From positions 186,001-250,000 of the forward strand of contig NZ_JADKYW010000002.1 in the NCBI RefSeq assembly GCF_015355785.1: DNA of 64,000 nt, given 5' to 3'. The position numbers and the translations under genes are program-made. Below, in pieces: positions 1-64,000 of this stretch; the first letter of the stretch is position 1; each line of letters starts with the position of its first letter. The notes beneath the pieces are model-generated. The model was not told where the DNA came from. It saw only the letters and a list, made by a program, of their open reading frames with translations, and searched no databases. Source of the DNA: Arthrobacter gandavensis. GTDB taxonomy: Bacteria > Actinomycetota > Actinomycetes > Actinomycetales > Micrococcaceae.

Positions 1-1191
1 CGCTACCTCGGCCCGTTCGCCGGGTTCATCACCGGCTGGACGTTCGCTTTCGAAATGGCGATCGTGGCGATCGCGGATGTGACGGCCTTCGGCATCTACA
101 TGGGCTTCTGGTTCCCGGACGTGCCGCGCTGGATCTGGATCCTCGCCGTCGTGCTCTTCATTGCCGCGCTGAACCTGATGCGGGTGAAGGTGTTTGGGGA
201 AACCGAGTTCTGGCTCTCCATCATCAAGGTCAGTGCCATCATTGCCATGATCGCCGGCGGCGCAGCCATCATCGTCTTCGGCTTCGGCCTGGAGGACGCA
301 GCAAATCCCGGCCTTGAAACCCTGCTGGGCTCCGGCGGATTCTTCGCCAACGGGTTCTGGGGGCTGCTGGCCTCCTTCGCCGTGGTGATGTTCGCCTTCG
401 GCGGCATTGAAACCATCGGCATCACCGCCGGCGAGGCGGAAAACCCGAAGAAGGCCATTCCGGCTGCCGTGAACACGGTGCCGGTGCGCATCCTGCTCTT
501 CTACGTAGGCGCCCTGTCCGTCCTGATGATGATCTTCCCGTGGGAGCAGATCGACGGCGAAACCAGCCCGTTCGTGCAGATCTTCGACTCCCTGGGCATC
601 CCGGCGGCAGCCCATATCCTGAACGCCGTGGTAATCACCGCCGCGCTCTCCGCGATCAACTCGGACACCTTCGGCGCCGGCCGCATGATGTTCTCCCTCG
701 CCCAGCAGGGCCAGGCACCGGCAGCCTTCGCCCGGATTTCCCGTCGCGGCGTGCCGTGGATGACGATCGCCGTCATGGCCGCCGTCCTGCTCGTCGGCGT
801 CGTTCTGAACGCAGTGCTGCCCGAATCCCTGTTCCTGCTCATCGCCTCCATCGCCACGTTCGCCACCGTGTGGGTATGGCTGATGATCCTGCTCTCCCAC
901 ATCGCGATGAAGCGGGAGATTCAGCGCCAGGGCATGCCGGCGTCGGAATTCGGTGTGCCGTTCTGGCCGGTCGCCTCCTACGCGGCGCTGGCCTTCATGA
1001 TCTTCATTGTGGTGCTGTTGGGCGTCATGCCGGACACCCGCGTCGCGCTGGTTGTGGGCGTCGTCTGGATCGGCTTCCTGTTTGCTGCTTACCGCATCTG
1101 GGTCCGCGGCAACGGCAGGGAGCGCGCGGAGCTGGCTGATGAAACCGGAACCCCGGAAAGCACGACGGCGGAGGCCGGCGCGCGCAGCTAG
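1..1191 (+). CDS. APC-family amino acid permease, 5' end cut by window edge
   Basis: The frame is open from base 1 ([15 protein letters not shown]...), so the start codon lies outside the window; 396 codons remain. The protein is an integral membrane carrier with about nine to ten hydrophobic helices visible, with loops such as [16 protein letters not shown] that are typical of the amino acid-polyamine-organocation (AnsP/ProY/GabP-like) family, which imports amino acids by proton symport. The C-terminal tail is hydrophilic ([15 protein letters not shown]). The substrate cannot be told from sequence alone. Its TAG stop overlaps by three bases the stop codon of the VOC gene on the other strand. 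Confidence 0.88.
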
Positions 1192-1571
1192 CCCTCACCC
1201 CAGCACAGGCAGAACGGGTGCCCCGCCGGATCCGCATAGACCTGGAATCCCGTTGGCGCAGTGGTGTCCTCAGAGGCCAGCAGCAGCTCAGCGCCCAGTG
1301 ACAGCGCTTCGACATGCGCCGAGGCCAGGTCTTCCACGTGGAGGTCCAGGTGCATCTGCTGCGGCTGGCCGTCCGGCCACTGCGGCCGGACGTGGTCCGG
1401 TGCCAGCTGAATGGCGAGCACCTTCTCCCCGTCCACGAGGATGCTGTGCCAGTCATCGTCCTGTTCAATGGCCCTTCCACCGAGCAGCGACGCCCAGAAC
1501 GTGCTTTCAACATTGAGGTCCGGAGCGTCGATGACAAGTGTCTGCCTGGTGAGTTTCATGTCCGGGATCAT
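1188..1571 (-). CDS. VOC (glyoxalase/bleomycin-resistance fold) family protein
   Basis: 127 residues, the size of a single vicinal-oxygen-chelate domain pair. Visible features are the opening strand TLVIDAPDL, the WASLLGG turn, [10 protein letters not shown] and the closing [10 protein letters not shown], the usual end of this family. Such proteins bind a metal and act on glyoxal-type or aromatic substrates or bind drugs; no substrate can be assigned. A second ATG at 1559 (MKLTRQ) is an equally plausible start. It is convergent with the permease, with overlapping stop codons. Confidence 0.8.
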
Positions 1572-1636
1572 TCCACACGAACCGGCCGTACGGAACGGTG
1601 CGCCGGGCCGCAGGGGAATAGAAACGCCCGGCGCAG

Positions 1637-2359
1637 TTGTTGGCGCAGGATGTGTTGGTAGAAATCTGGTCCGATATCGGATGCCCCTGGTGTTTCATTG
1701 GCAAGCGGCGGTTTGAGGCTGCTCTGTCCCGCTTCGAGCACGCTCCGGAGGTGGAAGTCCGCTGGCGCAGCTACCAGCTGGACCCCACACTGCCCGAGCG
1801 TTTCGAGGGCTCGGAAGTCGAGTACCTCAGCCAGGTCAAGGGCATGGACCCGGCCCAGGTCGCAGGGATGCTGGACCATGTCACGGCCCAGGCAGCCGGG
1901 GTAGGCCTGAACTACCGGTTCGATGAGCTGAAGGTTGCAAATACGTTCACTGCACACCGGCTGATCCATCTGGCCCTGGACCTGCGTGGCGCCGAAGCCG
2001 CCGCGGACGTTAAGGAAGCGCTGCTCGCAGCGCACTTCGAGCAGGGACAGGATATCTCCAGCGCCGATGTGCTGACCGGGATCGGCGCCGGTGCGGGGCT
2101 GGACCCCGAAGCCGTGCGCAGCGTCCTGGCTGGCAGCGATTACACCGAGTCAGTCAACGCTGACATCGCCGAGGCGCGCGCCCTGGGCGTGAGCGGCGTG
2201 CCGTTCTTCGTGCTGGACCGGAAGTACGGCATTTCCGGGGCACAGCCTGAAGAGGTGTTCAGCCAGGCGCTCTCGCAGGCCTGGGCAGAAAGCCGCCAAC
2301 CGCTGCAGCCCATTGTCCCCGAAAGCGGGGCCTGCGCCGTGGACGGCAGCGGCTGCTAG
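1637..2359 (+). CDS. DsbA-family (FrnE-like) thiol oxidoreductase
   Basis: About 235-240 residues with a thioredoxin-fold CPWC active site near residues 16-19 (SDIGCPWCFIGKRRF), an inserted helical domain, and the cis-Pro loop GVSGVPFFVLDRKYGISGAQ. This matches the cytoplasmic FrnE/2-hydroxychromene-isomerase-like branch of DsbA proteins. No signal peptide is present. The start is uncertain: TTG at 1637 and the downstream GTG at 1652 or TTG at 1655 all fit the frame, and family members usually begin only a few residues before the EIWSD strand, so a later start is likely. The C-terminus CAVDGSGC carries two extra cysteines. Confidence 0.85.
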   Translation: MLAQDVLVEIWSDIGCPWCFIGKRRFEAALSRFEHAPEVEVRWRSYQLDPTLPERFEGSEVEYLSQVKGMDPAQVAGMLDHVTAQAAGVGLNYRFDELKVANTFTAHRLIHLALDLRGAEAAADVKEALLAAHFEQGQDISSADVLTGIGAGAGLDPEAVRSVLAGSDYTESVNADIAEARALGVSGVPFFVLDRKYGISGAQPEEVFSQALSQAWAESRQPLQPIVPESGACAVDGSGC

Positions 2360-3036
2360 CCGGCTTCCGCGTTTTCGGTAGGTTCGCTGCTCTTCCATGG
2401 GCAGCTGATCGGGCCCGGCGCAGCGGCCTGGGCCTGCTCAAGGGGAACCAGATCGCTGTAGCCGGAGCCGATGACCACGTCCACTGACGCGTCATCGCGG
2501 TCGTCCTGGATGTACTGGGTGTCAGGGATCTGCTGCTGCATTGTGAACGCGCCGGATTCGCCGCTGGGCCCGGACAGGATGATGGCCGTCATGCCTTCGC
2601 GGTTCACCGTGCTGTTGCCCACCACTCCAATGGAGAAACCGCGGGTCTTCAGCGCCTCCGCGACCTTCCCTGCGAGCCCGGGAGTCGCCGTCGTGTTGTA
2701 GACGTTTACCGTCACCGTCTCCGGCGGCTGGTTCAAGAACGGTCCCGCCGGGCATCCGGTTTCCACCGCCGGCCGTGCCTCCGGCTGGGGAAGGCTGATC
2801 CAGCCCGCGCTGATCCCCTGTGCAACCACTGTCACCAGCAGCAGCAGTCCCGCGACTGAACCCAGCACTATGTTGTGGAACCGGCGCTTACGCCGGGCGT
2901 GGAATGCAGCCGCCTCGGCGCCGTCTTCATCGAAGACCGTACCCAGGTCCTGCTCCGTCACGATCCGGTGGCCATGCCACTCGGTGGGGTCGCTCTCGGC
3001 TCCCCTGCGCTGCCCTCGAGGGGGCTCGTTAGTCAT
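2356..3036 (-). CDS. LytR C-terminal domain protein (membrane anchored)
   Basis: 226 residues. A charged cytoplasmic N-terminus (about 1-54) precedes one transmembrane helix (about 55-78, IVLGSVAGLLLLVTVVAQG) and an extracytoplasmic LytR_C domain (about 100-195) with the pattern VTVNVYNTTATPGLAGKVAE, then GFSIGVVGN and VDVVIGSGY. LytR_C domains accompany cell-wall glycopolymer ligases, but the LCP catalytic domain is absent here. The start overlaps the end of the upstream minus-strand gene by 8 bp, indicating translational coupling. The stop overlaps that of the DsbA-like gene. Confidence 0.82.
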   Translation of the reverse strand: MTNEPPRGQRRGAESDPTEWHGHRIVTEQDLGTVFDEDGAEAAAFHARRKRRFHNIVLGSVAGLLLLVTVVAQGISAGWISLPQPEARPAVETGCPAGPFLNQPPETVTVNVYNTTATPGLAGKVAEALKTRGFSIGVVGNSTVNREGMTAIILSGPSGESGAFTMQQQIPDTQYIQDDRDDASVDVVIGSGYSDLVPLEQAQAAAPGPISCPWKSSEPTENAEAG

Positions 3037-3388
3037 CGAGTACCAGCACGCGGGCGTGCAGGATGGTCCGCTGGTGCAAAGCTGTCCTGACCGCTCGGTG
3101 CAGTCCGTCTTCCAGGTACATGGTGCCCCTCCATTGCACTACGTGCGGGAAAAGGTCTCCAAAGAAGGTCGAGTCCTCAGCCAGCAGAGCGCCGAGGTCA
3201 AGGGTGGCCTTGGTGGTCACCAGTTCGTCCAGCCGGACCTGCCGGGGAGGTACCGCTGCCCAGTCCTTGGGTGTTACGTATCCGTGGTCAGGGTAGGGGC
3301 GCACATCGCCAACAGCTTTGAAGATCACTAAACCAGAGTAGAGAAGTTCCGCATGCAAGGAAACAGGACTCCCCGGCAGCAGCGGCAT
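3029..3388 (-). CDS. Conserved actinobacterial protein with ParB-like EDGLHR motif
   Basis: 119 residues, no signal or membrane segment. The central part reads DLGALLAEDSTFFGDLFPHV and then YLEDGLHRAVRTALHQRT, which resembles the G-x-HR box of ParB/sulfiredoxin-like folds. Proteins of this kind are common next to LytR_C genes in actinobacteria, and I recall some being labelled VapB-type antitoxins. No toxin gene is adjacent, so that label is not supported here. It is the first gene of a two-gene coupled unit with the LytR_C gene. Function unknown. Confidence 0.7.
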   Translation of the reverse strand: MPLLPGSPVSLHAELLYSGLVIFKAVGDVRPYPDHGYVTPKDWAAVPPRQVRLDELVTTKATLDLGALLAEDSTFFGDLFPHVVQWRGTMYLEDGLHRAVRTALHQRTILHARVLVLDD

Positions 3389-3444
3389 GATTACGCTGAT
3401 CGGGGCCGGATAGGGTCCCCGTGCTGGTCCGGGGATACTTAAGC

Positions 3445-4338
3445 ATGACTTCTGCGCGTTTTGGCCTCCTGCTCGACGTCGACGGGCCCGTGGCGTCCCC
3501 GCTGACCCGGACTGTTTCCCCTGCCGTGATCGGGCACCTCGTTGCCCTTGCCTCGGCGGGCTGGCCGGTGGTGTTTAACACCGGACGCTCGGACGAGTTC
3601 ATCCGCACGCAGGTCATGGACCCGATGATCGCCGCCGGACTGCCGGCGGACGTGACGCTGCACGCCGTCTGCGAAAAGGGCGGCGTGTGGTTCTCCTTCA
3701 CCGGCTCGGGCGCGGGCACGGTGAGCGTGGACGGGCAGCTGGCACTGCCGGCGCCGTACGCCTCCGCGATCCGGGACCTGGTGTCGGAAAAGTACACCGG
3801 GCACATGTTCTTCGACGAAACCAAGCGGTCCATGGTCTCCGTGGAGCAGAACGTGGACGTGGCCAACGCGGACTACCTGGCGGAGCAGAAGGAGTTCGAC
3901 GCCGACGCGCTGGCGCTGATGTCCCGGTTCAATATGGGCGTGTGCCGCCTCGACCACCATGCACCCGACTCCGACGACTCCATCGACTACCGGATTGACC
4001 CCACCATCATCTCCACCGACATCGAAGCCCTCGGCGTTGGCAAGGACCTCGGCGCCCGGCGCGCACTGGCACTGCTCCAGGAGGCCGGAACCCCCGTCCC
4101 GCGCACCTGGCGGACAGTCGGTGATTCCCGAACCGACTACGCGATGGCCGATGAGCTGCACGCCCTGGGCTATGACGTCGCGCATGTTGACGTCCGCCCG
4201 GCCGACGGCGTGCCGTCCAAGCCGTACCCGGTGCTCACCGCGGGGGAACTCATCCACGACGACGCCGGTGAAGCGTTCCTGCGCCGGTGGACACAAATGG
4301 CCGCCGGGGAGGCCGCGGATGACTCGGCCCTGGTTTAG
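3445..4338 (+). CDS. HAD-superfamily hydrolase
   Basis: 297 residues from the ATG at 3445; an upstream in-frame GTG at 3421 is less likely because homologous sequence begins at ARFGLLLDVDG. HAD motif I is D11-V-D13-G, motif II FNTGRSDEF, and motif III/IV VGDSRTDYAMADEL. The long cap between motifs II and III is the C2 (Cof/sucrose-phosphatase/trehalose-phosphatase) type. These soluble Mg2+-dependent phosphatases act on sugar phosphates or similar metabolites; the substrate is not predictable. It is divergent from the preceding two-gene unit. Confidence 0.82.
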   Translation: MTSARFGLLLDVDGPVASPLTRTVSPAVIGHLVALASAGWPVVFNTGRSDEFIRTQVMDPMIAAGLPADVTLHAVCEKGGVWFSFTGSGAGTVSVDGQLALPAPYASAIRDLVSEKYTGHMFFDETKRSMVSVEQNVDVANADYLAEQKEFDADALALMSRFNMGVCRLDHHAPDSDDSIDYRIDPTIISTDIEALGVGKDLGARRALALLQEAGTPVPRTWRTVGDSRTDYAMADELHALGYDVAHVDVRPADGVPSKPYPVLTAGELIHDDAGEAFLRRWTQMAAGEAADDSALV

Positions 4339-4475
4339 TACCCGCAGGCAACAAGCTACGTTTATTACGCCCCGTCACACCTGCAACACTGCATAACGCC
4401 TAGTCAGACCCGAATTACGCCGCATTGCGTAACATTTGGTTCGCATTTGACAGGCCTCGGTGCTACTTTTCCGGA

Positions 4476-5510
4476 ATGAGCGATAACCCCACATCGATTC
4501 CTGTCCTGGACCTCAGCACGGCCCGCAATGCGGACGGCACCTTCAACGCCGAATTCATCGACAAACTGCGGGAAGCCACCCACAAGATCGGGTTCTTCCA
4601 GCTGGTCGGCTACGGTGCAGGCGAGGAACGCGTCAAGGACCTCTTCGATGTCACCAAGCGCTTTTTCGACCTTCCGCTCGGAGACCGTCTGGAGCTGGAC
4701 AACCGCAAGTCCCCGCACTTCCGCGGGTACACCCGCCTGGGCACCGAGCTGACCCAGGGCCGCCCCGATGCCCGCGAGCAGGTCGACTTTGGACCGGAGC
4801 GCGAACCCGTGGCGGACTACCCCGCAGACCAGCCGTACTGGCTGGTGCAGGGCCCCAATCTCTTCCCGGACACCGTGCTGCCGGAACTGCGGGAGACGTC
4901 CATGGAGTGGGCCGGGCTGATGAGCCAGGTAGGTGCCGAGCTGCTCGCCGCCATCTCCGTGTCGCTGGACCTGCCGGAGGACCACTTCAGCGAACCGTTC
5001 GAGGGCACCCCCGCCTGGATGGCCAAGCTCATCCACTACGTGGGCGGCGTCGTCAAGGAAGCCGGAACCCAGGGCGTTGGCTCCCATGCCGACTACGGAT
5101 TTGTCACCCTGCTGCTCCAGGACGAGGTGGGCGGCCTGGAGGTCAAGCCGCACGAGTCCGACGAATGGCTTCCGGTTGAACCGATCCCCGGTGCGCTGGT
5201 GGTCAACCTGGGCGAGATGCTGGAAGTCGCCACGCAGGGCTACCTCTCCGCGACCATCCACCGCGTGCAGGCTCCGCCGCCCGGCGTGGACCGGTACGCC
5301 ATTCCGTTCTTCTGGTCCCCGCGCCTGGACTCAGTCATCGATCCGGTGCAGCTGCCGCCGGCCCTCGCAGCCCAGGCCCGCGGCATCTCCGACGATCCGC
5401 AGAACCCGATGCTGGCCTCCTACGGTGCCAACGTCCTGAAGGGCTGGCTCCGCGCCCACCCGCAGGTCGCTGCGATCCACCACCCGGAACTGGTTCCGGC
5501 CAAGAAATAG
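4476..5510 (+). CDS. 2-oxoglutarate/Fe(II)-dependent oxygenase (isopenicillin N synthase family)
   Basis: 344 residues from ATG 4476 (MSDNPTSIPVLDLS). The N-terminal DIOX_N region (IPVLDLSTA, FFQLVGYG) precedes the double-stranded beta helix with the iron facial triad His204-x-Asp206 (GSHADYG) and His262 (ATIHRV). The RYAIPFF segment occupies the place of the co-substrate-binding Arg region. The enzyme is expected to hydroxylate or desaturate a small molecule using O2; the substrate is unknown. An in-frame ATG at 4425 would add 17 residues unlike the family. A strong hairpin follows the stop. Confidence 0.87.
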   Translation: MSDNPTSIPVLDLSTARNADGTFNAEFIDKLREATHKIGFFQLVGYGAGEERVKDLFDVTKRFFDLPLGDRLELDNRKSPHFRGYTRLGTELTQGRPDAREQVDFGPEREPVADYPADQPYWLVQGPNLFPDTVLPELRETSMEWAGLMSQVGAELLAAISVSLDLPEDHFSEPFEGTPAWMAKLIHYVGGVVKEAGTQGVGSHADYGFVTLLLQDEVGGLEVKPHESDEWLPVEPIPGALVVNLGEMLEVATQGYLSATIHRVQAPPPGVDRYAIPFFWSPRLDSVIDPVQLPPALAAQARGISDDPQNPMLASYGANVLKGWLRAHPQVAAIHHPELVPAKK

Positions 5511-5528
5511 CAAAGCAAAACGTACGGC

Positions 5529-5574
5529 GGCGGCCCGGAGCCAGGTGCATACGGCACCTGGCTTCCGGGCCGCC
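5529..5574 (+). terminator. GC-rich hairpin terminator after the oxygenase gene
   Basis: Nearly perfect inverted repeat: the GGCGGCCCGG arm at 5529-5538 pairs with CCGGGCCGCC at 5565-5574, and the inner stem GCCAGGTGC pairs with GCACCTGGC around an ATACG loop. One bulge. It is followed by a short T/A-containing stretch (GGTGCTTAAAACC). It lies 18 bp after the stop codon. Confidence 0.7.
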
Positions 5575-5660
5575 GGTGCTTAAAACCGTTCCTCTCTCCA
5601 GCCGGAACCGATAGGGTGACAGAGCCGGCAGCGACGTCGGCCCTGATGAGGAGATCACGC

Positions 5661-5948
5661 ATGGCGACAGTCCCGGGCCCGCTCGACCACACCTTCACGG
5701 CTCCGATCGGGGTGAAGGTCAAAGGAGATGTCTGGTCCTGCGTCGAAATGCCGGGATCCGCTGAATTCTTCGGCACCGGGAAGACCGTGAAGGTGGCTGC
5801 CACCGTGGATGAGGAACCGATCCGCGGCGGCCTGATGCCCACCGGCCAGGGCGGGCACATGCTCTCCATCAGCGCCAAGCTGCGCAAGAAGCTGGGCAAG
5901 GACATCGGGGACACGGTCACCGTCCGCCTCACCGAGCGGCTCAGCTAA
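5661..5948 (+). CDS. DUF1905 domain protein
   Basis: 95 residues. The start at 5661 is chosen because AGGAGA at 5649-5654 sits 6 bp upstream; longer in-frame starts at 5616 and 5646 lack this. The sequence shows the DUF1905 beta-barrel pattern: VKGDVWSCVEMP, VKVAATVDEEPIRGGLMPTG, and SISAKLRKKLGKDIGDTVTV. The family is small, soluble and of unknown function, often fused or adjacent to YdeI-like proteins, none of which is seen here. Convergent with nagA. Confidence 0.82.
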   Translation: MATVPGPLDHTFTAPIGVKVKGDVWSCVEMPGSAEFFGTGKTVKVAATVDEEPIRGGLMPTGQGGHMLSISAKLRKKLGKDIGDTVTVRLTERLS

Positions 5949-5970
5949 GCCTCCCGGGAAAGACAGGCAG

Positions 5971-7188
5971 CTACAGCCAGCTGCCCCGGCGCATCACCCG
6001 GACAGGCACCAGGGCCTCGTCCAGCACGAGGATGTCAGCCGAGGCTCCCGGAAGCAGCGAACCCAGCTCCTGCCCGCGGCCCAGCACTCCGGCCGGCACG
6101 GCGGCCGCGGAGGTGACGGCGTCCGGCAGGGGCACACCGGCACCCACGGCATTCCGGACCAGGTCCGCCATGGCCGCGGTGCCGCCGGCAATTGACCCGG
6201 TGGTCTTCAGGCGGGCAACGCCGTCCTGCACCAGGACTTCGGCAGGCCCCAGCCGGTACTGGCCGTCAGCCAGGCCTGCCGCAGCCATCGAATCGGTGAC
6301 CAGGGCAATGTTTCCGGCTCCGAGCAGATCAAACATGGTCGCCACAATGTACGGGTCCAGGTGCGCATTGTCAGCAATGAGCTCGACGGCGGCGTTCCCG
6401 GCCTCCGCAGCTCGCAGGCAGGCCGACGCAGCCCCGGGTGCCCGGTGGTGGATCGGATCCATGCCGTTGAACAGGTGCGTGACCGTGGGCCGGCCGCCGG
6501 AACGCCCGGCAGCCAGCAGCTCCCGTGCCCTGCCCAGGGACTCGTGGGCCTGTTCCGCCGTGCACGCGGTATGCCCCAGCGAAGGAGTCACCCCGTTCGC
6601 GGCCAGCAGTTCCACCAGTGCGCCGGCGCCGGGAAGCTCCGGCGCATAGGTCATGGTGCGCAGCCGGCCGCGTCCGGCCCGGATCAGCTCCTGCGCAAGC
6701 TCCAGGTCCGGTGCCAGCAGCCAGCGCGGATCCTGGGCCCCGCAGCGGACCTCGGACAGGAACGGTCCTTCCAGGTGGATGCCCGCTATCAGCCCTTCCT
6801 CGGCCAGCCCGGCGAGCATCGCCACCTGCCGCAGCAGGACTTCCGGTTCATCGGTGACAAGGCTCGCCATGACGGTGGTGCTTCCGGCCCGGTGCAGGCC
6901 GGAGACGGCTTCCCGGATCGAGGCGGCATCAGCACGGGAAAAGTCGACGCCGTAGGCCCCGTGGCAGTGCAGGTCCACCAGGCCCGGAACCATCACCTCT
7001 CCGGGCTCAAGGCTCACGACGTCGTCGCCCGGCGCGGGCACCAGGCCGCCGGCCGGCCCCGCATAGGTGACCACACCGCCGTCGAGCACCACTGCCGCAT
7101 CCGGAAGCTGCGTCTCGAGGACAGCGGGACCGCGCAGTACCAGGCGCGGACGAACGGTGGTGGCCGGGGCAGGGCTCGTGGCCGTCAT
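5971..7188 (-). CDS. nagA: N-acetylglucosamine-6-phosphate deacetylase
   Basis: 405 residues. Metal-dependent amidohydrolase that removes acetate from GlcNAc-6-P to give GlcN-6-P. Visible hallmarks are VMVPGLVDLHCHGAYG (first metal site), the HLEGPFLS segment with catalytic Glu, PSLGHTACTAEQ, THLFNGM, LIADNAHLDP and LVTDSMAAAG. The start at 7188 follows AAGGA on the minus strand; the upstream in-frame extension to 7254 runs into nagB. Third gene of the regulator-nagB-nagA unit, 16 bp after nagB. It supplies the last deacetylation step for the divergent sialic-acid genes. Confidence 0.95.
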   Translation of the reverse strand: MTATSPAPATTVRPRLVLRGPAVLETQLPDAAVVLDGGVVTYAGPAGGLVPAPGDDVVSLEPGEVMVPGLVDLHCHGAYGVDFSRADAASIREAVSGLHRAGSTTVMASLVTDEPEVLLRQVAMLAGLAEEGLIAGIHLEGPFLSEVRCGAQDPRWLLAPDLELAQELIRAGRGRLRTMTYAPELPGAGALVELLAANGVTPSLGHTACTAEQAHESLGRARELLAAGRSGGRPTVTHLFNGMDPIHHRAPGAASACLRAAEAGNAAVELIADNAHLDPYIVATMFDLLGAGNIALVTDSMAAAGLADGQYRLGPAEVLVQDGVARLKTTGSIAGGTAAMADLVRNAVGAGVPLPDAVTSAAAVPAGVLGRGQELGSLLPGASADILVLDEALVPVRVMRRGSWL

Positions 7189-7204
7189 GAGGATTGTCCT
7201 TCGG

Positions 7205-7948
7205 TTAGAGGAGGGAGGCGGCGGCGTCATCGGCCAGGACCGTGACCCGGCCATGCAGCTGCAGGACGGACGCGGGACACTCCGGGCTCACAGGCCCGCG
7301 CAGTGCCGCGCGCAGGGCCTCGGCTTTGTCTTTCCCCTGCGCGATCAGCAGCAGCTGTCCGGCTTCGAGGATGGTGCCCAGCCCCTGGGTCAGGCAGCGG
7401 GTCGGCACGCTGTCCAGGGACTCGAAGAACCGCTGGTTGGCACGGCGGGTGTCTTCGGTGAGCAGTTCAACCCGGGTGCGGGAGTCCAGTGCTCCGCCGG
7501 GCTCGTTGAACGCGAGGTGCCCGTTGCGGCCGATGCCCAGGATCTGCAGGTCGATTCCTCCCGCTGCCGCGATCCTGCGCTCGTACTCGTCACAGGCCGT
7601 CTGGAGGTCCTCCCGGTGCGGATCCGGGAGGTGCACGTTCTGCGGGTCCAGCCCCAAGGGCTCGATGATCTCCCGCCGCAGCACCTCGGCGTAGCTCTGG
7701 GGATGGCCTTCGGGAAGACCCGCGTACTCATCCAGCGCGAACCATGCCGCACGGCTGAAATCCGCGCCGCTGGCGGACAGCGCATCGTAAAGCGGAGACG
7801 GCGATGATCCGGTCGCTACGCCAATGACCGGATCCCGGCGCGCGCTCAGCGCAGCCAGCACCAGTCCCGCGGCGGCCGGGCCGATTTCCCCGGGCGGCAG
7901 TGTGTGCACCAGCGGAGCAGCGGGACGGTTCACGGTGCCGGCCTTCAT
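7205..7948 (-). CDS. nagB: Glucosamine-6-phosphate deaminase
   Basis: 247 residues. Converts GlcN-6-P to fructose-6-P and ammonia. Features are the phosphate-binding loop IGVATGSSPSPLYDAL, WFALDEYAGLPEGHPQSY with catalytic Asp and Glu, LGIGRNGHLAFNEPGG (active-site His), and LTQGLGTILEAG. Its ATG overlaps the TGA of the upstream regulator gene (ATGA), so the two are translationally coupled. It is the exit point of the amino-sugar pathway into glycolysis. Confidence 0.95.
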   Translation of the reverse strand: MKAGTVNRPAAPLVHTLPPGEIGPAAAGLVLAALSARRDPVIGVATGSSPSPLYDALSASGADFSRAAWFALDEYAGLPEGHPQSYAEVLRREIIEPLGLDPQNVHLPDPHREDLQTACDEYERRIAAAGGIDLQILGIGRNGHLAFNEPGGALDSRTRVELLTEDTRRANQRFFESLDSVPTRCLTQGLGTILEAGQLLLIAQGKDKAEALRAALRGPVSPECPASVLQLHGRVTVLADDAAASLL

Positions 7949-8679
7949 GCCTCACGCAGCTTCGCCAGCTGGGCGCGGATGCCGTCAAAGTGCCGGCGAA
8001 GCCGTTCGGAGGCCAGTTCCTTGTCCCCTGCTTTCACCGCTTCCAGGATTCCTCGGTGCACCGCTGCGTTCTCCTCCAGATTGACCAGCGGGTCTCCACC
8101 AAGCTCCAGGTGGATCTTGCGGTAGACCTGCCAGAAGACAGACATCAGGTTTGACAATAGTTCGTTGCCCAGAGGCTCGAACAGCTGGTAGTGGAACCGC
8201 TCATCCACCTCGGTGAAGGTGTCTCCGGCGGCGGCCGCGGCTTCCATTTCCTGGACCGTGGCTTCGATCTCCTCCAAGTGTTCCGGAGTCCAAAGATCCA
8301 TGGCTTCGCCGATGAGGCCTGCTTCCAGGGCCTGCCGCACGTCGACCAGCTGGAGTGCCTCCTTGCCCTCATGCCGCAGCGACAGCCGGCCCCGGAAAGT
8401 CAGGCCGTCGGCCAGCGCGTCGAAGTTGGCCGGAGCCACGAACATGCCGAATCCGTGCCGGATCTCCACCACTCCCAGGGCCTGCAGGACCTTGAGCGCT
8501 TCACGGAGCGTGTTGCGGCCGATTCCCAGGGCCGCGGCCAGCTCGGCCTCGGTGGGAAGGGCATCTCCGGCCTTCAGGTCACGCTCGAGGATGAGTTCCA
8601 TGATCTCTGCCTGCAGGGCCCGTGAGCGGTTCTGGGCACTGAACCGCGCCGGCGGCAGTGAAGCATGGGGCAGGCTCAT
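7945..8679 (-). CDS. GntR/FadR-family regulator, probable repressor of the nan/nag locus
   Basis: 244 residues from ATG 8679, preceded by a strong AGGAGG; the open frame runs further up to 8751. N-terminal winged helix (about 25-95) with GDALPTEAELAAALGIGRNT, then REALKVLQALGVVEIRHGFG. The all-helical FCD ligand domain (about 110-240) carries the metal-binding pattern DERFHYQLFEPLGN and VHRGILEAVKAGD. FadR-type regulators control nan genes in other bacteria, including NanR of corynebacteria. Position and divergent orientation suggest it controls both sides of this locus in response to an amino-sugar intermediate; the ligand is an inference. Confidence 0.85.
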   Translation of the reverse strand: MSLPHASLPPARFSAQNRSRALQAEIMELILERDLKAGDALPTEAELAAALGIGRNTLREALKVLQALGVVEIRHGFGMFVAPANFDALADGLTFRGRLSLRHEGKEALQLVDVRQALEAGLIGEAMDLWTPEHLEEIEATVQEMEAAAAAGDTFTEVDERFHYQLFEPLGNELLSNLMSVFWQVYRKIHLELGGDPLVNLEENAAVHRGILEAVKAGDKELASERLRRHFDGIRAQLAKLREA

Positions 8680-8756
8680 GGGTCCTCCTGGGACGGCGAC
8701 TGGGACGGCGACTGGGTGGGCTACTGAATAAAACTTAGCCGATAGCACCACAGGTT

Positions 8757-8779
8757 ATAGGATGTCCTATCTTTAGGAC
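8757..8779. promoter_or_regulatory. Candidate operator, two overlapping palindromes (regulator side)
   Basis: ATAGGA-TG-TCCTAT (8757-8770) overlaps GTCCTA-TCTT-TAGGAC (8764-8779), giving three alternating TAGGA/TCCTA half sites. It lies about 78 bp before the regulator ATG. FadR-type proteins bind short palindromes, so autoregulation is plausible. Confidence 0.55.
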
Positions 8780-8809
8780 AGAGTTATCGAAAGAGTCCCG
8801 CAGGATCGC

Positions 8810-8839
8810 TTGACGTTCTTATGTGAGGAACCTTACAGT
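8810..8839 (+). promoter_or_regulatory. Probable sigma-70-type promoter of the transporter/nan operon
   Basis: TTGACG at 8810-8815 and TACAGT at 8834-8839, separated by 18 bp (or TTACAG with 17 bp). Transcription would begin near 8846, just before the palindrome at 8853-8873 and about 55 bp before the binding-protein ATG. Confidence 0.5.
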
Positions 8840-8852
8840 TCTGGGAACAAGC

Positions 8853-8873
8853 ATCGGACATCCTACGTCCGAT
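8853..8873. promoter_or_regulatory. Candidate operator downstream of the nan promoter
   Basis: Perfect 7-bp arms ATCGGAC and GTCCGAT flank a 7-bp centre. The left half contains GGACATCC, the reverse complement of GGATGTCC in the operator at 8757-8770, so both sites share a TAGGATGTCC word. Its position just after the predicted -10 fits repression by a roadblock or by blocking initiation. Confidence 0.5.
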
Positions 8874-8899
8874 AAGTGACACGGATGGCGAGGCAACAG

Positions 8900-10510
8900 A
8901 TGAACAATTCTCTTGAGACCAGCGGCCTGCTGAACGATTCAAGCCGCCGCAGTTTCCTGAAGCTGGCTGGCGTCATGGGTGCCGCCGCCGCTTTCGCAGG
9001 CTCGATTTCCGCCTGCAGTCCCGGCGGCAGCCCCGCCCCGGCCGGCAGCGCTGCCGCAGCCGAGGGCACCGGCTCCATCGAGGCAGGTATCTCCTACCAG
9101 CTCTCCACCGGCTTCGACCCAATGATTTCAACGGGCGCAACGCCGCAGGCGGCAAACCTGCACATCTTCGAGGGCCTGACCGAGCTCCACCCCGCTACCC
9201 GCGAACCGTACCTCGCGCTTGCTGCAGCGGAGCCCTCGAAGATCAATGACACCACCTGGGAAGTGAAGCTCCGCGACGGCGCGAAGTTCCACAACGGGAA
9301 TCCGGTCACCACCGAAGACGTCGTGTTCTCCTTCGAGCGTGTGCTGGATCCGGCCAACAAGTCCCTGTTCGCCGGCTTCATCCCCTTCATCGACTCCGTC
9401 AGCGCCAAAGACGAGTCAACCGTGGAGTTCAAGCTCAAATACCCTTTCCCCGGCTTCAGCCCGCGCATCTCCGTCATCAAGATCGTGCCGAAGTCCGTGG
9501 TCACCGCTGACCCTGCGGGCTTCGACCTCAAGCCGGTGGGTTCCGGCCCGTACAGCCTGGTCTCCGCCGTGAAGGAAGACCGCATCGTCTTCAAGAAGTT
9601 CGATGACTACAACGGCAAGTACCCGGCACGGGTTGCAGACATGACCTGGCTGCTGCTGGCCGACCCGGCCGCCCGCGTTGCCGCGGTGCCTTCCCGGGCC
9701 CAGGCCATCGAGGACGTGCCCTACCTTGACGTAGACCAGCTGGCCACCAAGGTTGAGGTTGAATCCGTCCAGTCCTTCGGCCTGCTCTTCCTGATGTTCA
9801 ACTGCGCCAAGTTCACCGACAAGCGCGTCCGCCAGGCGCTGCACTACGCAATCGACACCGACGCCGTGATCACCAAGGCGCTGCTGGGCAACGCCACCGC
9901 GGCCACCTCCTACTTCCAGAAGGGCCACCCCTCCTACAGCGAAGCCGCAGCCGTCTACGGCTACGACGCCGGGAAGGCCAAGTCGCTGCTGAAGGAAGCC
10001 GGGATGGAGAACATCACCATCACCCTGACCTCCACCGACACCGGCTGGGTTACCCGCGTGGTCCCGCTGATCAAGGAGTACTGGGACGCAATCGGCGTCA
10101 CCACCACGCTGGAGATCCTCCAGTCCGCAGCCGTCTACGCTCCGGAAAAGGTGGGCGGCAAGAACTTCGACGTCCTCTGCGCGCCGGGCGATCCCTCGGT
10201 GTTCGGCAACGACGGCGACATCCTGCTCAGCTGGTTCTACCGCGGAGCCACCTGGATGGAAAACCGCGCCGGGTGGAACACCACACCGGAGTACGCAGAC
10301 GTCCAGGCAAAGCTGGACGAGGCCGTAAAGCTGGATGAGGACAAGGCCAAGGCCATCCACTCCGACGTGGTGGACATCGTCTCCGAAGAGGTCCCGCTCT
10401 ACCCGCTGTTCCACCGCAAGCTGCCCACCGCATGGGATGCCAATGCCCTGGACGGCTTCGCGCCGCTGCCCACCACCGGCGTCTCCTTCGTCGGCGTCGG
10501 CCGCAAGTAA
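8900..10510 (+). CDS. ABC transporter substrate-binding lipoprotein (family 5), Tat-type signal; probable sialic-acid binder
   Basis: 536 residues from ATG 8900 (GAGG 6 bp upstream; ATG 8885 and GTG 8876 are alternatives). The N-terminus has a twin-arginine motif SRRSFLKLAG, a hydrophobic core and a lipobox ending ISAC, so the mature protein should be exported folded by Tat and lipid-anchored. The rest is a peptide/nickel-type SBP_bac_5 domain (EGLTELHPATREPY, VKLRDGAKFHNGNPVTTEDV, SVKFELKYPFPGF-like segment, FNCAKFTDKRVRQALHYAID). The following nan genes suggest the ligand is N-acetylneuraminate rather than peptide, as for the SatA/SiaE type binders. First gene of the plus-strand operon. Confidence 0.85.
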   Translation: MNNSLETSGLLNDSSRRSFLKLAGVMGAAAAFAGSISACSPGGSPAPAGSAAAAEGTGSIEAGISYQLSTGFDPMISTGATPQAANLHIFEGLTELHPATREPYLALAAAEPSKINDTTWEVKLRDGAKFHNGNPVTTEDVVFSFERVLDPANKSLFAGFIPFIDSVSAKDESTVEFKLKYPFPGFSPRISVIKIVPKSVVTADPAGFDLKPVGSGPYSLVSAVKEDRIVFKKFDDYNGKYPARVADMTWLLLADPAARVAAVPSRAQAIEDVPYLDVDQLATKVEVESVQSFGLLFLMFNCAKFTDKRVRQALHYAIDTDAVITKALLGNATAATSYFQKGHPSYSEAAAVYGYDAGKAKSLLKEAGMENITITLTSTDTGWVTRVVPLIKEYWDAIGVTTTLEILQSAAVYAPEKVGGKNFDVLCAPGDPSVFGNDGDILLSWFYRGATWMENRAGWNTTPEYADVQAKLDEAVKLDEDKAKAIHSDVVDIVSEEVPLYPLFHRKLPTAWDANALDGFAPLPTTGVSFVGVGRK

Positions 10511-10532
10511 CCGCTGGAAACAGCACATCCTT

Positions 10533-10559
10533 GGCGGGGCGCCTCCCGGGCGCCCCGCC
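10533..10559 (+). terminator. Intercistronic hairpin after the binding-protein gene
   Basis: Perfect 11-bp stem GGCGGGGCGCC / GGCGCCCCGCC around a TCCCG loop. It lies 22 bp after the binding-protein stop and 29 bp before the permease start, with no long T-run. Such hairpins usually lower downstream expression or protect the upstream mRNA, giving excess binding protein over permease. Confidence 0.6.
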
Positions 10560-10588
10560 CGCTTTATACCCCGCATTGGAGTGCTTGA

Positions 10589-11548
10589 GTGACAATGTTT
10601 ATCCGCCTGCTAGGGCGCAGGCTTGCCGTCCTGCCGATCATGCTCCTGGGCGTCACGGTGATGGTCTTTGTTGTTCTGTCCGTCATCCCGGCTGACCGTG
10701 CCACTGCCGTCCTGGGCGAAAACGCCACCGAGGACGCCAAGGATGCCTGGCGCGAGGAACGCGGCCTGAATGATTCCCTGCTGGTCCAGTTCTTCCGCTA
10801 CCTCGGCGGTGTTCTCCGGCTGGACTTCGGCGTGACCAACCCGCCCGAGGAATCCGTGGCCACCAAGATCGCCACCGCGTTCCCGGTGACACTGCAGCTG
10901 ACCTTCCTGGGCATCCTGCTCGCCGTGGTGCTGGCCCTGACGCTCGGCATCACCGCGGCCCTGTACCGCGACCGCTGGCCGGACCAGGCCATCCGCATCT
11001 TCTCCATCGCCGCGATCGCCACCCCATCCTTCTGGCTCGCAATCCTGCTGATCCAGTGGTTCGCCCTTCGGGAAGGATCCCTCTTCCCCACCGGCGGCCT
11101 GGCCTGGGCAGACCAGTACGGCTTCGTCGGCTGGCTCTACTCCATGACGCTGCCGGCACTGGCGCTGGGCATTCCGGTCTCCGCGTCGCTGATCCGTGTG
11201 GTGCGCACCTCCATGGTGGAGGAACTGGACCGTGACTATGTCCGCACCGCCATCGGCAACGGCGTCCCCTACCGCACCGTGGTCGCCCGGAACGTGCTGC
11301 GCAACGCCCTCGTCACGCCCGTCACCGTGCTGGGGCTGCGCGTGGGCTACCTGCTCGGCGGCGCCGTCGTCATCGAAAAAATCTTCAGCCTTAACGGCAT
11401 GGGAGACCTCATTGTGGTGGGCCTGACGACGTCGGACACCAACCTCGTACAGGGCGCGGTCCTCACCATCGCCGTCGCCTTTGTCCTCGTCAACATCGTT
11501 GTTGACCTGCTCTACCTGGCCATCAACCCCCGAATCCGGACGGTGTAA
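10589..11548 (+). CDS. ABC transporter permease (DppB type)
   Basis: 319 residues, six hydrophobic helices. GTG start at 10589 with GGAG 7 bp upstream. The N-terminus FIRLLGRRLAVLPIMLLGVTVMV matches DppB-type permeases, and the EAA loop YVRTAIGNGVPYRTVVARNVLRNAL with conserved Gly couples to the ATPases. LLGGAVVIEKIFSLNGMG is the usual end motif. Forms the membrane channel with the permease half of the next gene, 2 bp downstream. Confidence 0.9.
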   Translation: MTMFIRLLGRRLAVLPIMLLGVTVMVFVVLSVIPADRATAVLGENATEDAKDAWREERGLNDSLLVQFFRYLGGVLRLDFGVTNPPEESVATKIATAFPVTLQLTFLGILLAVVLALTLGITAALYRDRWPDQAIRIFSIAAIATPSFWLAILLIQWFALREGSLFPTGGLAWADQYGFVGWLYSMTLPALALGIPVSASLIRVVRTSMVEELDRDYVRTAIGNGVPYRTVVARNVLRNALVTPVTVLGLRVGYLLGGAVVIEKIFSLNGMGDLIVVGLTTSDTNLVQGAVLTIAVAFVLVNIVVDLLYLAINPRIRTV

Positions 11549-11550
11549 CC

Positions 11551-13662
11551 ATGCGCAACTCCCTGGCCGAACGGCTCAGCAACACCGGAGCCCGCTTCAC
11601 TGCGCTGAACCTCAGCTCCAAACTCGCGCTGGGCTTCCTGGCGTTCATTGTCCTGGTGGCCATTTTCGGCCCCTTCTTCGCACCGTTCGGAGAGAACGAA
11701 TCCAGCGCCCCCGTGCTCCCGCCCGGCGGCGAACACCTCTTCGGCACGGACGGGTCCAGCTATGACGTGTTCTCCCGCATGCTCTACGGCGCCCGCGTTT
11801 CCATCTCGATCGGCCTCGGCGCCGTCGCCCTGGCGCTGATCCTCGGTTCCGTCCTCGGCGCCATTGCCGCCACCTCCCGCAAGGCCGTCAGCGAGACGGT
11901 CATGCGCATCCTGGACATCCTGATGGCCTTCCCGGGCATCGCCCTGGCCGCTGCGCTGCTGTTCGCGCTGCGGGACCACTCGCTGAACCTGTTCGGTTCC
12001 ACCGTCCCGGTGCTCATCCTCGCGATCGCCATTGTCTATACGCCGCAGCTGGCCCGCGTGGTCCGCGCGAACGTGCTGGCCCAGTACGGCGAGGACTACG
12101 TCCGCGCCGAACGCGTGATCGGCGCCGGCCGCACCTACATCCTGCTCAAGCACATTGCCCGGAACTGCGCCGCCCCGGTGCTGGTCTTCGCCACCGTCAT
12201 GGTTGCCGACGCGATCATCCTTGAGGCATCGCTCTCCTTCCTGGGCGCCGGCGTGCAGCAGCCCGCTGCTTCCTGGGGCAACGTGATGGCGGACGGGCGC
12301 AACGTGGTCTTCAGCGGCGCCTGGTGGCCCACCACCTTCGGCGGCATCACCATCCTGCTGACCGTGCTGGCCCTGAACATCCTGGCCGAAGGGCTCACGG
12401 ATGCCATGGTCAACCCGCGCAGCAGCAAGCCGCGCCGGCAGGCCCCCGCCGCCGTCGGTGCCGTGGCCACCGCCGCGCAGCCGTCCGCCCTGGACGCTGC
12501 AGGCACGTCGCTGACCGAGCACGACGGCGCCGCTCCGGAGACCGCCGAGGCCCCCTCCGCGGGCGCGAACGTCCACAAACCCGGCTCGCTCGAGGCCCTC
12601 GCGGTGGAGCTGGACCGGCTTGCCGCCGTCGAGGCTGCCCGTACCGACCGCCTGCCGGCCGTCGCTGCCGACGCCCCGGTGATCCTGGAAGTGAAGGACC
12701 TGTCCATCCGCTTCCCGGAACGCTACGGGGACACGGCCATCGTGGACCGGGTGAGCTTCACCGTCCGCGAGGGCGAAACCATGGGCCTGGTGGGCGAATC
12801 GGGCTGCGGCAAGTCCATCACCTCCCTGGCCATCATGGGACTGCTCCCGCGCACCGCGCAGCTCACCGGGTCCATCCGGTTCAACGGCAGGGAACTGCTG
12901 ACCAATGATCCAAAGGAACGCGACCGGCTCTACAAGGGCCTGCGCGGCGAGCAGATCGCCATGGTCTACCAGGACGCGCTCAGCTCGCTGAACCCGTCCA
13001 TGCTGATCAAGGACCAGATGGCCCAGCTGACCCGCCGCGGCGGCCGCAAGAGTCCGCGCGAGCTCCTGGAACTGGTGAAGCTGGACCCGGACCGCACCCT
13101 CAAGAGCTACCCCCACGAGCTCTCCGGCGGCCAGCGCCAGCGCGTGCTGATTGCCATGGCGCTCTCCCGCTCACCGAAGATTGTGGTGGCGGACGAACCG
13201 ACCACGGCGCTGGACGTGACCGTGCAGAAACAGGTGGTGGACCTGCTGAACGAGCTGCGCGAACAGCTCGGCTTCGCCATGGTGTTCGTCAGCCACGACC
13301 TGGCCCTGGTGGCGTCGCTGGCACACCGGGTCACGGTGATGTACGCCGGGCAGGTGGTTGAATCCGGCGACGTTTCGGACCTGCTGCAGGATCCCCGGCA
13401 CGAATACACCCGCGGACTGCTCGGCGCGGTGCTTTCCATCGAGGCCGGCGCGGACCGGCTGCACCAGATCCAGGGCACCGTCCCCTCTCCCCGGGACTTC
13501 GCCTCCGGAGACCGGTTCGCCGAGCGGTCCCTGCGGCCCGACGCCGATCCCAGCCAGGTCCTCGAGTTCGTCCAGGTTGGGGACAGCACGCACTACTGGG
13601 CCAGCCATGAGACGGGCGCAGACCTCGTTGAAACCGGCGCAAGCACAAGGCAGGAAGCATGA
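11551..13662 (+). CDS. Fused ABC permease-ATPase (DppC-DppD fusion)
   Basis: 703 residues, about twice the normal size of either part. Residues 1-290 are a DppC-type permease ([23 protein letters not shown] loop [20 protein letters not shown]). Residues about 290-370 are an Ala/Pro-rich linker. Residues about 375-660 are an oligopeptide-type ATPase with Walker A GESGCGKS (about 415-422), signature LSGGQRQRV (about 524) and Walker [12 protein letters not shown]. The same fusion is known in SatC/SiaG-type sialic acid transporters, which supports the substrate call. The stop overlaps the next start (ATGA). Confidence 0.9.
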
Positions 13663-14468
13663 GCACGGAAACCAGCACCACGCCCGTCCTGGAACTGAAG
13701 GGCATCAAGGTCCACCACCGGGCCCGCACCGGTTCCTTGTTCCGGCCCAACATCGTCAAGGCCGTGGACGGCGTTGACTTCACCGTCCGCCGCGGCGAAA
13801 CCGTGGGGATCGTCGGCGAGTCCGGCTGCGGCAAGTCAACGCTGGCCTCCGTGCTGGTGGGACTGCAGGAGCCCACCGCCGGTGAGGTGCTCTTCTCCGG
13901 GCGGAAGGTCAGCACACGGGCCTCCTCCTCGAAGAAAACCTTCGGCCGCGCCGTCGGCGTCGTCTTCCAGGACCCGGCCACCGCGCTGAACCCGCGCATG
14001 ACCATCCAGGACATCCTCACCGATCCGCTGCAGGTCCACGGGATCGGCACCCAGGCCTCCCGAGCGGCCCGGGTGAAGGAGCTGCTCAGCCTGGTCGGGC
14101 TGCCGCAGTCCGCCGCGGAGGTCACGCCGCACCAGGTGTCCGGCGGGCAGCGGCAGCGCGTCGCGATTGCCCGGGCCCTGGCCCTGGACCCGTCCGTGAT
14201 CGTGGCCGATGAACCGACGTCGGCCCTGGATGTTTCAGTCCGGGCGCAGGTGCTCAACCTGCTCTCAGACCTGAAACGGGAACTCAACCTGGGCATGGTT
14301 TTCATCTCCCATGACATCCAGACCGTCCGCTACGTCTCCGACCGCATCTGCGTCATGTACTACGGACGCATCGTCGAGGAAGGCCCGGCCGCCGAGGTCT
14401 TTGACCGGCCGGCCAACGACTACACCAAGAGCCTGCTCGGCGCGGCTCCCAGCCTTTTGCACATCTAG
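13659..14468 (+). CDS. ABC transporter ATP-binding protein (DppF/OppF type)
   Basis: 269 residues, translationally coupled to the fused subunit by an ATGA overlap. Walker [12 protein letters not shown]-loop [14 protein letters not shown], signature [15 protein letters not shown], Walker [12 protein letters not shown] and switch His in [14 protein letters not shown]. It ends with a short OppF-type tail. It should pair with the ATPase half of the fusion protein as the second nucleotide-binding domain of the importer. Confidence 0.92.
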
Positions 14469-14495
14469 AACTAGAACCAAGCACTGGAGAACCAC

Positions 14496-15428
14496 TTGTC
14501 ACACGCATCAAAGCCCAGCTTCCACGGCGTCATCCCGCCCGTCGTCACGCCCCGCACGGCGGACGGTGCCGTTGACACGGCGTCGCTGGAGAAGCTCACC
14601 AAATACCTGCTCGACGGCGGTGTCACCGGGCTCTTCATCCTCGGTTCCTCCGGTGAGGTCCCCTACCTGACCAACTCCGAGCGGGACACGGTGATCCGCA
14701 CGGTCGCCGGTGTCAATGCCGGAGCGGTGCCCATCATCGCTGGTGCCTGCGAACAGACCACTGCACGCACCGTCGAGGAGGCCCGCCGCCTGGTGGGCCT
14801 GGGCGCGGATGCCATCGTGGCGACGTCGCAGTTCTACGCCATCTCCGACATCGCCGAGACGGACACCCACTTCCGGTCCCTGCACGCCGCGCTGGACGTT
14901 CCGCTGTTTGCCTACGACGTGCCGGTCCGCACCCACTTCAAGCTTCCGCTGCCGCTGCTGGTCCAGCTGGCCCAGGACGGCGTGCTGGCCGGCGTGAAGG
15001 ACTCCTCCGGCGACGACGTGTCCTTCCGCCAGCTGCTGCTGGCCACCCGCGGCCTGCCGGACTTCGCCGTGTTCACCGGGCACGAGGTTGTGGTGGACGG
15101 CGCGCTGCTGGGCGGCGCCGCCGGTGTGGTGCCGGGCCTGGGCAACGTCGATCCGGCCGGCTACGCCGCGCTGTACTCCGCCGCCAAGGCCGGTGACTTC
15201 GCCGAAGCTGCCCGCGTCCAGGACCGGCTCGCCGGTCTCTTCGACATCGTCTACACACCCACCCCCGGCCGGGTCTCCCCCGGCGCGGCCGGCCTGGGCG
15301 CATTCAAGACCGCGCTGATGCTGCTCGGCGTCATCGACACCAACGTGATGTCCGCACCGATGGCGGCCCTGAACGACGCCGAGACCGCCGCCATCCGCGG
15401 CATCCTCGAACGCAGCGGACTGCTCTGA
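14496..15428 (+). CDS. nanA: DapA-superfamily aldolase, probable N-acetylneuraminate lyase
   Basis: 310 residues, TTG start 14496 with GGAGAA upstream. TIM-barrel class I aldolase: phosphate/carboxylate loop GSSGEVPYLTNSER, Tyr in FAYDVPVRTHF and Schiff-base Lys in LAGVKDSSGDD. The reaction expected from context is cleavage of N-acetylneuraminate to pyruvate and N-acetylmannosamine. The family also holds DapA, KDG aldolases and hydroxyproline-pathway enzymes, so sequence alone would not decide. The following NanK/NanE pair makes the lyase assignment strong. Confidence 0.8.
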   Translation: MSHASKPSFHGVIPPVVTPRTADGAVDTASLEKLTKYLLDGGVTGLFILGSSGEVPYLTNSERDTVIRTVAGVNAGAVPIIAGACEQTTARTVEEARRLVGLGADAIVATSQFYAISDIAETDTHFRSLHAALDVPLFAYDVPVRTHFKLPLPLLVQLAQDGVLAGVKDSSGDDVSFRQLLLATRGLPDFAVFTGHEVVVDGALLGGAAGVVPGLGNVDPAGYAALYSAAKAGDFAEAARVQDRLAGLFDIVYTPTPGRVSPGAAGLGAFKTALMLLGVIDTNVMSAPMAALNDAETAAIRGILERSGLL

Positions 15429-15433
15429 TTCCC

Positions 15434-16390
15434 ATGCGGCATGTTCTCGGCATCGATCTGGGCGGCACCAAGACGGCGGGCGGGATTGTCGACGCCGGCG
15501 GGAACGTCGTGTTTACCGCCGCCGTCCCGACTCCGGCGCAGGCCGGTGCGGACGGAGTCCTGCGCGCCGCTGCTGGGCTGGCCGCTTCGCTGCTAACCGA
15601 GGCCGAAAGCCGGGGCCTGCAGGTGGACGCCCTGGGCATCGGCTCGGCCGGCGTGATCGACTCAGCCCGCGGCGTCGTGCTGTCAGCCACGGACTCGATC
15701 CGCGGCTGGGCCGGAACCAGGCTGGCCGCTGAACTCTCGGCCCGCACCGGGCTGCGCTGCACGGCACTGAACGACGTCCACGCGCATGCCCTGGGCGAAA
15801 GCTGGCTCGGCGCCGGTGCCGGTGTTCCGAGTGTCCTGTTCCTGGGCATGGGCACCGGCGTTGGCGGCAGCTACGTGCTGGACGGACAGCCGCTGGAAGG
15901 CGCATCCTTTGCCGCCGGGCATACCGGGCACCTCGCCTCACCGTTCGCCGTCGAGTCCGGGCAGCCGCTGCCCTGCAGCTGCGGCGGCGGAGGGCACGTG
16001 GAGGCCGTCGCGTCCGGGCCGGGCATCTTCGCGCTCTACACCCGGCTGGGCGGCAGCACAGCTGCGGATACCCGCGGCGTCTATGCGCTGGCGGCCGACG
16101 GCGACCCGGTGGCCGCGAAGGCACTGCACCGCGGTGCCGCAGCAGCCGGCTCGGCGATCGGCGGGCTGGCCAACGTCCTTGATCCGCACATCGTGGTGGT
16201 GGGCGGCGGCCTGGCCTTCGCCGGTCCGCTCTGGTGGGACACGATGGAAGCCCAGGCCCGGGCCGAACTGCTTCCGCCGCTGGCGGACCTGCTGATCGTG
16301 CCTGCCCGGCTTGGCGCGACGGCGGCCATCCGAGGTGCCGCCCGCCGTGCCCTGACGCTGATTCCCGCTACTGAAGGCTCCCATGCTTAA
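15434..16390 (+). CDS. nanK: ROK-family sugar kinase, probable N-acetylmannosamine kinase
   Basis: 318 residues. Phosphate-1 motif GIDLGGTKTAGGIVD, catalytic Asp in TALNDVHAHALGE, GTGVGGSYVLDG, and the ROK signature region GHTGHLA followed by PCSCGGGGHVEAVASG. The usual zinc knuckle is CxCGxxGCxE; here the third Cys is His, leaving Cys-Cys-His plus the upstream His. Phosphorylates ManNAc to ManNAc-6-P in this operon. It begins 5 bp after the lyase gene and overlaps nanE by 8 bp. No clear Shine-Dalgarno, so coupling is likely. Confidence 0.87.
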   Translation: MRHVLGIDLGGTKTAGGIVDAGGNVVFTAAVPTPAQAGADGVLRAAAGLAASLLTEAESRGLQVDALGIGSAGVIDSARGVVLSATDSIRGWAGTRLAAELSARTGLRCTALNDVHAHALGESWLGAGAGVPSVLFLGMGTGVGGSYVLDGQPLEGASFAAGHTGHLASPFAVESGQPLPCSCGGGGHVEAVASGPGIFALYTRLGGSTAADTRGVYALAADGDPVAAKALHRGAAAAGSAIGGLANVLDPHIVVVGGGLAFAGPLWWDTMEAQARAELLPPLADLLIVPARLGATAAIRGAARRALTLIPATEGSHA

Positions 16391-17057
16391 TCTCGAAACC
16401 CTCCATTCCTCCCTGATCGTCTCCTGCCAGGCCTACCCCGGCGAGCCGATGAGGGATCCGCAGACCACCGCACAGGTGGCCCAGTCCGCCGTCATCGGCG
16501 GTGCTGCTGCCGTCCGGGTACAGGGCCTCAGCGACATCGCCCGGGTGCGTTCCGCCGTCGAGGTTCCCGTCATCGGACTCTGGAAAGACGGGCACGACGG
16601 CGTTTTCATCACGCCAACGCTGCACCACGCCCTGTCCTGCGCCGGGGCCGGCGCGCACATCGTGGCTCTGGACGGCACCCGCCGCGAACGTCCGGACGGA
16701 CTGTCCCTGGCCCAGACCATCACCGGTGTTCATGAGGGATCCAATGCGCTGGTCATGGCCGACTGCGGATCAGCAGCCGACGCCGCTGCTGCCGCCGAAG
16801 CCGGAGCGGACCTTCTCGGCACCACGCTTGCCGGCTACACCGGTGAACGGCCCAAAACCGACGGTCCGGACCTTGAACTCCTGGCGGAGATTGCCGCCCT
16901 TGACCTTGGCCTGCCGTTGATCGCCGAGGGCCGCATCCACACCCCCGCGCAGGGCCGGGCCGCGCTGGACGCCGGAGCCTTCGCCGTCGTCGTGGGCACT
17001 GCGATTACGCATCCGGCGACCATCACCGGCTGGTTCGCGGCCGCGCTGGCCCCGTGA
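16383..17057 (+). CDS. nanE: N-acetylmannosamine-6-phosphate 2-epimerase
   Basis: 224 residues, the normal NanE size. TIM-barrel with LIVSCQAYPGEPMRDP, AAAVRVQGLSDIARVR, VPVIGLWKDGHDGVFITPT (catalytic Lys), IVALDGTRRERPDG, VMADCGSAADA and LIAEGRIHTPAQGRAALDAG. Converts ManNAc-6-P to GlcNAc-6-P, feeding NagA and NagB encoded on the opposite strand of the same locus. This gene is the strongest single evidence that the operon degrades sialic acid or ManNAc. Confidence 0.95.
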   Translation: MLNLETLHSSLIVSCQAYPGEPMRDPQTTAQVAQSAVIGGAAAVRVQGLSDIARVRSAVEVPVIGLWKDGHDGVFITPTLHHALSCAGAGAHIVALDGTRRERPDGLSLAQTITGVHEGSNALVMADCGSAADAAAAAEAGADLLGTTLAGYTGERPKTDGPDLELLAEIAALDLGLPLIAEGRIHTPAQGRAALDAGAFAVVVGTAITHPATITGWFAAALAP

Positions 17058-18061
17058 AGGTTTCCCGGGCCGTGAAGGCTTCCCGGGCCGTGCGGTCCTT
17101 CCGGGAGCGGGTAGATCCGGAGCTGCTGCCCGGGCTCGCGTTTTCAGAGGAGCATCCGCCGCCGGTGTCACTGGCCGAACTGGCAGGTTTCCGGGCGCAC
17201 GCGGAGGCGCCGGCCACCGCCGTCGCCAATCCCGGTGTGCGGGTCCGGGACTACGCTGCCGACGGCGTGGCGCTCCGCGTCTTTACGCCTACCGCCCCCG
17301 GCCCGCACCCGGCCGTTTACTGGCTGCACGGCGGCGGGATGATTGCCGGCAGCGTGGAGCTGGACTCCGCGTACTGTGCGGCGCTGGGCGCGCGCGCCGG
17401 GGCTGTAGTCGTGGCGGTGGATTACCGGCTGGCTCCGGAACATCCGTTCCCGGGTCCGCTGGAGGATGCGCTGGCCGGGCTGCGCTGGCTGTTCGCCGCC
17501 GCCGGGGAGCTGGACGTGGACCCCGGGCGCATCGCCGTCGGCGGTTCCAGTGCGGGCGGCGGGCTGGCCGCCGGGCTGGCGCTGCTGAACCGGGACCAGG
17601 ACCGGCTGCCCCTGGCGTTCCTGTACCTCATGTACCCGATGCTGGATCCCAGCCACAGCTCCGCCTCCGCCTGCGAATTCAGCAGTATTCCCACCTGGAA
17701 CCGGGCGCACAGCGAGTTCGCATGGGGCTGCTATCTGGGCGGCGCTTCTGCGGTGTCGCCGTACGCGGCGCCCGCACTGGCCGGGGATGTTGCGGGGCTG
17801 CCGCCGGTGCTGCTCCAAACTGCGGAACTGGATCTCTTCCGTGACGAGGACATTGCGTTCGCGGCGAAGCTGATGCAGGCCGGAGTTCCCACGGAACTGC
17901 ACGTCTATCCCGGCGCCTACCACGGGTTCGAATTGAACTGCCCGGACTCTTTTGCGGGCACCCAAAGCCTGCTGGACCGGGACCGCGCCCTGACCCGGGC
18001 CCTGCACGGCGCCTCACTCGATTTCCCGCTGACCACCACTACGAAAGGCACCTGCTCATGA
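17054..18061 (+). CDS. Alpha/beta-hydrolase, hormone-sensitive-lipase (family IV) esterase
   Basis: 335 residues. Oxyanion motif YWLHGGGMIAGS, nucleophile elbow GGSSAGGGLA, catalytic Asp in AELDLFRDED and His in AYHGFE, all in the family IV order. No signal peptide, so cytoplasmic. The GTG start overlaps nanE's TGA (GTGA). The first codons are an 18-bp near-perfect tandem repeat (17054-17071 and 17072-17089), so a second in-frame GTG at 17072 exists. Given the operon, de-O-acetylation of acetylated sialic acids is a reasonable guess, but the family is broad. Confidence 0.85.
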   Translation: MKVSRAVKASRAVRSFRERVDPELLPGLAFSEEHPPPVSLAELAGFRAHAEAPATAVANPGVRVRDYAADGVALRVFTPTAPGPHPAVYWLHGGGMIAGSVELDSAYCAALGARAGAVVVAVDYRLAPEHPFPGPLEDALAGLRWLFAAAGELDVDPGRIAVGGSSAGGGLAAGLALLNRDQDRLPLAFLYLMYPMLDPSHSSASACEFSSIPTWNRAHSEFAWGCYLGGASAVSPYAAPALAGDVAGLPPVLLQTAELDLFRDEDIAFAAKLMQAGVPTELHVYPGAYHGFELNCPDSFAGTQSLLDRDRALTRALHGASLDFPLTTTTKGTCS

Positions 18062-18360
18062 GGCTTGAAGGCTGGCACATTGTCATCATCGTCGTCATTG
18101 CGATTCTTCTCTTCGGCGCTCCCAAGCTTCCCGGCCTGGCCCGCAGCGTCGGCCAGTCGCTGCGGATCTTCAAGTCCGAGGTCCGGCAGCTGAAGGAGGA
18201 CGAGGTTCCGGCCAAACCGGCAGCCGATCCGGTGACGGGTGCTGTTATCCCGCCGGCGGCTCCGGCTGCTGCGGCTACTGCGGCTGCGCCGGCTTCGGCA
18301 CCACCGGCTTCGGCACCCATGCCCACCGCTGCGGCCCCCGCCGCGCCCCCACGGGACTGA
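18058..18360 (+). CDS. tatA: Twin-arginine translocase subunit TatA-like
   Basis: 100 residues. One N-terminal transmembrane helix (WHIVIIVVIAILLFG), the hinge FGAPKLPGLARSVGQSLRIFKSEV of TatA/E proteins, an acidic linker, then an Ala/Pro-rich low-complexity tail. The ATG overlaps the esterase stop (ATGA), making it the last gene of the sialic-acid operon. Its presence here makes sense because the operon's binding protein has a twin-arginine signal; no tatB or tatC is in the window. Confidence 0.88.
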   Translation: MRLEGWHIVIIVVIAILLFGAPKLPGLARSVGQSLRIFKSEVRQLKEDEVPAKPAADPVTGAVIPPAAPAAAATAAAPASAPPASAPMPTAAAPAAPPRD

Positions 18361-18362
18361 AA

Positions 18363-18507
18363 CATCCTGTGGGGAGATAACGTCCCTTAGACAGGGTTCC
18401 CCGAATCCTGTGGGGAGATACCGTCCCTTTGCCGGGCTGAAAGCAGCATTATCTCCCCACAGGATGTGCGCGCCAGGCCCAGAAGAGCGTTATCGCCCCA
18501 CAGGATG
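18363..18507. repeat. Four-copy intergenic repeat, two direct and two inverted copies
   Basis: Copy A 18363-18388 and copy B 18405-18429 share CCTGTGGGGAGATA followed by CGTCCCTT; they differ at one base over 25. Copy C (18449-18466) and copy D (18489-18507) are inverted: C is the exact reverse complement of CATCCTGTGGGGAGATAA, and D differs at one base. A/C and B/D can pair as long hairpins. It lies between convergent tatA and the methyltransferase gene, like a REP/BIME element, and may end transcription from both sides. Confidence 0.8.
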
Positions 18508-18549
18508 ACTGGACAGGCTTCGAGGTCGGCGGCCGGGCTCAGACGGAAG

Positions 18550-19155
18550 TTAGCGGCTGCCCAGGACAGCTACCAGGAAGTCCGATTCGACGTCGAACGG
18601 GCGCAGGTCCCAGGTGGAGAACTTCTGCTGCACGGTCAGGCCCACCGAGGAAGCATCCTCAAAAAAGGTGCCGAAGTCGTAGCCGCGGCCGGCACCGAAG
18701 CCGACGACGATCCGCCCGTTCGGGGCCAGATGCTGCTTCATCCGTTCCAGGGCATCCGGCGCTGTCCCCGGAGCCATGAAGGCCATGACGTTGCCGGCGC
18801 TGACGATCAGGTCGAACGGCTCAGTGATGCCTACGGCAGGCAGGTCCAGTTCGGTCAGGTCCATGGTGAACCAGGGAAGGTCCGGAAAGTCCTTCTGCGC
18901 GGCCGCTATCAGTTCCGGGTCGACGTCGACGCCGACGACGCTGTGCCCGCGCCGGGCGAGCTCACCGCCCACGCGTCCCGGGCCGCATCCGGCGTCGAGG
19001 ATCCGGGCTCCGCGCGGAAGCATCGCGTCCACCAGCCGGGCTTCACCGGCCAGGTCTGCTCCGTCTTCCCGCATCTGCTCGAAGCGCTGGATGTACCAGG
19101 CTGAGTGGTCCGGGTTCTGCCGTTTCTTTGCTTCCCACAGGGTTTCTTTGCGCAC
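18550..19155 (-). CDS. Class I SAM-dependent methyltransferase
   Basis: 201 residues. Motif I ILDAGCGPGRVGGELARRG, acidic end of strand 2 VVGVDVDPEL, motif II region WFTMDLTELDLP and post-region FDLIVSAGNVMAFM. The N-terminus (KKRQNPDHSAWYIQRFEQMR) is typical of a common actinobacterial group. Substrate unknown. A single-gene unit convergent with the sialic-acid operon. Confidence 0.85.
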   Translation of the reverse strand: MRKETLWEAKKRQNPDHSAWYIQRFEQMREDGADLAGEARLVDAMLPRGARILDAGCGPGRVGGELARRGHSVVGVDVDPELIAAAQKDFPDLPWFTMDLTELDLPAVGITEPFDLIVSAGNVMAFMAPGTAPDALERMKQHLAPNGRIVVGFGAGRGYDFGTFFEDASSVGLTVQQKFSTWDLRPFDVESDFLVAVLGSR

Positions 19156-19248
19156 CCTTCCAGCCTACGCGGACCGCGCTCAGGAACCAGCGCATGGATT
19201 CCCAGCCGCCGTGACACCCGTGTCCGGAGGTGGCCCCATCAGCACCAC

Positions 19249-19379
19249 GGGGCACGAGGGCTGGGAGCGACGGGCGGCCGCGCGGTGGAGGAGGCCGCCC
19301 GGATGGTGGTGCGCTGGCCACGCTGGACGTGGACGGCCCCACCGGGACGTACTCCGACGAGTCCGGCGTTCCCTGGTAG
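19249..19379 (+). pseudogene. Decayed C-terminus of a short-chain dehydrogenase
   Basis: In one frame 19249-19314 reads GARGLGATGGRAVEEAARMVVR, and from 19311 the next frame reads ALATLDVDGPTGTYSDESGV then PW and TAG at 19377-19379. Joined by a one-base frameshift, this is the usual tail of SDR proteins (..VEEAARMVVRLATLD-DGPTG-Y-DE..PW). No SDR core is found upstream, so the gene is both truncated and frameshifted. The stop lies directly against the VOC gene stop on the other strand. Confidence 0.6.
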
Positions 19380-19787
19380 CTACACGCCGTTGATGCGGAT
19401 CTGGTTGCCGGCCGGGTCTCGGAAGGCGCAGTCGCGGATGCCGTACGGCTGGTCGGTCGGCTCCTGGATAACCTCCGCGCCGGCCGACTGCACGGCGTCG
19501 AACGCCGCGTCTACATCCGGAGAGGAGAGCACCAGGGTGGCGAACGTCCCCTTGGCCATCATTTCGGCAATCATCCGCGTCTCTTCCTCCGTGACGGAGG
19601 GATCGGCCGACGGCGGATACAGCACCACGGAGACGTCCGGCTGGTCCGCCGGGCCCACCGTGATCCACCGCATTCCCTCGTAGCCGACGTCGTTGCGCAC
19701 CTCGAAGCCGAGGGCATCACGGTAGAACGCGAGGGACTCATCGGGGTCCGTCTGGGGCAGGAAACTGTTGAATATGTTCAGGTTCAT
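19380..19787 (-). CDS. VOC family protein
   Basis: 135 residues: FNSFLPQTDPDESLAFYRDA, LGFEVRNDVGYEGMRWITVG, VVLYPPSAD and RDCAFRDPAGNQIRING, the standard glyoxalase-superfamily layout. In related actinobacteria this protein is encoded directly downstream of an AraC-type regulator in one operon. Here that regulator (20667-21083) is separated from it by an 841-bp insertion, so the gene now needs its own promoter or is silent. Confidence 0.85.
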   Translation of the reverse strand: MNLNIFNSFLPQTDPDESLAFYRDALGFEVRNDVGYEGMRWITVGPADQPDVSVVLYPPSADPSVTEEETRMIAEMMAKGTFATLVLSSPDVDAAFDAVQSAGAEVIQEPTDQPYGIRDCAFRDPAGNQIRINGV

Positions 19788-19830
19788 GCGGGCAACGCTA
19801 GTTACCGGGCGGCCGGCTGCGCTTCTTGAA

Positions 19831-19843
19831 TCCTGACCGGTTT
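19831..19843. repeat. 13-bp direct repeat, left copy
   Basis: TCCTGACCGGTTT, identical to 20672-20684. Read on the minus strand it continues the AraC frame as KPVR-IQEAQPAAR then TAA, the expected original C-terminus of the regulator. Confidence 0.8.
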
Positions 19844-19942
19844 ACTCCAGAAGGAATGCCGGTGAGGGGTTTGAAAGCAGCAGCCTGCGCGCCAAACTGT
19901 GACTTGAAGTTCCCTCAGTGACACTGCCAGGAGGAGACCCTC

Positions 19943-20677
19943 GTGAGCGACCAGGAAAGCGGGGAAACCCAAGCGGGAGATGCCCGGAAAACCCTGTGGA
20001 GAACGGGGCTTGGCTGGTTTCTGGTCATCGGAGCGGCCGCCATCCTGCTGGTCATAATCTTCCTCGTGGCTCCCGTCTTGGCCCAGATGGCGGGCGACGC
20101 TGAAGGCCACCCCGGCGTTCTGCTGCTGACCTTGGCAATCCTGATGGTCATCCTCGTCATCTTCGCCGCGCTCATCGCGTTTGCCTTTGCGGCCAGGACC
20201 ATAGACGCCAGTCCGGATGACAATCCGCGGGGAGCACTGAGCCTCCCTCATGGCAGCATCAGCGCCGTTCTGGCGCTGATGATCCTTGTGGTGTTTGCCG
20301 TAAGCGCCATACACGTATTCAACGAGCTGCGGGCGGGAGAAACCTCCGGGGTGGTCAGTACCGGCCTCACGCAGGAGGCCCTGGCTGCGCTTCCCGATGA
20401 CCGGGTGCTGGCAATTGAGGCCGAGCCGGCTTCTCCCGGCCAATCTGCAACCTACAGTGTGACCCTGTCGAATCCGCATGAGGGCAGCACGGAATTTGTT
20501 GCGCAGTGGATGACCATCTTTTCCACGCTGCTCATCGCAGTCGTCGGGTTCTACTTCGGCCAGGGCGCAACCGCCAAGGGATTCCGCGGCGGTGCCCGGA
20601 TCAAAGGTGAACAAGTATCCCAAGGTGAACTACAGGCCCCAAAGACCGCACCAAACCCCGGAACCTCTAACTCCTGA
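19943..20677 (+). CDS. Unrecognised membrane protein carried by the insertion
   Basis: 244 residues, GTG start with GAGGAGA about 5 bp upstream. Helices at about 22-45 (WFLVIGAAAILLVIIFLVAP), 60-85, 103-125 (AVLALMILVVFAVSAIHVF) and 180-200 (WMTIFSTLLIAVVGFYFGQG). The long extracytoplasmic loop between the last two helices contains ALPDDRVLAIEAEPASPGQ. I do not recognise the family. Its stop region runs into the shortened AraC gene (11-bp convergent overlap). Confidence 0.7.
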   Translation: MSDQESGETQAGDARKTLWRTGLGWFLVIGAAAILLVIIFLVAPVLAQMAGDAEGHPGVLLLTLAILMVILVIFAALIAFAFAARTIDASPDDNPRGALSLPHGSISAVLALMILVVFAVSAIHVFNELRAGETSGVVSTGLTQEALAALPDDRVLAIEAEPASPGQSATYSVTLSNPHEGSTEFVAQWMTIFSTLLIAVVGFYFGQGATAKGFRGGARIKGEQVSQGELQAPKTAPNPGTSNS

Positions 20678-21083
20678 CCGGTTTGGAGACGTTCTTCGCG
20701 ACGCAGGACGGGATGCCGTTCGTCTCGTCTGCGTGTTCGCGCCGGTACGTGCTCGGCGGGATGCCGACCAGCTCAGTGAAGCGGGTGCTGAAGGTGCCAA
20801 GCGAGGAACAGCCGACGGCGAAGCACACCTCGGTTACAGAGAGGTCGCCGCGGCGCAGCAGCGCCATGGCCCGCTCTATCCGCCGGGTCATCAGGTAGGA
20901 GTAGGGCGCTTCCCCGAAGGCCCGCTTAAACTCCCGGCTCAGGTGGCCGGAGGACATGTGCGCGTCGCGGGCGAGTACATCAACGTTCAGCGGCTGGGCG
21001 TACTCCCTGTCGATCCGGTCCCGCACCCGGCGGAGCACCACCAGATCCCGCAGCCGCTGGTTCTGGGCTGTACTGCTGGCCAT
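20667..21083 (-). CDS. AraC-family transcriptional regulator, C-terminus replaced by insertion
   Basis: 138 residues, only the double helix-turn-helix domain: VDVLARDAHMSSGHLSREFKRAFGEAPYSYL and LSVTEVCFAVGCSSLGTFSTRFTELVGIPPSTY (second HTH). Stand-alone AraC domains of this size are common next to VOC genes. The protein now ends KPVRS because of the 841-bp insertion; the ancestral end was probably KPVRIQEAQPAAR. The DNA-binding part is intact, so it may still function. Confidence 0.82.
   Translation of the reverse strand: MASSTAQNQRLRDLVVLRRVRDRIDREYAQPLNVDVLARDAHMSSGHLSREFKRAFGEAPYSYLMTRRIERAMALLRRGDLSVTEVCFAVGCSSLGTFSTRFTELVGIPPSTYRREHADETNGIPSCVAKNVSKPVRS
20672..20684. repeat. 13-bp direct repeat, right copy
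   Basis: TCCTGACCGGTTT, identical to 19831-19843 with different flanking bases on both sides, so the repeat is exactly 13 bp. It lies inside the end of the AraC gene and of the membrane-protein gene. Confidence 0.8.
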
Positions 21084-21492
21084 GGAAATACGGTAGCCCC
21101 TGTGTGCGGGGCAGACCAGGGAGCTGAGCTTCGTGCGCGTTTCCCGCGGGGCCGGGCGCGGTGGAGGTGATGCCTCAATCCTGCAACCCGGACACCCCTC
21201 GCAGAGGAATCGGCCAGGGGATGTTCAGCCTCCCTGGTTCCTCAGGGCAGTCTCTTGGCGACGTACTCGGCTCCACTGGTCCAGGCCGAAGACGCACAGA
21301 CCGGTTCCCCTTGTACTTGTGCCGGTGGGTGCTCTGCTGCTGCCCGGCGCACCTGGACACATTGGGGCTGCCCTACGCCACCCCGGGCCCTCCCCTCCGC
21401 TGTGCGCGCAGCGCGCCAGAGGCCTAACGTGGGAAGTGAGGAGCGCAACTCAATGCGCTTTTCCCAGAAGTCCAATAGAAAAAGGAGCTGCC
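21084..21492. other. 409-bp region without a recognisable gene
   Basis: Lies between the AraC gene (leftward) and the butanediol-type dehydrogenase (rightward). The short open frames here lack the third-position G/C pattern of the neighbours. I see no conserved domain, tRNA or clear hairpin terminator. It must hold the promoters of both divergent genes. Confidence 0.5.
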
Positions 21493-22569
21493 ATGAAAGC
21501 TGCCCGTTACTATGACCGCGGCGACATCCGCATAGACGAGCTGCCGGAGCCGGAGGTTCTGCCGGGAACCGTGGGGATCGACGTCGCCTGGTGCGGCATC
21601 TGCGGTACGGACCTTCATGAGTACCTCGAGGGACCCATTTTCGCCCCCGCCCAAGGGCAGACCCACCCCATTTCCGGTGAAGGACTGCCGGTCACGCTGG
21701 GCCACGAGTTTTCCGGCGTGGTGTACGCCGTAGGCGAGGGGGTGGATGATCTGGAAGTCGGCCAGCATGTGGTCGTTGAGCCCTACATCATCCGGGACGA
21801 CGTCGACACCGGCCCGGAAAGCCGGGACTATCATCTCTCCCCCGACATGAACTTCATTGGCCTCGCCGGCCGCGGCGGCGGACTGGGGGAAAAGGTGGTG
21901 GTCCGCCGACGCTGGGTGCACCCCATCGACAGCTCGGTTCCGCTGGACCAGGCTGCCCTGATTGAACCGCTGTCAGTCGGGTATCACGCCGTCGAGCGGT
22001 CCGGCGCGAAAGCAGGAGACGTCGCGTTGGTTGGCGGGGCGGGCCCGATTGGCCTGCTGACGGCCGCTGTCCTTAAGGCCCAGGGCATCACCGTGGCCAT
22101 CTCCGAGCTCAGCCCGCTGCGCCGCGAGAAGGCCCTGGAAGCCGGCGTCGCCGACTACGCCCTGGACCCGTCCCAGGTAGACGTGGCCGAGGAAGTACGG
22201 AAGATAACGGATGGCAAGGGCGCGGACGTCGCGTTTGAATGCACCAGTGTCCAGGCGGTGCTGGACACGCTGATGGATGCCCTTCGGCCCACCGGGGTGC
22301 TGGTGGTCGTATCCATCTGGGGCAAACGCTCGGACTTCGACATCCACAAGCTGGTGATGAAGGAAATCGACATGCGCGGCACCATCGCCTATGTGAATTC
22401 CCACCCCGCCACGATTGAACTGGTGGAGTCCGGCAAGATCGACCTCTCACCGTTCATCACCGGCAAGATCGGCTTGGAGGGGCTGGTGGACGAAGGTTTC
22501 GATACCCTCATCAACCGCAACGAAACAGCGGTGAAGATCCTGGTCTCGCCCTCCGGCGAAGGCCTCTGA
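21493..22569 (+). CDS. Zinc-dependent 2,3-butanediol/alcohol dehydrogenase
   Basis: 358 residues from ATG 21493, preceded by AAAGGAG; the longer in-frame reading from 21133 has no support. Catalytic zinc ligands Cys in WCGICGTDLHEY and the LGHEFSGVV box. Between them sits the insertion GPIFAPAQGQTHPISGEGLP that is characteristic of (R,R)-butanediol dehydrogenases. The structural-zinc lobe cysteines are absent, as in that subfamily. Rossmann motif VALVGGAGPIGLLTAAVL. NAD(H)-dependent interconversion of acetoin and 2,3-butanediol is most likely, sorbitol-type substrates possible. Confidence 0.85.
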   Translation: MKAARYYDRGDIRIDELPEPEVLPGTVGIDVAWCGICGTDLHEYLEGPIFAPAQGQTHPISGEGLPVTLGHEFSGVVYAVGEGVDDLEVGQHVVVEPYIIRDDVDTGPESRDYHLSPDMNFIGLAGRGGGLGEKVVVRRRWVHPIDSSVPLDQAALIEPLSVGYHAVERSGAKAGDVALVGGAGPIGLLTAAVLKAQGITVAISELSPLRREKALEAGVADYALDPSQVDVAEEVRKITDGKGADVAFECTSVQAVLDTLMDALRPTGVLVVVSIWGKRSDFDIHKLVMKEIDMRGTIAYVNSHPATIELVESGKIDLSPFITGKIGLEGLVDEGFDTLINRNETAVKILVSPSGEGL

Positions 22570-22588
22570 TTACTCTGTCCAAAAGAGT

Positions 22589-22630
22589 GCGGTGCCGGTG
22601 CGCGGGACGGATCCCACGCACCGGCACCGC
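22589..22630. terminator. Bidirectional hairpin terminator
   Basis: Perfect 14-bp arms GCGGTGCCGGTGCG and CGCACCGGCACCGC with a 14-base loop, located between convergent stop codons at 22569 and 22644. Short A-run before (CAAAAG) and T-run after (CCTTTAA). Confidence 0.75.
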
Positions 22631-22643
22631 CCTTTAACCGGTG

Positions 22644-23660
22644 CTAGTCCTCGTCCGCCACACGGATCAGGACCTTGCCGGTCACACCGCTTTCGACGGC
22701 GTCATGCGCAGCAGCCGTTTCCTCCAGCGGGAACCAGGTCAGCGGCAGCCCGGCGGCCTCCCCTACGGGCAGGACGCCGTCGCGCAGTGCTTCCGTAATG
22801 TCCTTCACGGCGGCCTGGTGCGCGGCCTCGCCTTCGGTATAGACAAGGACGCCCTGCCAGCGGACGTTCTTCGCGAAGCTGGCAACGATGGGCGCGGTGA
22901 ACTCTTCGCCGTTGTTGTTCGCGTAATAGGCGATGCTGCCGTGGTTGGCGATCACCTCGACGTCCAGCGCTGCGTTCTGCGCCGGGGACACCTCAACAAT
23001 GTGGTCGACGCCGTCCGGGGCGATCTCGCGGATCTTGTCGGCTTCGGCGGGGTCCGGGTAGCGGACGATGTGGTGCGCACCGGCCGCGCGGGCGAGCTCG
23101 GCCTTGGCTTCGCTGCTCACCGTGGCGATCACGGTGGCTCCTGCCCAGGCGGCGAGCTGGATCGTGGCGTGGCCCACTGCTCCGGCGCCGCCCTGCACCA
23201 GCACGGTGCGGCCTTCCAGCGCTCCCGGTGCCAGGCGGGCGGGACCGAATTCGTGGACCGTCAGGGCGCGGTGCGCGGTCATGGCCGGAACACCCAGGCT
23301 GGCGGCGACATCGAACCCGATGCCTTCAGGCAGCGGCACCGCACGGTCAGCGGGCAGGACGGTGTATTCCTGCGCGGTGCCGGTGGGCCGCCCGTGCGCC
23401 GCGAGGTAGATCCACACCCGGTCCCCCACCGCCAGGCCGGAGACTCCTTCGCCGACGGCATCGACAACGCCGGCCCCGTCCTGGTTGGGCACCACCTCAT
23501 CGAACGGGACACCGCCCATGCGGGCCTTCCAGTCCGTGGGGTTCACGCCGGACACGGTGACACGGACCCGCACTTCACCGGGACCTGGATCGGCAACCTC
23601 ACGCTCGGCGAGGGAGAGGACAGCGGACGCTCCGGACTCGGAGTAGACGATTGCTTTCAT
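22644..23660 (-). CDS. NADPH:quinone reductase-type zinc-free MDR dehydrogenase
   Basis: 338 residues from ATG 23660 (MKAIVYSESGASAVLSL); the open frame extends to 24032 but that part is not family-like. N-terminal GroES-like fold (VRVRVTVSGVNPTDWKARMG), QDGAGVVDAVGEGV and Rossmann motif VLVQGGAGAVGHATIQLAAW. No zinc-ligand cysteines, so this is the quinone-oxidoreductase branch of the MDR superfamily. It would reduce quinones or enones with NADPH in the cytoplasm. Confidence 0.87.
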   Translation of the reverse strand: MKAIVYSESGASAVLSLAEREVADPGPGEVRVRVTVSGVNPTDWKARMGGVPFDEVVPNQDGAGVVDAVGEGVSGLAVGDRVWIYLAAHGRPTGTAQEYTVLPADRAVPLPEGIGFDVAASLGVPAMTAHRALTVHEFGPARLAPGALEGRTVLVQGGAGAVGHATIQLAAWAGATVIATVSSEAKAELARAAGAHHIVRYPDPAEADKIREIAPDGVDHIVEVSPAQNAALDVEVIANHGSIAYYANNNGEEFTAPIVASFAKNVRWQGVLVYTEGEAAHQAAVKDITEALRDGVLPVGEAAGLPLTWFPLEETAAAHDAVESGVTGKVLIRVADED

Positions 23661-23752
23661 AGACGATTCCAAGGAGTACAGGCACCGATCTATTCCCCGC
23701 CGGCCACTTCCACCAGACCGCTTTTCCCCCGCAGCGCAGCCCGGCCCGGCAC

Positions 23753-23796
23753 GCAACAGGCAAGCACCAGGCAAACAACAGGTAAACAACAGGTCA
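23753..23796. repeat. Four tandem 11-bp repeats in a divergent promoter region
   Basis: Four head-to-tail copies of an 11-mer close to RCAACAGGYAA: GCAACAGGCAA, GCACCAGGCAA, ACAACAGGTAA and ACAACAGGTCA. The period equals about one helical turn, placing all copies on one DNA face. They lie 93 bp upstream of the quinone-reductase start and 120 bp upstream of the LtaS-like start. Confidence 0.7.
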
Positions 23797-23915
23797 ACAC
23801 GGCATGAGCACCGGTTGAACGAGAGGCGAAAGCGCACTAAAATGCCATGGACTCGAGAACGGGTCATTGTCAAGAGTTTGCGCAAAACCACAATCCTGGA
23901 ATGTGAGGTGCTTCC

Positions 23916-25487
23916 GTGGCCGGACGGTTTTCTTCCGCTGCCCGCCGCGGCGTGGCCATCGCGGGCCAGGTACTGGTGTACGTCCTGCTCTGGGCCGGTC
24001 TGACAATGCTCGGCGCTGCCGGGGTCATCCACTACAACTGGGGCCGCATCTCCGTAGGCCAGATGCTCCTAAACATGATGTCCGTGGAACCCGACGGCGG
24101 CGGCGGCTCAATCGTCTGGACCGCCATCCTCTGGATCGGCGTCGTGCCCGTTCTGCTTACCCTGGCGGCAGTGCTGTGGCACCAGCACCGCCGGCGCCGC
24201 CGCCGCGTCTCCGGAGGGCATCTCCGCACTCCGCGCCCGCACTGGGCGATGCGCGTCCTTGCCACCTTCGTCGTCTCGGCCATCGTGGTCGGCGGCACCA
24301 CCGCGTTCGCCACCACCGTCAGCCTTCCGCAGTACATCAAGGCAGCCATGTCCCAGTACGACGTCGGCGACTACTACACCACGCCCTCCGTCACCGCGGG
24401 CGCCGAAAAGCGCAACCTGGTGATGATCTACCTGGAGTCCGGCGAGCAGACCCTCGCGGACGACGAACTGTTCGAAAAGGACGCGTTCGTTCCGCTGAAG
24501 GAGGCCACCAGCGCGGACAAGGGATGGCAGAGCATCGAGGATTTCCAGCAGTACGACGGCGGCGGCTGGACCATGGCCGGACTGGTTTCAACCCAGTGCG
24601 GCATCCCGCTCAAGGGCAGCGGCCTGGGCGGAGGCGGCAGCAGCAGCTCCGGCAAGGACGCCCGGAACGTGGCCGACGGCGATGTGGACACCTATCTGGG
24701 CGGCACCACGTGCCTGGGGGACGTGCTGCAGGACAACGGGTACACCAGCGTCTTCATGGGCGGGGCCAGCTCCACGTTCGCCGCCAAGGAAACATTCCTC
24801 ACCGGCCACGGCTATGACGAAGTGCTGGGCCTGGCCGACTGGCGGGAAGCCGGGGAATCCGAAGCGGACTTCCGTCCCGACTGGGGCCTCAGCGACGAAC
24901 GGCTGATGGCCAATGCCAAGGACAAGGTGGATGAGCTGCATGCCGGCGCGGAGCAGACCGGTAAGCCTTTCAACCTCTCAGTCCTGACCCTGGACACGCA
25001 CGAACCCGTGCACATTTATGACTACTGCACCGTGGACACCGAAAACGAGGTTACCTCCGCGTTCCACTGCTCCATGGTCCAGGTGGCCGATTTCGTGGAC
25101 CACTTGGAAGCCCGGGGCTATCTTGAGGACACGGCCGTGGTCATCATGGGCGACCACCTCAAGCACATGAGCGCCGGAGATGCCTTCCATGAGCAGCTGG
25201 ACCACCACCCGAACCGCACCATCTTCAACCGGATCTGGGTTCCCGGCGGGACCGATGCGGACCTGCGTCCCGGCGTGGACCAGCTGAGCATGTTCCCCAC
25301 CATTCTCGAGGCTGCCGGCTTCACCGTGAAGGACCATGAAGCCGGACTTGGCGTCTCCGCCTTCACCCGGCAGATCCCGCCGGGCTCGGCCCAGTTCCTG
25401 GCGCCGGACATGTACGCCGAGCTCCTGGCTTCAAACTCCAGCCGGTTCTACTCCAGTGCCTGGGCGGGCGAAGCGCTGGCCCGCTAG
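23916..25487 (+). CDS. LtaS/MdoB-like phosphoglycerol transferase (sulfatase fold)
   Basis: 523 residues, GTG start with GAGGTG 5 bp upstream. Three N-terminal membrane helices (about 12-36, 64-88, 110-134) are followed by an extracytoplasmic alkaline-phosphatase-fold domain. Metal and catalytic elements are LVMIYLESGEQTL, GWTMAGLVSTQCGIPL (segment of the nucleophilic Thr), TLDTHEP and VVIMGDHLKHM. Such enzymes add glycerol-phosphate or similar groups to envelope polymers or lipids. Fewer helices than LtaS (five). A Gly/Ser-rich insert GLGGGGSSSSG is unusual. Confidence 0.82.
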   Translation: MAGRFSSAARRGVAIAGQVLVYVLLWAGLTMLGAAGVIHYNWGRISVGQMLLNMMSVEPDGGGGSIVWTAILWIGVVPVLLTLAAVLWHQHRRRRRRVSGGHLRTPRPHWAMRVLATFVVSAIVVGGTTAFATTVSLPQYIKAAMSQYDVGDYYTTPSVTAGAEKRNLVMIYLESGEQTLADDELFEKDAFVPLKEATSADKGWQSIEDFQQYDGGGWTMAGLVSTQCGIPLKGSGLGGGGSSSSGKDARNVADGDVDTYLGGTTCLGDVLQDNGYTSVFMGGASSTFAAKETFLTGHGYDEVLGLADWREAGESEADFRPDWGLSDERLMANAKDKVDELHAGAEQTGKPFNLSVLTLDTHEPVHIYDYCTVDTENEVTSAFHCSMVQVADFVDHLEARGYLEDTAVVIMGDHLKHMSAGDAFHEQLDHHPNRTIFNRIWVPGGTDADLRPGVDQLSMFPTILEAAGFTVKDHEAGLGVSAFTRQIPPGSAQFLAPDMYAELLASNSSRFYSSAWAGEALAR

Positions 25488-25580
25488 TCTCCGCACCGCT
25501 CCGCCCGCGCTCGGCTTCCCGGCGGCCCCAGCCGTCCATGCCGGTGACATTTCGCGGAAAACTCCGGCACACTGGGTCCC

Positions 25581-26654
25581 GTGAACGCAATCCCCTGGGT
25601 GCTGCACGTGGATCTCGACCAGTTCATCGCAGCGGTCGAGGTGCTGCGGCGCCCCGAACTTGCCGGGAAACCGCTGATCGTGGGCGGGCGCGGGGATCCG
25701 ACCGAGCGGGCGGTGGTCTCCACCGCCTCCTACGAGGCACGCGCCTTCGGAGTCGGGTCCGGGATGCCGCTGCGGGTCGCCGCCCGGAAAGTGCCCGACG
25801 CCGTGTTCCTCCCGGTGGATGCCGAGGCCTACCTCGCCGCCTCGGAAACGGTGATGGCTGCCCTGCGGGCCCAGCCGGACGCCGTCGTGCAGGTCCTGGG
25901 CTGGGACGAGGCGTTCGTGGGGATCGAGGCCGAGGACCCGGAGGCCTACGCACGGAGCCTTCAGGCAGCGGTCCTGGCGGAGACCCGGCTGCATTGCAGC
26001 GTAGGCATCGGGGATACCCTGATCCGGGCCAAGAACGCCACCGATTTCGGCAAGCCTGCCGGCACTTTCCGGCTGACGGAGACAAACTGGCTGGACGTCA
26101 TGGGCAACAAACCCACCAAGGAGCTCTGGGGTGTGGGGAACAGGATCTCAGCCCGGCTGGAGAAGCTGGGCATTCACACCGTCGCCGAACTCGCTGCAGC
26201 GGACCCGCAGGCCCTGGTTCCGGAGTTCGGGCCCAAGATGGGCCCCTGGTACGCCACGCTCGGACGCGGCGAGGGAAGCCGGGAGGTGGATGACACCCCG
26301 TGGGTGGCGCGCGGGCACAGCCGCGAGACCACCTTCCAGCAGAACCTCACCGAACCGGAGCAGGTGCGCGACGCCGTTGCCCGGCTGGCAGCCGAGGTCC
26401 TGGAGGAGGTGGCTGCGGAGGGCCGGCCCGTGATCGGGCTGACGCTGAAGGTTCGGTATGCCCCGTTTCTTACCAAGACCCATGCACGCAAGATCCCGGA
26501 GACCTCCGACCGGAAGGAGGTCCTGGCCCGGGCGCTGGACCTTGCCGGCGCCGTCGAACCCGGCAGGCCGATCCGGCTGCTGGGACTGCGCGCGGAAATG
26601 GCAATGCCCGACGACGCCCGGAAAGGACATACGCCCACGCGCGGCGGCTGGTAA
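25581..26654 (+). CDS. dinB: Y-family DNA polymerase IV, DinP/DinB2 type
   Basis: 357 residues, GTG start. Palm motifs HVDLDQFIAAVE and GWDEAF, finger segment YEARAFGVGSGMPLR, SVGIGDTLIRAKNATDFGKPAG and the helix-hairpin region LWGVGNRISARLEKLGIHTVAEL. It resembles mycobacterial DinP/DinB2 more than classical DinB. The steric-gate position after DLDQF is Ile16, where most family members have Tyr or Phe. No obvious C-terminal beta-clamp motif (ends MPDDARKGHTPTRGGW). Role: low-fidelity translesion or repair synthesis. Confidence 0.88.
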   Translation: MNAIPWVLHVDLDQFIAAVEVLRRPELAGKPLIVGGRGDPTERAVVSTASYEARAFGVGSGMPLRVAARKVPDAVFLPVDAEAYLAASETVMAALRAQPDAVVQVLGWDEAFVGIEAEDPEAYARSLQAAVLAETRLHCSVGIGDTLIRAKNATDFGKPAGTFRLTETNWLDVMGNKPTKELWGVGNRISARLEKLGIHTVAELAAADPQALVPEFGPKMGPWYATLGRGEGSREVDDTPWVARGHSRETTFQQNLTEPEQVRDAVARLAAEVLEEVAAEGRPVIGLTLKVRYAPFLTKTHARKIPETSDRKEVLARALDLAGAVEPGRPIRLLGLRAEMAMPDDARKGHTPTRGGW

Positions 26655-26711
26655 ACCCGCAGCCGGACCGCTCGCCATGGGTGGTCCGGCTGCTGTTGCC
26701 GGCCGAAGGGC

Positions 26712-27503
26712 TCAGCTACTGGTCGCCGCTGCTCTTCCCGGACCGGGTCGAGTTCCCTGGAGGACATGCCCGCGGACCTGCGGAAGTTCCTCGAACGCCG
26801 GCTTGGCGAACCAGTAGCCCTGAAAGAGCCGGATGCCGGATTCCTTCAGGACGTTGAATTCATCTTCGGTCTCGATTCCTTCGGCCAGCACGGTGATGCC
26901 CAGGTCCCCGGCGATCGCCCGGATTCCGTCCACGACTGCCCTGCGGGCGGGGCTGGTATCGATTCCGCGGATCAGCTTCATGTCGATCTTGATCAGGTCC
27001 GGCTGAAAATCGGCCAGCAGTCCCAGGCCCGCATATCCTGCGCCGAAGTCATCCAGGGCGGTGGTGAATCCGTGCCTGCGGTATTCGGTGATGATGTTCG
27101 TGAGGTGCGCGGTGTCCCGGACCTCTTCGTTTTCGGTGAACTCGAACATGATCGCAGACATCGGAAAGCTGAACCGGCGGGCCGCGTTGAGAGTGGCACG
27201 CAGGCAGGCGGCCGGTTCGTAGACGGCCTGCGGCAGGAAATTGATGGAAAGCTTCAGTTCTTCCTCCGCAGGGAAAAGACGAGCCGCCAGCTCGATCGCC
27301 TTGACCCTGCACTCCTGGTCGAAGCGGTACATCTGATCCGGAGACACCTTGGACAGCACCTCAAAAGCGCCCTCGCCGCCCTTTCCGCGGACCAGGGCCT
27401 CATAGCCCCACACGCGCTGTTCGACGGCGTCGTAAATCGGCTGGAAAGCCATGCTGAAATCGAAATCGAGTTTTGAAGCCGTACTGCAGCCGTCACATGG
27501 CAT
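26712..27503 (-). CDS. EAL-domain protein, probable c-di-GMP phosphodiesterase
   Basis: 263 residues from ATG 27503 (GGGGGGA 5 bp upstream). N-terminal MPCDGC Cys pair, then FSMAFQPIYD and the signature GYEALVRG, FEFTENEEV, the metal pair TALDDFGAGYAGL, LIKIDMKLIRGID and VLAEGIETEDEF. These cover the catalytic Glu/Asp/Lys set, so it is probably active in hydrolysing cyclic di-GMP. It is a stand-alone EAL without a membrane or GGDEF part; the N-terminal CxxC may bind a metal or sense redox state. Confidence 0.88.
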   Translation of the reverse strand: MPCDGCSTASKLDFDFSMAFQPIYDAVEQRVWGYEALVRGKGGEGAFEVLSKVSPDQMYRFDQECRVKAIELAARLFPAEEELKLSINFLPQAVYEPAACLRATLNAARRFSFPMSAIMFEFTENEEVRDTAHLTNIITEYRRHGFTTALDDFGAGYAGLGLLADFQPDLIKIDMKLIRGIDTSPARRAVVDGIRAIAGDLGITVLAEGIETEDEFNVLKESGIRLFQGYWFAKPAFEELPQVRGHVLQGTRPGPGRAAATSS

Positions 27504-27678
27504 GGAAATCCCCCCGGAGTTTTTGATGTACCTGAAGATTACAGCGGGCTGCACGTCTGCCGGACTCGCGCAGGCGCAACGCCCCCGCCGGGCTGCAGGC
27601 CGTCGGGCAGAAGACGGGTGCCGTTTCGCCCGGCGCCCGCTAGGGTTGGGTCGACTGTCCGCTCTTTTCGGGGGAACC

Positions 27679-28494
27679 ATGAAAAAAGCCGTGTTTGTCT
27701 CTGCCCTTGCACTGCTGCTCCTGACCGGGTGCGCGAACGCTGAAGCGCAACCGGAAGCCGCTGCACCGCCGTCGTCCTCTGCTGCCGGTACGGCAGCCCC
27801 GGCAGCCACGGCGGCCCGGGCAGCCCCGGCGGCCCGGGAAACCGAGGAACAGGCCTGCGGGAAGCTGCTGGGCGCCGATGGCAGCGGACCGTTGTACCAA
27901 AGCATCCGGCTGGTGCGGATCAGTGACGGAACGTTTGGTTTCCAGCCGTCGACGGCGGAAAGTACGGACCGGCTGCATCAGACCATCCTGGCGGCAGCCG
28001 ACACCGCGCCGGAGGACATCGGGACCCTGCTGACACAGTTGAGTGCCGGCAGTGCGAGTGCCCTGCAGGTGGCCGGCGGTCCTGGTGCCGCTGCCGTGAC
28101 CTTCGATCCCTTCGGCTGGAGCGAGGCCGCCGGCCAGCTGCTGTCCCGCTGCGCCCCGTACGAGTCTGCTGCTCCAAATGTTCCGTCCGCGGGGGACCTC
28201 GACTCGCTGGAGGCTGTGGGCGCCAGGTTCCCGGGTTATCCGCTGGTGGTGGAGGCCGCCTCCGTCGATTACCGTGCGGGCGCCTGGCTGGGCGGCAAGC
28301 TCGTGGACGGACGGGTGGTGGCCCTCGCCCCGGGGCTGTACGCACCATATAACCCGGATGTCCCGGACCTGGCCTCCTACTATGAGGGGTCCGGCGCCGC
28401 CTCCGGGGACACCGCCATGAAGCAGACGGTCTTCCCCGGCTCCGGCGCCGCCGGAACGTTTACCGGGATCCGCTCCGGCACCCAGGAACCCTAG
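27679..28494 (+). CDS. Hypothetical lipoprotein
   Basis: 271 residues from ATG 27679 (GGGGGAA upstream). Signal peptide MKKAVFVSALALLLLTGC with lipobox LTGC, an Ala/Pro-rich spacer to about residue 55, then a globular domain with two Cys (EEQACGKLLGAD, LLSRCAPYES). The C-terminal half is rich in Gly/Ala/Ser. No known domain is recognised. Probably attached to the outer face of the membrane. It is divergent from the EAL gene. Confidence 0.65.
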   Translation: MKKAVFVSALALLLLTGCANAEAQPEAAAPPSSSAAGTAAPAATAARAAPAARETEEQACGKLLGADGSGPLYQSIRLVRISDGTFGFQPSTAESTDRLHQTILAAADTAPEDIGTLLTQLSAGSASALQVAGGPGAAAVTFDPFGWSEAAGQLLSRCAPYESAAPNVPSAGDLDSLEAVGARFPGYPLVVEAASVDYRAGAWLGGKLVDGRVVALAPGLYAPYNPDVPDLASYYEGSGAASGDTAMKQTVFPGSGAAGTFTGIRSGTQEP

Positions 28495-28521
28495 GCCCAC
28501 CCGCAGGAAGAGACTTTCTGG

Positions 28522-30108
28522 TCAGAGGGCACCGCCCAGGTTTCCCGAGACCAGCCGCAGCCATTCCCACAGGTCCGCCACGCTGCCGGACTCATCGCGG
28601 ATGCCAATGTAGCCGTCCGGACGGACAGCAACGATCCGCTTAGCTGGCCACCGGTCCATTCTGTGGCCGTGGATACCGGCGGGGCCATGGTCCGGGAACT
28701 GTACGCCGGGGCCATGGAACACATGGATTCCGCGGCGCTCCACCAGCTCCGGCAGGCGGACGCTCCGGCCGCCGCTGACGGTGCGGAGGTTCGGCAGCGG
28801 GCGTCCGGCTGCCAGGCGGCCGGGACGCAGCCGGCCCGGCCCGTTCAGCGGGCTGGCCCGGTAGCTGACCCAATCCTGGGACAGCAGCGCGGCGGCGGGC
28901 GCCATGAGGGCCGGGGCCCGGATCAGGGGTGGCAGCAGCGGAGCCATAAGCGGCAGCACACGGGTGCGGGCCAGACGGAAGGGCAGCCGAGCGTCGCCTT
29001 CGCCGTGCAGCAGGATGCCGCTCACCAGGCCCACCCCGCGGGCCACCGGCCGGCGTTCGGCATTGTAGGAGGACAGCAGCCGGTCCGGACCGGCGGACCC
29101 GTTGCAGACTGCGGCGAGCTTCCAGCCAAGGTTCTCCGCGTCCTGTAGCCCGGTGTTCATTCCCTGGGCACCGGCCGGTGAGAACACATGCGCGGCGTCT
29201 CCGGCAAGGAAGACCGGACCGGCACGGTAGCGCCCGGCCCGCCGCCGCTGGAGCCGGATACTGGTGGACCAGGCAGCGCTGCCGATGCCGTCCGGAAGGT
29301 TGGCGCCCCGCAGAACAGAGCGGATCTCAGCCAGGGACAGCGGCGGGCCGTCCTGCCCGGGTGTCCCCGGTCCGGCTGAGGCGGTCCTGGTGGCCACCAG
29401 CCGCCAGCCGGCACCGTGCTCGCCGCCGGGGAAGAGGAAACCGATGCCCAGCCGTCCCACACCGATGTGTGCCTTGCCCGGGTCCGCGGCCCATTCAACG
29501 TCTGCCAGGACTGCCTCTTCCGGATACGTCCTTCCCTGCCAGGGGATGCCGGAGAGGTTGCGAACGGTGCTGGCGGCGCCGTCGCAGCCCACCAGGTACC
29601 GGCAGGACAGGTGCAGATCCCCGCCGGCACCGGTAGTCCGGCGGGCCATGGCCAGCACCCGGCCGCCGGCCCGTTCCAGCCCGGAAAGCTCCGTGCCGGT
29701 CATCCGGGGTACGCCGCTGCGGTCAAGGGCGCGCTGCAGGACTGCTTCCACCATCGCCTGGCGGACCATCAGCGGCTGCTGGCCGGAGCTGCCGACGCGG
29801 AAGTCGCTCAGAGCCAGCGGCACTGCCCGCGCTCCGATGTGCAGGTGGGCGGTGAGGCGGGCACTGGGATGCTCCGCCAGCTCGGCCAGTATTCCCAGCC
29901 GGGCCAGGGACGCGAGGGTGCGGGGCCACAACAGCATGGCGCGCGAGGGGCGAGGCAGTTCGCGCCTGCGTTCGAGCAGCAGCACCCGCGCTCCGCCAAG
30001 GTGTGCATGCAAGGCCAGGGCCGATCCGACCGGTCCGGCCCCGACCACCAGGATGTCAGCAGACGTCAGGCCAGGTCCCGGCCAGCCAGGCTCAGCGGTT
30101 TCCACCAT
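28522..30108 (-). CDS. FAD-dependent aromatic monooxygenase (PheA/TfdB, rifampicin-monooxygenase type)
   Basis: 528 residues from ATG 30108. Dinucleotide fold ILVVGAGPVGSALALHAHLGG, DG motif LVGCDGAASTVR, and the GD motif VFLAGDAAHVFSPAGAQGMNTGLQD. A C-terminal thioredoxin-like extension carries GPGVQFPDHGPAG and VAVRPDGYIGIRD, as in group A hydroxylases. Uses NAD(P)H and O2 to hydroxylate phenolic compounds, which may include antibiotics; substrate unknown. The start lies 43 bp inside the end of the upstream gene, so the two are probably coupled. Confidence 0.87.
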   Translation of the reverse strand: MVETAEPGWPGPGLTSADILVVGAGPVGSALALHAHLGGARVLLLERRRELPRPSRAMLLWPRTLASLARLGILAELAEHPSARLTAHLHIGARAVPLALSDFRVGSSGQQPLMVRQAMVEAVLQRALDRSGVPRMTGTELSGLERAGGRVLAMARRTTGAGGDLHLSCRYLVGCDGAASTVRNLSGIPWQGRTYPEEAVLADVEWAADPGKAHIGVGRLGIGFLFPGGEHGAGWRLVATRTASAGPGTPGQDGPPLSLAEIRSVLRGANLPDGIGSAAWSTSIRLQRRRAGRYRAGPVFLAGDAAHVFSPAGAQGMNTGLQDAENLGWKLAAVCNGSAGPDRLLSSYNAERRPVARGVGLVSGILLHGEGDARLPFRLARTRVLPLMAPLLPPLIRAPALMAPAAALLSQDWVSYRASPLNGPGRLRPGRLAAGRPLPNLRTVSGGRSVRLPELVERRGIHVFHGPGVQFPDHGPAGIHGHRMDRWPAKRIVAVRPDGYIGIRDESGSVADLWEWLRLVSGNLGGAL

Positions 30109-30656
30109 GATTCGGGGTCTCGTTTCTCCGGCTGCAGAACCGCGTCGCGGTGCACTCCGGGCACGATGTGTATCCGGATGGATCCGGGCACGCATACCAG
30201 TCCAAGCACCCAGCTAAGGGAATCCACGTAGGCTGCGGCCTGTTCCGCGCCCTCCCACTCGTAGATGCCCCTGTAGCGGTTGTGTTCGTCATGGGCAAGC
30301 CACAGTTTCGATGCCAGCCCCGGGAATCCCACGAAGAGCGGAAAGTTTAACCAGCTCTCGAGGCGGAACAGCCGGTGCAGCGGCCCCCGTACTCCCCTCA
30401 GCGTGAACGTGACGGCCAAGAGCACCGGGTCTCTCGCATAGCCGTCGCCAACCCGGGTTTCGCGGTAGATACGGGCACTGGTTCCATCGGCGAACACCAG
30501 CACCTGGCCCACGTTGGCTCGGGGATTGTGGAGCCGTCGCCTGACGGCCAGCCCAACGGTGCCCACGGCGCTGCGGCAGATTTGGGGCAGCGCCAACCGG
30601 GCAGGCCGTGGAACCACCTCGTCCGGCAATCTGTTGTCACCACGGGGTCTGATCAT
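30066..30656 (-). CDS. Conserved hypothetical protein upstream of the monooxygenase
   Basis: 196 residues without signal peptide. Contains PRANVGQVLVFADGTSARIYRET, FVGFPGLASKLWLAHDEHN and YEWEGAEQAAAYVDSLSWVL. The last part resembles YdhR/ABM-type monooxygenase-like ferredoxin folds in which a protein tracks the whole C-terminal helix. I recognise this as a conserved actinobacterial protein but know no function. It overlaps and precedes the FAD monooxygenase gene, so a role in the same reaction is plausible. Confidence 0.7.
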   Translation of the reverse strand: MIRPRGDNRLPDEVVPRPARLALPQICRSAVGTVGLAVRRRLHNPRANVGQVLVFADGTSARIYRETRVGDGYARDPVLLAVTFTLRGVRGPLHRLFRLESWLNFPLFVGFPGLASKLWLAHDEHNRYRGIYEWEGAEQAAAYVDSLSWVLGLVCVPGSIRIHIVPGVHRDAVLQPEKRDPESWWKPLSLAGRDLA

Positions 30657-30736
30657 GGCGTAATCCTTCGGCTGCTCGCAGACGATGCGCCAAAACTACC
30701 CGCTGTTGACGGACGTTCCAAGCCCCCCGGCGGATC

Positions 30737-31396
30737 CTAGCTCGCGAGGTTGTCCAGCCAGTTCGAGCGGAGCCGCAGGGCGCGTTCGGCGCTTCCGGCA
30801 ACGGCGGCGACGCCCACCGCCACGTTGACGGCCGGCGGAACATCCACGGGCAGTTCGAATGTGCCAAGGGACTCCCTCACCGGAGGGATGGCCAGCAGCG
30901 TTTCGAGGAGCTGCGGTATGGCCACGATGACGCCGAGAAGCACCAGGACGGTGGCGGTAGCTCCCACGGCCCGGCTCACCAACGGATGTGTCCTGTGCAG
31001 GCGGGCGCGCCTTCCCTCGGCAGTCTTCGGGTGCGGGTGCAGCTGCTCCGGGGTGCCGCCGGCCGGGACGTAGTGGCAGCGCCGCATGCCGAAGGTGCCG
31101 GCGGCAACCTCAATATGGCCGCCCGGAACCGGAAAACTCGCCGGCATTCGGGACAGGAGTTCCAGCCGCTCGTTGACGTACAGCCGGGCCCGGACCACGC
31201 CGTCGCTGCGGTCACCCAACTGCCGGACGTCCACGGCGTAACGGGCCGACGCGCCGCCCGCACCCGGCAGCATGAGCAGGTACAGCGTCCGGGTGAACAG
31301 CTGCCACCAGCGGAACGGCGGAAGCGTTTCTCCGCCGCCTTTCCGGATTCGCCGTGCCGCCAACCGGTTCCTCCACGATGAGCGTCCAGCCAACAT
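30737..31396 (-). CDS. Hypothetical membrane protein
   Basis: 219 residues. Basic N-terminus (SSWRNRLAARRIRKGGG), a weak hydrophobic stretch FTRTLYLLMLPGAGG, then a beta-rich segment with VRQLGDRSDGVVRARLYVNERLE. One clear transmembrane helix follows (AVGATATVLVLLGVIVAIPQLLETLLAI), with another hydrophobic stretch near VAVGVAAVAG. Family not recognised. It is divergent from a TetR gene, with twin palindromes between them, so it is the likely target of that regulator. Confidence 0.65.
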   Translation of the reverse strand: MLAGRSSWRNRLAARRIRKGGGETLPPFRWWQLFTRTLYLLMLPGAGGASARYAVDVRQLGDRSDGVVRARLYVNERLELLSRMPASFPVPGGHIEVAAGTFGMRRCHYVPAGGTPEQLHPHPKTAEGRRARLHRTHPLVSRAVGATATVLVLLGVIVAIPQLLETLLAIPPVRESLGTFELPVDVPPAVNVAVGVAAVAGSAERALRLRSNWLDNLAS

Positions 31397-31420
31397 GCCC
31401 TCCCTTCCTCGCTTGACCGT

Positions 31421-31437
31421 CTAGCACAGCGTACTAG
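31421..31437. promoter_or_regulatory. Candidate TetR operator 1
   Basis: CTAGCACAGCGTACTAG, CTAG arms around a 9-bp centre. It shares CTARCACAGCGTRMTAG with the second site, 32 bp away (about three helical turns). A TTGACC box ends 3 bp before it. Confidence 0.6.
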
Positions 31438-31452
31438 TTATGGCTCCCGACA

Positions 31453-31469
31453 CTAACACAGCGTGATAG
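31453..31469. promoter_or_regulatory. Candidate TetR operator 2
   Basis: CTAACACAGCGTGATAG, an imperfect palindrome (CTAACAC / GTGATAG, one mismatch) centred on AGC and 10 bp before the TetR start codon. This is the usual shape of TetR-family operators, so autorepression is likely. Confidence 0.65.
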
Positions 31470-31478
31470 AACTGGGGA

Positions 31479-32096
31479 GTGGGAAACGACAAGACTGACG
31501 GCGCCGGGGCCGGGCGCGGCACGCGGGAGAAGATCCTCATCGCCGCGGCCACTATGCTCGGCGAAAATCCGGCGGCTCGGCTGAGCGTTCGCGCCGTAGC
31601 TGCGCGCGCCGGAGTCAGCGCCGGTTCGCTCCGGCATTTCTTCCCCACCCAGCAGGACCTCGTGGAAACAGTCGTCGCTCTCGTGTATGACGTGGACATC
31701 CCGGGTGATCCGATACTGGACGCGGAACGGCCTCCCGCGGAGCGGCTGGTTGCCTGTCTCCAGCAGCTGCTCAGCGAGGTGGGCCACGGCGAGGCCGCAC
31801 GCAGGTACTGGCGAACGCTGCAGGACACCTACATGGCGGGGGCACCGACAAATGAGGCAGCAGCCAACTACCTCGCCCTCGAACGTCTGGGCCTGCACCG
31901 GATCCGCCGCTGGCTGACCACCCTCGCGGAGGAAGGCGCCGTCCAGGCCGAGAGCATTGAACCCGCCGTCCGGTTCCTGTCCACTGTGCTCAGCGGGCTG
32001 GTTACGGAACGGGCACTGCCTGCTGACGCGGCCAGGCTGGAGGCCGAGGGCACCACACTCCGGATCGCCGCGGACGCCGTCCTCACCGCCGGCTGA
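31479..32096 (+). CDS. TetR-family transcriptional regulator
   Basis: 205 residues. GTG start with poor Shine-Dalgarno. HTH region TREKILIAAATMLGENPAARLSVRAVAARAGVSAGSLRHFFPTQ is split here as helix 1 (REKILIAAATML) and helices 2-3 (VRAVAARAGVSAGSLRHFF). The ligand domain is all-helical. Two near-identical palindromes upstream suggest it represses itself and the divergent membrane-protein gene. Ligand unknown. Confidence 0.87.
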   Translation: MGNDKTDGAGAGRGTREKILIAAATMLGENPAARLSVRAVAARAGVSAGSLRHFFPTQQDLVETVVALVYDVDIPGDPILDAERPPAERLVACLQQLLSEVGHGEAARRYWRTLQDTYMAGAPTNEAAANYLALERLGLHRIRRWLTTLAEEGAVQAESIEPAVRFLSTVLSGLVTERALPADAARLEAEGTTLRIAADAVLTAG

Positions 32097-32221
32097 TCCC
32101 GGCACGTCAGCGTTTCGCCGCACCTAAACCCGCGGTCCGGGGCCTCCGGAACTGTGACCCCGGGAAGCCCTGAACTATGACGTTTTTGTGTGCAGCTGCA
32201 GCCTGCCGATGCAAGGATCTA

Positions 32222-32354
32222 ACCAGCGAAGGGGAGTAGTTCCCAGGGTTCTTCCGAGAAGAACGATGCGGTGTGTCGACATAATGGCTGTCAACGCTGA
32301 CGGCCCGGCACACCACCCGGCATTGCACGCCGGGCGAGCGAGACCTTCGGCCCC
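32222..32354 (+). ncRNA. yybP-ykoY-type manganese riboswitch
   Basis: Contains the conserved words of this class in order: GCGAAGGGGAGTAG near 32226-32239, the central region with GTCAACGCTGACGGC near 32290-32304, and GCGAGACCTTCGGCC at 32338-32352. P1 forms between CGAAGG (32227-32232) and CCTTCG (32344-32349). The aptamer class binds Mn2+ directly. It sits 57 bp before a CaCA-type exchanger gene, a known kind of target for this riboswitch. Confidence 0.82.
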
Positions 32355-32365
32355 ACGGGGCCGAA
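32346..32365 (+). terminator. Riboswitch expression-platform hairpin
   Basis: Perfect stem TTCGGCCCC / GGGGCCGAA around AC, followed by the pyrimidine run CCCTCTTTCCTTT. Its 5' arm reuses the 3' strand of riboswitch P1, so the two structures exclude each other. Metal binding that stabilises P1 should prevent the hairpin and let transcription continue (ON switch). Confidence 0.65.
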
Positions 32366-32410
32366 CCCTCTTTCCTTTCGGCCTCTCCTGACGACCGGAA
32401 GGCTTTCCCC

Positions 32411-33661
32411 ATGCCCGCCCCTTTGGTGCGCAAATTGATTCTCTGCCTCGCCGTTGCCGCTCCGGCAATGGTTTTCCGCGTGCTCGGCTACGCCCCGCAT
32501 CCCGTCCTGGACCTAGTGGTCTTCGGGGCGGCCGTCGTGGCAGCCGCCTTTATCCTCGCGTGGGCCGCGGAGGCAGCACAAAAGGACATCTCCGGTGCGC
32601 TGGCCATCGCCCTGCTGGCGCTGATCGCCGTCCTGCCCGAGTACGCCGTCGACCTGTACTACGCCTTCCGGTCAGGGTCCGATCCGGAGTACGCACAGTA
32701 CGCGGCGGCCAACATGACCGGCTCAAACCGGCTGCTGCTCGGCTTCGGCTGGCCGCTCGTCGTGCTCGTTGCGCTCTTCGCCGCCCGCCGGATCAATCCG
32801 GCCGGACGAGCCCCCAGGGCGCTGCAGCTGCCTCGCAATAGCCGGCTGGAGATCGGCTTCCTCGCCATCCTGGCCCTCGCGGCGTTCACGATTCCTGCCC
32901 TGGGTCGGATTCCGCTGTGGTTCGGGACAGCCCTGATCCTGGTTTTCGCCGCCTACCTCTGGCGCGCCGGGCAGGTCCAGGATGACGACGCCGAGGAAGA
33001 GTTCGTGGGCATGGCCGCCCTGATTGCCGGCATGGCCCGCAGACGCCGCCGCATTACGGTAATAACCCTGTTCGCCGGCTCGGCAGCGATCATTCTCGCG
33101 GCCGCTGAACCGTTCGCGACCGCCTTGGTGGACTCGGGCAGCTCGCTGGGGATCGACAGCTATTTCCTGGTGCAGTGGCTGGCTCCGCTGGCGTCCGAAG
33201 CTCCGGAGTTCATCATCGCCGTCCTCTTCGCCCTGCGCGGCATGGGCGCTGCGGCCATCGGCACCCTGATCGCCTCGAAGATCAACCAGTGGTCGCTGCT
33301 GGTGGGTTCGCTGCCCGTGGCACACCTGCTGGGCGGCGGCGGAACCGCCCTGGAGCTGGATGCGCGCCAGGTCGAGGAATTCGTCCTCACCGCCTCGCAG
33401 ACCGTGATGGGGGTCGCCGTCATCATGACGCTGCGGTTCCACCGCGTCGCCGCCCTCGCGCTGATGGCAATTTTCGCCCTGCAGTTCGCCGTAACCGGAA
33501 CGTCCGGGCGCTACGTGCTCAGTATCATCCAGCTGGTGATTGCAGCCGTCCTCCTTGTCCGCCACCGCGGGGACATCCTTCCCGCACTCGCAGCCCCGTT
33601 CAGAAGGACCCGGCCGGACCTGGAGCTGGACACTCCCCGGGATCCCCGGCTCACTCGCTGA
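32411..33661 (+). CDS. Calcium/cation antiporter (CaCA) family protein, probable Mn2+ exporter
   Basis: 416 residues, about ten membrane helices. The two alpha repeats are visible: LLALIAVLPEYAVDLYYAF with ANMTGSNRLLLGFGWPLV, and LASEAPEFIIAVLFALRG with IASKINQWSLLVGSLPVAHL. The paired Glu/Asn sites (PEY..., APEF) are the cation-binding residues of the family. A cytoplasmic loop after helix 5 carries QDDDAEEE. The upstream manganese riboswitch implies that its cargo is Mn2+ (or Ca2+/Mn2+) pumped out under excess. AGG-containing ribosome site GGAAGG lies about 8 bp before ATG. Confidence 0.85.
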   Translation: MPAPLVRKLILCLAVAAPAMVFRVLGYAPHPVLDLVVFGAAVVAAAFILAWAAEAAQKDISGALAIALLALIAVLPEYAVDLYYAFRSGSDPEYAQYAAANMTGSNRLLLGFGWPLVVLVALFAARRINPAGRAPRALQLPRNSRLEIGFLAILALAAFTIPALGRIPLWFGTALILVFAAYLWRAGQVQDDDAEEEFVGMAALIAGMARRRRRITVITLFAGSAAIILAAAEPFATALVDSGSSLGIDSYFLVQWLAPLASEAPEFIIAVLFALRGMGAAAIGTLIASKINQWSLLVGSLPVAHLLGGGGTALELDARQVEEFVLTASQTVMGVAVIMTLRFHRVAALALMAIFALQFAVTGTSGRYVLSIIQLVIAAVLLVRHRGDILPALAAPFRRTRPDLELDTPRDPRLTR

Positions 33662-34112
33662 CCTGCCAGCAGACCTGAGTCTGCCACTTTGAGGTGTCGG
33701 GCTCACGCTCGGGATCAGTGAGGTAGCTTTCCCACATCACTTCACCCGGGGTGAGCCCGTTTTCGCCGGCGTAGCGGTCCAGCTGTGCGTAGGTCCGCTC
33801 CATCGTGTCGAACGGACCGGTGTGGGTCGCTTCGAGGATGCGCCCCCCCGGCAGATGCCCCGGCCGCACGTTGCCGTCAGGTGTGACTTCGGAGAGGACC
33901 GGAAACCCGGCTTCGACGTCAACCGTGGCACCGGGCCTGCCATAGTATTTGCCAAACGGAGGCCCCGCGGGCTGCACTCCCTGCTCTCGGAGGGCGGCGA
34001 TGGTCTGCTGGAACGCACGCGCGAAGAACTCCGCCATCTCGCCCATGGGAACCTGTTCCCGCACGCCGGCCGTCGCCTGTTCGGATCGTTCTGTCAGCTC
34101 TATGTCCGTCAT
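33651..34112 (-). CDS. GyrI-like/effector-binding domain protein
   Basis: 153 residues from ATG 34112 (MTDIELTERSEQ); the longer frame to 34169 is not conserved-looking. Shows the SOUL/GyrI-like layout: TAGVREQVPMGEMAEFFARA, PPFGKYYGRPGATVDVEAGF, GRILEATHTGPFDTMERTYAQL and VMWESYLTDPEREPDTSKWQT. Stand-alone versions bind small hydrophobic or cationic molecules. The stop overlaps the CaCA gene end by 11 bp (convergent). Confidence 0.85.
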   Translation of the reverse strand: MTDIELTERSEQATAGVREQVPMGEMAEFFARAFQQTIAALREQGVQPAGPPFGKYYGRPGATVDVEAGFPVLSEVTPDGNVRPGHLPGGRILEATHTGPFDTMERTYAQLDRYAGENGLTPGEVMWESYLTDPEREPDTSKWQTQVCWQVSE

Positions 34113-34226
34113 GCCGCCCACTTTAAGCACCGGGCTGCGCCCCGGGAAGGGGTCTGCACGAAGCAACACGCATCGATTTGGTGCTGCCCGTTGCCCGTGC
34201 CGATTACGGGTGAAATATTGGGCGTC

Positions 34227-34889
34227 ATGCGATGGACACGGCGCCCGGCGGGCGCAACGGCATTCGCGGCAGCGGCGGCGGGAGCATTCATTGCGGTCCG
34301 CCGCGCCTCGCTGCGGTGGGGTGCCACAGAGGAAGAGCTCGGCATGGCGCTGCCGGGAGATGAGCTGCTCCCGGCAGCGGACCTTACAGCAACACGGGCC
34401 ATTGGCATCGGGGCCCCGCCGTCAGCCGTGTGGCCCTGGCTCACCCAGCTGGGACAGAACCGCGGAGGCTTCTACACGTACGACTGGCTGGAGAACCTCA
34501 TTGGCCTGCACATCCACAGCGCTGACGCCGTCACACCGGAGCTGCAGGTCCGCGGTGTCGGGGAGGCAGTGGACCTCGCGCCGGGTGCCGGACTGGTGGT
34601 GGTCCGGCTGGAGGACGAACACGGGCTGGTGCTTGGCGGCGGCGTCGATGCTGCGGGCAACGGCCACACCACCACGGACGAGACCGGTGCCCCTTATGAC
34701 TTCACCTGGGCCTTTGTCCTGCTCCCCCAGCCGGACGGCACTACCCGGCTGGTCGTCCGGGAACGGTATGCCTACCGAAGCCGCTGGGCGGCGCTGCTGG
34801 TTGAGCCGGTGGAAATGCTGAGCTTCCTGATGACGGAACGGATGCTCCGTGGCATCCGGGACCGTGCGGAAAGCGGGAGACCGCACTAA
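34227..34889 (+). CDS. SRPBCC-fold protein with N-terminal anchor
   Basis: 220 residues from ATG 34227. An Ala-rich hydrophobic N-terminus (ATAFAAAAAGAFIAV) may be a signal anchor. Then comes a START/SRPBCC-like domain: ATRAIGIGAPPSAVWPWLTQ, GGFYTYDWLENLIG, FTWAFVLLPQPDGTTRLVVRERY. Proteins with WxWLxQxGxxRGGFYSYxxLE are common in actinobacteria; function unknown. Convergent with the dehydratase-like gene, 4-bp overlap. Confidence 0.78.
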   Translation: MRWTRRPAGATAFAAAAAGAFIAVRRASLRWGATEEELGMALPGDELLPAADLTATRAIGIGAPPSAVWPWLTQLGQNRGGFYTYDWLENLIGLHIHSADAVTPELQVRGVGEAVDLAPGAGLVVVRLEDEHGLVLGGGVDAAGNGHTTTDETGAPYDFTWAFVLLPQPDGTTRLVVRERYAYRSRWAALLVEPVEMLSFLMTERMLRGIRDRAESGRPH

Positions 34890-35839
34890 GACCCTGCACG
34901 CTCCAGGGAGCCCGGTTCAAGTTCCTTGCTCCAGGACCGCGCATACAGTCCAAGCCTGGCCTCGTCCCGAGCTGGAATACCCAGGCGGTTGACCATGAGC
35001 CGGGATTGATAGAAGGTCAAGTGCTGTGCACTGCGGCTCGCCCGGACTTTCTCGGACCGGTAAAGGTAGTTGTCGATCGCCCGAGACCAGCGCTTGCGCC
35101 AGTTGTCCACAGCTGGTTCAGCGGCAGTCGCTAACATCAGGCGCTGAGCCGCCCGAATGCGCTGCGGCGACTGTGAAGTCAAACTGCTGTTGACGAGCAA
35201 TTCCTGGGGGTTCAAGCCAGCACTGCAGCCGCGGAGATGGCCGTCCCAGTAGTACTTCCACGAGATCATCCGCCTGTCCGGCCAAGCCGAAGCCCGGGGT
35301 CCCCGCATCATGGCATGCGCGGCATCGAACAGGAGAAGCGATGCCAAAGTGGAACGACTGCTCACTTTCGGAAAACGCGACGTCGCCCAGGCAGCCAGAT
35401 CCGAGGACAACTCAAAAACCTGCTCTGCAAGCGCCAGCCCTTCCGTGCCTCCATACCTCGCCAGGTCGGATTCTCCTTTGGGTGAGAGCTTTCCACAGTC
35501 CCAGCGCGTGGGATTCTCCCGGTAATCGGAGGTCTGCAGCCCGCCATGATCAGGAATCGCCTGGTCAATCAGGGCCAGCATGAATGGCTTCAAACGGTCC
35601 AGCAGCCGGGGAGAGCCAAGAATGCGTATCTGGAGCGAGGAACGTGCTGGATCGAGGCAGCGCGTGTAGAACCATCGCTTGGCACCCCATGCCCGAGCTT
35701 GTGCAGCCAAGGGTGTGACGACGTCGACGACGACGGCGTCGCAACCCCCTCCGGCCGCTGGCATGATGGTCACTGACCACCACTGTTCTTCCGGGACTTC
35801 TGCTCCATCCGGCCTCGCCATAGCGATCTGGCTCATCAT
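34886..35839 (-). CDS. Thiopeptide-type bacteriocin biosynthesis / lantibiotic dehydratase C-terminal-like protein
   Basis: 317 residues, tandem ATGs at 35839/35836 with AAGGA just upstream. The opening WWSVTIMPAAGG, WGAKRWFYTRCLDPARSSLQIRILG and DRLKPFMLALID match the layout of the thiopeptide-type (SpaB_C, elimination) domain: WxxxxI..., WFFIRYxDP..HLRLR.... A Trp/Arg-rich helical C-terminus follows. In LanB and thiopeptide enzymes this domain removes glutamate from Glu-tRNA-activated Ser/Thr. No glutamylation domain, YcaO or obvious precursor is adjacent, so it is an orphan. Codon usage is a little less biased than the neighbours. Confidence 0.6.
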   Translation of the reverse strand: MMSQIAMARPDGAEVPEEQWWSVTIMPAAGGGCDAVVVDVVTPLAAQARAWGAKRWFYTRCLDPARSSLQIRILGSPRLLDRLKPFMLALIDQAIPDHGGLQTSDYRENPTRWDCGKLSPKGESDLARYGGTEGLALAEQVFELSSDLAAWATSRFPKVSSRSTLASLLLFDAAHAMMRGPRASAWPDRRMISWKYYWDGHLRGCSAGLNPQELLVNSSLTSQSPQRIRAAQRLMLATAAEPAVDNWRKRWSRAIDNYLYRSEKVRASRSAQHLTFYQSRLMVNRLGIPARDEARLGLYARSWSKELEPGSLERAGS

Positions 35840-35912
35840 CCGTTCCTTTCCACGGCGCATCCCCTACATAGCTCCCGGGTGACGGACTGGAACCCGGATG
35901 CTGATACCTGGT

Positions 35913-35941
35913 GCCTTCCGGACCTGCTGAGTCCGGAAGGC
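35913..35941. repeat. Perfect hairpin upstream of the dehydratase-like gene
   Basis: Arms GCCTTCCGGAC and GTCCGGAAGGC are perfect over 11 bp around CTGCTGA. No T-run on either strand. It sits in the 264-bp spacer 35840-36103, within the presumed 5' leader of the minus-strand gene 34886-35839; the rest of the spacer shows no convincing gene. Confidence 0.6.
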
Positions 35942-36103
35942 CCACATGGTGGCAGCAGGCATGCCGAACCGTGTATAGAAGCCTGCACAAGAGACCCCGT
36001 TTTCGCAGTCCACTCGTTGCTTCAGGACGTGGCAGCTGTATGATTCGGCGTTTCTTCGCCCCACAGGCCCGGCGCTTACTCACTCGTGCACGCCCCGGGC
36101 GGC

Positions 36104-36571
36104 TCAGCCGTTAGGGGCGGCCTCGACGTCGATCACCCAGGTGACGCCGAAACGGTCAGTGAGCATGCCGAAGCCGGGGCTCCAGGCAGAGGCAGTGAAC
36201 GGTTCAATGACGTCGCCGCCGTCGGCCAGGGCATCCCAGAGGGTCTGCACTTCCGCCAGGCTCTGCCCCCGCAGGGACTGGAAGAACGTGCGGTCCGTGA
36301 CAGTGGTGCCGTTTTCCCGGCGGGTGGTCCCAGCGGTTCCACTGATGTCCGCGCTGTCCTGGCCGGGAATGTCGTAGGCCATCAGGCGGAACCCTTCGGC
36401 GGTCTCGAGCTGGCCGAAGACGATCTTGTCGGCGCCGGGAGCTCCCTGGGGCATGCCGGCGTCGCCGTAGGTCGCTGCCGTAAGGGCGCCGCCGAAGACC
36501 GTCCGGTAAAACTCCAGGGCCTGGCCTGCGGTGCCGCGGAAGTTCAGGTGGGTAGTAGTACTGATGCTCAT
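36104..36571 (-). CDS. PhnB-like VOC family protein
   Basis: 155 residues from ATG 36571, with GGAGAGGA upstream; ORF extends to 36595. HLNFRGTAGQALEFYRTVFGG, FGQLETAEGFRLMAYDIPG, DGGDVIEPFTASAWSPGFGMLTDRFGVTWVIDV are the hallmarks of the PhnB/3-demethylubiquinone-methyltransferase-like VOC subgroup. Function unknown, often paired with a WYL regulator. It is divergent from that regulator gene (36670), which probably controls it. Confidence 0.87.
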   Translation of the reverse strand: MSISTTTHLNFRGTAGQALEFYRTVFGGALTAATYGDAGMPQGAPGADKIVFGQLETAEGFRLMAYDIPGQDSADISGTAGTTRRENGTTVTDRTFFQSLRGQSLAEVQTLWDALADGGDVIEPFTASAWSPGFGMLTDRFGVTWVIDVEAAPNG

Positions 36572-36669
36572 GGGATCTGTCCTCTCCTTCGGCACGATTT
36601 GTGCCGTTGAAACCAGACTGGCCCTGATAGCGGACAGGATGTGTCCTCTATTTCGGAGATACTCGATTC

Positions 36670-37629
36670 ATGCCCGGTACATCCTCCCGAATGCTCGCGC
36701 TGCTCTCGCTGCTGCAGTCCCGCCGGGACTGGCCGGGACAGGTCCTGGCCGCCCGGTTGGAGGTGACCGTGCGAACCGTCCGGCGGGACGTGGACCGGCT
36801 CCGCGAACTGGGCTACTCGATTGCGGCCGTCAAAGGGCCCGACGGCGGCTATCGGCTGGCAGCCGGAACGGAACTTCCACCCCTGCTGTTCGATGACCAG
36901 CAGGCGGTGGCCATCGCCGTCGCGCTCCAAAACGCCCCCTCCAGCGGGGTGGATCTGGACGAGGCCGCGGCCAGGGCGCTGACGACGGTGAAGCAGGTGA
37001 TGCCCTCGCGGCTGCGGCACCGGGTGGAACGCATCCAGTTCACCGACGCGGGTACTGCAGCCCGGGTGGATCCGGCGGTTCTCGAAACGGTCAGCGCTGC
37101 CGCCCGGGATCACCGGATCCTCCGGTTCAGCTATGGCGAGGACTGGTCCGTGCCGCCCAGACGGGTGGAACCGCATGCCGTGATCGCCCGCCGAAGCCGC
37201 TGGTACCTGGTGGCCTGGGATTTGGAGAAGGCGGACTGGCGGATTTACCGGCTGGACCGGATGGCACCCAAGCCGCCCGCGGGAGCGGTGTTTGCGCCGC
37301 GGCCGGTTCCCGGCGGCAGCGCTGGCAGTTTCCTGTCCTACCGCATGAAGGGATCGGAGGACGGCGACGCGTGGCCCTGCCGGGGCGAACTCCTCATCGA
37401 GCTGCCCGCCTCGGAAATTGCGCCGTGGATCGGCGACGGCGAGCTCGAGGAAGTCTCGGCGACGGCCTGCCGGGTCCGGGTGGGGTCCTGGTCCTGGGCC
37501 GGACTGCTGTCCTGGGTCCTGCGTTTCGACGCACCGTTCACGGTTCTGGGGCCCGACGCCTTCATCGATTCGCTGGCAGGGTTTGCGGACGGGATCCTCG
37601 CGGCGCGTCCCGGCGGTTCCCGCCGCTGA
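36670..37629 (+). CDS. YafY-type helix-turn-helix/WYL transcriptional regulator
   Basis: 319 residues. N-terminal DeoR-like wHTH (RMLALLSLLQSRRDWPGQVL, VTVRTVRRDVDRLRELGYSI, GGYRL), then a WYL domain with RRSRWYLVAWDLEKADWRIYRLDRM, followed by a WCX C-terminal region. WYL proteins bind nucleotides or other small ligands to control transcription. Transcribed away from the PhnB-like VOC gene with 98 bp between starts. Confidence 0.87.
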   Translation: MPGTSSRMLALLSLLQSRRDWPGQVLAARLEVTVRTVRRDVDRLRELGYSIAAVKGPDGGYRLAAGTELPPLLFDDQQAVAIAVALQNAPSSGVDLDEAAARALTTVKQVMPSRLRHRVERIQFTDAGTAARVDPAVLETVSAAARDHRILRFSYGEDWSVPPRRVEPHAVIARRSRWYLVAWDLEKADWRIYRLDRMAPKPPAGAVFAPRPVPGGSAGSFLSYRMKGSEDGDAWPCRGELLIELPASEIAPWIGDGELEEVSATACRVRVGSWSWAGLLSWVLRFDAPFTVLGPDAFIDSLAGFADGILAARPGGSRR

Positions 37630-37631
37630 AC

Positions 37632-38471
37632 CTAGCCGTTGCCGTGGGATGCATCGGGGTCCGCTGGAGCCTCCTCGCGGCGTTCCTTCAGCAGCTCCTT
37701 CGTCCGGACCAGACGCAGGGCCGTGACCAACACCAACCCGCCAACCATGTTGAAGAACAGCGTGTAGCCAAACCACGTGAGCCACTCCAGATAGGTGATG
37801 CCGGCCCCGGACTGAATGGCGCCGAAAACCAGCAGGGAGTCCAGGATTGAATGGAACATCTGGAGCCCGGCTAGCAGGAATCCGCCGATCACCGTGGCGA
37901 CGATCTTCGCCGGATCCGAGGAGGTGCCCTGCTGCATCCGGCTCATCAAGGTAATGGTGCTTCCGCCCAGGACCGCGAGTGCAACCGTCTGGAGGGAAAA
38001 CGGTGCGTCGGTGAAGTGCCTGGCCGATTCGGCAACGGTGGACTCCCACTGCGGAAAAGCCTGCATGACTATCCACATGATGACCCAGCCACCCGCAAGA
38101 TTGCCCAGCAGCGTGACTCCCCACAGTTTCACCAACTGCCGCACCCTGGCTTCCTTAGCCACCACGGCCGCCACGGGCATCAGGAAATTCTCCGTGAAGA
38201 GCTCGCTGTGGGCGAGGAACAGCGCTATCAGGCCCACGCTGAATGCGATTCCGGCCAGCAAGTGGTCCCCGGTTTGGTGCAGCACGGCCAGATAGGCCAT
38301 GACTCCCAGTCCCACTTCCAGTCCGCCGAACACCCCCGTGACCAACACGGCGCGGACCGTCCGGTGCAGCCGCTCTGCCCCTTCGGTGACGGTGTTGTCG
38401 AAGGACTCCTGCAGCTCATCCTCGACCGGAGCATCGGATTCCCCGATTTCCCTGCGGCGTTGCTCACTCAT
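37632..38471 (-). CDS. Formate/nitrite transporter (FNT) family protein
   Basis: 279 residues. Six helices after a hydrophilic acidic N-terminus (about 1-38). Conserved re-entrant regions GVFGGLEVGLGVMAYLAV, AHSELFTENFLMPVAAVV, LLGNLAGGWVIMW and GFLLAGLQMFHSILDSLLVFG. It resembles YfdC-type members, in which the substrate is uncertain. It would allow passage of small monovalent anions across the membrane. Confidence 0.85.
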   Translation of the reverse strand: MSEQRRREIGESDAPVEDELQESFDNTVTEGAERLHRTVRAVLVTGVFGGLEVGLGVMAYLAVLHQTGDHLLAGIAFSVGLIALFLAHSELFTENFLMPVAAVVAKEARVRQLVKLWGVTLLGNLAGGWVIMWIVMQAFPQWESTVAESARHFTDAPFSLQTVALAVLGGSTITLMSRMQQGTSSDPAKIVATVIGGFLLAGLQMFHSILDSLLVFGAIQSGAGITYLEWLTWFGYTLFFNMVGGLVLVTALRLVRTKELLKERREEAPADPDASHGNG

Positions 38472-38576
38472 GCTGTTCCTCTCAGTGCGTTCGTGGACTG
38501 CTGTCCACCGTTGGAACTGCTCCGCGGGAAGACCCTCATTCGTGTCAGACCAGCCAGCATAGTTGGACGGGGCGCG

Positions 38577-39104
38577 CTATTGGGTCAGTCCGCCGTCGTC
38601 GGCATCTGCGTGCTGAGGGGGCCAGACGACCGTGAACCGTTCGAAAACGATCTCATCTGCTTCGGACCACTGCCGTCCCTGGGCTGCTGATACCCGCTTC
38701 CAGTAGCGGCGGTGCTCACGCTGCCAGCTCTCCAGGCTCAGGTCGTCTTCGCCTTCGTCGCGGGCAAACGCGGCATCGGCGCTGGCGAAAGGACCCACCC
38801 GCAGTCCAATGGTGCGCAGGATGACCCGGGGTGTGCCGGTTCCGTCGCAGGCTATCCAGTGCGATCCGATCCGGGGCATCGGGTCACCCCGGGCCAGGAA
38901 ATCGGCGGCCAGTTCGGACGTCGCGCGTTTCCGTCCGCTGAGTACGTGTCCGAGGAGCTCGTCGGCGAGCCTGCGGGTATCCCCGAAATGCTCCACGGTG
39001 TACTCGGGGCACGCGTCCACCGTCTCGGGATGGGCGGCCGTGTATTCATGCCACATCCGGACTGCTGTGTCCTGGTCAATCGGGCTTACCGGGTCTGATT
39101 CCAC
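38577..39104 (-). CDS. ASCH domain protein
   Basis: 175 residues, GTG start. Contains the ASCH/PUA-like pattern LLGHVLSGRKRATSELAADF, MPRIGSHWIACDGTGTPRVILRTIGLRVGPF and ARDEGEDDLSLESWQREHRRYW. The family binds RNA or modified nucleosides; some members hydrolyse N4-acetylcytidine. Complete and single-gene. Confidence 0.85.
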   Translation of the reverse strand: MESDPVSPIDQDTAVRMWHEYTAAHPETVDACPEYTVEHFGDTRRLADELLGHVLSGRKRATSELAADFLARGDPMPRIGSHWIACDGTGTPRVILRTIGLRVGPFASADAAFARDEGEDDLSLESWQREHRRYWKRVSAAQGRQWSEADEIVFERFTVVWPPQHADADDGGLTQ

Positions 39105-39239
39105 CTGCCCATGATGTCAGGCGTGCCGGGTTCGTCCGAGGCGGGCCGGCAGGAGGCCGCCGGCGGCTGAAAGCCCGTCCTGTTCACGCAGCCCGATACC
39201 GTCTAGTCTCAAACCAGCTGTCAATCAGGGGATAAACGC

Positions 39240-39848
39240 ATGGGGACACGAATCGCGGCCGCGGCCGCGTCATTGCTGCTGGGGGCGCTGCTGGCAGGCT
39301 GCGGCGTGACCGACGCGGAGATCAACGAAGCCCAGGCTGTTGCGGAGGCTCAGGCGAATCCGGAGCCGACGCCGTGGGAACCGCGGCCCTGCCACAGCGG
39401 CGAGATTTTTCAGACCGATGCAGTAAGCGGCACGCAGAGTCTGCGGCCGGACTGCTTCGACCAGGCACTGGTGGAAGCTATCGAGGAGTTTCCGGAACCC
39501 CTGCCGCCCGGGACGGACTGGCATTTCCGCAGCATCAATTACTTTGATCCGGAAGAGAATCCGTCGCTTGAAGTGCCGGTGATGATGGACGGCGCCCAGG
39601 ACGTAGCCGTCGCAGAAAACTGGCTGTGCGCTTGGATGGGTTCCTATCTGCAGGCTGTCGACAGCGATGATGCGTCCGGGCAGGCGACCAGTATGGCCTA
39701 TCTGGAGAAGTACCCCCAGCTGCCCGCCATCCAGGCGAACCACGCCAATCCAGGTGACTTTGTGGCGGGCGTAATCGCTCCGGCCCAGGCCGGTGACCCC
39801 GCCAAAATGCGGGCGTTCTACGGCAGCTGCCCACGCTACGGGCAGTAA
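39240..39848 (+). CDS. Hypothetical lipoprotein
   Basis: 202 residues. Signal peptide RIAAAAASLLLGALLAGC with lipobox LAGC. Mature part has CHSGEIFQTDAVSG, RPDCFDQALVEAIEEFPEPL, ENWLCAWMGSYLQAV and FYGSCPRYG, giving four further Cys that could form two disulfides. Acidic protein, no recognised domain. Convergent with a TetR gene. Confidence 0.7.
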   Translation: MGTRIAAAAASLLLGALLAGCGVTDAEINEAQAVAEAQANPEPTPWEPRPCHSGEIFQTDAVSGTQSLRPDCFDQALVEAIEEFPEPLPPGTDWHFRSINYFDPEENPSLEVPVMMDGAQDVAVAENWLCAWMGSYLQAVDSDDASGQATSMAYLEKYPQLPAIQANHANPGDFVAGVIAPAQAGDPAKMRAFYGSCPRYGQ

Positions 39849-39876
39849 GCCCCAGCCGAGTCAACTGCCGGGAACG

Positions 39877-40431
39877 CTAGGCACGCAGCATCCGCTCGAC
39901 GGCCGTGACAACCGCCCGCCTCTGGGCTGCAATCTCTTCGTGCCGGTCCGGATCCTTCCCAAGGCTGGTAAGGCCTTCGGGGGAAAGCTGCCAGGCCTGC
40001 GCGACAGCGTAGATGAACACCAGGATGTCTACGTCGGTCAGCGGCTGCGCGGCAGCCGTGGCGACGGCGAGCGCCTTGTCCCGGTAGACGTCCTCCGGTT
40101 CGGCCGTGGCCTCCGGCCGTTCCAGCCGGGCCCACATGCTCAGGCGGAGCACCTCCGGGTAGCGCTGATGGTGGTCGAACACGTCCCCGGCCCAGCCCGG
40201 CAGGTCCTCCGGGCGCGGCGGGACGTTTTCGGCCATGCGGCGCAGCGCTTCGGTCACGGTTGCGTCGAACAGGCCGCTCTTGCCTCCGTAGTAGGCGTAG
40301 ATCATCCGGACGTTGCTCCGTGCCTGGACCGCAATACGGTCAACGCGCCCGCCGGCGAATCCGTGCGCAGCGAACTCGGTTCTCGCCGCAGCCAGGATCC
40401 GCTCCTTCGTCGCTTCAGGATCGCGTGCCAT
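39877..40431 (-). CDS. TetR-family transcriptional regulator
   Basis: 184 residues. HTH: PEATKERILAAARTEFAAHG, VDRIAVQARSNVRMIYAYYGGK. The C-terminal region has the DUF-like layout of AefR-type regulators (FDATVTEALRRMAENV, LRLSMWARLERPE). It is divergent from an SDR gene, with an AT-rich palindrome in between, and most likely represses both. Confidence 0.85.
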   Translation of the reverse strand: MARDPEATKERILAAARTEFAAHGFAGGRVDRIAVQARSNVRMIYAYYGGKSGLFDATVTEALRRMAENVPPRPEDLPGWAGDVFDHHQRYPEVLRLSMWARLERPEATAEPEDVYRDKALAVATAAAQPLTDVDILVFIYAVAQAWQLSPEGLTSLGKDPDRHEEIAAQRRAVVTAVERMLRA

Positions 40432-40474
40432 GTGTTTGCCCCAAGTGGTTGACCGATGGAACCTGCAGGCCTAG

Positions 40475-40500
40475 CTTACTAAGTAAGTATCCATTTACTT
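40475..40500. promoter_or_regulatory. Candidate TetR operator between regulator and SDR genes
   Basis: CTTAC-TAA-GTAAG (40475-40487) is a perfect palindrome; AAGTAA (40481-40486) also pairs with TTACTT (40495-40500). It lies immediately before the SDR ribosome site (AAGGAG at 40501-40506, wording AAGGAGT). This is an AT-rich island in GC-rich DNA. Confidence 0.6.
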
Positions 40501-40511
40501 AAGGAGTTGTC

Positions 40512-41258
40512 ATGGCACGCATTGCCCTCGTCACCGGCGCCAACCGCGGACTCGGCCGGGCCATCGCCCTGGCTCTGGCCCGCAGCGAATTCCGCGTCGT
40601 GGCGGCTTCCCGAAGCGGCGCGGACCTCGTGGTGCAGGACATCGCCGCTGCCGGCGGCGAGGCCATCGCCGTCGAACTGGATGTTGCGGACCTTGCCTCA
40701 ATTGACGCGGCGCGGACGGCAGTGCTCGACGGCGTCGCGCAGGAATGGGATGCGGACACCATCGATGTGCTGGTCAACAACGCCGGCGTCGGCCTGTTTG
40801 CGCCGCTCGGTGACCTCACGGCCGAAGCTTTCGACACCACCTTCGCCGTGAATGTCCGCGGACCGCTGTTCGTTCTGCAGGCGTTCCTTCCACACCTGTC
40901 GGAGGGTGCAAGCGTGGTGAATGTGTCGAGTTCGCTCAGCCGGCATGTCAGCCCGGGAACCTCAGTCTATGCGGCCTCCAAGAAGGCGCTCGAGGCGCTT
41001 ACCCGCAGCCTCGCCCTTGAGCTGGGACCGCGGAACGTACGCATCAACTCCGTAGCGCCGGGACCCACCGCCACGGACTTCAACGGCGGGGCCATGCGGG
41101 ACAGCGAATCCATGCGGGAGCTGCTGTCCGGGCAGACGGCGCTGGGACGTGTCGGCGAGCCGGAGGACATCGCCGAGGCGGTCTGCGCCCTGGTCTCCCC
41201 CGGGCTCGGCTGGGCCACCGGCGAGCGCCTTGAGGTATCCGGCGGCGTCCTGCTGTAA
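40512..41258 (+). CDS. Short-chain dehydrogenase/reductase
   Basis: 248 residues, ATG 40512 with AAGGAG 6 bp upstream. Cofactor motif LVTGANRGLGRAIALAL, NNAGVG, catalytic Ser in NVSSSLSRHVS, YxxxK as YAASKKALEAL, and SVAPGPTATDF. Classical SDR that reduces or oxidises a carbonyl/alcohol with NAD(P)(H). Divergent from a TetR gene that likely controls it. Confidence 0.9.
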   Translation: MARIALVTGANRGLGRAIALALARSEFRVVAASRSGADLVVQDIAAAGGEAIAVELDVADLASIDAARTAVLDGVAQEWDADTIDVLVNNAGVGLFAPLGDLTAEAFDTTFAVNVRGPLFVLQAFLPHLSEGASVVNVSSSLSRHVSPGTSVYAASKKALEALTRSLALELGPRNVRINSVAPGPTATDFNGGAMRDSESMRELLSGQTALGRVGEPEDIAEAVCALVSPGLGWATGERLEVSGGVLL

Positions 41259-41362
41259 CCGGAGGCGAGTGGAGTTTGGCGGCAAACAGGCCGTGAAAAC
41301 CTTCCAGCAGTGAGGACGACGCCGGCACCCGCGCGCGGACGCTGCTCCTCTACCGTGTAGGA

Positions 41363-41676
41363 ATGAGCCAACGGGTACGGAAGGCCAACGCCGCCGCTTC
41401 GGCCCTCGCCGCACTGGATGACACCGGTGTGCGGACGCTCGTCGAGGATCCCGATCATGTGGGCATGGGCATTGGCGGCACCACGAAGACAGCGCGCTTG
41501 GGTGACACCACTGTCTTCATCAAACAGCTGCCGCTGACCAGCGCTGAAGAAGCCGACCCAAGATCTACCGCGAGCAGGCTCCAGCTCCCCCCCTCGTTTC
41601 CCACTACGGCATCGGAAGCCCCGCCAACGCCGTCGGCCGGGAGCTCGCAGCTCATCATGCCACCAAGCGGCCCTGA
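41363..41676 (+). pseudogene. Truncated and frameshifted protein-kinase-like gene
   Basis: Opens normally (MSQRVRKANAAASALAAL, then GMGIGGTTKTARLGDTTVFI and KQLPLTSAEEADPRSTAS). It then breaks near a run of seven C at about 41584-41591. After the shift the other frame reads SHYGIGSPANAVGRELAAHHATK and stops at TGA 41674-41676. Full-length relatives continue HYGIGGPGFGVWRELAAH and several hundred residues further with kinase motifs, which are absent here. A new gene begins 20 bp later. Confidence 0.65.
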
Positions 41677-41696
41677 CACGGCAGTACACTCCTTGG

Positions 41697-42209
41697 ATGA
41701 ACACTCCGGACGGGCAGCGACGGTGCCGGATCCGCCTCTTTCCCGACTACGCGGGCACCGTGCTTTGGCTGGGCGATCCCATCGGGTACGAGGCGACAGG
41801 GCTGGACGCAGGACTTATCAGCTCGCTGCAGGCATGGGAGGAGTCCTACTACCGCTCACTAACCCCGGACTTCCAGTGGATCTCCCCGGAAGCTGCCCGC
41901 CAATTCACCGCTGAAGGCAACCGGCTGGCGCAGCTCCTGGCAAACGAGCTCGGCGAGGACTACGAAATTTCTTTCAACTCCTATGAAGACGGCGTACCCC
42001 ACCGGGTCTTCCAATCGTCCGGAACGAAGCCCAACTCCAGTGCCGTAGCCGCGTTCAACACGCTTGCCGCCGCTCGGCAGGCCCGCCAGACCGCGTCCCC
42101 CGGCACATCCGAAAGCCGCCCGGCAGGGAAGGACGACGGATGGTTCGCCTGGTCTCCGCTGGCGGACAGCGCGTTTCCGCCTTCGTCACCACGGAACGAC
42201 GGCGAGTGA
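41697..42209 (+). CDS. Conserved hypothetical protein
   Basis: 170 residues: RRCRIRLFPDYAGTVLWLGDP, ISSLQAWEESYYRSLTPDFQW, AEGNRLAQLLANELGEDYEI and a closing GWFAWSPL. I recall similar short actinobacterial proteins with the same order of motifs but no known function. No signal or membrane segment. Begins 20 bp after the kinase remnant. Confidence 0.65.
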   Translation: MNTPDGQRRCRIRLFPDYAGTVLWLGDPIGYEATGLDAGLISSLQAWEESYYRSLTPDFQWISPEAARQFTAEGNRLAQLLANELGEDYEISFNSYEDGVPHRVFQSSGTKPNSSAVAAFNTLAAARQARQTASPGTSESRPAGKDDGWFAWSPLADSAFPPSSPRNDGE

Positions 42210-42301
42210 GCAGCTGGGCGGACGTAGTCGGGCCGGGACGTGGCCGGCGAAAGAGCGCATCTGGGCCACGTGCAGTGCGCACCGAGGTGCAACTCGTGCT
42301 G

Positions 42302-42652
42302 TTAGCCGCATGTGCCGTCCCGGCTGCGCCGGGAATCTTCCTCATCCTCCACCTTTGAAATCGTGTAGGCGGGCGCGCCGGAAGGTTCACTCGCTGAGCT
42401 TCCCGGGGTGAAACCAAACAATCTCGACTGAAAGGAAGCCGTCCCGGCGAGCGGAGCGGCGATCCTCCTGCGCCAGGATCCCCGGTGGGTTGCCAGGCGA
42501 ACCAGGATCAGCACGGCCAGGGCCCAGACAACCGGGGTGCGCCAACCCCGGAGGTTCGCCGGGCTGAGTCCGTCTGCGATCAGCAGCACCAGCAGCGCCA
42601 GCAGCAGCACCACGGTGGACGCCGTCAAGAGTCGGGAGAGTTGCGCTGCCAT
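42302..42652 (-). CDS. Small hypothetical membrane protein
   Basis: 116 residues with two N-terminal helices (ASTVVLLLALLVLLIADGL and VVWALAVLILVRLATHR), a basic stretch RGSWRRR and a hydrophilic C-terminus. No family recognised; the open frame and codon pattern in the first half look real, the last 40 residues less so. Confidence 0.5.
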   Translation of the reverse strand: MAAQLSRLLTASTVVLLLALLVLLIADGLSPANLRGWRTPVVWALAVLILVRLATHRGSWRRRIAAPLAGTASFQSRLFGFTPGSSASEPSGAPAYTISKVEDEEDSRRSRDGTCG

Positions 42653-42726
42653 GCGCCCACCCTAGTCAGCCGGAACCGCCGGGGCCAGCGAACGTGAGCA
42701 CGTGAGGTACGACGCCGGAACCCGGG

Positions 42727-44445
42727 CTAGAGCAGCTGGCGGGCGTTCGCCTTGGCCAGATCGATGAGTTCGCGGCCGTTTCCGGCGATCACGGTCCGCA
42801 GCGCGTAGAGCGCGAAGCCGGTGGCCTGCTTCGCGTCGATCTTCGGCGGCATGGACAGCTCCTGCCGGTCCACCGCAACCGAAACGAGTGCAGGCCCGTC
42901 GTGTGCGAAGGCGCGGCGCAGTGCTCCGTCCAGGTCCTCCGGGCGGCTCACGCTTTCCCCGTGCATCCCCACGGCCTGCGCCACCACTCCGAAGTCCGGG
43001 TTCTCAAGTCCGGTGCCGAAGTTGACGATGCCCGCCGCCTTCATCTCCACCTCCACAAAGCTGAGTGCAGCATTGTTGAACACCACGATCTTGAGAGGCA
43101 GCTTGTGCTGCACTGCCGTCAGCAGCTCACCGAGCATCATCGCGAGGCCGCCGTCGCCGGCGAGGACCACCACCTGCCGCTTCCGGTCCACCGCCTGCGC
43201 ACCAAGGCCCAGCGGGGTGGCCGCGGCCATGGTGCCGTGCCAGAAGGAGCCGATCAGCCGCCGTCGGGGTCCAATGTGCAGGTGGCGGCTGGCCCAGATA
43301 ACCGGAGTGCCGACGTCGGGCAGGAAGACCGCGTCCTCATCCGCCAGCTCGTCGATCAGGTGCGTGAGGTGCTGCGGGTGGATGGGGCCAGGCCCCTGTT
43401 TCTCCAGGTCATCGAGCTGGGCGCGGGTGCGCCGGTAGTGGTCCAGCGACTTCTCCAGATGGCTGCGGTCCTGCTTGCGTTCCAGCAGCGGAAGCAGTGC
43501 CGCCGCCGTCTCCCGCACACCGCCCACCATGCCCTGGGTCAGCGGCGTGCGGCGGCCAAGCTGCTCGCCGCGGATATCGACCTGCAGGATCTTCGCTTTC
43601 TCCGGGTAGAACTGCTGGTACGGGAAATCCGTGCCGAGCATGAGCAGTGCGTCGCAGCTTTCCATCGCCCGGTATCCGGAGGCGAATCCGAGCAGGCCGG
43701 TCATGCCGACGTCGAACGGGTTGTCCCATTCGATGAACTCCTTGCCGCGCAGTGCGTGCACGATCGGCGCCCCGAGGGCGTCCGCGAGCGCAAGGACTTG
43801 CTCCCGGGCGCCCTCGACTCCGCCGCCGGCAAGGATCGTCACGTTGCCACAGGAGTTGAGCGTATCCGCTGCCTCCTGGAGCTCTGCCGGTGAGGGAACG
43901 GTCACCGGGCTGGAGCGCCGGACCTCGGGCACCCGGTCACTGACGGCGTCCTGCGACGCCGTGTCCCCCGTGATCACGAGGACGGCGACTCCCTGCTTTT
44001 CGACGGCGGTGCGCATGGCGATCTCCAGCAGCCGCGGCATCTGCTCCGGGCTCAGCACCATTTCGCAGAAGACGGCGCAGTCGCGGAAGAGTTCCGTGGG
44101 CCGGGTCTCCTGGAAGTACTGGCTGCCAATCTCCTCGGTGGGAATGTGCGCAGCGATCGCGAGGACGGGGACCCGGCTCCGATGCGCGTCGTAGAGGCCG
44201 TTGATCAGGTGCATGTTGCCGGGCCCGCAGCTGCCGGCGCAGACCGCAAGTTCCCCGGTCAGCGCTGCCTCCCCGGCGGCGGCGAACGCGGCTTCCTCCT
44301 CGTGCCGGGTGAGCATCCATTCGATGTCCTTCTCCCTGCGGACGGCATCGGTCACCGCGTTCAGGGAGTCCCCGGGGACACCCCAGACCCGCTGGATCCC
44401 GTTGGCTGCGAGGGTCTGGACGATGTTTTCGGCGATGCTCGGCAT
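42727..44445 (-). CDS. poxB: Pyruvate dehydrogenase (quinone) / pyruvate oxidase
   Basis: 572 residues, the usual PoxB size. Thiamine-diphosphate enzyme: activating Glu in LTRHEEEAAFAAAGEAAL, SCGPGNMHLINGLYDAHRS, central FAD-binding domain, and ThDP motif GDGGLAMMLGELL...VVFNN. The C-terminal region LIDLAKANARQLL suits membrane docking. It oxidises pyruvate to acetate and CO2, passing electrons to menaquinone at the membrane. Acts in overflow or stationary-phase metabolism. Confidence 0.9.
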   Translation of the reverse strand: MPSIAENIVQTLAANGIQRVWGVPGDSLNAVTDAVRREKDIEWMLTRHEEEAAFAAAGEAALTGELAVCAGSCGPGNMHLINGLYDAHRSRVPVLAIAAHIPTEEIGSQYFQETRPTELFRDCAVFCEMVLSPEQMPRLLEIAMRTAVEKQGVAVLVITGDTASQDAVSDRVPEVRRSSPVTVPSPAELQEAADTLNSCGNVTILAGGGVEGAREQVLALADALGAPIVHALRGKEFIEWDNPFDVGMTGLLGFASGYRAMESCDALLMLGTDFPYQQFYPEKAKILQVDIRGEQLGRRTPLTQGMVGGVRETAAALLPLLERKQDRSHLEKSLDHYRRTRAQLDDLEKQGPGPIHPQHLTHLIDELADEDAVFLPDVGTPVIWASRHLHIGPRRRLIGSFWHGTMAAATPLGLGAQAVDRKRQVVVLAGDGGLAMMLGELLTAVQHKLPLKIVVFNNAALSFVEVEMKAAGIVNFGTGLENPDFGVVAQAVGMHGESVSRPEDLDGALRRAFAHDGPALVSVAVDRQELSMPPKIDAKQATGFALYALRTVIAGNGRELIDLAKANARQLL

Positions 44446-44596
44446 GGTGCTCCTCTGTGTGGCGGATGCGGCTTTCAGACGGCCCCATCAGTCTAGGTGC
44501 GGGTCTGTGACGGGGCCAATGGAGCCCTGGCCGGACAGAGGTCCGCCTTCCTGCCCTCCGGCCGCAGACGCCGGACAGGGCAACTAGGCTGGGGGC

Positions 44597-45304
44597 ATGG
44601 CGACAGTTATCCTCGTGCGGCACGGCCGCACCACAGCGAATGCCTCCGGCCTGCTGGCCGGCCGCACCCCCGGCGTCAGCCTTGATGACACCGGCCGGGC
44701 GCAGGCGGCAGCAGCGGGCGAGCGGCTCGGCGTCGTGCCCCTGGTGGGCGTAGTGTCCAGTCCGCTGGAGCGCTGCCGCGAAACCGCACAGTTCATCCTG
44801 GACCGCCAGCAGGGTGCCCCGCATGCGCCGGTCGACGCCGGCATCACCGAATGCGACTACGGCCGCTGGCAGGGCCAGACCCTGGCCGACCTGGCGAAGG
44901 AGGATCTGTGGAAGGCGGTGCAGTCGCAGCCGTCGGCGGTCACATTCCCGGGCGGTGAATCCATGGCCGCGATGCAGGCCCGCTCGGTCGCTGCCATCCG
45001 TCGCCACGACGCCGCGTTCGAAGCCGAGCACGGCCCGGGAGCCGTGTGGGCGGCGGTAAGCCACGGGGACATCATCAAATCTGTTCTGGCCGACGCGCTT
45101 GGGATGCACCTGGACCTGTTCCAGCGCATCGACGTCGGGCCGGCTTCCCTGTCGATTGTCCGCTATGGTCCGGGACGCCCCACCGTACACGCCACCAACA
45201 CCGACGCCGGGGACCTCTCTTGGCTGGCCGCCGTCCACGGACAGGAGGATGCACCGGTGGGAGGTGGTGCGGGACACGCAGCGCCGCCCGCGCAAGGAGC
45301 CTAG
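44597..45304 (+). CDS. Histidine phosphatase (MSMEG_4193 family)
   Basis: 235 residues. Phosphoglycerate-mutase-like RHG motif ILVRHGRTTANASGLLAGRT, VSSPLERCRETAQFI, ITECDYGRWQGQTL and second His in AAVSHGDIIKSVLADALG. First gene of a conserved actinobacterial triplet with DUF3090 and SCO1664 genes, which is often found beside mycothiol-synthesis gene mshC. Substrate unknown. Nine bp before the DUF3090 gene. Confidence 0.9.
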   Translation: MATVILVRHGRTTANASGLLAGRTPGVSLDDTGRAQAAAAGERLGVVPLVGVVSSPLERCRETAQFILDRQQGAPHAPVDAGITECDYGRWQGQTLADLAKEDLWKAVQSQPSAVTFPGGESMAAMQARSVAAIRRHDAAFEAEHGPGAVWAAVSHGDIIKSVLADALGMHLDLFQRIDVGPASLSIVRYGPGRPTVHATNTDAGDLSWLAAVHGQEDAPVGGGAGHAAPPAQGA

Positions 45305-45313
45305 AGTAGTCCT

Positions 45314-45874
45314 ATGCCTACAACCGTTCATGATTTCGACTGGCCGGACCGCGTAGTCGTCGGCACCGTCGGCGTCCCGGGCCAGCGTACGTTCTACCTG
45401 CAGGCGAAGGCAGGCAAAGAGCTCATCAGCATTGCGATGGAGAAACTGCAGGCTGACCAGCTGGCCGAGAAGATCGATGAGATCCTGGACCAGCTGATGA
45501 CCATCGACGGCAACCCCTTCTCCGTTCCCGCGAACACTCCGCTGGAGCTTGTGGACAATGACGACCTGGACACTGTGGAGGAACAGTTCCGGGCCGGTGT
45601 GATGAGCCTGGGCTGGGACCCGACGACGGCGCAGGTGGTCATCGAGGCGTACCCCATCGAAGAAGTTGACGAGGATGACGACGGCCTCCTCGACGACGGC
45701 GAAGATGACGACGCCGATGCCGCCGAGGTGCTGCGGGTGCGGATGCCGGTGGGCACCGCACGCGCCTTCGCGAAACGCACGCACGAAGTAGTGGGCGCCG
45801 GGCGTCCCATCTGCGTGATCTGCGGCCAGCCGATCGACGACGACGGCCACACCTGCGCCCTGCCCGAAAACTAA
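45314..45874 (+). CDS. DUF3090 protein
   Basis: 186 residues. HDFDWPDRVVVGTVGVPGQR, FYLQAKAGKELISIAMEKLQ, an acidic stretch (EVDEDDDGLLDDGEDDD) and a C-terminal zinc-knuckle-like CVICGQPIDDDGHTC. Family of unknown function confined to actinobacteria and always in this neighbourhood. The last base of its TAA is the first of the next ATG. Confidence 0.9.
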   Translation: MPTTVHDFDWPDRVVVGTVGVPGQRTFYLQAKAGKELISIAMEKLQADQLAEKIDEILDQLMTIDGNPFSVPANTPLELVDNDDLDTVEEQFRAGVMSLGWDPTTAQVVIEAYPIEEVDEDDDGLLDDGEDDDADAAEVLRVRMPVGTARAFAKRTHEVVGAGRPICVICGQPIDDDGHTCALPEN

Positions 45875-46641
45875 TGCCGGAGCCGGACCTGCTCACTGGT
45901 GAGCTGAGCCTCACCGGGCGGATTACGACGGCGTCCAACGCCACGTTCCTGGGCAGCATCGGCGACGCGGCGGTGGTGTACAAACCCATTGAAGGCGAGA
46001 AACCGCTGTGGGACTTCCCCGACGGGTGCCTGGCCCACCGGGAAGTCGCGGCCTATCTGGTCTCCGAGGCTTTGGGCTGGAACATCGTGCCGCGTACCTG
46101 GCTGCGGGACGGCCCGCTCGGCGAGGGCATGGTCCAGCTGTGGCAGGAAGCTGCCCCGGAGCAGGAAGCGGTGGACCTGGTACCCCTGGAGGCCGTGCCG
46201 GCGTCCGGGTTCAAGCTCGTGCTTGAGGGCGAGGACCAGGCCGGGCGGATCGTCGCCCTGATTCACGAAGACACAGCTGCGCTGCGGCGGATGGCGGTGT
46301 TCGACCTCGTCGTCAACAATGCGGACCGCAAAGGCAACCACGTCCTGGCCATGCCCGGCGGGCACCGGTACGGCGTGGACCACGGAGTCTCGCTGCACGC
46401 CGAGCACAAGCTGCGCACTGTGCTGTGGGGCTGGATCGGCGAGTCATTGACCGCCGAGGAGCTGGCCGGCGTCGACCGGGTTCTGGCAGCGCTGGCAGGT
46501 GACCTCGGCGCGCGGCTGGCAGAGCTGCTGACTCCTGAGGAGATCGAGGCGCTTGCCGCTCGCTGTGCCCGGCTGCGCACGACGGCGGTGTTCCCCGGCC
46601 CGAGCGGCGGGATGCCTGCGGTTCCCTGGCCGCTGTTCTAA
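45874..46641 (+). CDS. SCO1664-family (PI3/PI4-kinase-like fold) protein
   Basis: 255 residues. Shows VVYKPIEGEKPLWDFPDG, HREVAAYLVSEALGW, VFDLVVNNADRKGNHVLAM and YGVDHGVSLHAEHKLRTVLWGW, the kinase-like signature of the SCO1664 family. ATP binding is plausible, activity unproven. End of the conserved triplet; mshC, its frequent next gene, is not found and a bacteriocin-like cassette follows instead. Confidence 0.9.
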   Translation: MPEPDLLTGELSLTGRITTASNATFLGSIGDAAVVYKPIEGEKPLWDFPDGCLAHREVAAYLVSEALGWNIVPRTWLRDGPLGEGMVQLWQEAAPEQEAVDLVPLEAVPASGFKLVLEGEDQAGRIVALIHEDTAALRRMAVFDLVVNNADRKGNHVLAMPGGHRYGVDHGVSLHAEHKLRTVLWGWIGESLTAEELAGVDRVLAALAGDLGARLAELLTPEEIEALAARCARLRTTAVFPGPSGGMPAVPWPLF

Positions 46642-46791
46642 AGACCCCTTGCCGAATTGATTCCGCACCCCAAAATACAAACATGTTTTGACATGTAAGC
46701 GACTCGGAATTCGAGTGCATCCGCACCCTACACGAATTTTGGTGCATATGGATCCCCGCAGCATCCACAATTTTCCATGAGCCCCCGGGTG

Positions 46792-46820
46792 TTGACTCGA
46801 TCATTCTTGGAAGCTAGCGT
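46792..46820 (+). promoter_or_regulatory. Candidate promoter of the bacteriocin-like gene
   Basis: TTGACT (46792-46797), 17-bp spacer, TAGCGT (46815-46820), giving a start near 46827 and a 66-bp leader. The upstream stretch 46642-46790 is visibly AT-richer than the surroundings and holds two ACATGT words at 46681 and 46691. Confidence 0.45.
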
Positions 46821-46892
46821 CGCATGGGTTATTTGAGCTGCAAAATAGACAATTTAACCAAAGACAAAAGCACTAGGAAGGATCCATTCGTC

Positions 46893-47639
46893 ATGAAACC
46901 GACGAGAAGAATCCAATCACTATTTGCTTCATTGGCGGGACTCGCCTTAATTGCGTCCACCGGCGGAGCCGCCAACGCCGGCCCTCGTGACGCGCTGGCG
47001 GAAACGCCCGCATCGGTGACGACCGCGGCCGTATCTTCGGAGCGCGCAGCTGAGGTTACCAGTGAGGCCATGGCGTCACTGGCCAGCGGGGAAGTGGACA
47101 TTCAGGCTTCCCTCGAATCGCTGAAGGCCTCCGACAGCAAGGTCAGCACTGTTTCTACGCCTGACGGGCAATACACGACTGTGACGGTGCCCCTTGGCGA
47201 ACCATATAGCCTAACCAGCAACGTCTCCATGGTCCTCGACAGCACCGGCCACCGGCTCCAGTATTCGGAAACGCTCGTGAGTGAAAATGCTGCCGGCAAG
47301 TTCAACGTCACTACTTACGTGGATGGCACGCTCACCAGCAACCAGGACACCGATTTGGCCTTCATGACGGACGCTGAGCTGAGGGCGGACCTGGCAAATT
47401 CCCAGCCCAAAAGTCCAACATCCGATGGTGGAATGCAGCTGGCTGAGAAGAACACCGGTGCCTGCATCGCGACGGTCCTGGGTGTCGGAGGAGTCGTGGG
47501 GAGCATCATTGCTTACAGCTGCGCAGGTGCCTGTGCCTCTGCCGCAGTAGGCGTTGGAGTTCCCTTCTGCGTCGCCTGCATTGCCGGCTTCGCTACGGTT
47601 GGCGGCGCCTCCATCACTGCGGTCGCAACCTGCTTCTGA
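46893..47639 (+). CDS. Secreted precursor with halocin-C8-like Cys-rich bacteriocin domain
   Basis: 248 residues from ATG 46893 (AGGAAGGA about 10 bp upstream). Signal peptide about 1-30 (MKPTRRIQSLFASLAGLAL then STGGAANA). A Ser/Thr/Asp-rich propeptide runs to about residue 190. The last 58 residues are glycine/alanine-rich and hydrophobic with six Cys: ACIATVLGVGGVVGS, AYSCAGACASAAVGVG, PFCVACIAGFATVGG, ending VATCF. This is the layout of halocin C8 and its bacterial relatives, in which the C-terminal domain is released as a disulfide-bonded antimicrobial and the propart can confer immunity. Confidence 0.72.
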   Translation: MKPTRRIQSLFASLAGLALIASTGGAANAGPRDALAETPASVTTAAVSSERAAEVTSEAMASLASGEVDIQASLESLKASDSKVSTVSTPDGQYTTVTVPLGEPYSLTSNVSMVLDSTGHRLQYSETLVSENAAGKFNVTTYVDGTLTSNQDTDLAFMTDAELRADLANSQPKSPTSDGGMQLAEKNTGACIATVLGVGGVVGSIIAYSCAGACASAAVGVGVPFCVACIAGFATVGGASITAVATCF

Positions 47640-47691
47640 TAAACCGGCAGGGAATGCTCATTTCCCCCGCAGGCAGAACAAAGGAAATCTA

Positions 47692-47913
47692 ATGGATAAA
47701 ACAAACCGATTATTTACAGGCTTGCTGCTAGGAATGGCACTCGCCGGTGCTGCCCTCGTCCTGACACTTCCGGCTCTTTTCGGTTCGCCCGAACCGCATC
47801 AGTTCTGGATAACGGCGGCACTGGGTGGCCTCACTGCAATTCTGGGTATTGCGCTCATCCTCCTGAGACCTCCCCGGAGGGACCATCACAGGGATGGGGC
47901 CCAGCTCAACTAG
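47692..47913 (+). CDS. Small membrane protein downstream of the bacteriocin gene (copy 1)
   Basis: 73 residues, ATG 47692 with AAAGGAAA upstream. Two helices: LFTGLLLGMALAGAALVLTL and FWITAALGGLTAILGIALIL, linked by PALFGSPEPHQ, with a basic C-terminus RPPRRDHHRDG. It is paralogous to the gene at 48116-48322. Position 52 bp after the bacteriocin-like gene suggests an immunity or export role. Confidence 0.72.
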   Translation: MDKTNRLFTGLLLGMALAGAALVLTLPALFGSPEPHQFWITAALGGLTAILGIALILLRPPRRDHHRDGAQLN

Positions 47914-47922
47914 GCAACCTGT

Positions 47923-47970
47923 GACAGCGAAGATGGCCGTCTGCGAGGGCAGACGGCCATCTTCGCTGTC
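47923..47970. terminator. Perfect 22-bp hairpin between the two small membrane genes
   Basis: Left arm 47923-47944 and right arm 47949-47970 are exact inverse complements (core CGAAGATGGCCGTCTGC) around GAGG. It starts 10 bp after the first small gene. No T-run follows, so it may act as a bidirectional or RNA-stabilising structure rather than a classical terminator. Confidence 0.7.
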
Positions 47971-48115
47971 CTGGCGGGGTTTGAGGTCTGTTCCGTCACG
48001 GTCTAGGGTGGCCGGACAGCTGCGGCCGGCGCGCGGGGTTATCCGCCCCACGGCCGCCGGGCACCGAACTTCGGGTCAGACGACCCGCTTTGTTCAGCCA
48101 GGAAAGGAACATCTG

Positions 48116-48322
48116 ATGCACAACAAACCGAACCGGCTCTTCATTGGTTTGCTGCTCGCACTGTCGCTGGCAGCGGCAGCCCTTGTCCTGAGCATTCCCG
48201 GGCTTTTCGGATCGCCCGGCCCGGGGCAGGTCTGGCTCGCGGCAGTGCTGGGAGTCCTTACCGCCGGACTGGGAACGGCCGTCCTGCTGGTTCGGCCGCA
48301 GCGCCGAGGCAACGGCGTTTAG
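48116..48322 (+). CDS. Small membrane protein, paralogue of the preceding gene (copy 2)
   Basis: 68 residues, ATG 48116 with GGAAAGGAA upstream. Same plan as copy 1: NRLFIGLLLALSLAAAALVL, GLFGSPGPGQVWLAAVLGVL and a basic end RPQRRGNG. Around half the positions match copy 1, so it is an old tandem duplication. A strong hairpin separates the two copies. Confidence 0.72.
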   Translation: MHNKPNRLFIGLLLALSLAAAALVLSIPGLFGSPGPGQVWLAAVLGVLTAGLGTAVLLVRPQRRGNGV

Positions 48323-48373
48323 GCGGCAGCCAGACCCGCAGTTCGGGAATTGGACGCCCTTGATGTCGAGAAC

Positions 48374-48408
48374 ATTGAGGGGCCATGCCACTGGCAAGGC
48401 CCCTCAAT
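48374..48408. terminator. Bidirectional terminator between the bacteriocin cassette and tctA
   Basis: Arms ATTGAGGGGCC (48374-48384) and GGCCCCTCAAT (48398-48408) are perfect over 11 bp with a 13-base loop. It lies between convergent stops at 48322 and 48427. Confidence 0.75.
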
Positions 48409-48426
48409 GAATGGTGCGTCCCGGAC

Positions 48427-49932
48427 TTACACGTCCCGGCGGGTCCTGTTCACGATCTTGGACCGCAGTGTAACCGCCAGCACGATGAAGAGCAGCGAAT
48501 AGAGCACCAGCGGGATGGGTCCGGTGACAAACACGGAGTAGTTCCCGTTGGAGGACAGCAGGGCGTCGCGCATGCTGGTTTCCGCCAGCGGGCCCAGCAC
48601 TACACCGATCATCAGCGGTGCCAGCGGCATCCCGTGGCGGCGCATCAGGAAGCCGACCAGGCCGAGCCCGAGCAGCATCAGCAGGTCGAACACCGCGCCG
48701 GAGGTGGCGTAGACGCCCAGACCGCAGAAGACGGTAATTCCGGCATACAGGTACGGGGCCGGGATGAGCAGCAGCTTGGCCCAGAGCCCGGCGAAGGGCA
48801 GGTTGATGATGAGCAGCACGATCATCGCGATGAAGAAGCTGGCCAGCAGCGCCCACACCAGATCCGGCGACCGGTCGAAGAGCAGCGGGCCCGGCTGCAG
48901 CCCGTACTGCTGGAACGCGGCAAGCATGATCGCGGCCGTGGCCGAGACCGGCAGGCCCAGGGCGAGCAGAGCACCCATGGCGGTGCCGGTGGTGGCGTTG
49001 CCGGCGGCCTCGGGTGCGGCCAGGCCGCGGATCGCGCCCTTGCCGAACTTCGGATGCTTGCGGCGCCGGTCAATGCGCCGTTCCACGTCGTAGGAGATGA
49101 AGGTGGGAATCTCGGACCCGCCGGCAGGAATGACGCCGAAGGGCAGCCCGATGGCGGTGCCTCGGGCCCAGGCCGGGGCTGCCTCTTTGAGTTCAGCGCG
49201 GGAGAGGAAGGGGCGGCCGGCGGAGCTGATCCGCTGGCCGCCCGGATCGCGGCGGATCCGCGAAGCGATGTGGAACACCTCGCCCAGGGCGAGGATGGCT
49301 ACGGTCACCGTAATCAGGGAGATACCGTCGAACATCTCCGGCGCACCGAAACTGAAGCGCTGCGCCCCGGAGAACGGATCAATGCCCACCGTGGCGATGC
49401 CCAGGCCAATCACCAGTGCGGCCAGGCCCTTCACCGCCGAGTCGGCAACCACGGATGAGGTGGCGACGAAGGCGAAGAGTGCCAGGGCAAAGAACTCGGC
49501 GGGGCCGAAGTTCGCGGAGAAGTCGGCTAGGGCCGGGGCCAGGAACACTACGAGGACGGAGGCCACCATGCCGCCGATGAACGCTCCGATGGCCGCGGTG
49601 GCCAGCGCCTGCGCGGCCCTGCCGTCCTTGGCCATTTTGTGCCCCTCGAACGTGGACGCGATGGCCGAGGCCTGCCCGGGTGTGTTCATGAGGATCGCCA
49701 TGGTGGAGTCGCCGAACATCCCGCCGAAGTACACTCCGGCGAACATGATGAACGCGGCCGTGGGATCGAGGGCGAAGGTGATGGGCAGCAGCAGTGCTAC
49801 TGCCATGGAGGAACCCAGTCCCGGCAGCACGCCGACGGCGGTGCCCAGGAGGCAGCCGACGAGTACCCACAGCAGGTTCATGGGGGTCAGGGCGGAGGAG
49901 AAACCTTCCGCCAACAGGTTGAGTGAATCCAT
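48427..49932 (-). CDS. tctA: Tripartite tricarboxylate transporter large permease
   Basis: 501 residues from ATG 49932. About twelve helices with the TctA signatures VGCLLGTAVGVLPGLGSSMA, YFGGMFGDSTMAILMNTPG, and a second inverted motif GLPFGVIPAGGSEIPTFISY with AAPEAAGNATTGTAMGALL. Na+-coupled uptake of carboxylates such as citrate, with TctB and the binding protein encoded just upstream. The longer in-frame start at 50025 would overlap tctB strongly. Confidence 0.92.
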   Translation of the reverse strand: MDSLNLLAEGFSSALTPMNLLWVLVGCLLGTAVGVLPGLGSSMAVALLLPITFALDPTAAFIMFAGVYFGGMFGDSTMAILMNTPGQASAIASTFEGHKMAKDGRAAQALATAAIGAFIGGMVASVLVVFLAPALADFSANFGPAEFFALALFAFVATSSVVADSAVKGLAALVIGLGIATVGIDPFSGAQRFSFGAPEMFDGISLITVTVAILALGEVFHIASRIRRDPGGQRISSAGRPFLSRAELKEAAPAWARGTAIGLPFGVIPAGGSEIPTFISYDVERRIDRRRKHPKFGKGAIRGLAAPEAAGNATTGTAMGALLALGLPVSATAAIMLAAFQQYGLQPGPLLFDRSPDLVWALLASFFIAMIVLLIINLPFAGLWAKLLLIPAPYLYAGITVFCGLGVYATSGAVFDLLMLLGLGLVGFLMRRHGMPLAPLMIGVVLGPLAETSMRDALLSSNGNYSVFVTGPIPLVLYSLLFIVLAVTLRSKIVNRTRRDV

Positions 49933-49933
49933 G

Positions 49934-50500
49934 TTAGAAACCGCCTCCAAGGATGCCGGAGGGGAGGTTGAGTCCCAGGCCGACGGTGAATGCCAGGTAG
50001 ACCGCACTGCTGAACAGCAGCGCAAAGGAGATGTCGAACAGGGGGCGGCGGCTGCCGAAGCCCCTGGCTACAAACCAGAACAGCATGGCGCCGGCAATGA
50101 TCCAGCCCAGTCTCTCCAGGGACAGGGCGAAGAGCAGGAAGCCTCCCACCGCCCACAGCACGGCGGTCCAGTCCGTGAATGTCCGGAACTGCTGTGCGGA
50201 CGTCTCCTGCGGACGTTCCGGCGAGCGCAGATAGTGCAGCGCCAGCAGAACGGCGAGGACGTAGCCGGCGATCATCAGAATGCCGGGGAAGAACTTCGGA
50301 CCGGGAAAGTCCGTCTCCCCCACATCCATGGTGAGGATGCCAATCAGCAGGTACGTGCTGAAGAGCACCATCAGCAGGGACAGCAGCAGTCCGCTGCGGC
50401 CGTCCCACCATGAGGTACGGGATGAGGTCTGGCCCGCATCAGCGGTTTCGGTCCGCTGCGGTTCCGTTGCGGGTGCGGGCGGGGGCACTGGATTGCTCAT
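49934..50500 (-). CDS. tctB: Tripartite tricarboxylate transporter small permease
   Basis: 188 residues. Hydrophilic N-terminus (about 1-36) then four helices: LLLSLLMVLFSTYLLIGIL, FPGILMIAGYVLAVLLAL, TAVLWAVGGFLLFALSL and ISFALLFSSAVYLAFTVGL, with GPKFFPGIL conserved. Stop lies 1 bp before tctA's start; its start overlaps the stop of tctC by 1 bp. Confidence 0.88.
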   Translation of the reverse strand: MSNPVPPPAPATEPQRTETADAGQTSSRTSWWDGRSGLLLSLLMVLFSTYLLIGILTMDVGETDFPGPKFFPGILMIAGYVLAVLLALHYLRSPERPQETSAQQFRTFTDWTAVLWAVGGFLLFALSLERLGWIIAGAMLFWFVARGFGSRRPLFDISFALLFSSAVYLAFTVGLGLNLPSGILGGGF

Positions 50501-51513
50501 CAGCCAATCTCCTTTACGAGTTCACCGATGCGCTGCTGCTCGGAGGCCATGAACTCTTCGAACTCGTCTCCGGCGAGGTAAACGTCGGCCCACTTATTGC
50601 GGTCCACCGCGTCCTTCCACTCGGGAGTCGCGATAGTTTCCTCGATCAAAGTGCGGAGCTCCGCGAATTCCTCATCCGTGATTCCCGGAGGTGCCACGAT
50701 GGCCCGCCAGTTGGCCAGATCGACGTCGTACCCTTGCTCAGCCAGGGTGGGGATATCGACGCCGTCGAGCCGCTGCGGGGCAGCCAGCCCGAGCGCGCGC
50801 AGGCGGCCCGAGTTGATCTGGTCCTCCACATCCTTGTACCCGGAGGTGGCTGCCTTGGCGGTATCCGTGATGAGGGCCTGCGCGGCCTCTCCTCCGCCGG
50901 ACTTGGGAATGTACGTGGTGTCGGAGGGACTGACTCCGGCGGCGAGCGCGAGCTCGGTCATGACCAGCTGGTCAAAGGTGCCGCCGCCGGTCCAGGCGAT
51001 CGCCTTCGGGTTCGCCTTCCACGCCTGCACCAGGTCATCCAGGGTCTTGTATGGGGAGCTGGCCGGAACAACAACGACGTCGTACTCCTCCACCACCCGG
51101 GCGATGGGCCGCACGTCGTCGTGCGTTACGGCCGAATCCAGCTGCGCGACGCCGGCCACCAGGCCCGCGCCGGTGACCATCAGGTTATTTGCCTGCCCGG
51201 ACATGGTGGAGAGCTGGCCGAGACCAATGGTGCCCGCTGCGCCGGGGATGTTGACCACCTGGGTGTTATTCACCAATCCGTTGGCACGCATGGCCTGCTG
51301 CTGCTCACGCATGAACATGTCCCAGCCTCCGCCGGCACCTGCCGGGGCGATCAGGGTGAGGTTTGCACGTATGTCCGAACCACCGGACGCGGACTGGATG
51401 GAGAAGAAGCTGGCCAGGCCGATTGTGGCAACAGCCACGACGCCGTAAACGGCCATGAGGACCGGATGCTTACGGCGCGTGCCGGACCCGGCCTGATCTG
51501 GTGACGAACTCAC
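50500..51513 (-). CDS. tctC: Tripartite tricarboxylate transporter substrate-binding protein
   Basis: 337 residues if the GTG at 51513 is used (AAGGA 11 bp upstream); ATG 51549 is an alternative. N-terminal hydrophobic segment HPVLMAVYGVVAVATIGLASF is more like an anchor than a lipobox. The domain shows LIAPAGAGGGWDMFMREQQQ, VNIPGAAGTIG, VVVVPASSPYKTLDDLVQAW, IAWTGGGTFDQLV and LANWRAIVAPPGITDE, typical of TctC/BugT binders of carboxylates. First gene of tctCBA; no two-component genes nearby. Confidence 0.9.
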   Translation of the reverse strand: MSSSPDQAGSGTRRKHPVLMAVYGVVAVATIGLASFFSIQSASGGSDIRANLTLIAPAGAGGGWDMFMREQQQAMRANGLVNNTQVVNIPGAAGTIGLGQLSTMSGQANNLMVTGAGLVAGVAQLDSAVTHDDVRPIARVVEEYDVVVVPASSPYKTLDDLVQAWKANPKAIAWTGGGTFDQLVMTELALAAGVSPSDTTYIPKSGGGEAAQALITDTAKAATSGYKDVEDQINSGRLRALGLAAPQRLDGVDIPTLAEQGYDVDLANWRAIVAPPGITDEEFAELRTLIEETIATPEWKDAVDRNKWADVYLAGDEFEEFMASEQQRIGELVKEIG

Positions 51514-51755
51514 GAAATCAACTGTCCTTAGTGGGGGTCGGTGGGACATGAACGCTGGCCGGTGCCGTTCGATGCACCGACCATCCAACGACGATAAGTG
51601 ATCCCGGTCATATCACGGCGATCGGATGATCAGCCGCCTTCATAAAGTGCACTGATTTTGCTTTTTCCACTCGGCACGTGGAGCCTGAAGAACTAATTCG
51701 CTCTCAGGGTGAATGCGTTGTCATCTCTCGTCACCCCGCCAACCTCGGAGAACTC

Positions 51756-52115
51756 ATGACCGTCATTGTCGCCCGCACCAGCACTCCCGAGGGCGAAGCT
51801 GCACTTGCCGCCTCGATCGAAGAAGCCCGGCGCCGCCAGGAAGATCTGCTGGTTTTCAACCTCGAGGGCGCGCAGATCGACCCCGAAGGCACCGACCTCG
51901 ACGGCGTTCCCGTCACCTACCGGGTGCCGGATGCCCGCAGCCACGACGCCGTGGGCGATCTCCTCGACGCCGCCGAAGAGGTGGGCGCCTCAGCCGTGGT
52001 GATCGGCGTCAGGCACCGCAGCAAGGTGGGTAAGTTCCTGCTCGGCAGCGCCGCGCAGCAGATCCTGCTCGAGGCCAGTGCCCCGGTGATCGCGGTCAAG
52101 TCGCGGAGCGTGTAG
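51756..52115 (+). CDS. Universal stress protein family protein
   Basis: 119 residues from ATG 51756 (CGGAGAA upstream); the frame is open from 51678. Fold elements MTVIVARTSTPEGEAALAAS, LLDAAEEVGASAVVIGVRH and the nucleotide-binding end SKVGKFLLGSAAQQILLEASAPVIAV. The G-2x-G-9x-G(S/T) motif is present (GKFLLGSAAQQILLEAS). Shorter than typical UspA proteins because the middle is reduced. Confidence 0.83.
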   Translation: MTVIVARTSTPEGEAALAASIEEARRRQEDLLVFNLEGAQIDPEGTDLDGVPVTYRVPDARSHDAVGDLLDAAEEVGASAVVIGVRHRSKVGKFLLGSAAQQILLEASAPVIAVKSRSV

Positions 52116-52160
52116 GGAGCGGGCGCCAAGGGGCGGAACACCGGGTGCAGCCACGGAGCA

Positions 52161-52619
52161 CTAGCGTCCGGCTCCTGACCCGGCGACAAGGAATTCGTTC
52201 CGGGTTTCGATGAGGTTTTGCAGGTAGCGCGCCAGCACGAGTTTCTCCACCAGCCGGCCGAGTGGCCCGAAGGGCGCCTCGAACTCGATGCGGTCCACCA
52301 TGATGGTGTCCGCCGCGTCTTCGCTGAACTCGTGGACGTGCCGGAACCGCCGGAACGGCCCCTTGACCTGCTCATCGACGAAGCGGTTGGGGACTTCCAT
52401 TGCGGTGATCCGGCTCGTCATCCTGAGCGGCACGCCGAAGTGCCAGGCCCGCCACGTGACGTCCTCGCCTAGGGAAATCAGTCCCGTAGTCACACCTGCG
52501 ACCGCCTCTTCGCGGGAGCGCGCCATCGAGTCTTTGTGGGCGTCGATGCTCCGCGCACGGTCGAACAGTTCAGCCCTGGGCATGGCGGTGCGCGTGATGC
52601 ACTCGAAGGAAACGGTCAT
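52161..52619 (-). CDS. SRPBCC-family protein
   Basis: 152 residues. FECITRTAMPRAELFDRARSID, VTWRAWHFGVPLRMTSRITAME, RFVDEQVKGPFRRFRHVHEFSE and IEFEAPFGPLGRLVEKLVLARYL are the usual parts of cyclase/dehydrase-like SRPBCC proteins. The ligand is unknown. Single-gene unit. Confidence 0.83.
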   Translation of the reverse strand: MTVSFECITRTAMPRAELFDRARSIDAHKDSMARSREEAVAGVTTGLISLGEDVTWRAWHFGVPLRMTSRITAMEVPNRFVDEQVKGPFRRFRHVHEFSEDAADTIMVDRIEFEAPFGPLGRLVEKLVLARYLQNLIETRNEFLVAGSGAGR

Positions 52620-52664
52620 CTACTGAGTATGACCGTGCTGCTGGGCATCCTTGCGGAACCGGTA

Positions 52665-52862
52665 TCAGCCGAGGCTCTCGAAAATCATGGTCGCCTGAAT
52701 GCGGTCTCCGCCAAAGCCGTGTGCCAGCAGTTCCAGGCCACCGCACCGGCAGGCAAAAGTGCCAAGACCCGGAGGCCACTGTCGCGGCCTTGCCGTGACA
52801 GTCAGCGTGCCCTCATGCGCCTGGACAATGCTCTTGACGATCGCCAGTCCCAGGCGCGCCCA
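52665..52862 (-). pseudogene. C-terminal remnant of a sensor histidine kinase
   Basis: Reading the minus strand from 52862 gives RLGLAIVKSIVQAHEGTLTV then TARP, the G2 box of HATPase_c domains, followed by degraded sequence to a TGA at 52665-52667. No start codon, H-box, N-box or G1 box is present, and a stop lies just upstream in frame. The remnant explains most of the 346-bp gap between the SRPBCC gene and the operon at 52966. Confidence 0.65.
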
Positions 52863-52896
52863 GGACCGCGGTCACGGAACAAATTACTTCGTGATT

Positions 52897-52917
52897 AATA
52901 TCAAGCAGCATGATATT
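52897..52917. promoter_or_regulatory. Inverted repeat in the promoter region of the amino-acid-type ABC operon
   Basis: Perfect arms AATATCA and TGATATT with a 7-bp centre (AGCAGCA), 49 bp before the binding-protein start. AT-rich and 21 bp long, it looks like an operator for a dimeric regulator. The distant MarR gene at the other end of the operon (61663) is one candidate. Confidence 0.55.
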
Positions 52918-52965
52918 CTCCTCGAAAGTTTGATCCGTGATGCAGCTCACACTCAGGAGATCGCC

Positions 52966-53904
52966 ATGAAGCTCAACCGTTTCAGCACCGTCGCCGTTGC
53001 CGGCGCTGTCCTCCTCGCACTGACGTCCTGTTCGGCGTCGGACAGCGAGGCGGAACCCGCGGGCGGCCAGGGAAGCCAGGCCGCGTCCGGCGGGGTCAAC
53101 ACCGAAGCTCCGGTGTATGACCAGCTGCCGGAGGCCATCAAGTCCGCCGGGGTCATCAACATTGCCGGTGACACCCATCCGCCGTACCGCACGCTGGAGC
53201 AGAATGGGGACATCACCGGCATTGACCCGGACATCCAGGCAGCTCTGTCCGAACAGCTGGGCGTCCCGTTCGCCATCCAGACGGCCTCCGGCCTGGACGC
53301 CATGCTCACCGGAATGCTCTCCGGCCGCTACGACGCGTTCAATGGTCCGGTCCGCACCACGGCTGAACGGGAAGCCGACTTCGATGCCGTCGTCTGGATG
53401 ACCACCCGCACTTCCTACCTCTACCTCGCGGAGCGGAAGGATGATCTCGGTGCCCCCGAGGATCTCTGCGGCGCCCGCGTAGCCGGCGTCACCGGATCAG
53501 TCACCGAGTCCCAGCTGGAGCGTTACACCGAATGGTGCGCTGAAAAGGGCCTTGAGGCGCCGGAGTTCGTCGGCCTCAAAGACACCAACTCCACCATCCT
53601 CGCCGTGCAGTCGGACCGCGCGGACTATGCCGGCACCACGCAGACCGCGGCACTCGACATCCAGGCGCAGGACGAGGGCACCTTCGAGTTCCTGGTGCAG
53701 AGCGACGAGCAGGGCGCCGGCGTTGACCAGCTGGCCATGTTCCTGCCGAAGAGCAACGAACTCGCTCCCGCCATGCTGGCCGCCTTCGAGGGCATCTTCG
53801 AGAACGGCGAATATGACCGGATCATGTCCGAGTGGAAGCTGGATGACGTCACGGTGGAAAGCCCCACACTGAACCCCATGACAGCTGGGAAATCAGGCAA
53901 ATGA
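52966..53904 (+). CDS. ABC transporter substrate-binding lipoprotein (family 3)
   Basis: 312 residues from ATG 52966 with AGGAGA upstream. Lipoprotein signal ending LTSC; mature SBP_bac_3 domain with INIAGDTHPPYRTLEQNGDI, TGIDPDIQAALSEQLGVPF, DAMLTGMLSGRYDAFNG and LPKSNELAPAMLAAFEGIFENG. Family binds polar amino acids or related anions. First gene of a long operon, so the ligand probably feeds the CoA-linked enzymes downstream. Confidence 0.9.
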   Translation: MKLNRFSTVAVAGAVLLALTSCSASDSEAEPAGGQGSQAASGGVNTEAPVYDQLPEAIKSAGVINIAGDTHPPYRTLEQNGDITGIDPDIQAALSEQLGVPFAIQTASGLDAMLTGMLSGRYDAFNGPVRTTAEREADFDAVVWMTTRTSYLYLAERKDDLGAPEDLCGARVAGVTGSVTESQLERYTEWCAEKGLEAPEFVGLKDTNSTILAVQSDRADYAGTTQTAALDIQAQDEGTFEFLVQSDEQGAGVDQLAMFLPKSNELAPAMLAAFEGIFENGEYDRIMSEWKLDDVTVESPTLNPMTAGKSGK

Positions 53905-54857
53905 GCATAACGGACACCCCCACGTCCTCCGGACCCGCAGTACGCGCCAACGCCGTGGACGTGGCCCAGGCCCGTCCACGGATTAGGCCGCTGCGGATTC
54001 TGGGCACCGCATTGCTGCTGCTGATAGCCGGCGGCATCCTCTACTTCCTCATCTCCAACAAGCGCTTCGAATGGCCCGTCGTCGCCGAGTACCTCTTCGC
54101 ACCCAGCGTGCTCCTCGGCCTGATGACCAGCGTCCTGCTCATGGTGGTCACCATGGTGCTCGGCACCATCCTGGGAACCGTGCTCGCCGCGGGCCAGCTG
54201 AGCGACTACTGGCCCGTGCGCGTGGCGTGCATGGCCTTTGTGGGCTTCTTCCGGGGAGTCCCGCCGCTGGTCCAGCTGATTTTCTGGTTCAACCTGGCGT
54301 ACCTGGTCCCCCGCATCGCCGTCGGTGTGCCGTTCGGTCCGGAGTTCTTCAGCTGGTCCACCAATGACCTCATCACCCCGCTGACGGCCGCCATCATCGG
54401 CCTCTCACTGCATGAGGCCGCGTACATGGCGGAGATCATCCGCGCCGGCATCCTGTCCGTGGACCAGGGACAGCACGACGCCGCGTCCGCCATGGGCTTC
54501 AGCCGCTGGCACTCCTTCACCCGGATTGTGATGCCGCAGGCCATGCGCGTGATCATTCCGCCCACCGGCTCCCAGATCATCGCGACCCTGAAGGGCACAT
54601 CGCTGGTGAGCGTGATTGCCATGGGAGACCTGCTGCACGCCGTCCAGGTCATCTACAACCGCACCTATGACGTGGTTCCCATGCTGGTCGTGGCGGTGAT
54701 CTGGTACCTCGTGGCCGTCACCATCCTGACGTTCTTCCAGCGCCGCGTGGAGGAGTACTACGGGCGCGGTGCCACCCGCTCCGCGCCCAAGGCAACCACC
54801 AGTTCCAAGCCCGACGCCGGTACCACCGCCGCGGTCCGGACCCAGGAGAACCAATAA
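53901..54857 (+). CDS. Amino-acid-type ABC transporter permease (HisM/GlnP type)
   Basis: 318 residues, ATGA overlap with the binding-protein gene. About five helices, with MAFVGFFRGVPPLVQLIFWF, GLSLHEAAYMAEIIRAGILSVDQGQHDAASAMG and PTGSQIIATLKGTSLVSVIAMGDLL, the signatures of polar amino acid permeases. Tail is Ala/Thr/Lys-rich. Likely a homodimer, since only one permease gene is present. Confidence 0.92.
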   Translation: MSITDTPTSSGPAVRANAVDVAQARPRIRPLRILGTALLLLIAGGILYFLISNKRFEWPVVAEYLFAPSVLLGLMTSVLLMVVTMVLGTILGTVLAAGQLSDYWPVRVACMAFVGFFRGVPPLVQLIFWFNLAYLVPRIAVGVPFGPEFFSWSTNDLITPLTAAIIGLSLHEAAYMAEIIRAGILSVDQGQHDAASAMGFSRWHSFTRIVMPQAMRVIIPPTGSQIIATLKGTSLVSVIAMGDLLHAVQVIYNRTYDVVPMLVVAVIWYLVAVTILTFFQRRVEEYYGRGATRSAPKATTSSKPDAGTTAAVRTQENQ

Positions 54858-55684
54858 TGAACACCGCACAGATCCCGGCCGGGGCCGCGGGCACCGCCAC
54901 GGCAACCCGCCCCGTCCTGGAGGTAGTGGGCCTGCGCAAGCGCTTCGGGGACCACACCGCTCTGGACGGCATTGACCTGACCGTTAACGAGGGCGAGGTC
55001 GTCGCCATCCTCGGCCCCTCGGGTTCCGGCAAGTCGACCCTGGTCCGGTGCCTGGACCAGCTTGAAACCATCGACGGCGGAGCCATGTACCTGGACGGGG
55101 AACTGCTCGGCTTCGAACAGGGAAAAGTTCTGCGTCCGCTGACGGACGCCGGTGTCCGGGCCCAGCGCCGCCGCATGAGCATGGTGTTCCAGCAGTTCAA
55201 CCTGTTCCCGCACTGGACCGTGCTGCGCAACGTCACCGAGGCGCCCGTCGCCGTCCACGGCGTTGCACCCGCGGACGCCAAGGCGAAAGCCCTGGACCTG
55301 CTGGAGAAGGTGGGCCTTTCGGACAAGGCGTCCGCGTACCCGCGGCAGCTTTCCGGCGGCCAGCAGCAGCGCGTCGCCATTGCCCGTGCGGTCGCCGTCG
55401 AGCCCCGTGTGCTGCTCTTCGACGAACCCACCAGCGCCCTGGACCCGGAACTGATCGACGAAGTACTGCAGACCATGCAGGCCCTCGCCGCCTCGGGACG
55501 CACCATGGTGGTGGTCACGCATGAAATGGAGTTCGCCCGCGAAGTCGCGGACCGCTGCGTGTTCATGGCGGACGGCAAGGTGGTCGAAGACCAGCCGGCC
55601 GAGGCGTTCTTCCGCAACCCGCAGACGAACCGGCTGCGCTCCTTCCTCGCCCGCTCGATGCGCAGGAACGACGAGCAGCAGTGA
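54857..55684 (+). CDS. Amino-acid-type ABC transporter ATP-binding protein
   Basis: 275 residues. Walker A LGPSGSGKSTLVRCL, Q-loop MVFQQFNLFPHWTVLRN, signature [16 protein letters not shown], Walker [16 protein letters not shown] and switch VVTHEMEFAREVADRC. GlnQ/HisP type. Start shares one base with the permease stop; its TGA overlaps the next GTG (GTGA). Confidence 0.93.
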   Translation: MNTAQIPAGAAGTATATRPVLEVVGLRKRFGDHTALDGIDLTVNEGEVVAILGPSGSGKSTLVRCLDQLETIDGGAMYLDGELLGFEQGKVLRPLTDAGVRAQRRRMSMVFQQFNLFPHWTVLRNVTEAPVAVHGVAPADAKAKALDLLEKVGLSDKASAYPRQLSGGQQQRVAIARAVAVEPRVLLFDEPTSALDPELIDEVLQTMQALAASGRTMVVVTHEMEFAREVADRCVFMADGKVVEDQPAEAFFRNPQTNRLRSFLARSMRRNDEQQ

Positions 55685-56826
55685 CAGCTACTACCCTGAT
55701 GGCCACCGGGGACCTGGTCCTGGAGCGCGACGACGCCACGTCCCTCTTCAGCGCCGCCGCCCCCGTGCTGGCCGAAGCGGATCTCGTCATCGGCCACCTC
55801 GAAGTCCCGCACACCACGTCCACTGCCACGGCCTCCTCGGACGTGCCCGCGCTGCCGGCCCCGCCGTCGGCCCTCGACGCCGTAGCGGCTGCCGGGTTCG
55901 ACGTCCTCACCCTGGCCGGGAACCACGTTTACGACTTCGGCGCGGAAGGAATCGAGGACACCCGGCGGCACTGCCGCGAGCGCGGCCTGGCCACCACCGG
56001 CGCGGGACGCAACCTCGCAGAGGCCTGGGAACCGGCGGTTGTTGAACACGGCGGCCGGCAGGTCATCGTGCTCAGCGTCAACTGCGTGGGACCCAAGGAG
56101 TCCTGGGCCGGCAGCTCGAAGGCTGGCTGCGCCTGGGTTGAGGTCGTCACGCACTACGAGCCGCGGGGCGCCAATCCCGGCGGTCCGCCGCGCATCTACA
56201 CGTTCGCCGAACCGCGGTCCCTGGCCGCTTTCACCGACCAGGTGGCGAGCCATGCGCGGCAGGGTGCCGCCGTCGTCGTCGCCCTGCACCAGGGGCTGGT
56301 GCACCAGCCGGTGGAGATCGCGCAGTACCAGTACCAGGTTGCCTATGCAGCCATCGACGCCGGAGCTGTGGCGGTGCTCGCCCACCACGCCCACATCCTC
56401 AAGGGTGTGGAGGCCTACCGTGGCCGCCCGATCTTCCACGGACTCGGCAACTTCGCCACCGTGACGCGGGCACTGGGCGGCGCACCGGATGATTCGCCCG
56501 AGCGCCGGGCCTGGGCCCGCGCAAGAACCCGGCTGTTCGGCTTCCAGCCGGACCCCGCGATGCCGGAGTACCCGTTCCATCCGGAGAGCCGGAACACCCT
56601 GATCGCCGTGCTCACCCTCGGCGCGGACGGCAGCGTTGCAGCGGAAGTTATTCCCTGCTGGATCGACGACGACGCCCGTCCGGTCCCGCTGACCCGCGCC
56701 AATGGCGGGGACCAGGTGGGCGACTACTTACAGCGCATTACCCGGGAAGCCGGCCTGGACACCGTCCTGGACTGGGCAGGAGACCGGCTGACCGTTCATT
56801 TGAAGGAGACACCCCATGAGCATTGA
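55681..56826 (+). CDS. CapA-family metallophosphatase-like protein
   Basis: 381 residues, GTG start overlapping the ATPase stop. Calcineurin-like fold of the poly-gamma-glutamate CapA group: ATGDLVLERDDATSLF, VIGHLEVPHT, LAGNHVYDFGAEGIEDT, VVALHQGLVH, and the second metal motif LAHHAHILKGVEAYRGRPIF then HGLGNF. No signal peptide, so it acts in the cytoplasm, unlike true CapA. It may hydrolyse a phospho- or amide-containing substrate imported by the preceding transporter; that is inference. Confidence 0.83.
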   Translation: MTATTLMATGDLVLERDDATSLFSAAAPVLAEADLVIGHLEVPHTTSTATASSDVPALPAPPSALDAVAAAGFDVLTLAGNHVYDFGAEGIEDTRRHCRERGLATTGAGRNLAEAWEPAVVEHGGRQVIVLSVNCVGPKESWAGSSKAGCAWVEVVTHYEPRGANPGGPPRIYTFAEPRSLAAFTDQVASHARQGAAVVVALHQGLVHQPVEIAQYQYQVAYAAIDAGAVAVLAHHAHILKGVEAYRGRPIFHGLGNFATVTRALGGAPDDSPERRAWARARTRLFGFQPDPAMPEYPFHPESRNTLIAVLTLGADGSVAAEVIPCWIDDDARPVPLTRANGGDQVGDYLQRITREAGLDTVLDWAGDRLTVHLKETPHEH

Positions 56827-58057
56827 GACCAAGCCCCTGGCGGGCAAGACAGTCATCGACCTGACGACGGCGCTGGCAGGCCCTTATGCGACCCTGCTGC
56901 TGGCGGGGCTCGGGGCCCGGGTCATCAAGGTGGAGAACCCCACCCGCGGCGGGGACTCCTCGCGCAACAACTCCCCCTACGTCACCTCCCAGGGCCTGAA
57001 CGTGCGGCGGACGTCGGAGGATGACATGTCCGTCTCCATGATGCTCCGCGGCCGCGGCAAGGAATCCGTGACGCTGAACCTGAAGCACCCGGAGAGCAAG
57101 CAGGTGCTGTTCGACCTCATTGCCGAAGCGGACATTGTGGTGGAGAACTACAGTGCCGGCGTCACCAAGCGCCTCGGCATCGACTACGCGAGCGTGAAAC
57201 ACCTCAACGACAAACTCGTCTACACCTCCATCAGCGGTTTCGGCGCCGGCACGGAGAACGGGGACCGGAAGGCGATGGACACCATCGTCCAAGCACTCAG
57301 CGGCGTCATGATGACCGCCGGTGAACCCGGCCAGCCGCCGGTGCGCTTCGGCCTGCCGATTGGCGACCTGTCCGCTCCGCTCTTCGCGGTCATCGGCACC
57401 CTGAGTGCCCTGCTCCAGGCCGAGCACACCGGCCAGGGGCAGCACGTGGACGTGTCGATGCTCGGGGCACTGACCTCGATGGTGGCCTGCGAGCCCTTCG
57501 ATGCCCTGGAATCCGTAGGCTTCCCGCTGCGCACCGGCGCCTACGTTCCCCGCCTGGCGCCGTTCGGCACGTTCCGCGCGGCCGACGGATACTTTGCGAT
57601 CTGCGCCCCCACGGACCAGTTCGCGGCAGGCGTCCTTCGCGCCATCGAGCGTCCCGACCTGCTGGACTCCGAGGACTTCGGTACCCGCGACGCCCGCGTC
57701 TTCAACGCCGACCGGCTCCACGGGCTGATTGCCGGGTGGGCCGCCGAGAAACCCCTGGACGAGGTACTGGAAGCACTCACGTCCAACGGCGCTCCCGCGG
57801 CACCGGTCCGCACCACGGCCGAGGCGGTGCGGGATCCGCTGGTGCTGTCCCGCGGCGAAGTGGTGCCGCTGTCCCACCCCAAGTTCGGGCACTTTGACGG
57901 TCTCTTCGGCTCGGGGCTGCCCATGGTCCTGTCCGGCAGCCGCACCACCCTGGACGCGCCGGCCCCGTACCTGGGCGAGCACACGGACGTGGTCCTGAAG
58001 GCCCTGGGCTATGACTCCGACCGGATCGAGAACCTCCGCACCGCGGGTGTGTTGTGA
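56816..58057 (+). CDS. CaiB/BaiF family CoA-transferase
   Basis: 413 residues, ATG 56816 with AAGGAG upstream, 11-bp overlap with CapA. Class III CoA-transferase features are LTTALAGPYATLLLAGLGAR, VIKVENPTRGGDSSR, YTSISGFGAGTENGDRKAMD with the catalytic Asp, and GQHVDVSMLGALTSM. It would move CoA between carboxylic acids, here probably activating a hydroxy- or amino-acid-derived acid for the two following proteins. Confidence 0.9.
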   Translation: MSIETKPLAGKTVIDLTTALAGPYATLLLAGLGARVIKVENPTRGGDSSRNNSPYVTSQGLNVRRTSEDDMSVSMMLRGRGKESVTLNLKHPESKQVLFDLIAEADIVVENYSAGVTKRLGIDYASVKHLNDKLVYTSISGFGAGTENGDRKAMDTIVQALSGVMMTAGEPGQPPVRFGLPIGDLSAPLFAVIGTLSALLQAEHTGQGQHVDVSMLGALTSMVACEPFDALESVGFPLRTGAYVPRLAPFGTFRAADGYFAICAPTDQFAAGVLRAIERPDLLDSEDFGTRDARVFNADRLHGLIAGWAAEKPLDEVLEALTSNGAPAAPVRTTAEAVRDPLVLSRGEVVPLSHPKFGHFDGLFGSGLPMVLSGSRTTLDAPAPYLGEHTDVVLKALGYDSDRIENLRTAGVL

Positions 58058-59112
58058 CTGATCCCGCACCTCGGATCGGGATCATCGGCGCGGATGCGCC
58101 CCGGCAGATTCTCCTGGCCGCGGGGGCGACGCCGGTGCGGCTGTTCGGTGCCTGGTCCGGGGACATCTCGCGGGAAGCGGCTGAGCTCCTGGGGGCGGCC
58201 GACGCCGTTGCCGCCCGGGTGCTGGACGGCGTCCTGTCCGGGCTCCATGACGGCCTCGCCGGGCTGGTGGTCTGCAATGACTCCGCAGCGAACCTGCGGG
58301 CCTACTACGTGCTGCGGCTGCTGGCCGAACGCGGGCGCATCCCGTACCCGGTCCAGTTGCTGGATACGCCCCGCGGCGGCGGCCCGCATGTGAACCTCTT
58401 CGTCGCGCGGCAGTATGAGCGGCTGGCCGGGTTCGTGTCAGCGTGCACCGGGCAAGTGCTCGACGCCGATACCTTGGCTGCCGCCGCTGGCCGGGAGAAC
58501 TCGCTGGGTGAGGCCCTCGAGCGGGTGCGGGAGCGGCGGGTGGCAGGAACCCTTTCCGGGAGCGCCGCCCTGCGGTGTTACGCGGCCGCCGTCCAGCTGC
58601 CGCCGGAGCAGGCACTGGCTGCCATCGAGGCGATCCAGCAGGCTGACGCCCCGGGGACCACACTGCCGGTGTTTCTGACCGGCAGCTCGCACCCGGACAC
58701 CACCGTCTATGAGGCGCTCGAGCAGGCCGGCATTGGAGTCGTGGGAGAAGACCACGACGCCGGAGACGCCGCCTGGATCGGGCAGACCGTGGACGCCGTT
58801 TCGCCCGGCGAAGCTTTCCGCGCCCTGGCCGAGCTGCACGCCCAGCGTCCGCCGTCGGCGTCGCGCTCCCTGACCTCCGAACGCACCGAACACCTGCTGA
58901 CCGAAGTCCGCCGGACGGGCGCCGCCGGAGTGGTGGCCCTGGTCCGGGACCTCGACGACGGCCCGGTCTGGGACCTGCCCGCCCAGCGCGAGGCGCTGGC
59001 TGCCAGCGGAACCTGGCTGGCCGGCGTCGTCCGCGTTCCAGCCGACGGAGCCGCAGCTGCCGCCGCCGATCTCATTGCCAGCGTCCAGTTGTCCGGGGAG
59101 ATTGCCTCATGA
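58054..59112 (+). CDS. 2-hydroxyacyl-CoA dehydratase-like protein, subunit A
   Basis: 352 residues. GTG start overlapping the CaiB stop (GTGA). Fold segments IGIIGADAPRQILLAAGATP, FGAWSGDISREAAELLG, GLVVCNDSAANLRAYYVLR, TLPVFLTGSSHPDTTVYEAL and IGVVGEDHDAGDAAW follow the HgdB/FldC/BcrB pattern. One Cys aligns with the cluster-ligand region (VVCND, near residue 71). Others expected for a [4Fe-4S] cluster are not evident. Paired with the next gene. Confidence 0.78.
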   Translation: MTDPAPRIGIIGADAPRQILLAAGATPVRLFGAWSGDISREAAELLGAADAVAARVLDGVLSGLHDGLAGLVVCNDSAANLRAYYVLRLLAERGRIPYPVQLLDTPRGGGPHVNLFVARQYERLAGFVSACTGQVLDADTLAAAAGRENSLGEALERVRERRVAGTLSGSAALRCYAAAVQLPPEQALAAIEAIQQADAPGTTLPVFLTGSSHPDTTVYEALEQAGIGVVGEDHDAGDAAWIGQTVDAVSPGEAFRALAELHAQRPPSASRSLTSERTEHLLTEVRRTGAAGVVALVRDLDDGPVWDLPAQREALAASGTWLAGVVRVPADGAAAAAADLIASVQLSGEIAS

Positions 59113-60347
59113 CCGACCATCGACTCCGTTCAGCCGTGGCCGCTACGCGCTACCAGAAGGAATGGTTCCAGTCCGTGCGCCAGCGGGCCGCGGCAGGCGA
59201 ACCCATTGCGCTGTTGAACGCCGATGCCCCGCACGAAGTCTTCCGCGCCCTGGACATCCCCTACGTGGTGACGCAGTGGTGGTCCTCCATCATCGCGGCC
59301 AAGCGGGCCGGACCTGCGTCGATGGAGCGGCTGGCCGCCCGCGGGCTGCCCGACTTCAGCCAGCAGTACGATGCGATGCCGCTGGGTGAGCAGCTGCTCG
59401 ACGCCGAGGACCGCCCGTGGGGCGGTTTGCCGGCACCGCGGTTCGCCGTGGCCGAGCGCAGCGGGGACGTCACCGCCAAGATCTTCGAGCAGTGGGGCAG
59501 GCTCCCGGGCACGGAAACGTTCCTCCTCTCCCGTACGGGCGCTGACCCGCTGCCGGACCGGTGGTGGGAGCTGGTGCCGCACGACTGGGAGACGGCCTTC
59601 GGCTCGGACCGGCTGGACCTGCTGCAGGGTGAAATTGAGCAGCTGATCAGCTGGCTGGAAGAGCGTACTGGACGGACGCTGGACCGGGACCGGCTGGCGG
59701 AGATCATGGACCTGGGCAACCAGCAGGCCGAATGGAACCGCAAGACCCGGGACCTCATCGCTTCGGCGCCGTTCGCCCCCGTCCTGGTGAATGACACGAT
59801 GCCCGCCGTTATGGCACCGCAGTGGCAGCGCGGCACATCGTGGGCGGTGGACGCCGCTCGATCCTTGTATGAGGAAACGGCGCAGCGGGTGGCCGACGGC
59901 GTTGCCGTATGTCCCGGCGAAAAGCGGCGGCTGATGTGGGTGGGCCGCGGCCTGTGGTCCGATCTGGGCCTGTACACCCGGTTCCAGGAGGAATTCGGCG
60001 CGGTGTTCGTCTGGTCGATGTACCTGGCGATCGCCGCCGACGGGTACCTGCGCTACGGCGATGACCCGGTCCGGGCGCTGGCCGCCCGCTTCGTCGGAAT
60101 CACGGATCAGCTTTATGTGCCGCCGTGGTCTGCCCAGTGGTACGTGAAGGAGGCCCTGAGTCATCGCGTGGACGGGGTGGTGCATCTGGTGGCGGACGAT
60201 ACCCCCGGCAGCGGGTTCATTACCGAAGCCCTGGAAGCTGAGGGGATTCCCGTGCTGGAGATCCGAGCCAACAACGCCGACCAGCGGTCCAGCGACGCCG
60301 CCCGCATCCCCGAGCGGATGGCCGAGTTTATCCGCGACCGTGTCTGA
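59109..60347 (+). CDS. 2-hydroxyacyl-CoA dehydratase-like protein, subunit B
   Basis: 412 residues, ATGA overlap. HgdB/BcrC-type layout: IALLNADAPHEVFRALDIPYVVTQWWSSII broken here as ALDIPYVVTQWWSSII after AAGEPIALLNADAPHE, then RRLMWVGRGLW, GAVFVWSMYLAIAADGYLRYG, and SHRVDGVVHLVADDTPGSGF with GIPVLEIRANNADQR. In active family members these regions hold three cysteines that bind the cluster; here the only Cys is in AVCPGEK, so a normal radical dehydratase is unlikely. Possible new activity or CoA-binding role. Confidence 0.78.
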   Translation: MTDHRLRSAVAATRYQKEWFQSVRQRAAAGEPIALLNADAPHEVFRALDIPYVVTQWWSSIIAAKRAGPASMERLAARGLPDFSQQYDAMPLGEQLLDAEDRPWGGLPAPRFAVAERSGDVTAKIFEQWGRLPGTETFLLSRTGADPLPDRWWELVPHDWETAFGSDRLDLLQGEIEQLISWLEERTGRTLDRDRLAEIMDLGNQQAEWNRKTRDLIASAPFAPVLVNDTMPAVMAPQWQRGTSWAVDAARSLYEETAQRVADGVAVCPGEKRRLMWVGRGLWSDLGLYTRFQEEFGAVFVWSMYLAIAADGYLRYGDDPVRALAARFVGITDQLYVPPWSAQWYVKEALSHRVDGVVHLVADDTPGSGFITEALEAEGIPVLEIRANNADQRSSDAARIPERMAEFIRDRV

Positions 60348-60382
60348 TTCCTGCTGCTCCCGCTGCCCGGCCCGGCCCTGCC

Positions 60383-61654
60383 GTGCCCACCGGTCCCGTC
60401 GGGACCGCCGTGGGTGACGACGGCGGGCGGCGGGGTCCGTTCCGGTCTCCGAACTTCTCCTGGTACTTCACCGGGCAGGTCATCTCCAACACCGGCGTCT
60501 GGTTCCAGAACCTCGCCCTGCAGCTGGTGGTCCTGGGGGCGACCGGAAGTGCCCAGGCCCTGAGCGGCATCACCATCGCCCAGTTCCTGCCGATCTTCCT
60601 GCTCGGAATACCCGCGGGGCGGCTGCTGGACCGGGTGGCACCGCGCACAGTGCTGCTGGTGACCTCGCTGGCTTCCGCTGTTGTCACCGCCAGCCTGGTC
60701 TTTGTGGTGACCCGGGAGCCGGACCTGTGGCTGCTTTACGCCATGGTTGGGCTGCTGGGTTCGGTCCAGGCCTTTGAACGGGTGGCCGCTCAGACCATCA
60801 TCTTCGAGCTGGTGGGCCCGGACGGGCTGTCCAAGGCTGCATCCGTCAGCACCATTTCGCTGGCCGCTGCCCGGTCGGTCGGTCCGGCGCTGGCCGGACT
60901 CGCTTTCCAGGGGCTCGGACCCAGCGCGTGCATCCTGATTAACGCCGCCGCCTATCTGCTGGTGTTCGCGTCGCGGCTGCGGATCCGTCCGGACGAGCTG
61001 CACCGGCGTGCGCCGCAGGCCCAGCGGCGGGGCGGGGATGGCATCAAGGCCCCGGGCGGGCCCGGGGCTAAGGCCCTGGGCGGCTCGGCGTCGGGCGCCT
61101 TCCGGCGAAGCCGGGACGTGAACACCCTGCTGATCGTAAACGTGGTGATTTCCCTGCTGGCCATGAACTTCGGGCTGGTGCTCACCTCTACTGTGAATCT
61201 CTCCTACGGCGGTGATGCCAGCGCGGTGGGAGCTGTCCATACCCTCAACGCCGTGGGTGCGATCCTCGGAGGGATTCTGGCTGCTCGAAGGCCCCGAGTG
61301 TCGTTGCGGTCGATGATTGCGGCAACAAGTGTTTTCGGTGCGGCGTTGGCGCTGAATGCCGCGGCCCCCACGCTCCTGCTGTTCCTGGCAGCCGCTCCCG
61401 TTCTGGGTATCGCCGTGGGGTACTACCAAGGGATCGTGAATGCTGCTGCGCAGGAGTCGGTTCGGCCGCAGTTCATTGGGCGCATGATGTCACTGATGAC
61501 GATGGGTAGTTACGGCATGGTGCCGTTTGGGGCGCTGCTGATGGGCTGGGTGATCGATGCCAGCACGGGCCGGGTGGCTCTGGCAGTCTCTGCGGTGAGC
61601 GCCTTTGCCTGCCTGGTGGTGGTGTTGATCCGGACGCGGCCAGTCTCTCGATAG
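60383..61654 (+). CDS. MFS transporter (drug/metabolite exporter type)
   Basis: 423 residues, GTG start, 35 bp after the dehydratase-like gene and probably in the same operon. Twelve helices with FRSPNFSWYFTGQVISNTGVWFQNLALQLV, motif A-like GIPAGRLLDRVAPRTV and VGPALAGLAFQ. This belongs to the enterobactin-exporter/MFS_3-like group. Likely exports a product or toxic compound. The long hydrophilic loop after helix 6 (RRGGDGIKAPGGPGAKALGG) is Gly-rich. Confidence 0.88.
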   Translation: MPTGPVGTAVGDDGGRRGPFRSPNFSWYFTGQVISNTGVWFQNLALQLVVLGATGSAQALSGITIAQFLPIFLLGIPAGRLLDRVAPRTVLLVTSLASAVVTASLVFVVTREPDLWLLYAMVGLLGSVQAFERVAAQTIIFELVGPDGLSKAASVSTISLAAARSVGPALAGLAFQGLGPSACILINAAAYLLVFASRLRIRPDELHRRAPQAQRRGGDGIKAPGGPGAKALGGSASGAFRRSRDVNTLLIVNVVISLLAMNFGLVLTSTVNLSYGGDASAVGAVHTLNAVGAILGGILAARRPRVSLRSMIAATSVFGAALALNAAAPTLLLFLAAAPVLGIAVGYYQGIVNAAAQESVRPQFIGRMMSLMTMGSYGMVPFGALLMGWVIDASTGRVALAVSAVSAFACLVVVLIRTRPVSR

Positions 61655-61662
61655 GGCGCTTG

Positions 61663-62256
61663 TTAGGTGTCCGAGTTGGCACCGTCGGCTTCTCGGTTGA
61701 GGCCCTTCAAGCGGCTGGCCGCCAGCCGGGACGGCACGTGCCGCGGGCGGCTGGTGATCTGGCGGCGATGAACTGCCGCTGCCTCCGCTTCGTCGTCCCC
61801 GAAGTAGCCGCCGGCCAAGACCTGGGCCGCGTGGTCCAGGACGCCGACGATTGAGTTGCCGAGGTCCTCGCCGATTTCGCCGGTCAGGCGCTGTTCGTGG
61901 TCGCGCAGTTCCTGGGTGCAGGCCTGGACGACGTCCCAGCCGGCTTCGGTCAGCTGGACGAGGCGTATCCGCCGGTTGGTCGGGTGGCTTCCGCGTTCCA
62001 CGAGTCCGAGTTCGAGGAGTTCGTTCGCTACCAGGTGTGCGGCCTGGGAGCTGACGAAGGTCCTGCGTCCCAGTTGGGCGTTGGAGAGTGGCAGCCCCTC
62101 TCCCAGTACCTGGAGTACGAGGAATTGGGACAGCGTCACGCCGTGGGCCAGTGCCAGGTTTTCGGTGAACCGGTCGAGCGCCCTGCCGAGACGGTACGCC
62201 GTGTAGTTGAGGCGATTAGTCGCGGGCTCGCCGCGGTCGTCTCGTTCAAGCTCCAT
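61663..62256 (-). CDS. MarR-family transcriptional regulator
   Basis: 197 residues. RLGRALDRFTENLALAHGVTLSQFLVLQVLG, LPLSNAQLGRRTFVSSQAAHLVANELLELGLVERGSHPTNRR is here summarised as the winged helix with recognition helix SSQAAHLVANELL and wing SHPTNRRIR. Its C-terminus is about 45 residues longer than usual. It is convergent with the MFS gene, 8 bp apart, and may control it. Upstream DNA has an AT-rich CAAGTTATTTG palindrome at about 62267-62280. Confidence 0.85.
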   Translation of the reverse strand: MELERDDRGEPATNRLNYTAYRLGRALDRFTENLALAHGVTLSQFLVLQVLGEGLPLSNAQLGRRTFVSSQAAHLVANELLELGLVERGSHPTNRRIRLVQLTEAGWDVVQACTQELRDHEQRLTGEIGEDLGNSIVGVLDHAAQVLAGGYFGDDEAEAAAVHRRQITSRPRHVPSRLAASRLKGLNREADGANSDT

Positions 62257-62799
62257 CCGCCGAGAATATCAAGTTATTTGCGATGTTCCGTGGCGCTGGC
62301 GTGCGGGGACGGAATTGGGCCCCGAATTACGACTGCGTGGAACGCCACCTTCCGAGGGGTGACATCGCGACGCGAGGTTTGCAAGGGCAACCACGTCCTG
62401 GTCATGTCTGACGGACTTCGGGACGGAGCAGTTCCCGGCACCCAGGGTTGGGATAACTGCGGTGGCGCAGCTATCCGTCTACGACATCATCGGCAACGGT
62501 GTGCAGCTGTCCCAGGTCGGGGAGGGACGCGCTGAGGTCCCTCCCCTGGCCCTGCGGCATTACGTGAAGTCACGCACTGGGTGCAGGGAAGTCTCCACCG
62601 TCTAAGGCTGATTGAGGTTGGCTTCGCCAGGCAGGGCAGTTGCGGGCGGCCCTGCCTGGCGCTGGCCTGCCGGTTGTGGAGAACCAGCAACCTGTCAGCC
62701 ACGCTCCTCTGCTACAGCAGATCAGCGACTGTGGATAACCCCAGCTGGGTAGCGGATCTTAATAGATACCAGGGCGCAGCCTCCTCATATACTTCTCGA
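62257..62799. other. 543-bp gene-poor region
   Basis: Short open frames are present, for example one ending REVSTV at about 62604, but no start codon with a ribosome site and no recognised domain. A 13-bp perfect hairpin lies at 62625-62661, and GC content falls towards the right end where the lower-GC gene begins. It may contain remnants of lost genes. Confidence 0.5.
62625..62661. terminator. Strong hairpin ahead of the low-GC gene
   Basis: Arms CGCCAGGCAGGGC and GCCCTGCCTGGCG are perfect over 13 bp with an 11-base loop. No T-run. It lies about 140 bp upstream of the gene at 62800 and could insulate it from read-through. Confidence 0.6.
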
Positions 62800-63960
62800 A
62801 TGACTGCATCCGGCCCTGCGCACAATAGTGATGAGCGGCGTGATCGGATTGGGTGGCTCGATGTACCCCTGTTTCCGTTTCGCTTAGCCCAGTTCGGGTG
62901 GATTAGGCTCCCAAGTCCTGCACGGTCTATTGGTCGAGTTGTCGTCTGGGTAGTGCTCCTAGCGGGGATTTTTTGGGTAGCATTTTCCTACGGTGAAATC
63001 GTTTACCGTGCTGTCGTGGGTTGGAAAACAGGACCAGCGTGGGAAGCTTTCTTACTGCGCTTCATCACAAGCCCAGCAGCCGCCGGAACTGCAGCTCTGT
63101 TGGCAGCGATTATTGCGGCCAGGTCCTTCGCCAAGGGCTTGAAACATACAAAAGAGGAAGCCCAAGCTAACCGGCGCAAGGAGGCGGCAGAGGCATGGTG
63201 GGAACAGTTTGAATGGGTTAGTGACAGAATCGTCCCAAAAGATCCCAAGCAGGAACGGCTCCATAACGGATTGGCGACCGCCCTTCTTGGGGCTCTAGAG
63301 ACAACAGCTGATGGTGATTTTCAGCGTGAGGCTGTTGACGGAATAAGACATACTTATATCCGCGGTAGTGAGATCCCCCTTTCTGAGGCAACACTTGGTG
63401 AGCTAAGAGCTCGGCTGCGAGAAGTACGAACTTTCGCGGATGGTTCTTGGATTTCAGGGGACGAATCACTACAGTCCCACTTCCGGGCCCACGTCTTTCT
63501 CCTCGAAACATTGGTGGCACTGCGCACGGTTTGGAAGCCTGGCGACATCGTCATATCGGACGAACTTCCGCGGGGGAACCCCCAATTCAGAGTTCAAGAC
63601 TGGGTAGACGCCGTAGTACGCATCGATCGTCACTGGGTCGCCGTAAACACGACCCAGGTTCGTACCGTCCACACGCGCAGCTACGTCCGCAGAATCGCAG
63701 ACCGGTTAAAACCTGAACACATGAACGAGCTGAACGCGGACTTCGTCGTGGTGGTTTCTCGCAATCAGCTTCGACCCGGAATGTGGCAAGGGGTGGCAAG
63801 CAATCCGACCGTTCGACTTATCCATTGGGATCCAAAAGAGGGCGCTGCAGAACTGCGCAAACGGATGGAACTTCACATCGGCGCAGATAGTCCTGCCTCT
63901 AGGCTGGCCGCTAAGGATGAGGTCGAGACTCTAGACACCAAGGTGTTAAAAAATGAGTAA
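62800..63960 (+). CDS. Hypothetical membrane-anchored protein of lower GC content
   Basis: 386 residues from ATG 62800; the frame is open upstream to 62581 but that part is not protein-like. Two helices, IGRVVVWVVLLAGIFWVAF and SPAAAGTAALLAAIIAARSF, then a coiled segment KHTKEEAQANRRKEAAEAWWEQF, and a large cytoplasmic domain ending LHIGADSPASRLAAKDEVE. No recognised domain. Codon usage is visibly AT-richer (some lines near 43% GC) than the rest of the window, suggesting horizontal origin. Coupled to the gene leaving the window. Confidence 0.72.
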   Translation: MTASGPAHNSDERRDRIGWLDVPLFPFRLAQFGWIRLPSPARSIGRVVVWVVLLAGIFWVAFSYGEIVYRAVVGWKTGPAWEAFLLRFITSPAAAGTAALLAAIIAARSFAKGLKHTKEEAQANRRKEAAEAWWEQFEWVSDRIVPKDPKQERLHNGLATALLGALETTADGDFQREAVDGIRHTYIRGSEIPLSEATLGELRARLREVRTFADGSWISGDESLQSHFRAHVFLLETLVALRTVWKPGDIVISDELPRGNPQFRVQDWVDAVVRIDRHWVAVNTTQVRTVHTRSYVRRIADRLKPEHMNELNADFVVVVSRNQLRPGMWQGVASNPTVRLIHWDPKEGAAELRKRMELHIGADSPASRLAAKDEVETLDTKVLKNE

Positions 63961-64000
63961 GCTCCCCACCCCAGATCCCGGGGTGCGGATGAAAGGGCGC
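63953..64000 (+). CDS. Start of a gene cut by the window end
   Basis: ATG at 63953 overlaps the preceding stop by 8 bp and is preceded by AAGG. It reads MSKLPTPDPGVRMKGR with no stop to the window edge. Too short to identify; it likely forms an operon with 62800-63960. Confidence 0.5.
   Translation, partial: MSKLPTPDPGVRMKGR

What the first reader, a model, noticed from the sequence alone, without database searches (positions are those of the whole stretch)
46642..48322. Halocin-C8-like bacteriocin cassette with two paralogous mini-membrane proteins
A secreted 248-residue precursor ends in a 58-residue Gly/Ala-rich domain with six Cys, followed by two homologous 70-residue, two-helix proteins. 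The area is AT-richer than its surroundings and directly follows the conserved phosphatase-DUF3090-SCO1664 triplet, at a place often taken by mshC. The two small proteins may be immunity or export factors; none is described to my knowledge.
Basis: partly seen in the sequence, partly recalled or inferred. Interest (0 to 1): 0.75.

Follow-up and report, generated by a model that had tools for sequence, protein, structure and literature searches.

The report
New secreted bacteriocin with immunity genes
A soil actinobacterium carries a probable new type of secreted antibacterial peptide, together with a tiny membrane protein that probably protects its maker; toxin-free relatives keep a copy of the protector alone, at the same place.

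Summary
In detail: 46893-47639 encodes a 248-aa secreted precursor with six Cys, all in its last 58 residues, followed by two two-helix proteins (73 and 68 aa, 61% identical). The halocin C8 label fails: TIGR04449 and profile-profile comparison find nothing. It is an unnamed actinobacterial family. Of 19 loci with an intact core, 19 share C-x17/18-C-x3-C-x7-11-C-x2-C-x14-17-C, and 19 have a two-helix gene of 58-78 aa within 68 nt behind the precursor (background: 1 of 90 window ORFs, this one). The core is far more constrained than the pro-region. The two small genes are no tandem duplication. The second is resident: four precursor-free congeners keep its ortholog (79-84%) after the same phosphatase-DUF3090-SCO1664 triplet, under purifying selection (pN/pS 0.32, CI 0.18-0.51), behind a shared promoter-like element. 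The first came with the AT-richer cassette; a relative of the pair sits on an Arthrobacter plasmid. Best reading: a Sec-secreted, probably disulfide-bonded bacteriocin with its immunity gene, placed beside an older orphan immunity gene. Activity, processing and immunity are inferred, not tested.

The parts
46893..47639 (+). bacteriocin precursor, 248 aa: signal peptide about residues 1-29, pro-domain about 30-186, Cys core 187-248 (boundaries by eye; cleavage sites unknown)
   Evidence: ORF and translation; family alignments; AF2 model: one helix plus six strands in residues 49-153, block pLDDT 66-84 for residues 51-150, core under 40
47451..47636 (+). C-terminal core with six Cys, C-x18-C-x3-C-x11-C-x2-C-x17-C
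   Evidence: pattern in 19 of 19 intact-core loci, 17 with exactly this spacing; pN/pS 0.06-0.08
47692..47913 (+). first two-helix small protein (sm1, 73 aa), probable cognate immunity protein, 52 nt after the precursor
   Evidence: same arrangement in 19 of 19 intact-core loci; AF2 two helices, mean pLDDT 70
47923..47970 (+). perfect 22-bp inverted repeat, hairpin after sm1; probable transcript end (inference; not listed by the terminator scan)
   Evidence: the repeat finder; RNA fold of 47910-47985 -54.9 kcal/mol, z -8.0
47979..48019 (+). conserved element upstream of sm2, TTGAGG-N17-TAGGGT; read here as its own promoter (inference)
   Evidence: shared with the four precursor-free congeners (sequences; part of it); not reported by the sigma-70 scan
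48116..48322 (+). second two-helix small protein (sm2, 68 aa), resident orphan immunity-type gene
   Evidence: 79-84% orthologs at the same locus in four congeners without precursor
45874..46641 (+). SCO1664 family gene, left flank of the insertion (context)
   Evidence: TIGR03843 E 3e-107
45314..45874 (+). DUF3090 gene (context)
   Evidence: PF11290 E 3e-61
44597..45304 (+). histidine phosphatase gene (context)
   Evidence: PF00300 E 1e-47

Best explanation
A Sec-exported peptide bacteriocin with its immunity gene. Shown by sequence: a precursor with signal-peptide-like start, pro-domain and a highly conserved six-Cys, Gly/Ala-rich core; a two-helix membrane protein gene directly behind it in every intact-core locus examined; and an older, separately kept copy of that membrane protein at the same locus. 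Inferred: the precursor leaves through the general secretion pathway, the pro-domain keeps the core harmless and soluble, disulfides form outside the cell (the near-symmetric spacing 18-3-11-2-17 suggests nested pairs C1-C6, C2-C5, C3-C4), an unknown protease releases the roughly 60-residue peptide, and this inserts into or permeabilises the membrane of related bacteria. The two-helix protein sits in the producer's membrane and blocks the peptide. In this strain the cassette (about 46642-47975) lies between SCO1664 and a resident orphan immunity gene (sm2), so the strain carries two immunity genes, one in the toxin operon and one behind its own conserved promoter-like element.
For: 19 of 19 intact-core loci carry a 58-78 aa gene with two hydrophobic segments at -1 to +68 nt, against 1 of 90 window ORFs of at least 200 aa, that one being this gene. 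Cys pattern in 19 of 19. Core pN/pS 0.06-0.08, pro-region 0.30-0.41. Sporadic distribution, as in bacteriocins: precursor in 2 of 29 same-genus genomes (the 29 are listed; a third hit, G023 at E 0.005 in a 914-aa frame, is discounted); core matches in 16 of 395 family genomes including weak ones, 12 with E<1e-16; 8 of 396 order genomes; own genome counted each time. A mobilizable Arthrobacter agilis plasmid carries the pair. Immunity rather than export: orthologs of sm2 without precursor in G016, G022, G023, G024 at the same locus, purifying selection there (pN/pS 0.324, CI 0.18-0.51, 0 of 2000 bootstraps at or above 1), conserved upstream element. Six loci with a broken, remnant or stop-containing precursor keep an open small gene with two hydrophobic segments.
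Against: No activity data. No HMM, PDB or fold match names core or small protein. The AF2 core is unreliable (pLDDT under 40), so helices and disulfide pairing are guesses. The 6-to-0 excess of broken precursors over broken small genes is what gene length alone could give (747 versus about 205 nt: probability about 0.23, hand calculation), so it carries little weight alone. Three more of the 19 intact-core loci (G327, G397, G1037) show no clear signal-peptide start in frame, so 16 of 19 have one (by eye). In the G327/G470 pair the small gene shows pN/pS 1.01, so it is not constrained everywhere. Synonymous sites are near saturation in several comparisons. I recognised no linked processing protease or exporter among the seven flanking genes scanned, and scanned no further.
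Confidence: 0.72

Rival explanations
1. Halocin-C8-style self-immunity: the pro-domain of the precursor is the immunity protein (like HalI), and the two-helix proteins are accessory factors for export, anchoring or processing.
For: Same gross architecture (long pro-region, C-terminal Cys core). A review states that ProC8 matures into the immune peptide HalI and halocin C8 (passages of PMC11509114). Two of three haloarchaeal halocin C8-like genes fetched also have a 68-aa ORF directly behind them, in a system where HalI is the known immunity factor.
Against: No detectable homology of pro-regions. Small genes are kept without any precursor in four congeners, where an accessory factor would have no client. 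Among the hits examined, the one pro-domain-only hit (L006) is a decayed full gene; stand-alone pro-domain genes were not searched for separately.
Confidence: 0.13
2. The peptide is not antibacterial: it is a secreted signal or surface peptide, and the two-helix protein is its receptor, chaperone or export partner.
For: No activity data; the core profile matches no chain of the PDB at E<=10.
Against: Sporadic presence, plasmid carriage, broken copies with open neighbour, and orphan neighbours under purifying selection fit a toxin-immunity pair better.
Confidence: 0.11
3. The cassette is decaying or not expressed in this strain; only the resident sm2 still works.
For: Several relatives carry broken precursors; no sigma-70-like promoter was found upstream of the precursor.
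Against: The window's precursor is open and has all six Cys, and the core is under strong constraint against ATA002 and Leaf234 (pN/pS 0.06-0.08).
Confidence: 0.04

Closest known systems
Halocin C8 / TIGR04449 halocin_C8_dom (haloarchaea)
   Same: Large secreted preproprotein with a Cys-rich, Gly/Ala-rich C-terminal peptide; in two of three haloarchaeal loci fetched, a 68-aa ORF follows directly.
   Different: No HMM match, hhalign not significant, six Cys in another pattern (ten invariant Cys in the three haloarchaeal cores aligned), no twin-arginine start common to the family (by eye); separate small immunity-type gene instead of, or besides, HalI.
Lactococcin 972 family
   Same: Bacteriocin usually associated with putative transmembrane immunity proteins (stated in passages of PMC10456417).
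   Different: No Pfam or NCBIfam match; the long pro-domain and six-Cys core differ (lactococcin 972 details recalled).
Circular bacteriocins (AS-48 type, reported in Arthrobacter sp. APC 3897, PMC10456417 passages)
   Same: Small hydrophobic peptide in Arthrobacter.
   Different: That cluster has ten genes including a DUF95 protein and ATP-binding/transport proteins; here a two-gene cassette with signal-peptide-like start and six Cys; none of the seven flanking genes scanned is such a part.

Membership tests
Halocin C8 family (TIGR04449) | match to the halocin_C8_dom HMM above its cut-off (24 bits) | tested here: not met
   no match in own genome at E<=10; the same search is over the cut-off in 1 of 14 control genomes; NCBIfam scan of the precursor 0 families at E<=1; none of 10 family members matched it at E<=1
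Halocin C8 family (TIGR04449) | sequence relation to real halocin C8-like precursors | tested here: not met
   hhalign of 10 precursors vs 3 haloarchaeal precursors: probability 0.2%; cores (7 vs 3): 0.3%; shallow profiles, so remote kinship is not excluded
Halocin C8 family (TIGR04449) | large preproprotein with C-terminal Cys-rich peptide | tested here: met
Halocin C8 family (TIGR04449) | Tat-dependent export | tested here: inconclusive
   the window has RR but no full Tat motif by eye; several relatives lack RR; no predictor run
Halocin C8 family (TIGR04449) | pro-region acts as immunity protein (HalI) | not testable with these tools
   needs expression assays
Bacteriocin with cognate immunity gene (functional kind) | conserved adjacent small membrane protein gene | tested here: met
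   19 of 19 intact-core loci
Bacteriocin with cognate immunity gene (functional kind) | immunity-type gene kept where the toxin is absent | tested here: met
   four congeners at the same locus, pN/pS 0.32
Bacteriocin with cognate immunity gene (functional kind) | antibacterial activity and protection | not testable with these tools
   bench test needed
Lactococcin 972 and other curated bacteriocin families | match to a Pfam or NCBIfam family | tested here: not met
   (one member grazes Bac51 NF041453 at E 0.33, treated as chance)

The most novel reading that the evidence does not exclude
A bacteriocin architecture shared by actinobacteria and haloarchaea beyond sequence recognition: folded secreted pro-domain, Cys-rich core, and a small hydrophobic immunity protein directly downstream. 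If so, the 68-aa ORF behind haloarchaeal halocin C8 genes would be an overlooked second immunity factor besides HalI.
Probability: 0.15. Interest if true: 0.75.

Novelty: new variant of a known kind. Interest (0 to 1): 0.55.

Why it matters
It defines an unnamed bacteriocin family across several families of actinobacteria that the HMM libraries searched do not recognise (the A. agilis plasmid copy is annotated 'hypothetical protein'). It comes with a testable immunity protein of about 70 aa and a natural experiment: the immunity-type gene is retained, with a conserved upstream element, in relatives that lack the toxin. Motif and gene pair give a simple way to mine more of them.

Tried and rejected
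Halocin C8 membership: rejected by HMM and by profile-profile comparison. In 396 phylum genomes TIGR04449 gave one hit, below its cut-off (18.9 bits, L018); the ORFs there, seen, do not resemble the core.

Tandem duplication of the small genes: rejected, because sm2 has orthologs at the same locus in precursor-free congeners and is nearer to them (path 0.29-0.31) than to the next row, ATA002 (1.13), in the tree. The clade itself is drawn open, so this rests on path length, identity and synteny. Which came first is not settled: ATA002, the other precursor-bearing member of the genus, has its cassette near fragments of the same triplet, so loss of the cassette in the four is possible instead of gain in the window.

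Phage origin: two scans of viral contigs found no relative; the small protein's best BFVD match had E 0.59; Phage_holin_2 hits (2 of 9 small proteins, best E 0.001, under the cut-off for the window's own) are taken as generic hydrophobic similarity.

Pro-domain fold: VIA-align best Z 5.9 (Al-CPI, a cystatin by recall), YpmB at 5.1-5.2; too low to show kinship, only a hint at a cystatin/PepSY-like layout. The absence of a better match says nothing.

Counting broken precursors as proof of immunity: dropped, as gene length alone could give the excess. Rows left out of the 19-locus count: duplicates (L019=L012, L020=window, L023 and L002=L011, L026=L003, L035 within L006), hits without the core pattern or in unrelated frames (L004, L005, L016, L018, L032, L033, L034), two loci with an in-frame TAG (L024, L027) and four broken or remnant loci (L006, L015, L028, L031); the last six all keep the small gene. 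The 19 include G327, G397 and G1037, whose N-terminal parts look irregular. Starts of some small genes in relatives were chosen by eye; hydrophobic segments are Kyte-Doolittle windows, not a trained predictor. Weak same-genus hits of sm2 (G007, G018, E 0.003-0.005) were not counted.

Literature: searches of the held library with halocin C8 terms, 'Arthrobacter'+'bacteriocin'+'immunity protein', prodomain/signal peptide/Micrococcales terms and two-transmembrane/immunity/actinobacterial terms listed no paper recognisable, from title and abstract start, as describing this family. Only passages of PMC11509114 and PMC10456417 were read.

Full report
OBSERVATION. The described genes are there. The precursor is 46893-47639 (248 aa), with six Cys, all in residues 191-248; the small proteins are 47692-47913 (73 aa) and 48116-48322 (68 aa). 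The small proteins are 61% identical and each has two hydrophobic segments; AlphaFold2 gives two helices for the first, mean pLDDT 70. A histidine phosphatase, DUF3090 and SCO1664 precede them. The region is AT-richer (GC 0.57 for 46642-47975; GC3 of precursor 0.68 and sm1 0.58 versus 0.85 for SCO1664), while sm2 is closer to the chromosome (GC3 0.74). mshC lies on another contig of this genome.

NOT HALOCIN C8 BY MEMBERSHIP. Pfam, NCBIfam and PHROGs give no credible hit for precursor or small proteins. TIGR04449 finds nothing in the genome at E 10. I fetched three annotated halocin C8-like loci from haloarchaeal plasmids and compared profiles: not significant for whole precursors or cores. 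The profiles are shallow, so a very remote relation stays possible.

A FAMILY WITH A FIXED GENE PAIR. Tallies, own genome and weak hits included: 5 of 148 relatives, 5 of 394 class genomes, 16 of 395 family genomes, 12 with E<1e-16, 8 of 396 order genomes; 3 of 38 and 1 of 15 in two other genera. The sets overlap. After removing duplicates and non-members, 19 loci have an intact core; 16 of them have a signal-peptide-like start in frame, while G327, G397 and G1037 look irregular at the N-terminus (by eye). In 19 of 19 the six Cys follow C-x17/18-C-x3-C-x7-11-C-x2-C-x14-17-C, in 17 exactly 18-3-11-2-17. In 19 of 19 a gene of 58-78 aa with two hydrophobic segments starts -1 to +68 nt after the precursor. 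Among 90 ORFs of at least 200 aa in the window (both strands, mechanical), one is followed by such a gene, and it is this one. The core is far more conserved than the pro-region: pN/pS 0.08 versus 0.30 against ATA002, and 0.06 versus 0.41 against Leaf234 (synonymous sites near saturation in several of these).

THE SECOND SMALL GENE IS RESIDENT. A search with sm2 in 148 relatives found strong orthologs (79-84%) in four same-genus genomes, G016, G022, G023 and G024. None of them has a credible precursor in the search; G023 gave one hit at E 0.005 inside a 914-aa frame, which I discount. In the four the order is phosphatase, DUF3090, SCO1664, (in three a homolog of window 52161-52619, polyketide-cyclase-like below cut-off), sm2. 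In G023 sm2 follows SCO1664 after 174 nt, so relative to it the window carries an insertion of about 46642-47975 holding precursor, sm1 and a perfect 22-bp hairpin. Upstream of sm2 all five genomes share GTTTGAGGTCTG...TCTAGGGTGGCC, readable as TTGAGG-N17-TAGGGT (in one search two of the five were cut short of its left part); calling it a promoter is inference, and the sigma-70 scan did not list it. The four orphans are under purifying selection, pN/pS 0.324, 95% CI 0.18-0.51. Two further same-genus genomes, G006 and G010, carry 47% relatives, so 6 of 29 same-genus genomes have a small gene of this type without the precursor. In the tree sm2 is nearest to the four orphans and sm1 to the ATA002 copy. 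In ATA002 the cassette lies near fragments of DUF3090, SCO1664 and the TPP enzyme gene, so both precursor-bearing genomes of the genus have it in this neighbourhood; gain in these two, or loss in the others, is not settled.

BROKEN PRECURSORS. Six loci have a damaged or interrupted precursor but an open small gene: G470 (5' truncated), G968 (a core remnant of about 24 aa), G060b (core remnant in another frame), G1109 (frameshift), and G1019 and G1025 (in-frame TAG). This agrees with immunity but is weak alone, because the precursor is the larger target. One pair (G327/G470) shows no constraint on the small gene (pN/pS 1.01).

MECHANISM. Shown: architecture, gene pairing, constraint, orphan retention, synteny. 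Inferred: Sec export, disulfide bonding, proteolytic release, membrane action, and immunity by the two-helix protein. The AF2 pro-domain (residues 51-150, block pLDDT 66-84) is a helix plus six strands with only weak cystatin/PepSY-like resemblance, which would suit an inhibitory or chaperone pro-region; the core model is unreliable (under 40).

NOVELTY. Functionally this is a bacteriocin-immunity cassette, a known kind; the family appears unnamed in the libraries searched and in the paper searches made. Orphan immunity genes are mentioned for other bacteriocin systems (search listing only). What is new is the family, its six-Cys core, its constant small partner, and a clean case of cassette plus resident orphan at one locus.

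Noticed in passing
L024 1300-1314 and L027 1318-1332: Two relatives from different genera have an in-frame TAG at the same codon of the pro-domain and an ATG exactly four codons later, where the ten precursors have Thr; the rest of the frame, including all six Cys, is open. Convergent decay, read-through or re-initiation; unexplained.
   Followed up: partly
L037 2304-2510 and 1033-1260; L038 2299-2505 and 1026-1253: Haloarchaeal halocin C8-like genes (2 of 3 fetched) are followed directly by a 68-aa hydrophobic ORF and preceded by a divergent 75-aa membrane ORF.
   Followed up: partly
L003 3390-3620 (- strand): A 76-aa Gly/Ala-rich ORF with two Cys, followed by a 127-aa membrane-protein-like ORF, 1.2 kb from the G060 precursor: looks like a second, unrelated bacteriocin pair.
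   Followed up: no
L011 7202-7282 and 8269-8361: In Arthrobacter sp. ATA002 fragments of the TPP enzyme gene and of DUF3090 lie just behind the cassette, signs of rearrangement in this neighbourhood.
   Followed up: partly
window 48427-51588 (- strand): A tripartite tricarboxylate transporter operon (TctA, TctB, TctC by Pfam) lies right after sm2.
   Followed up: partly
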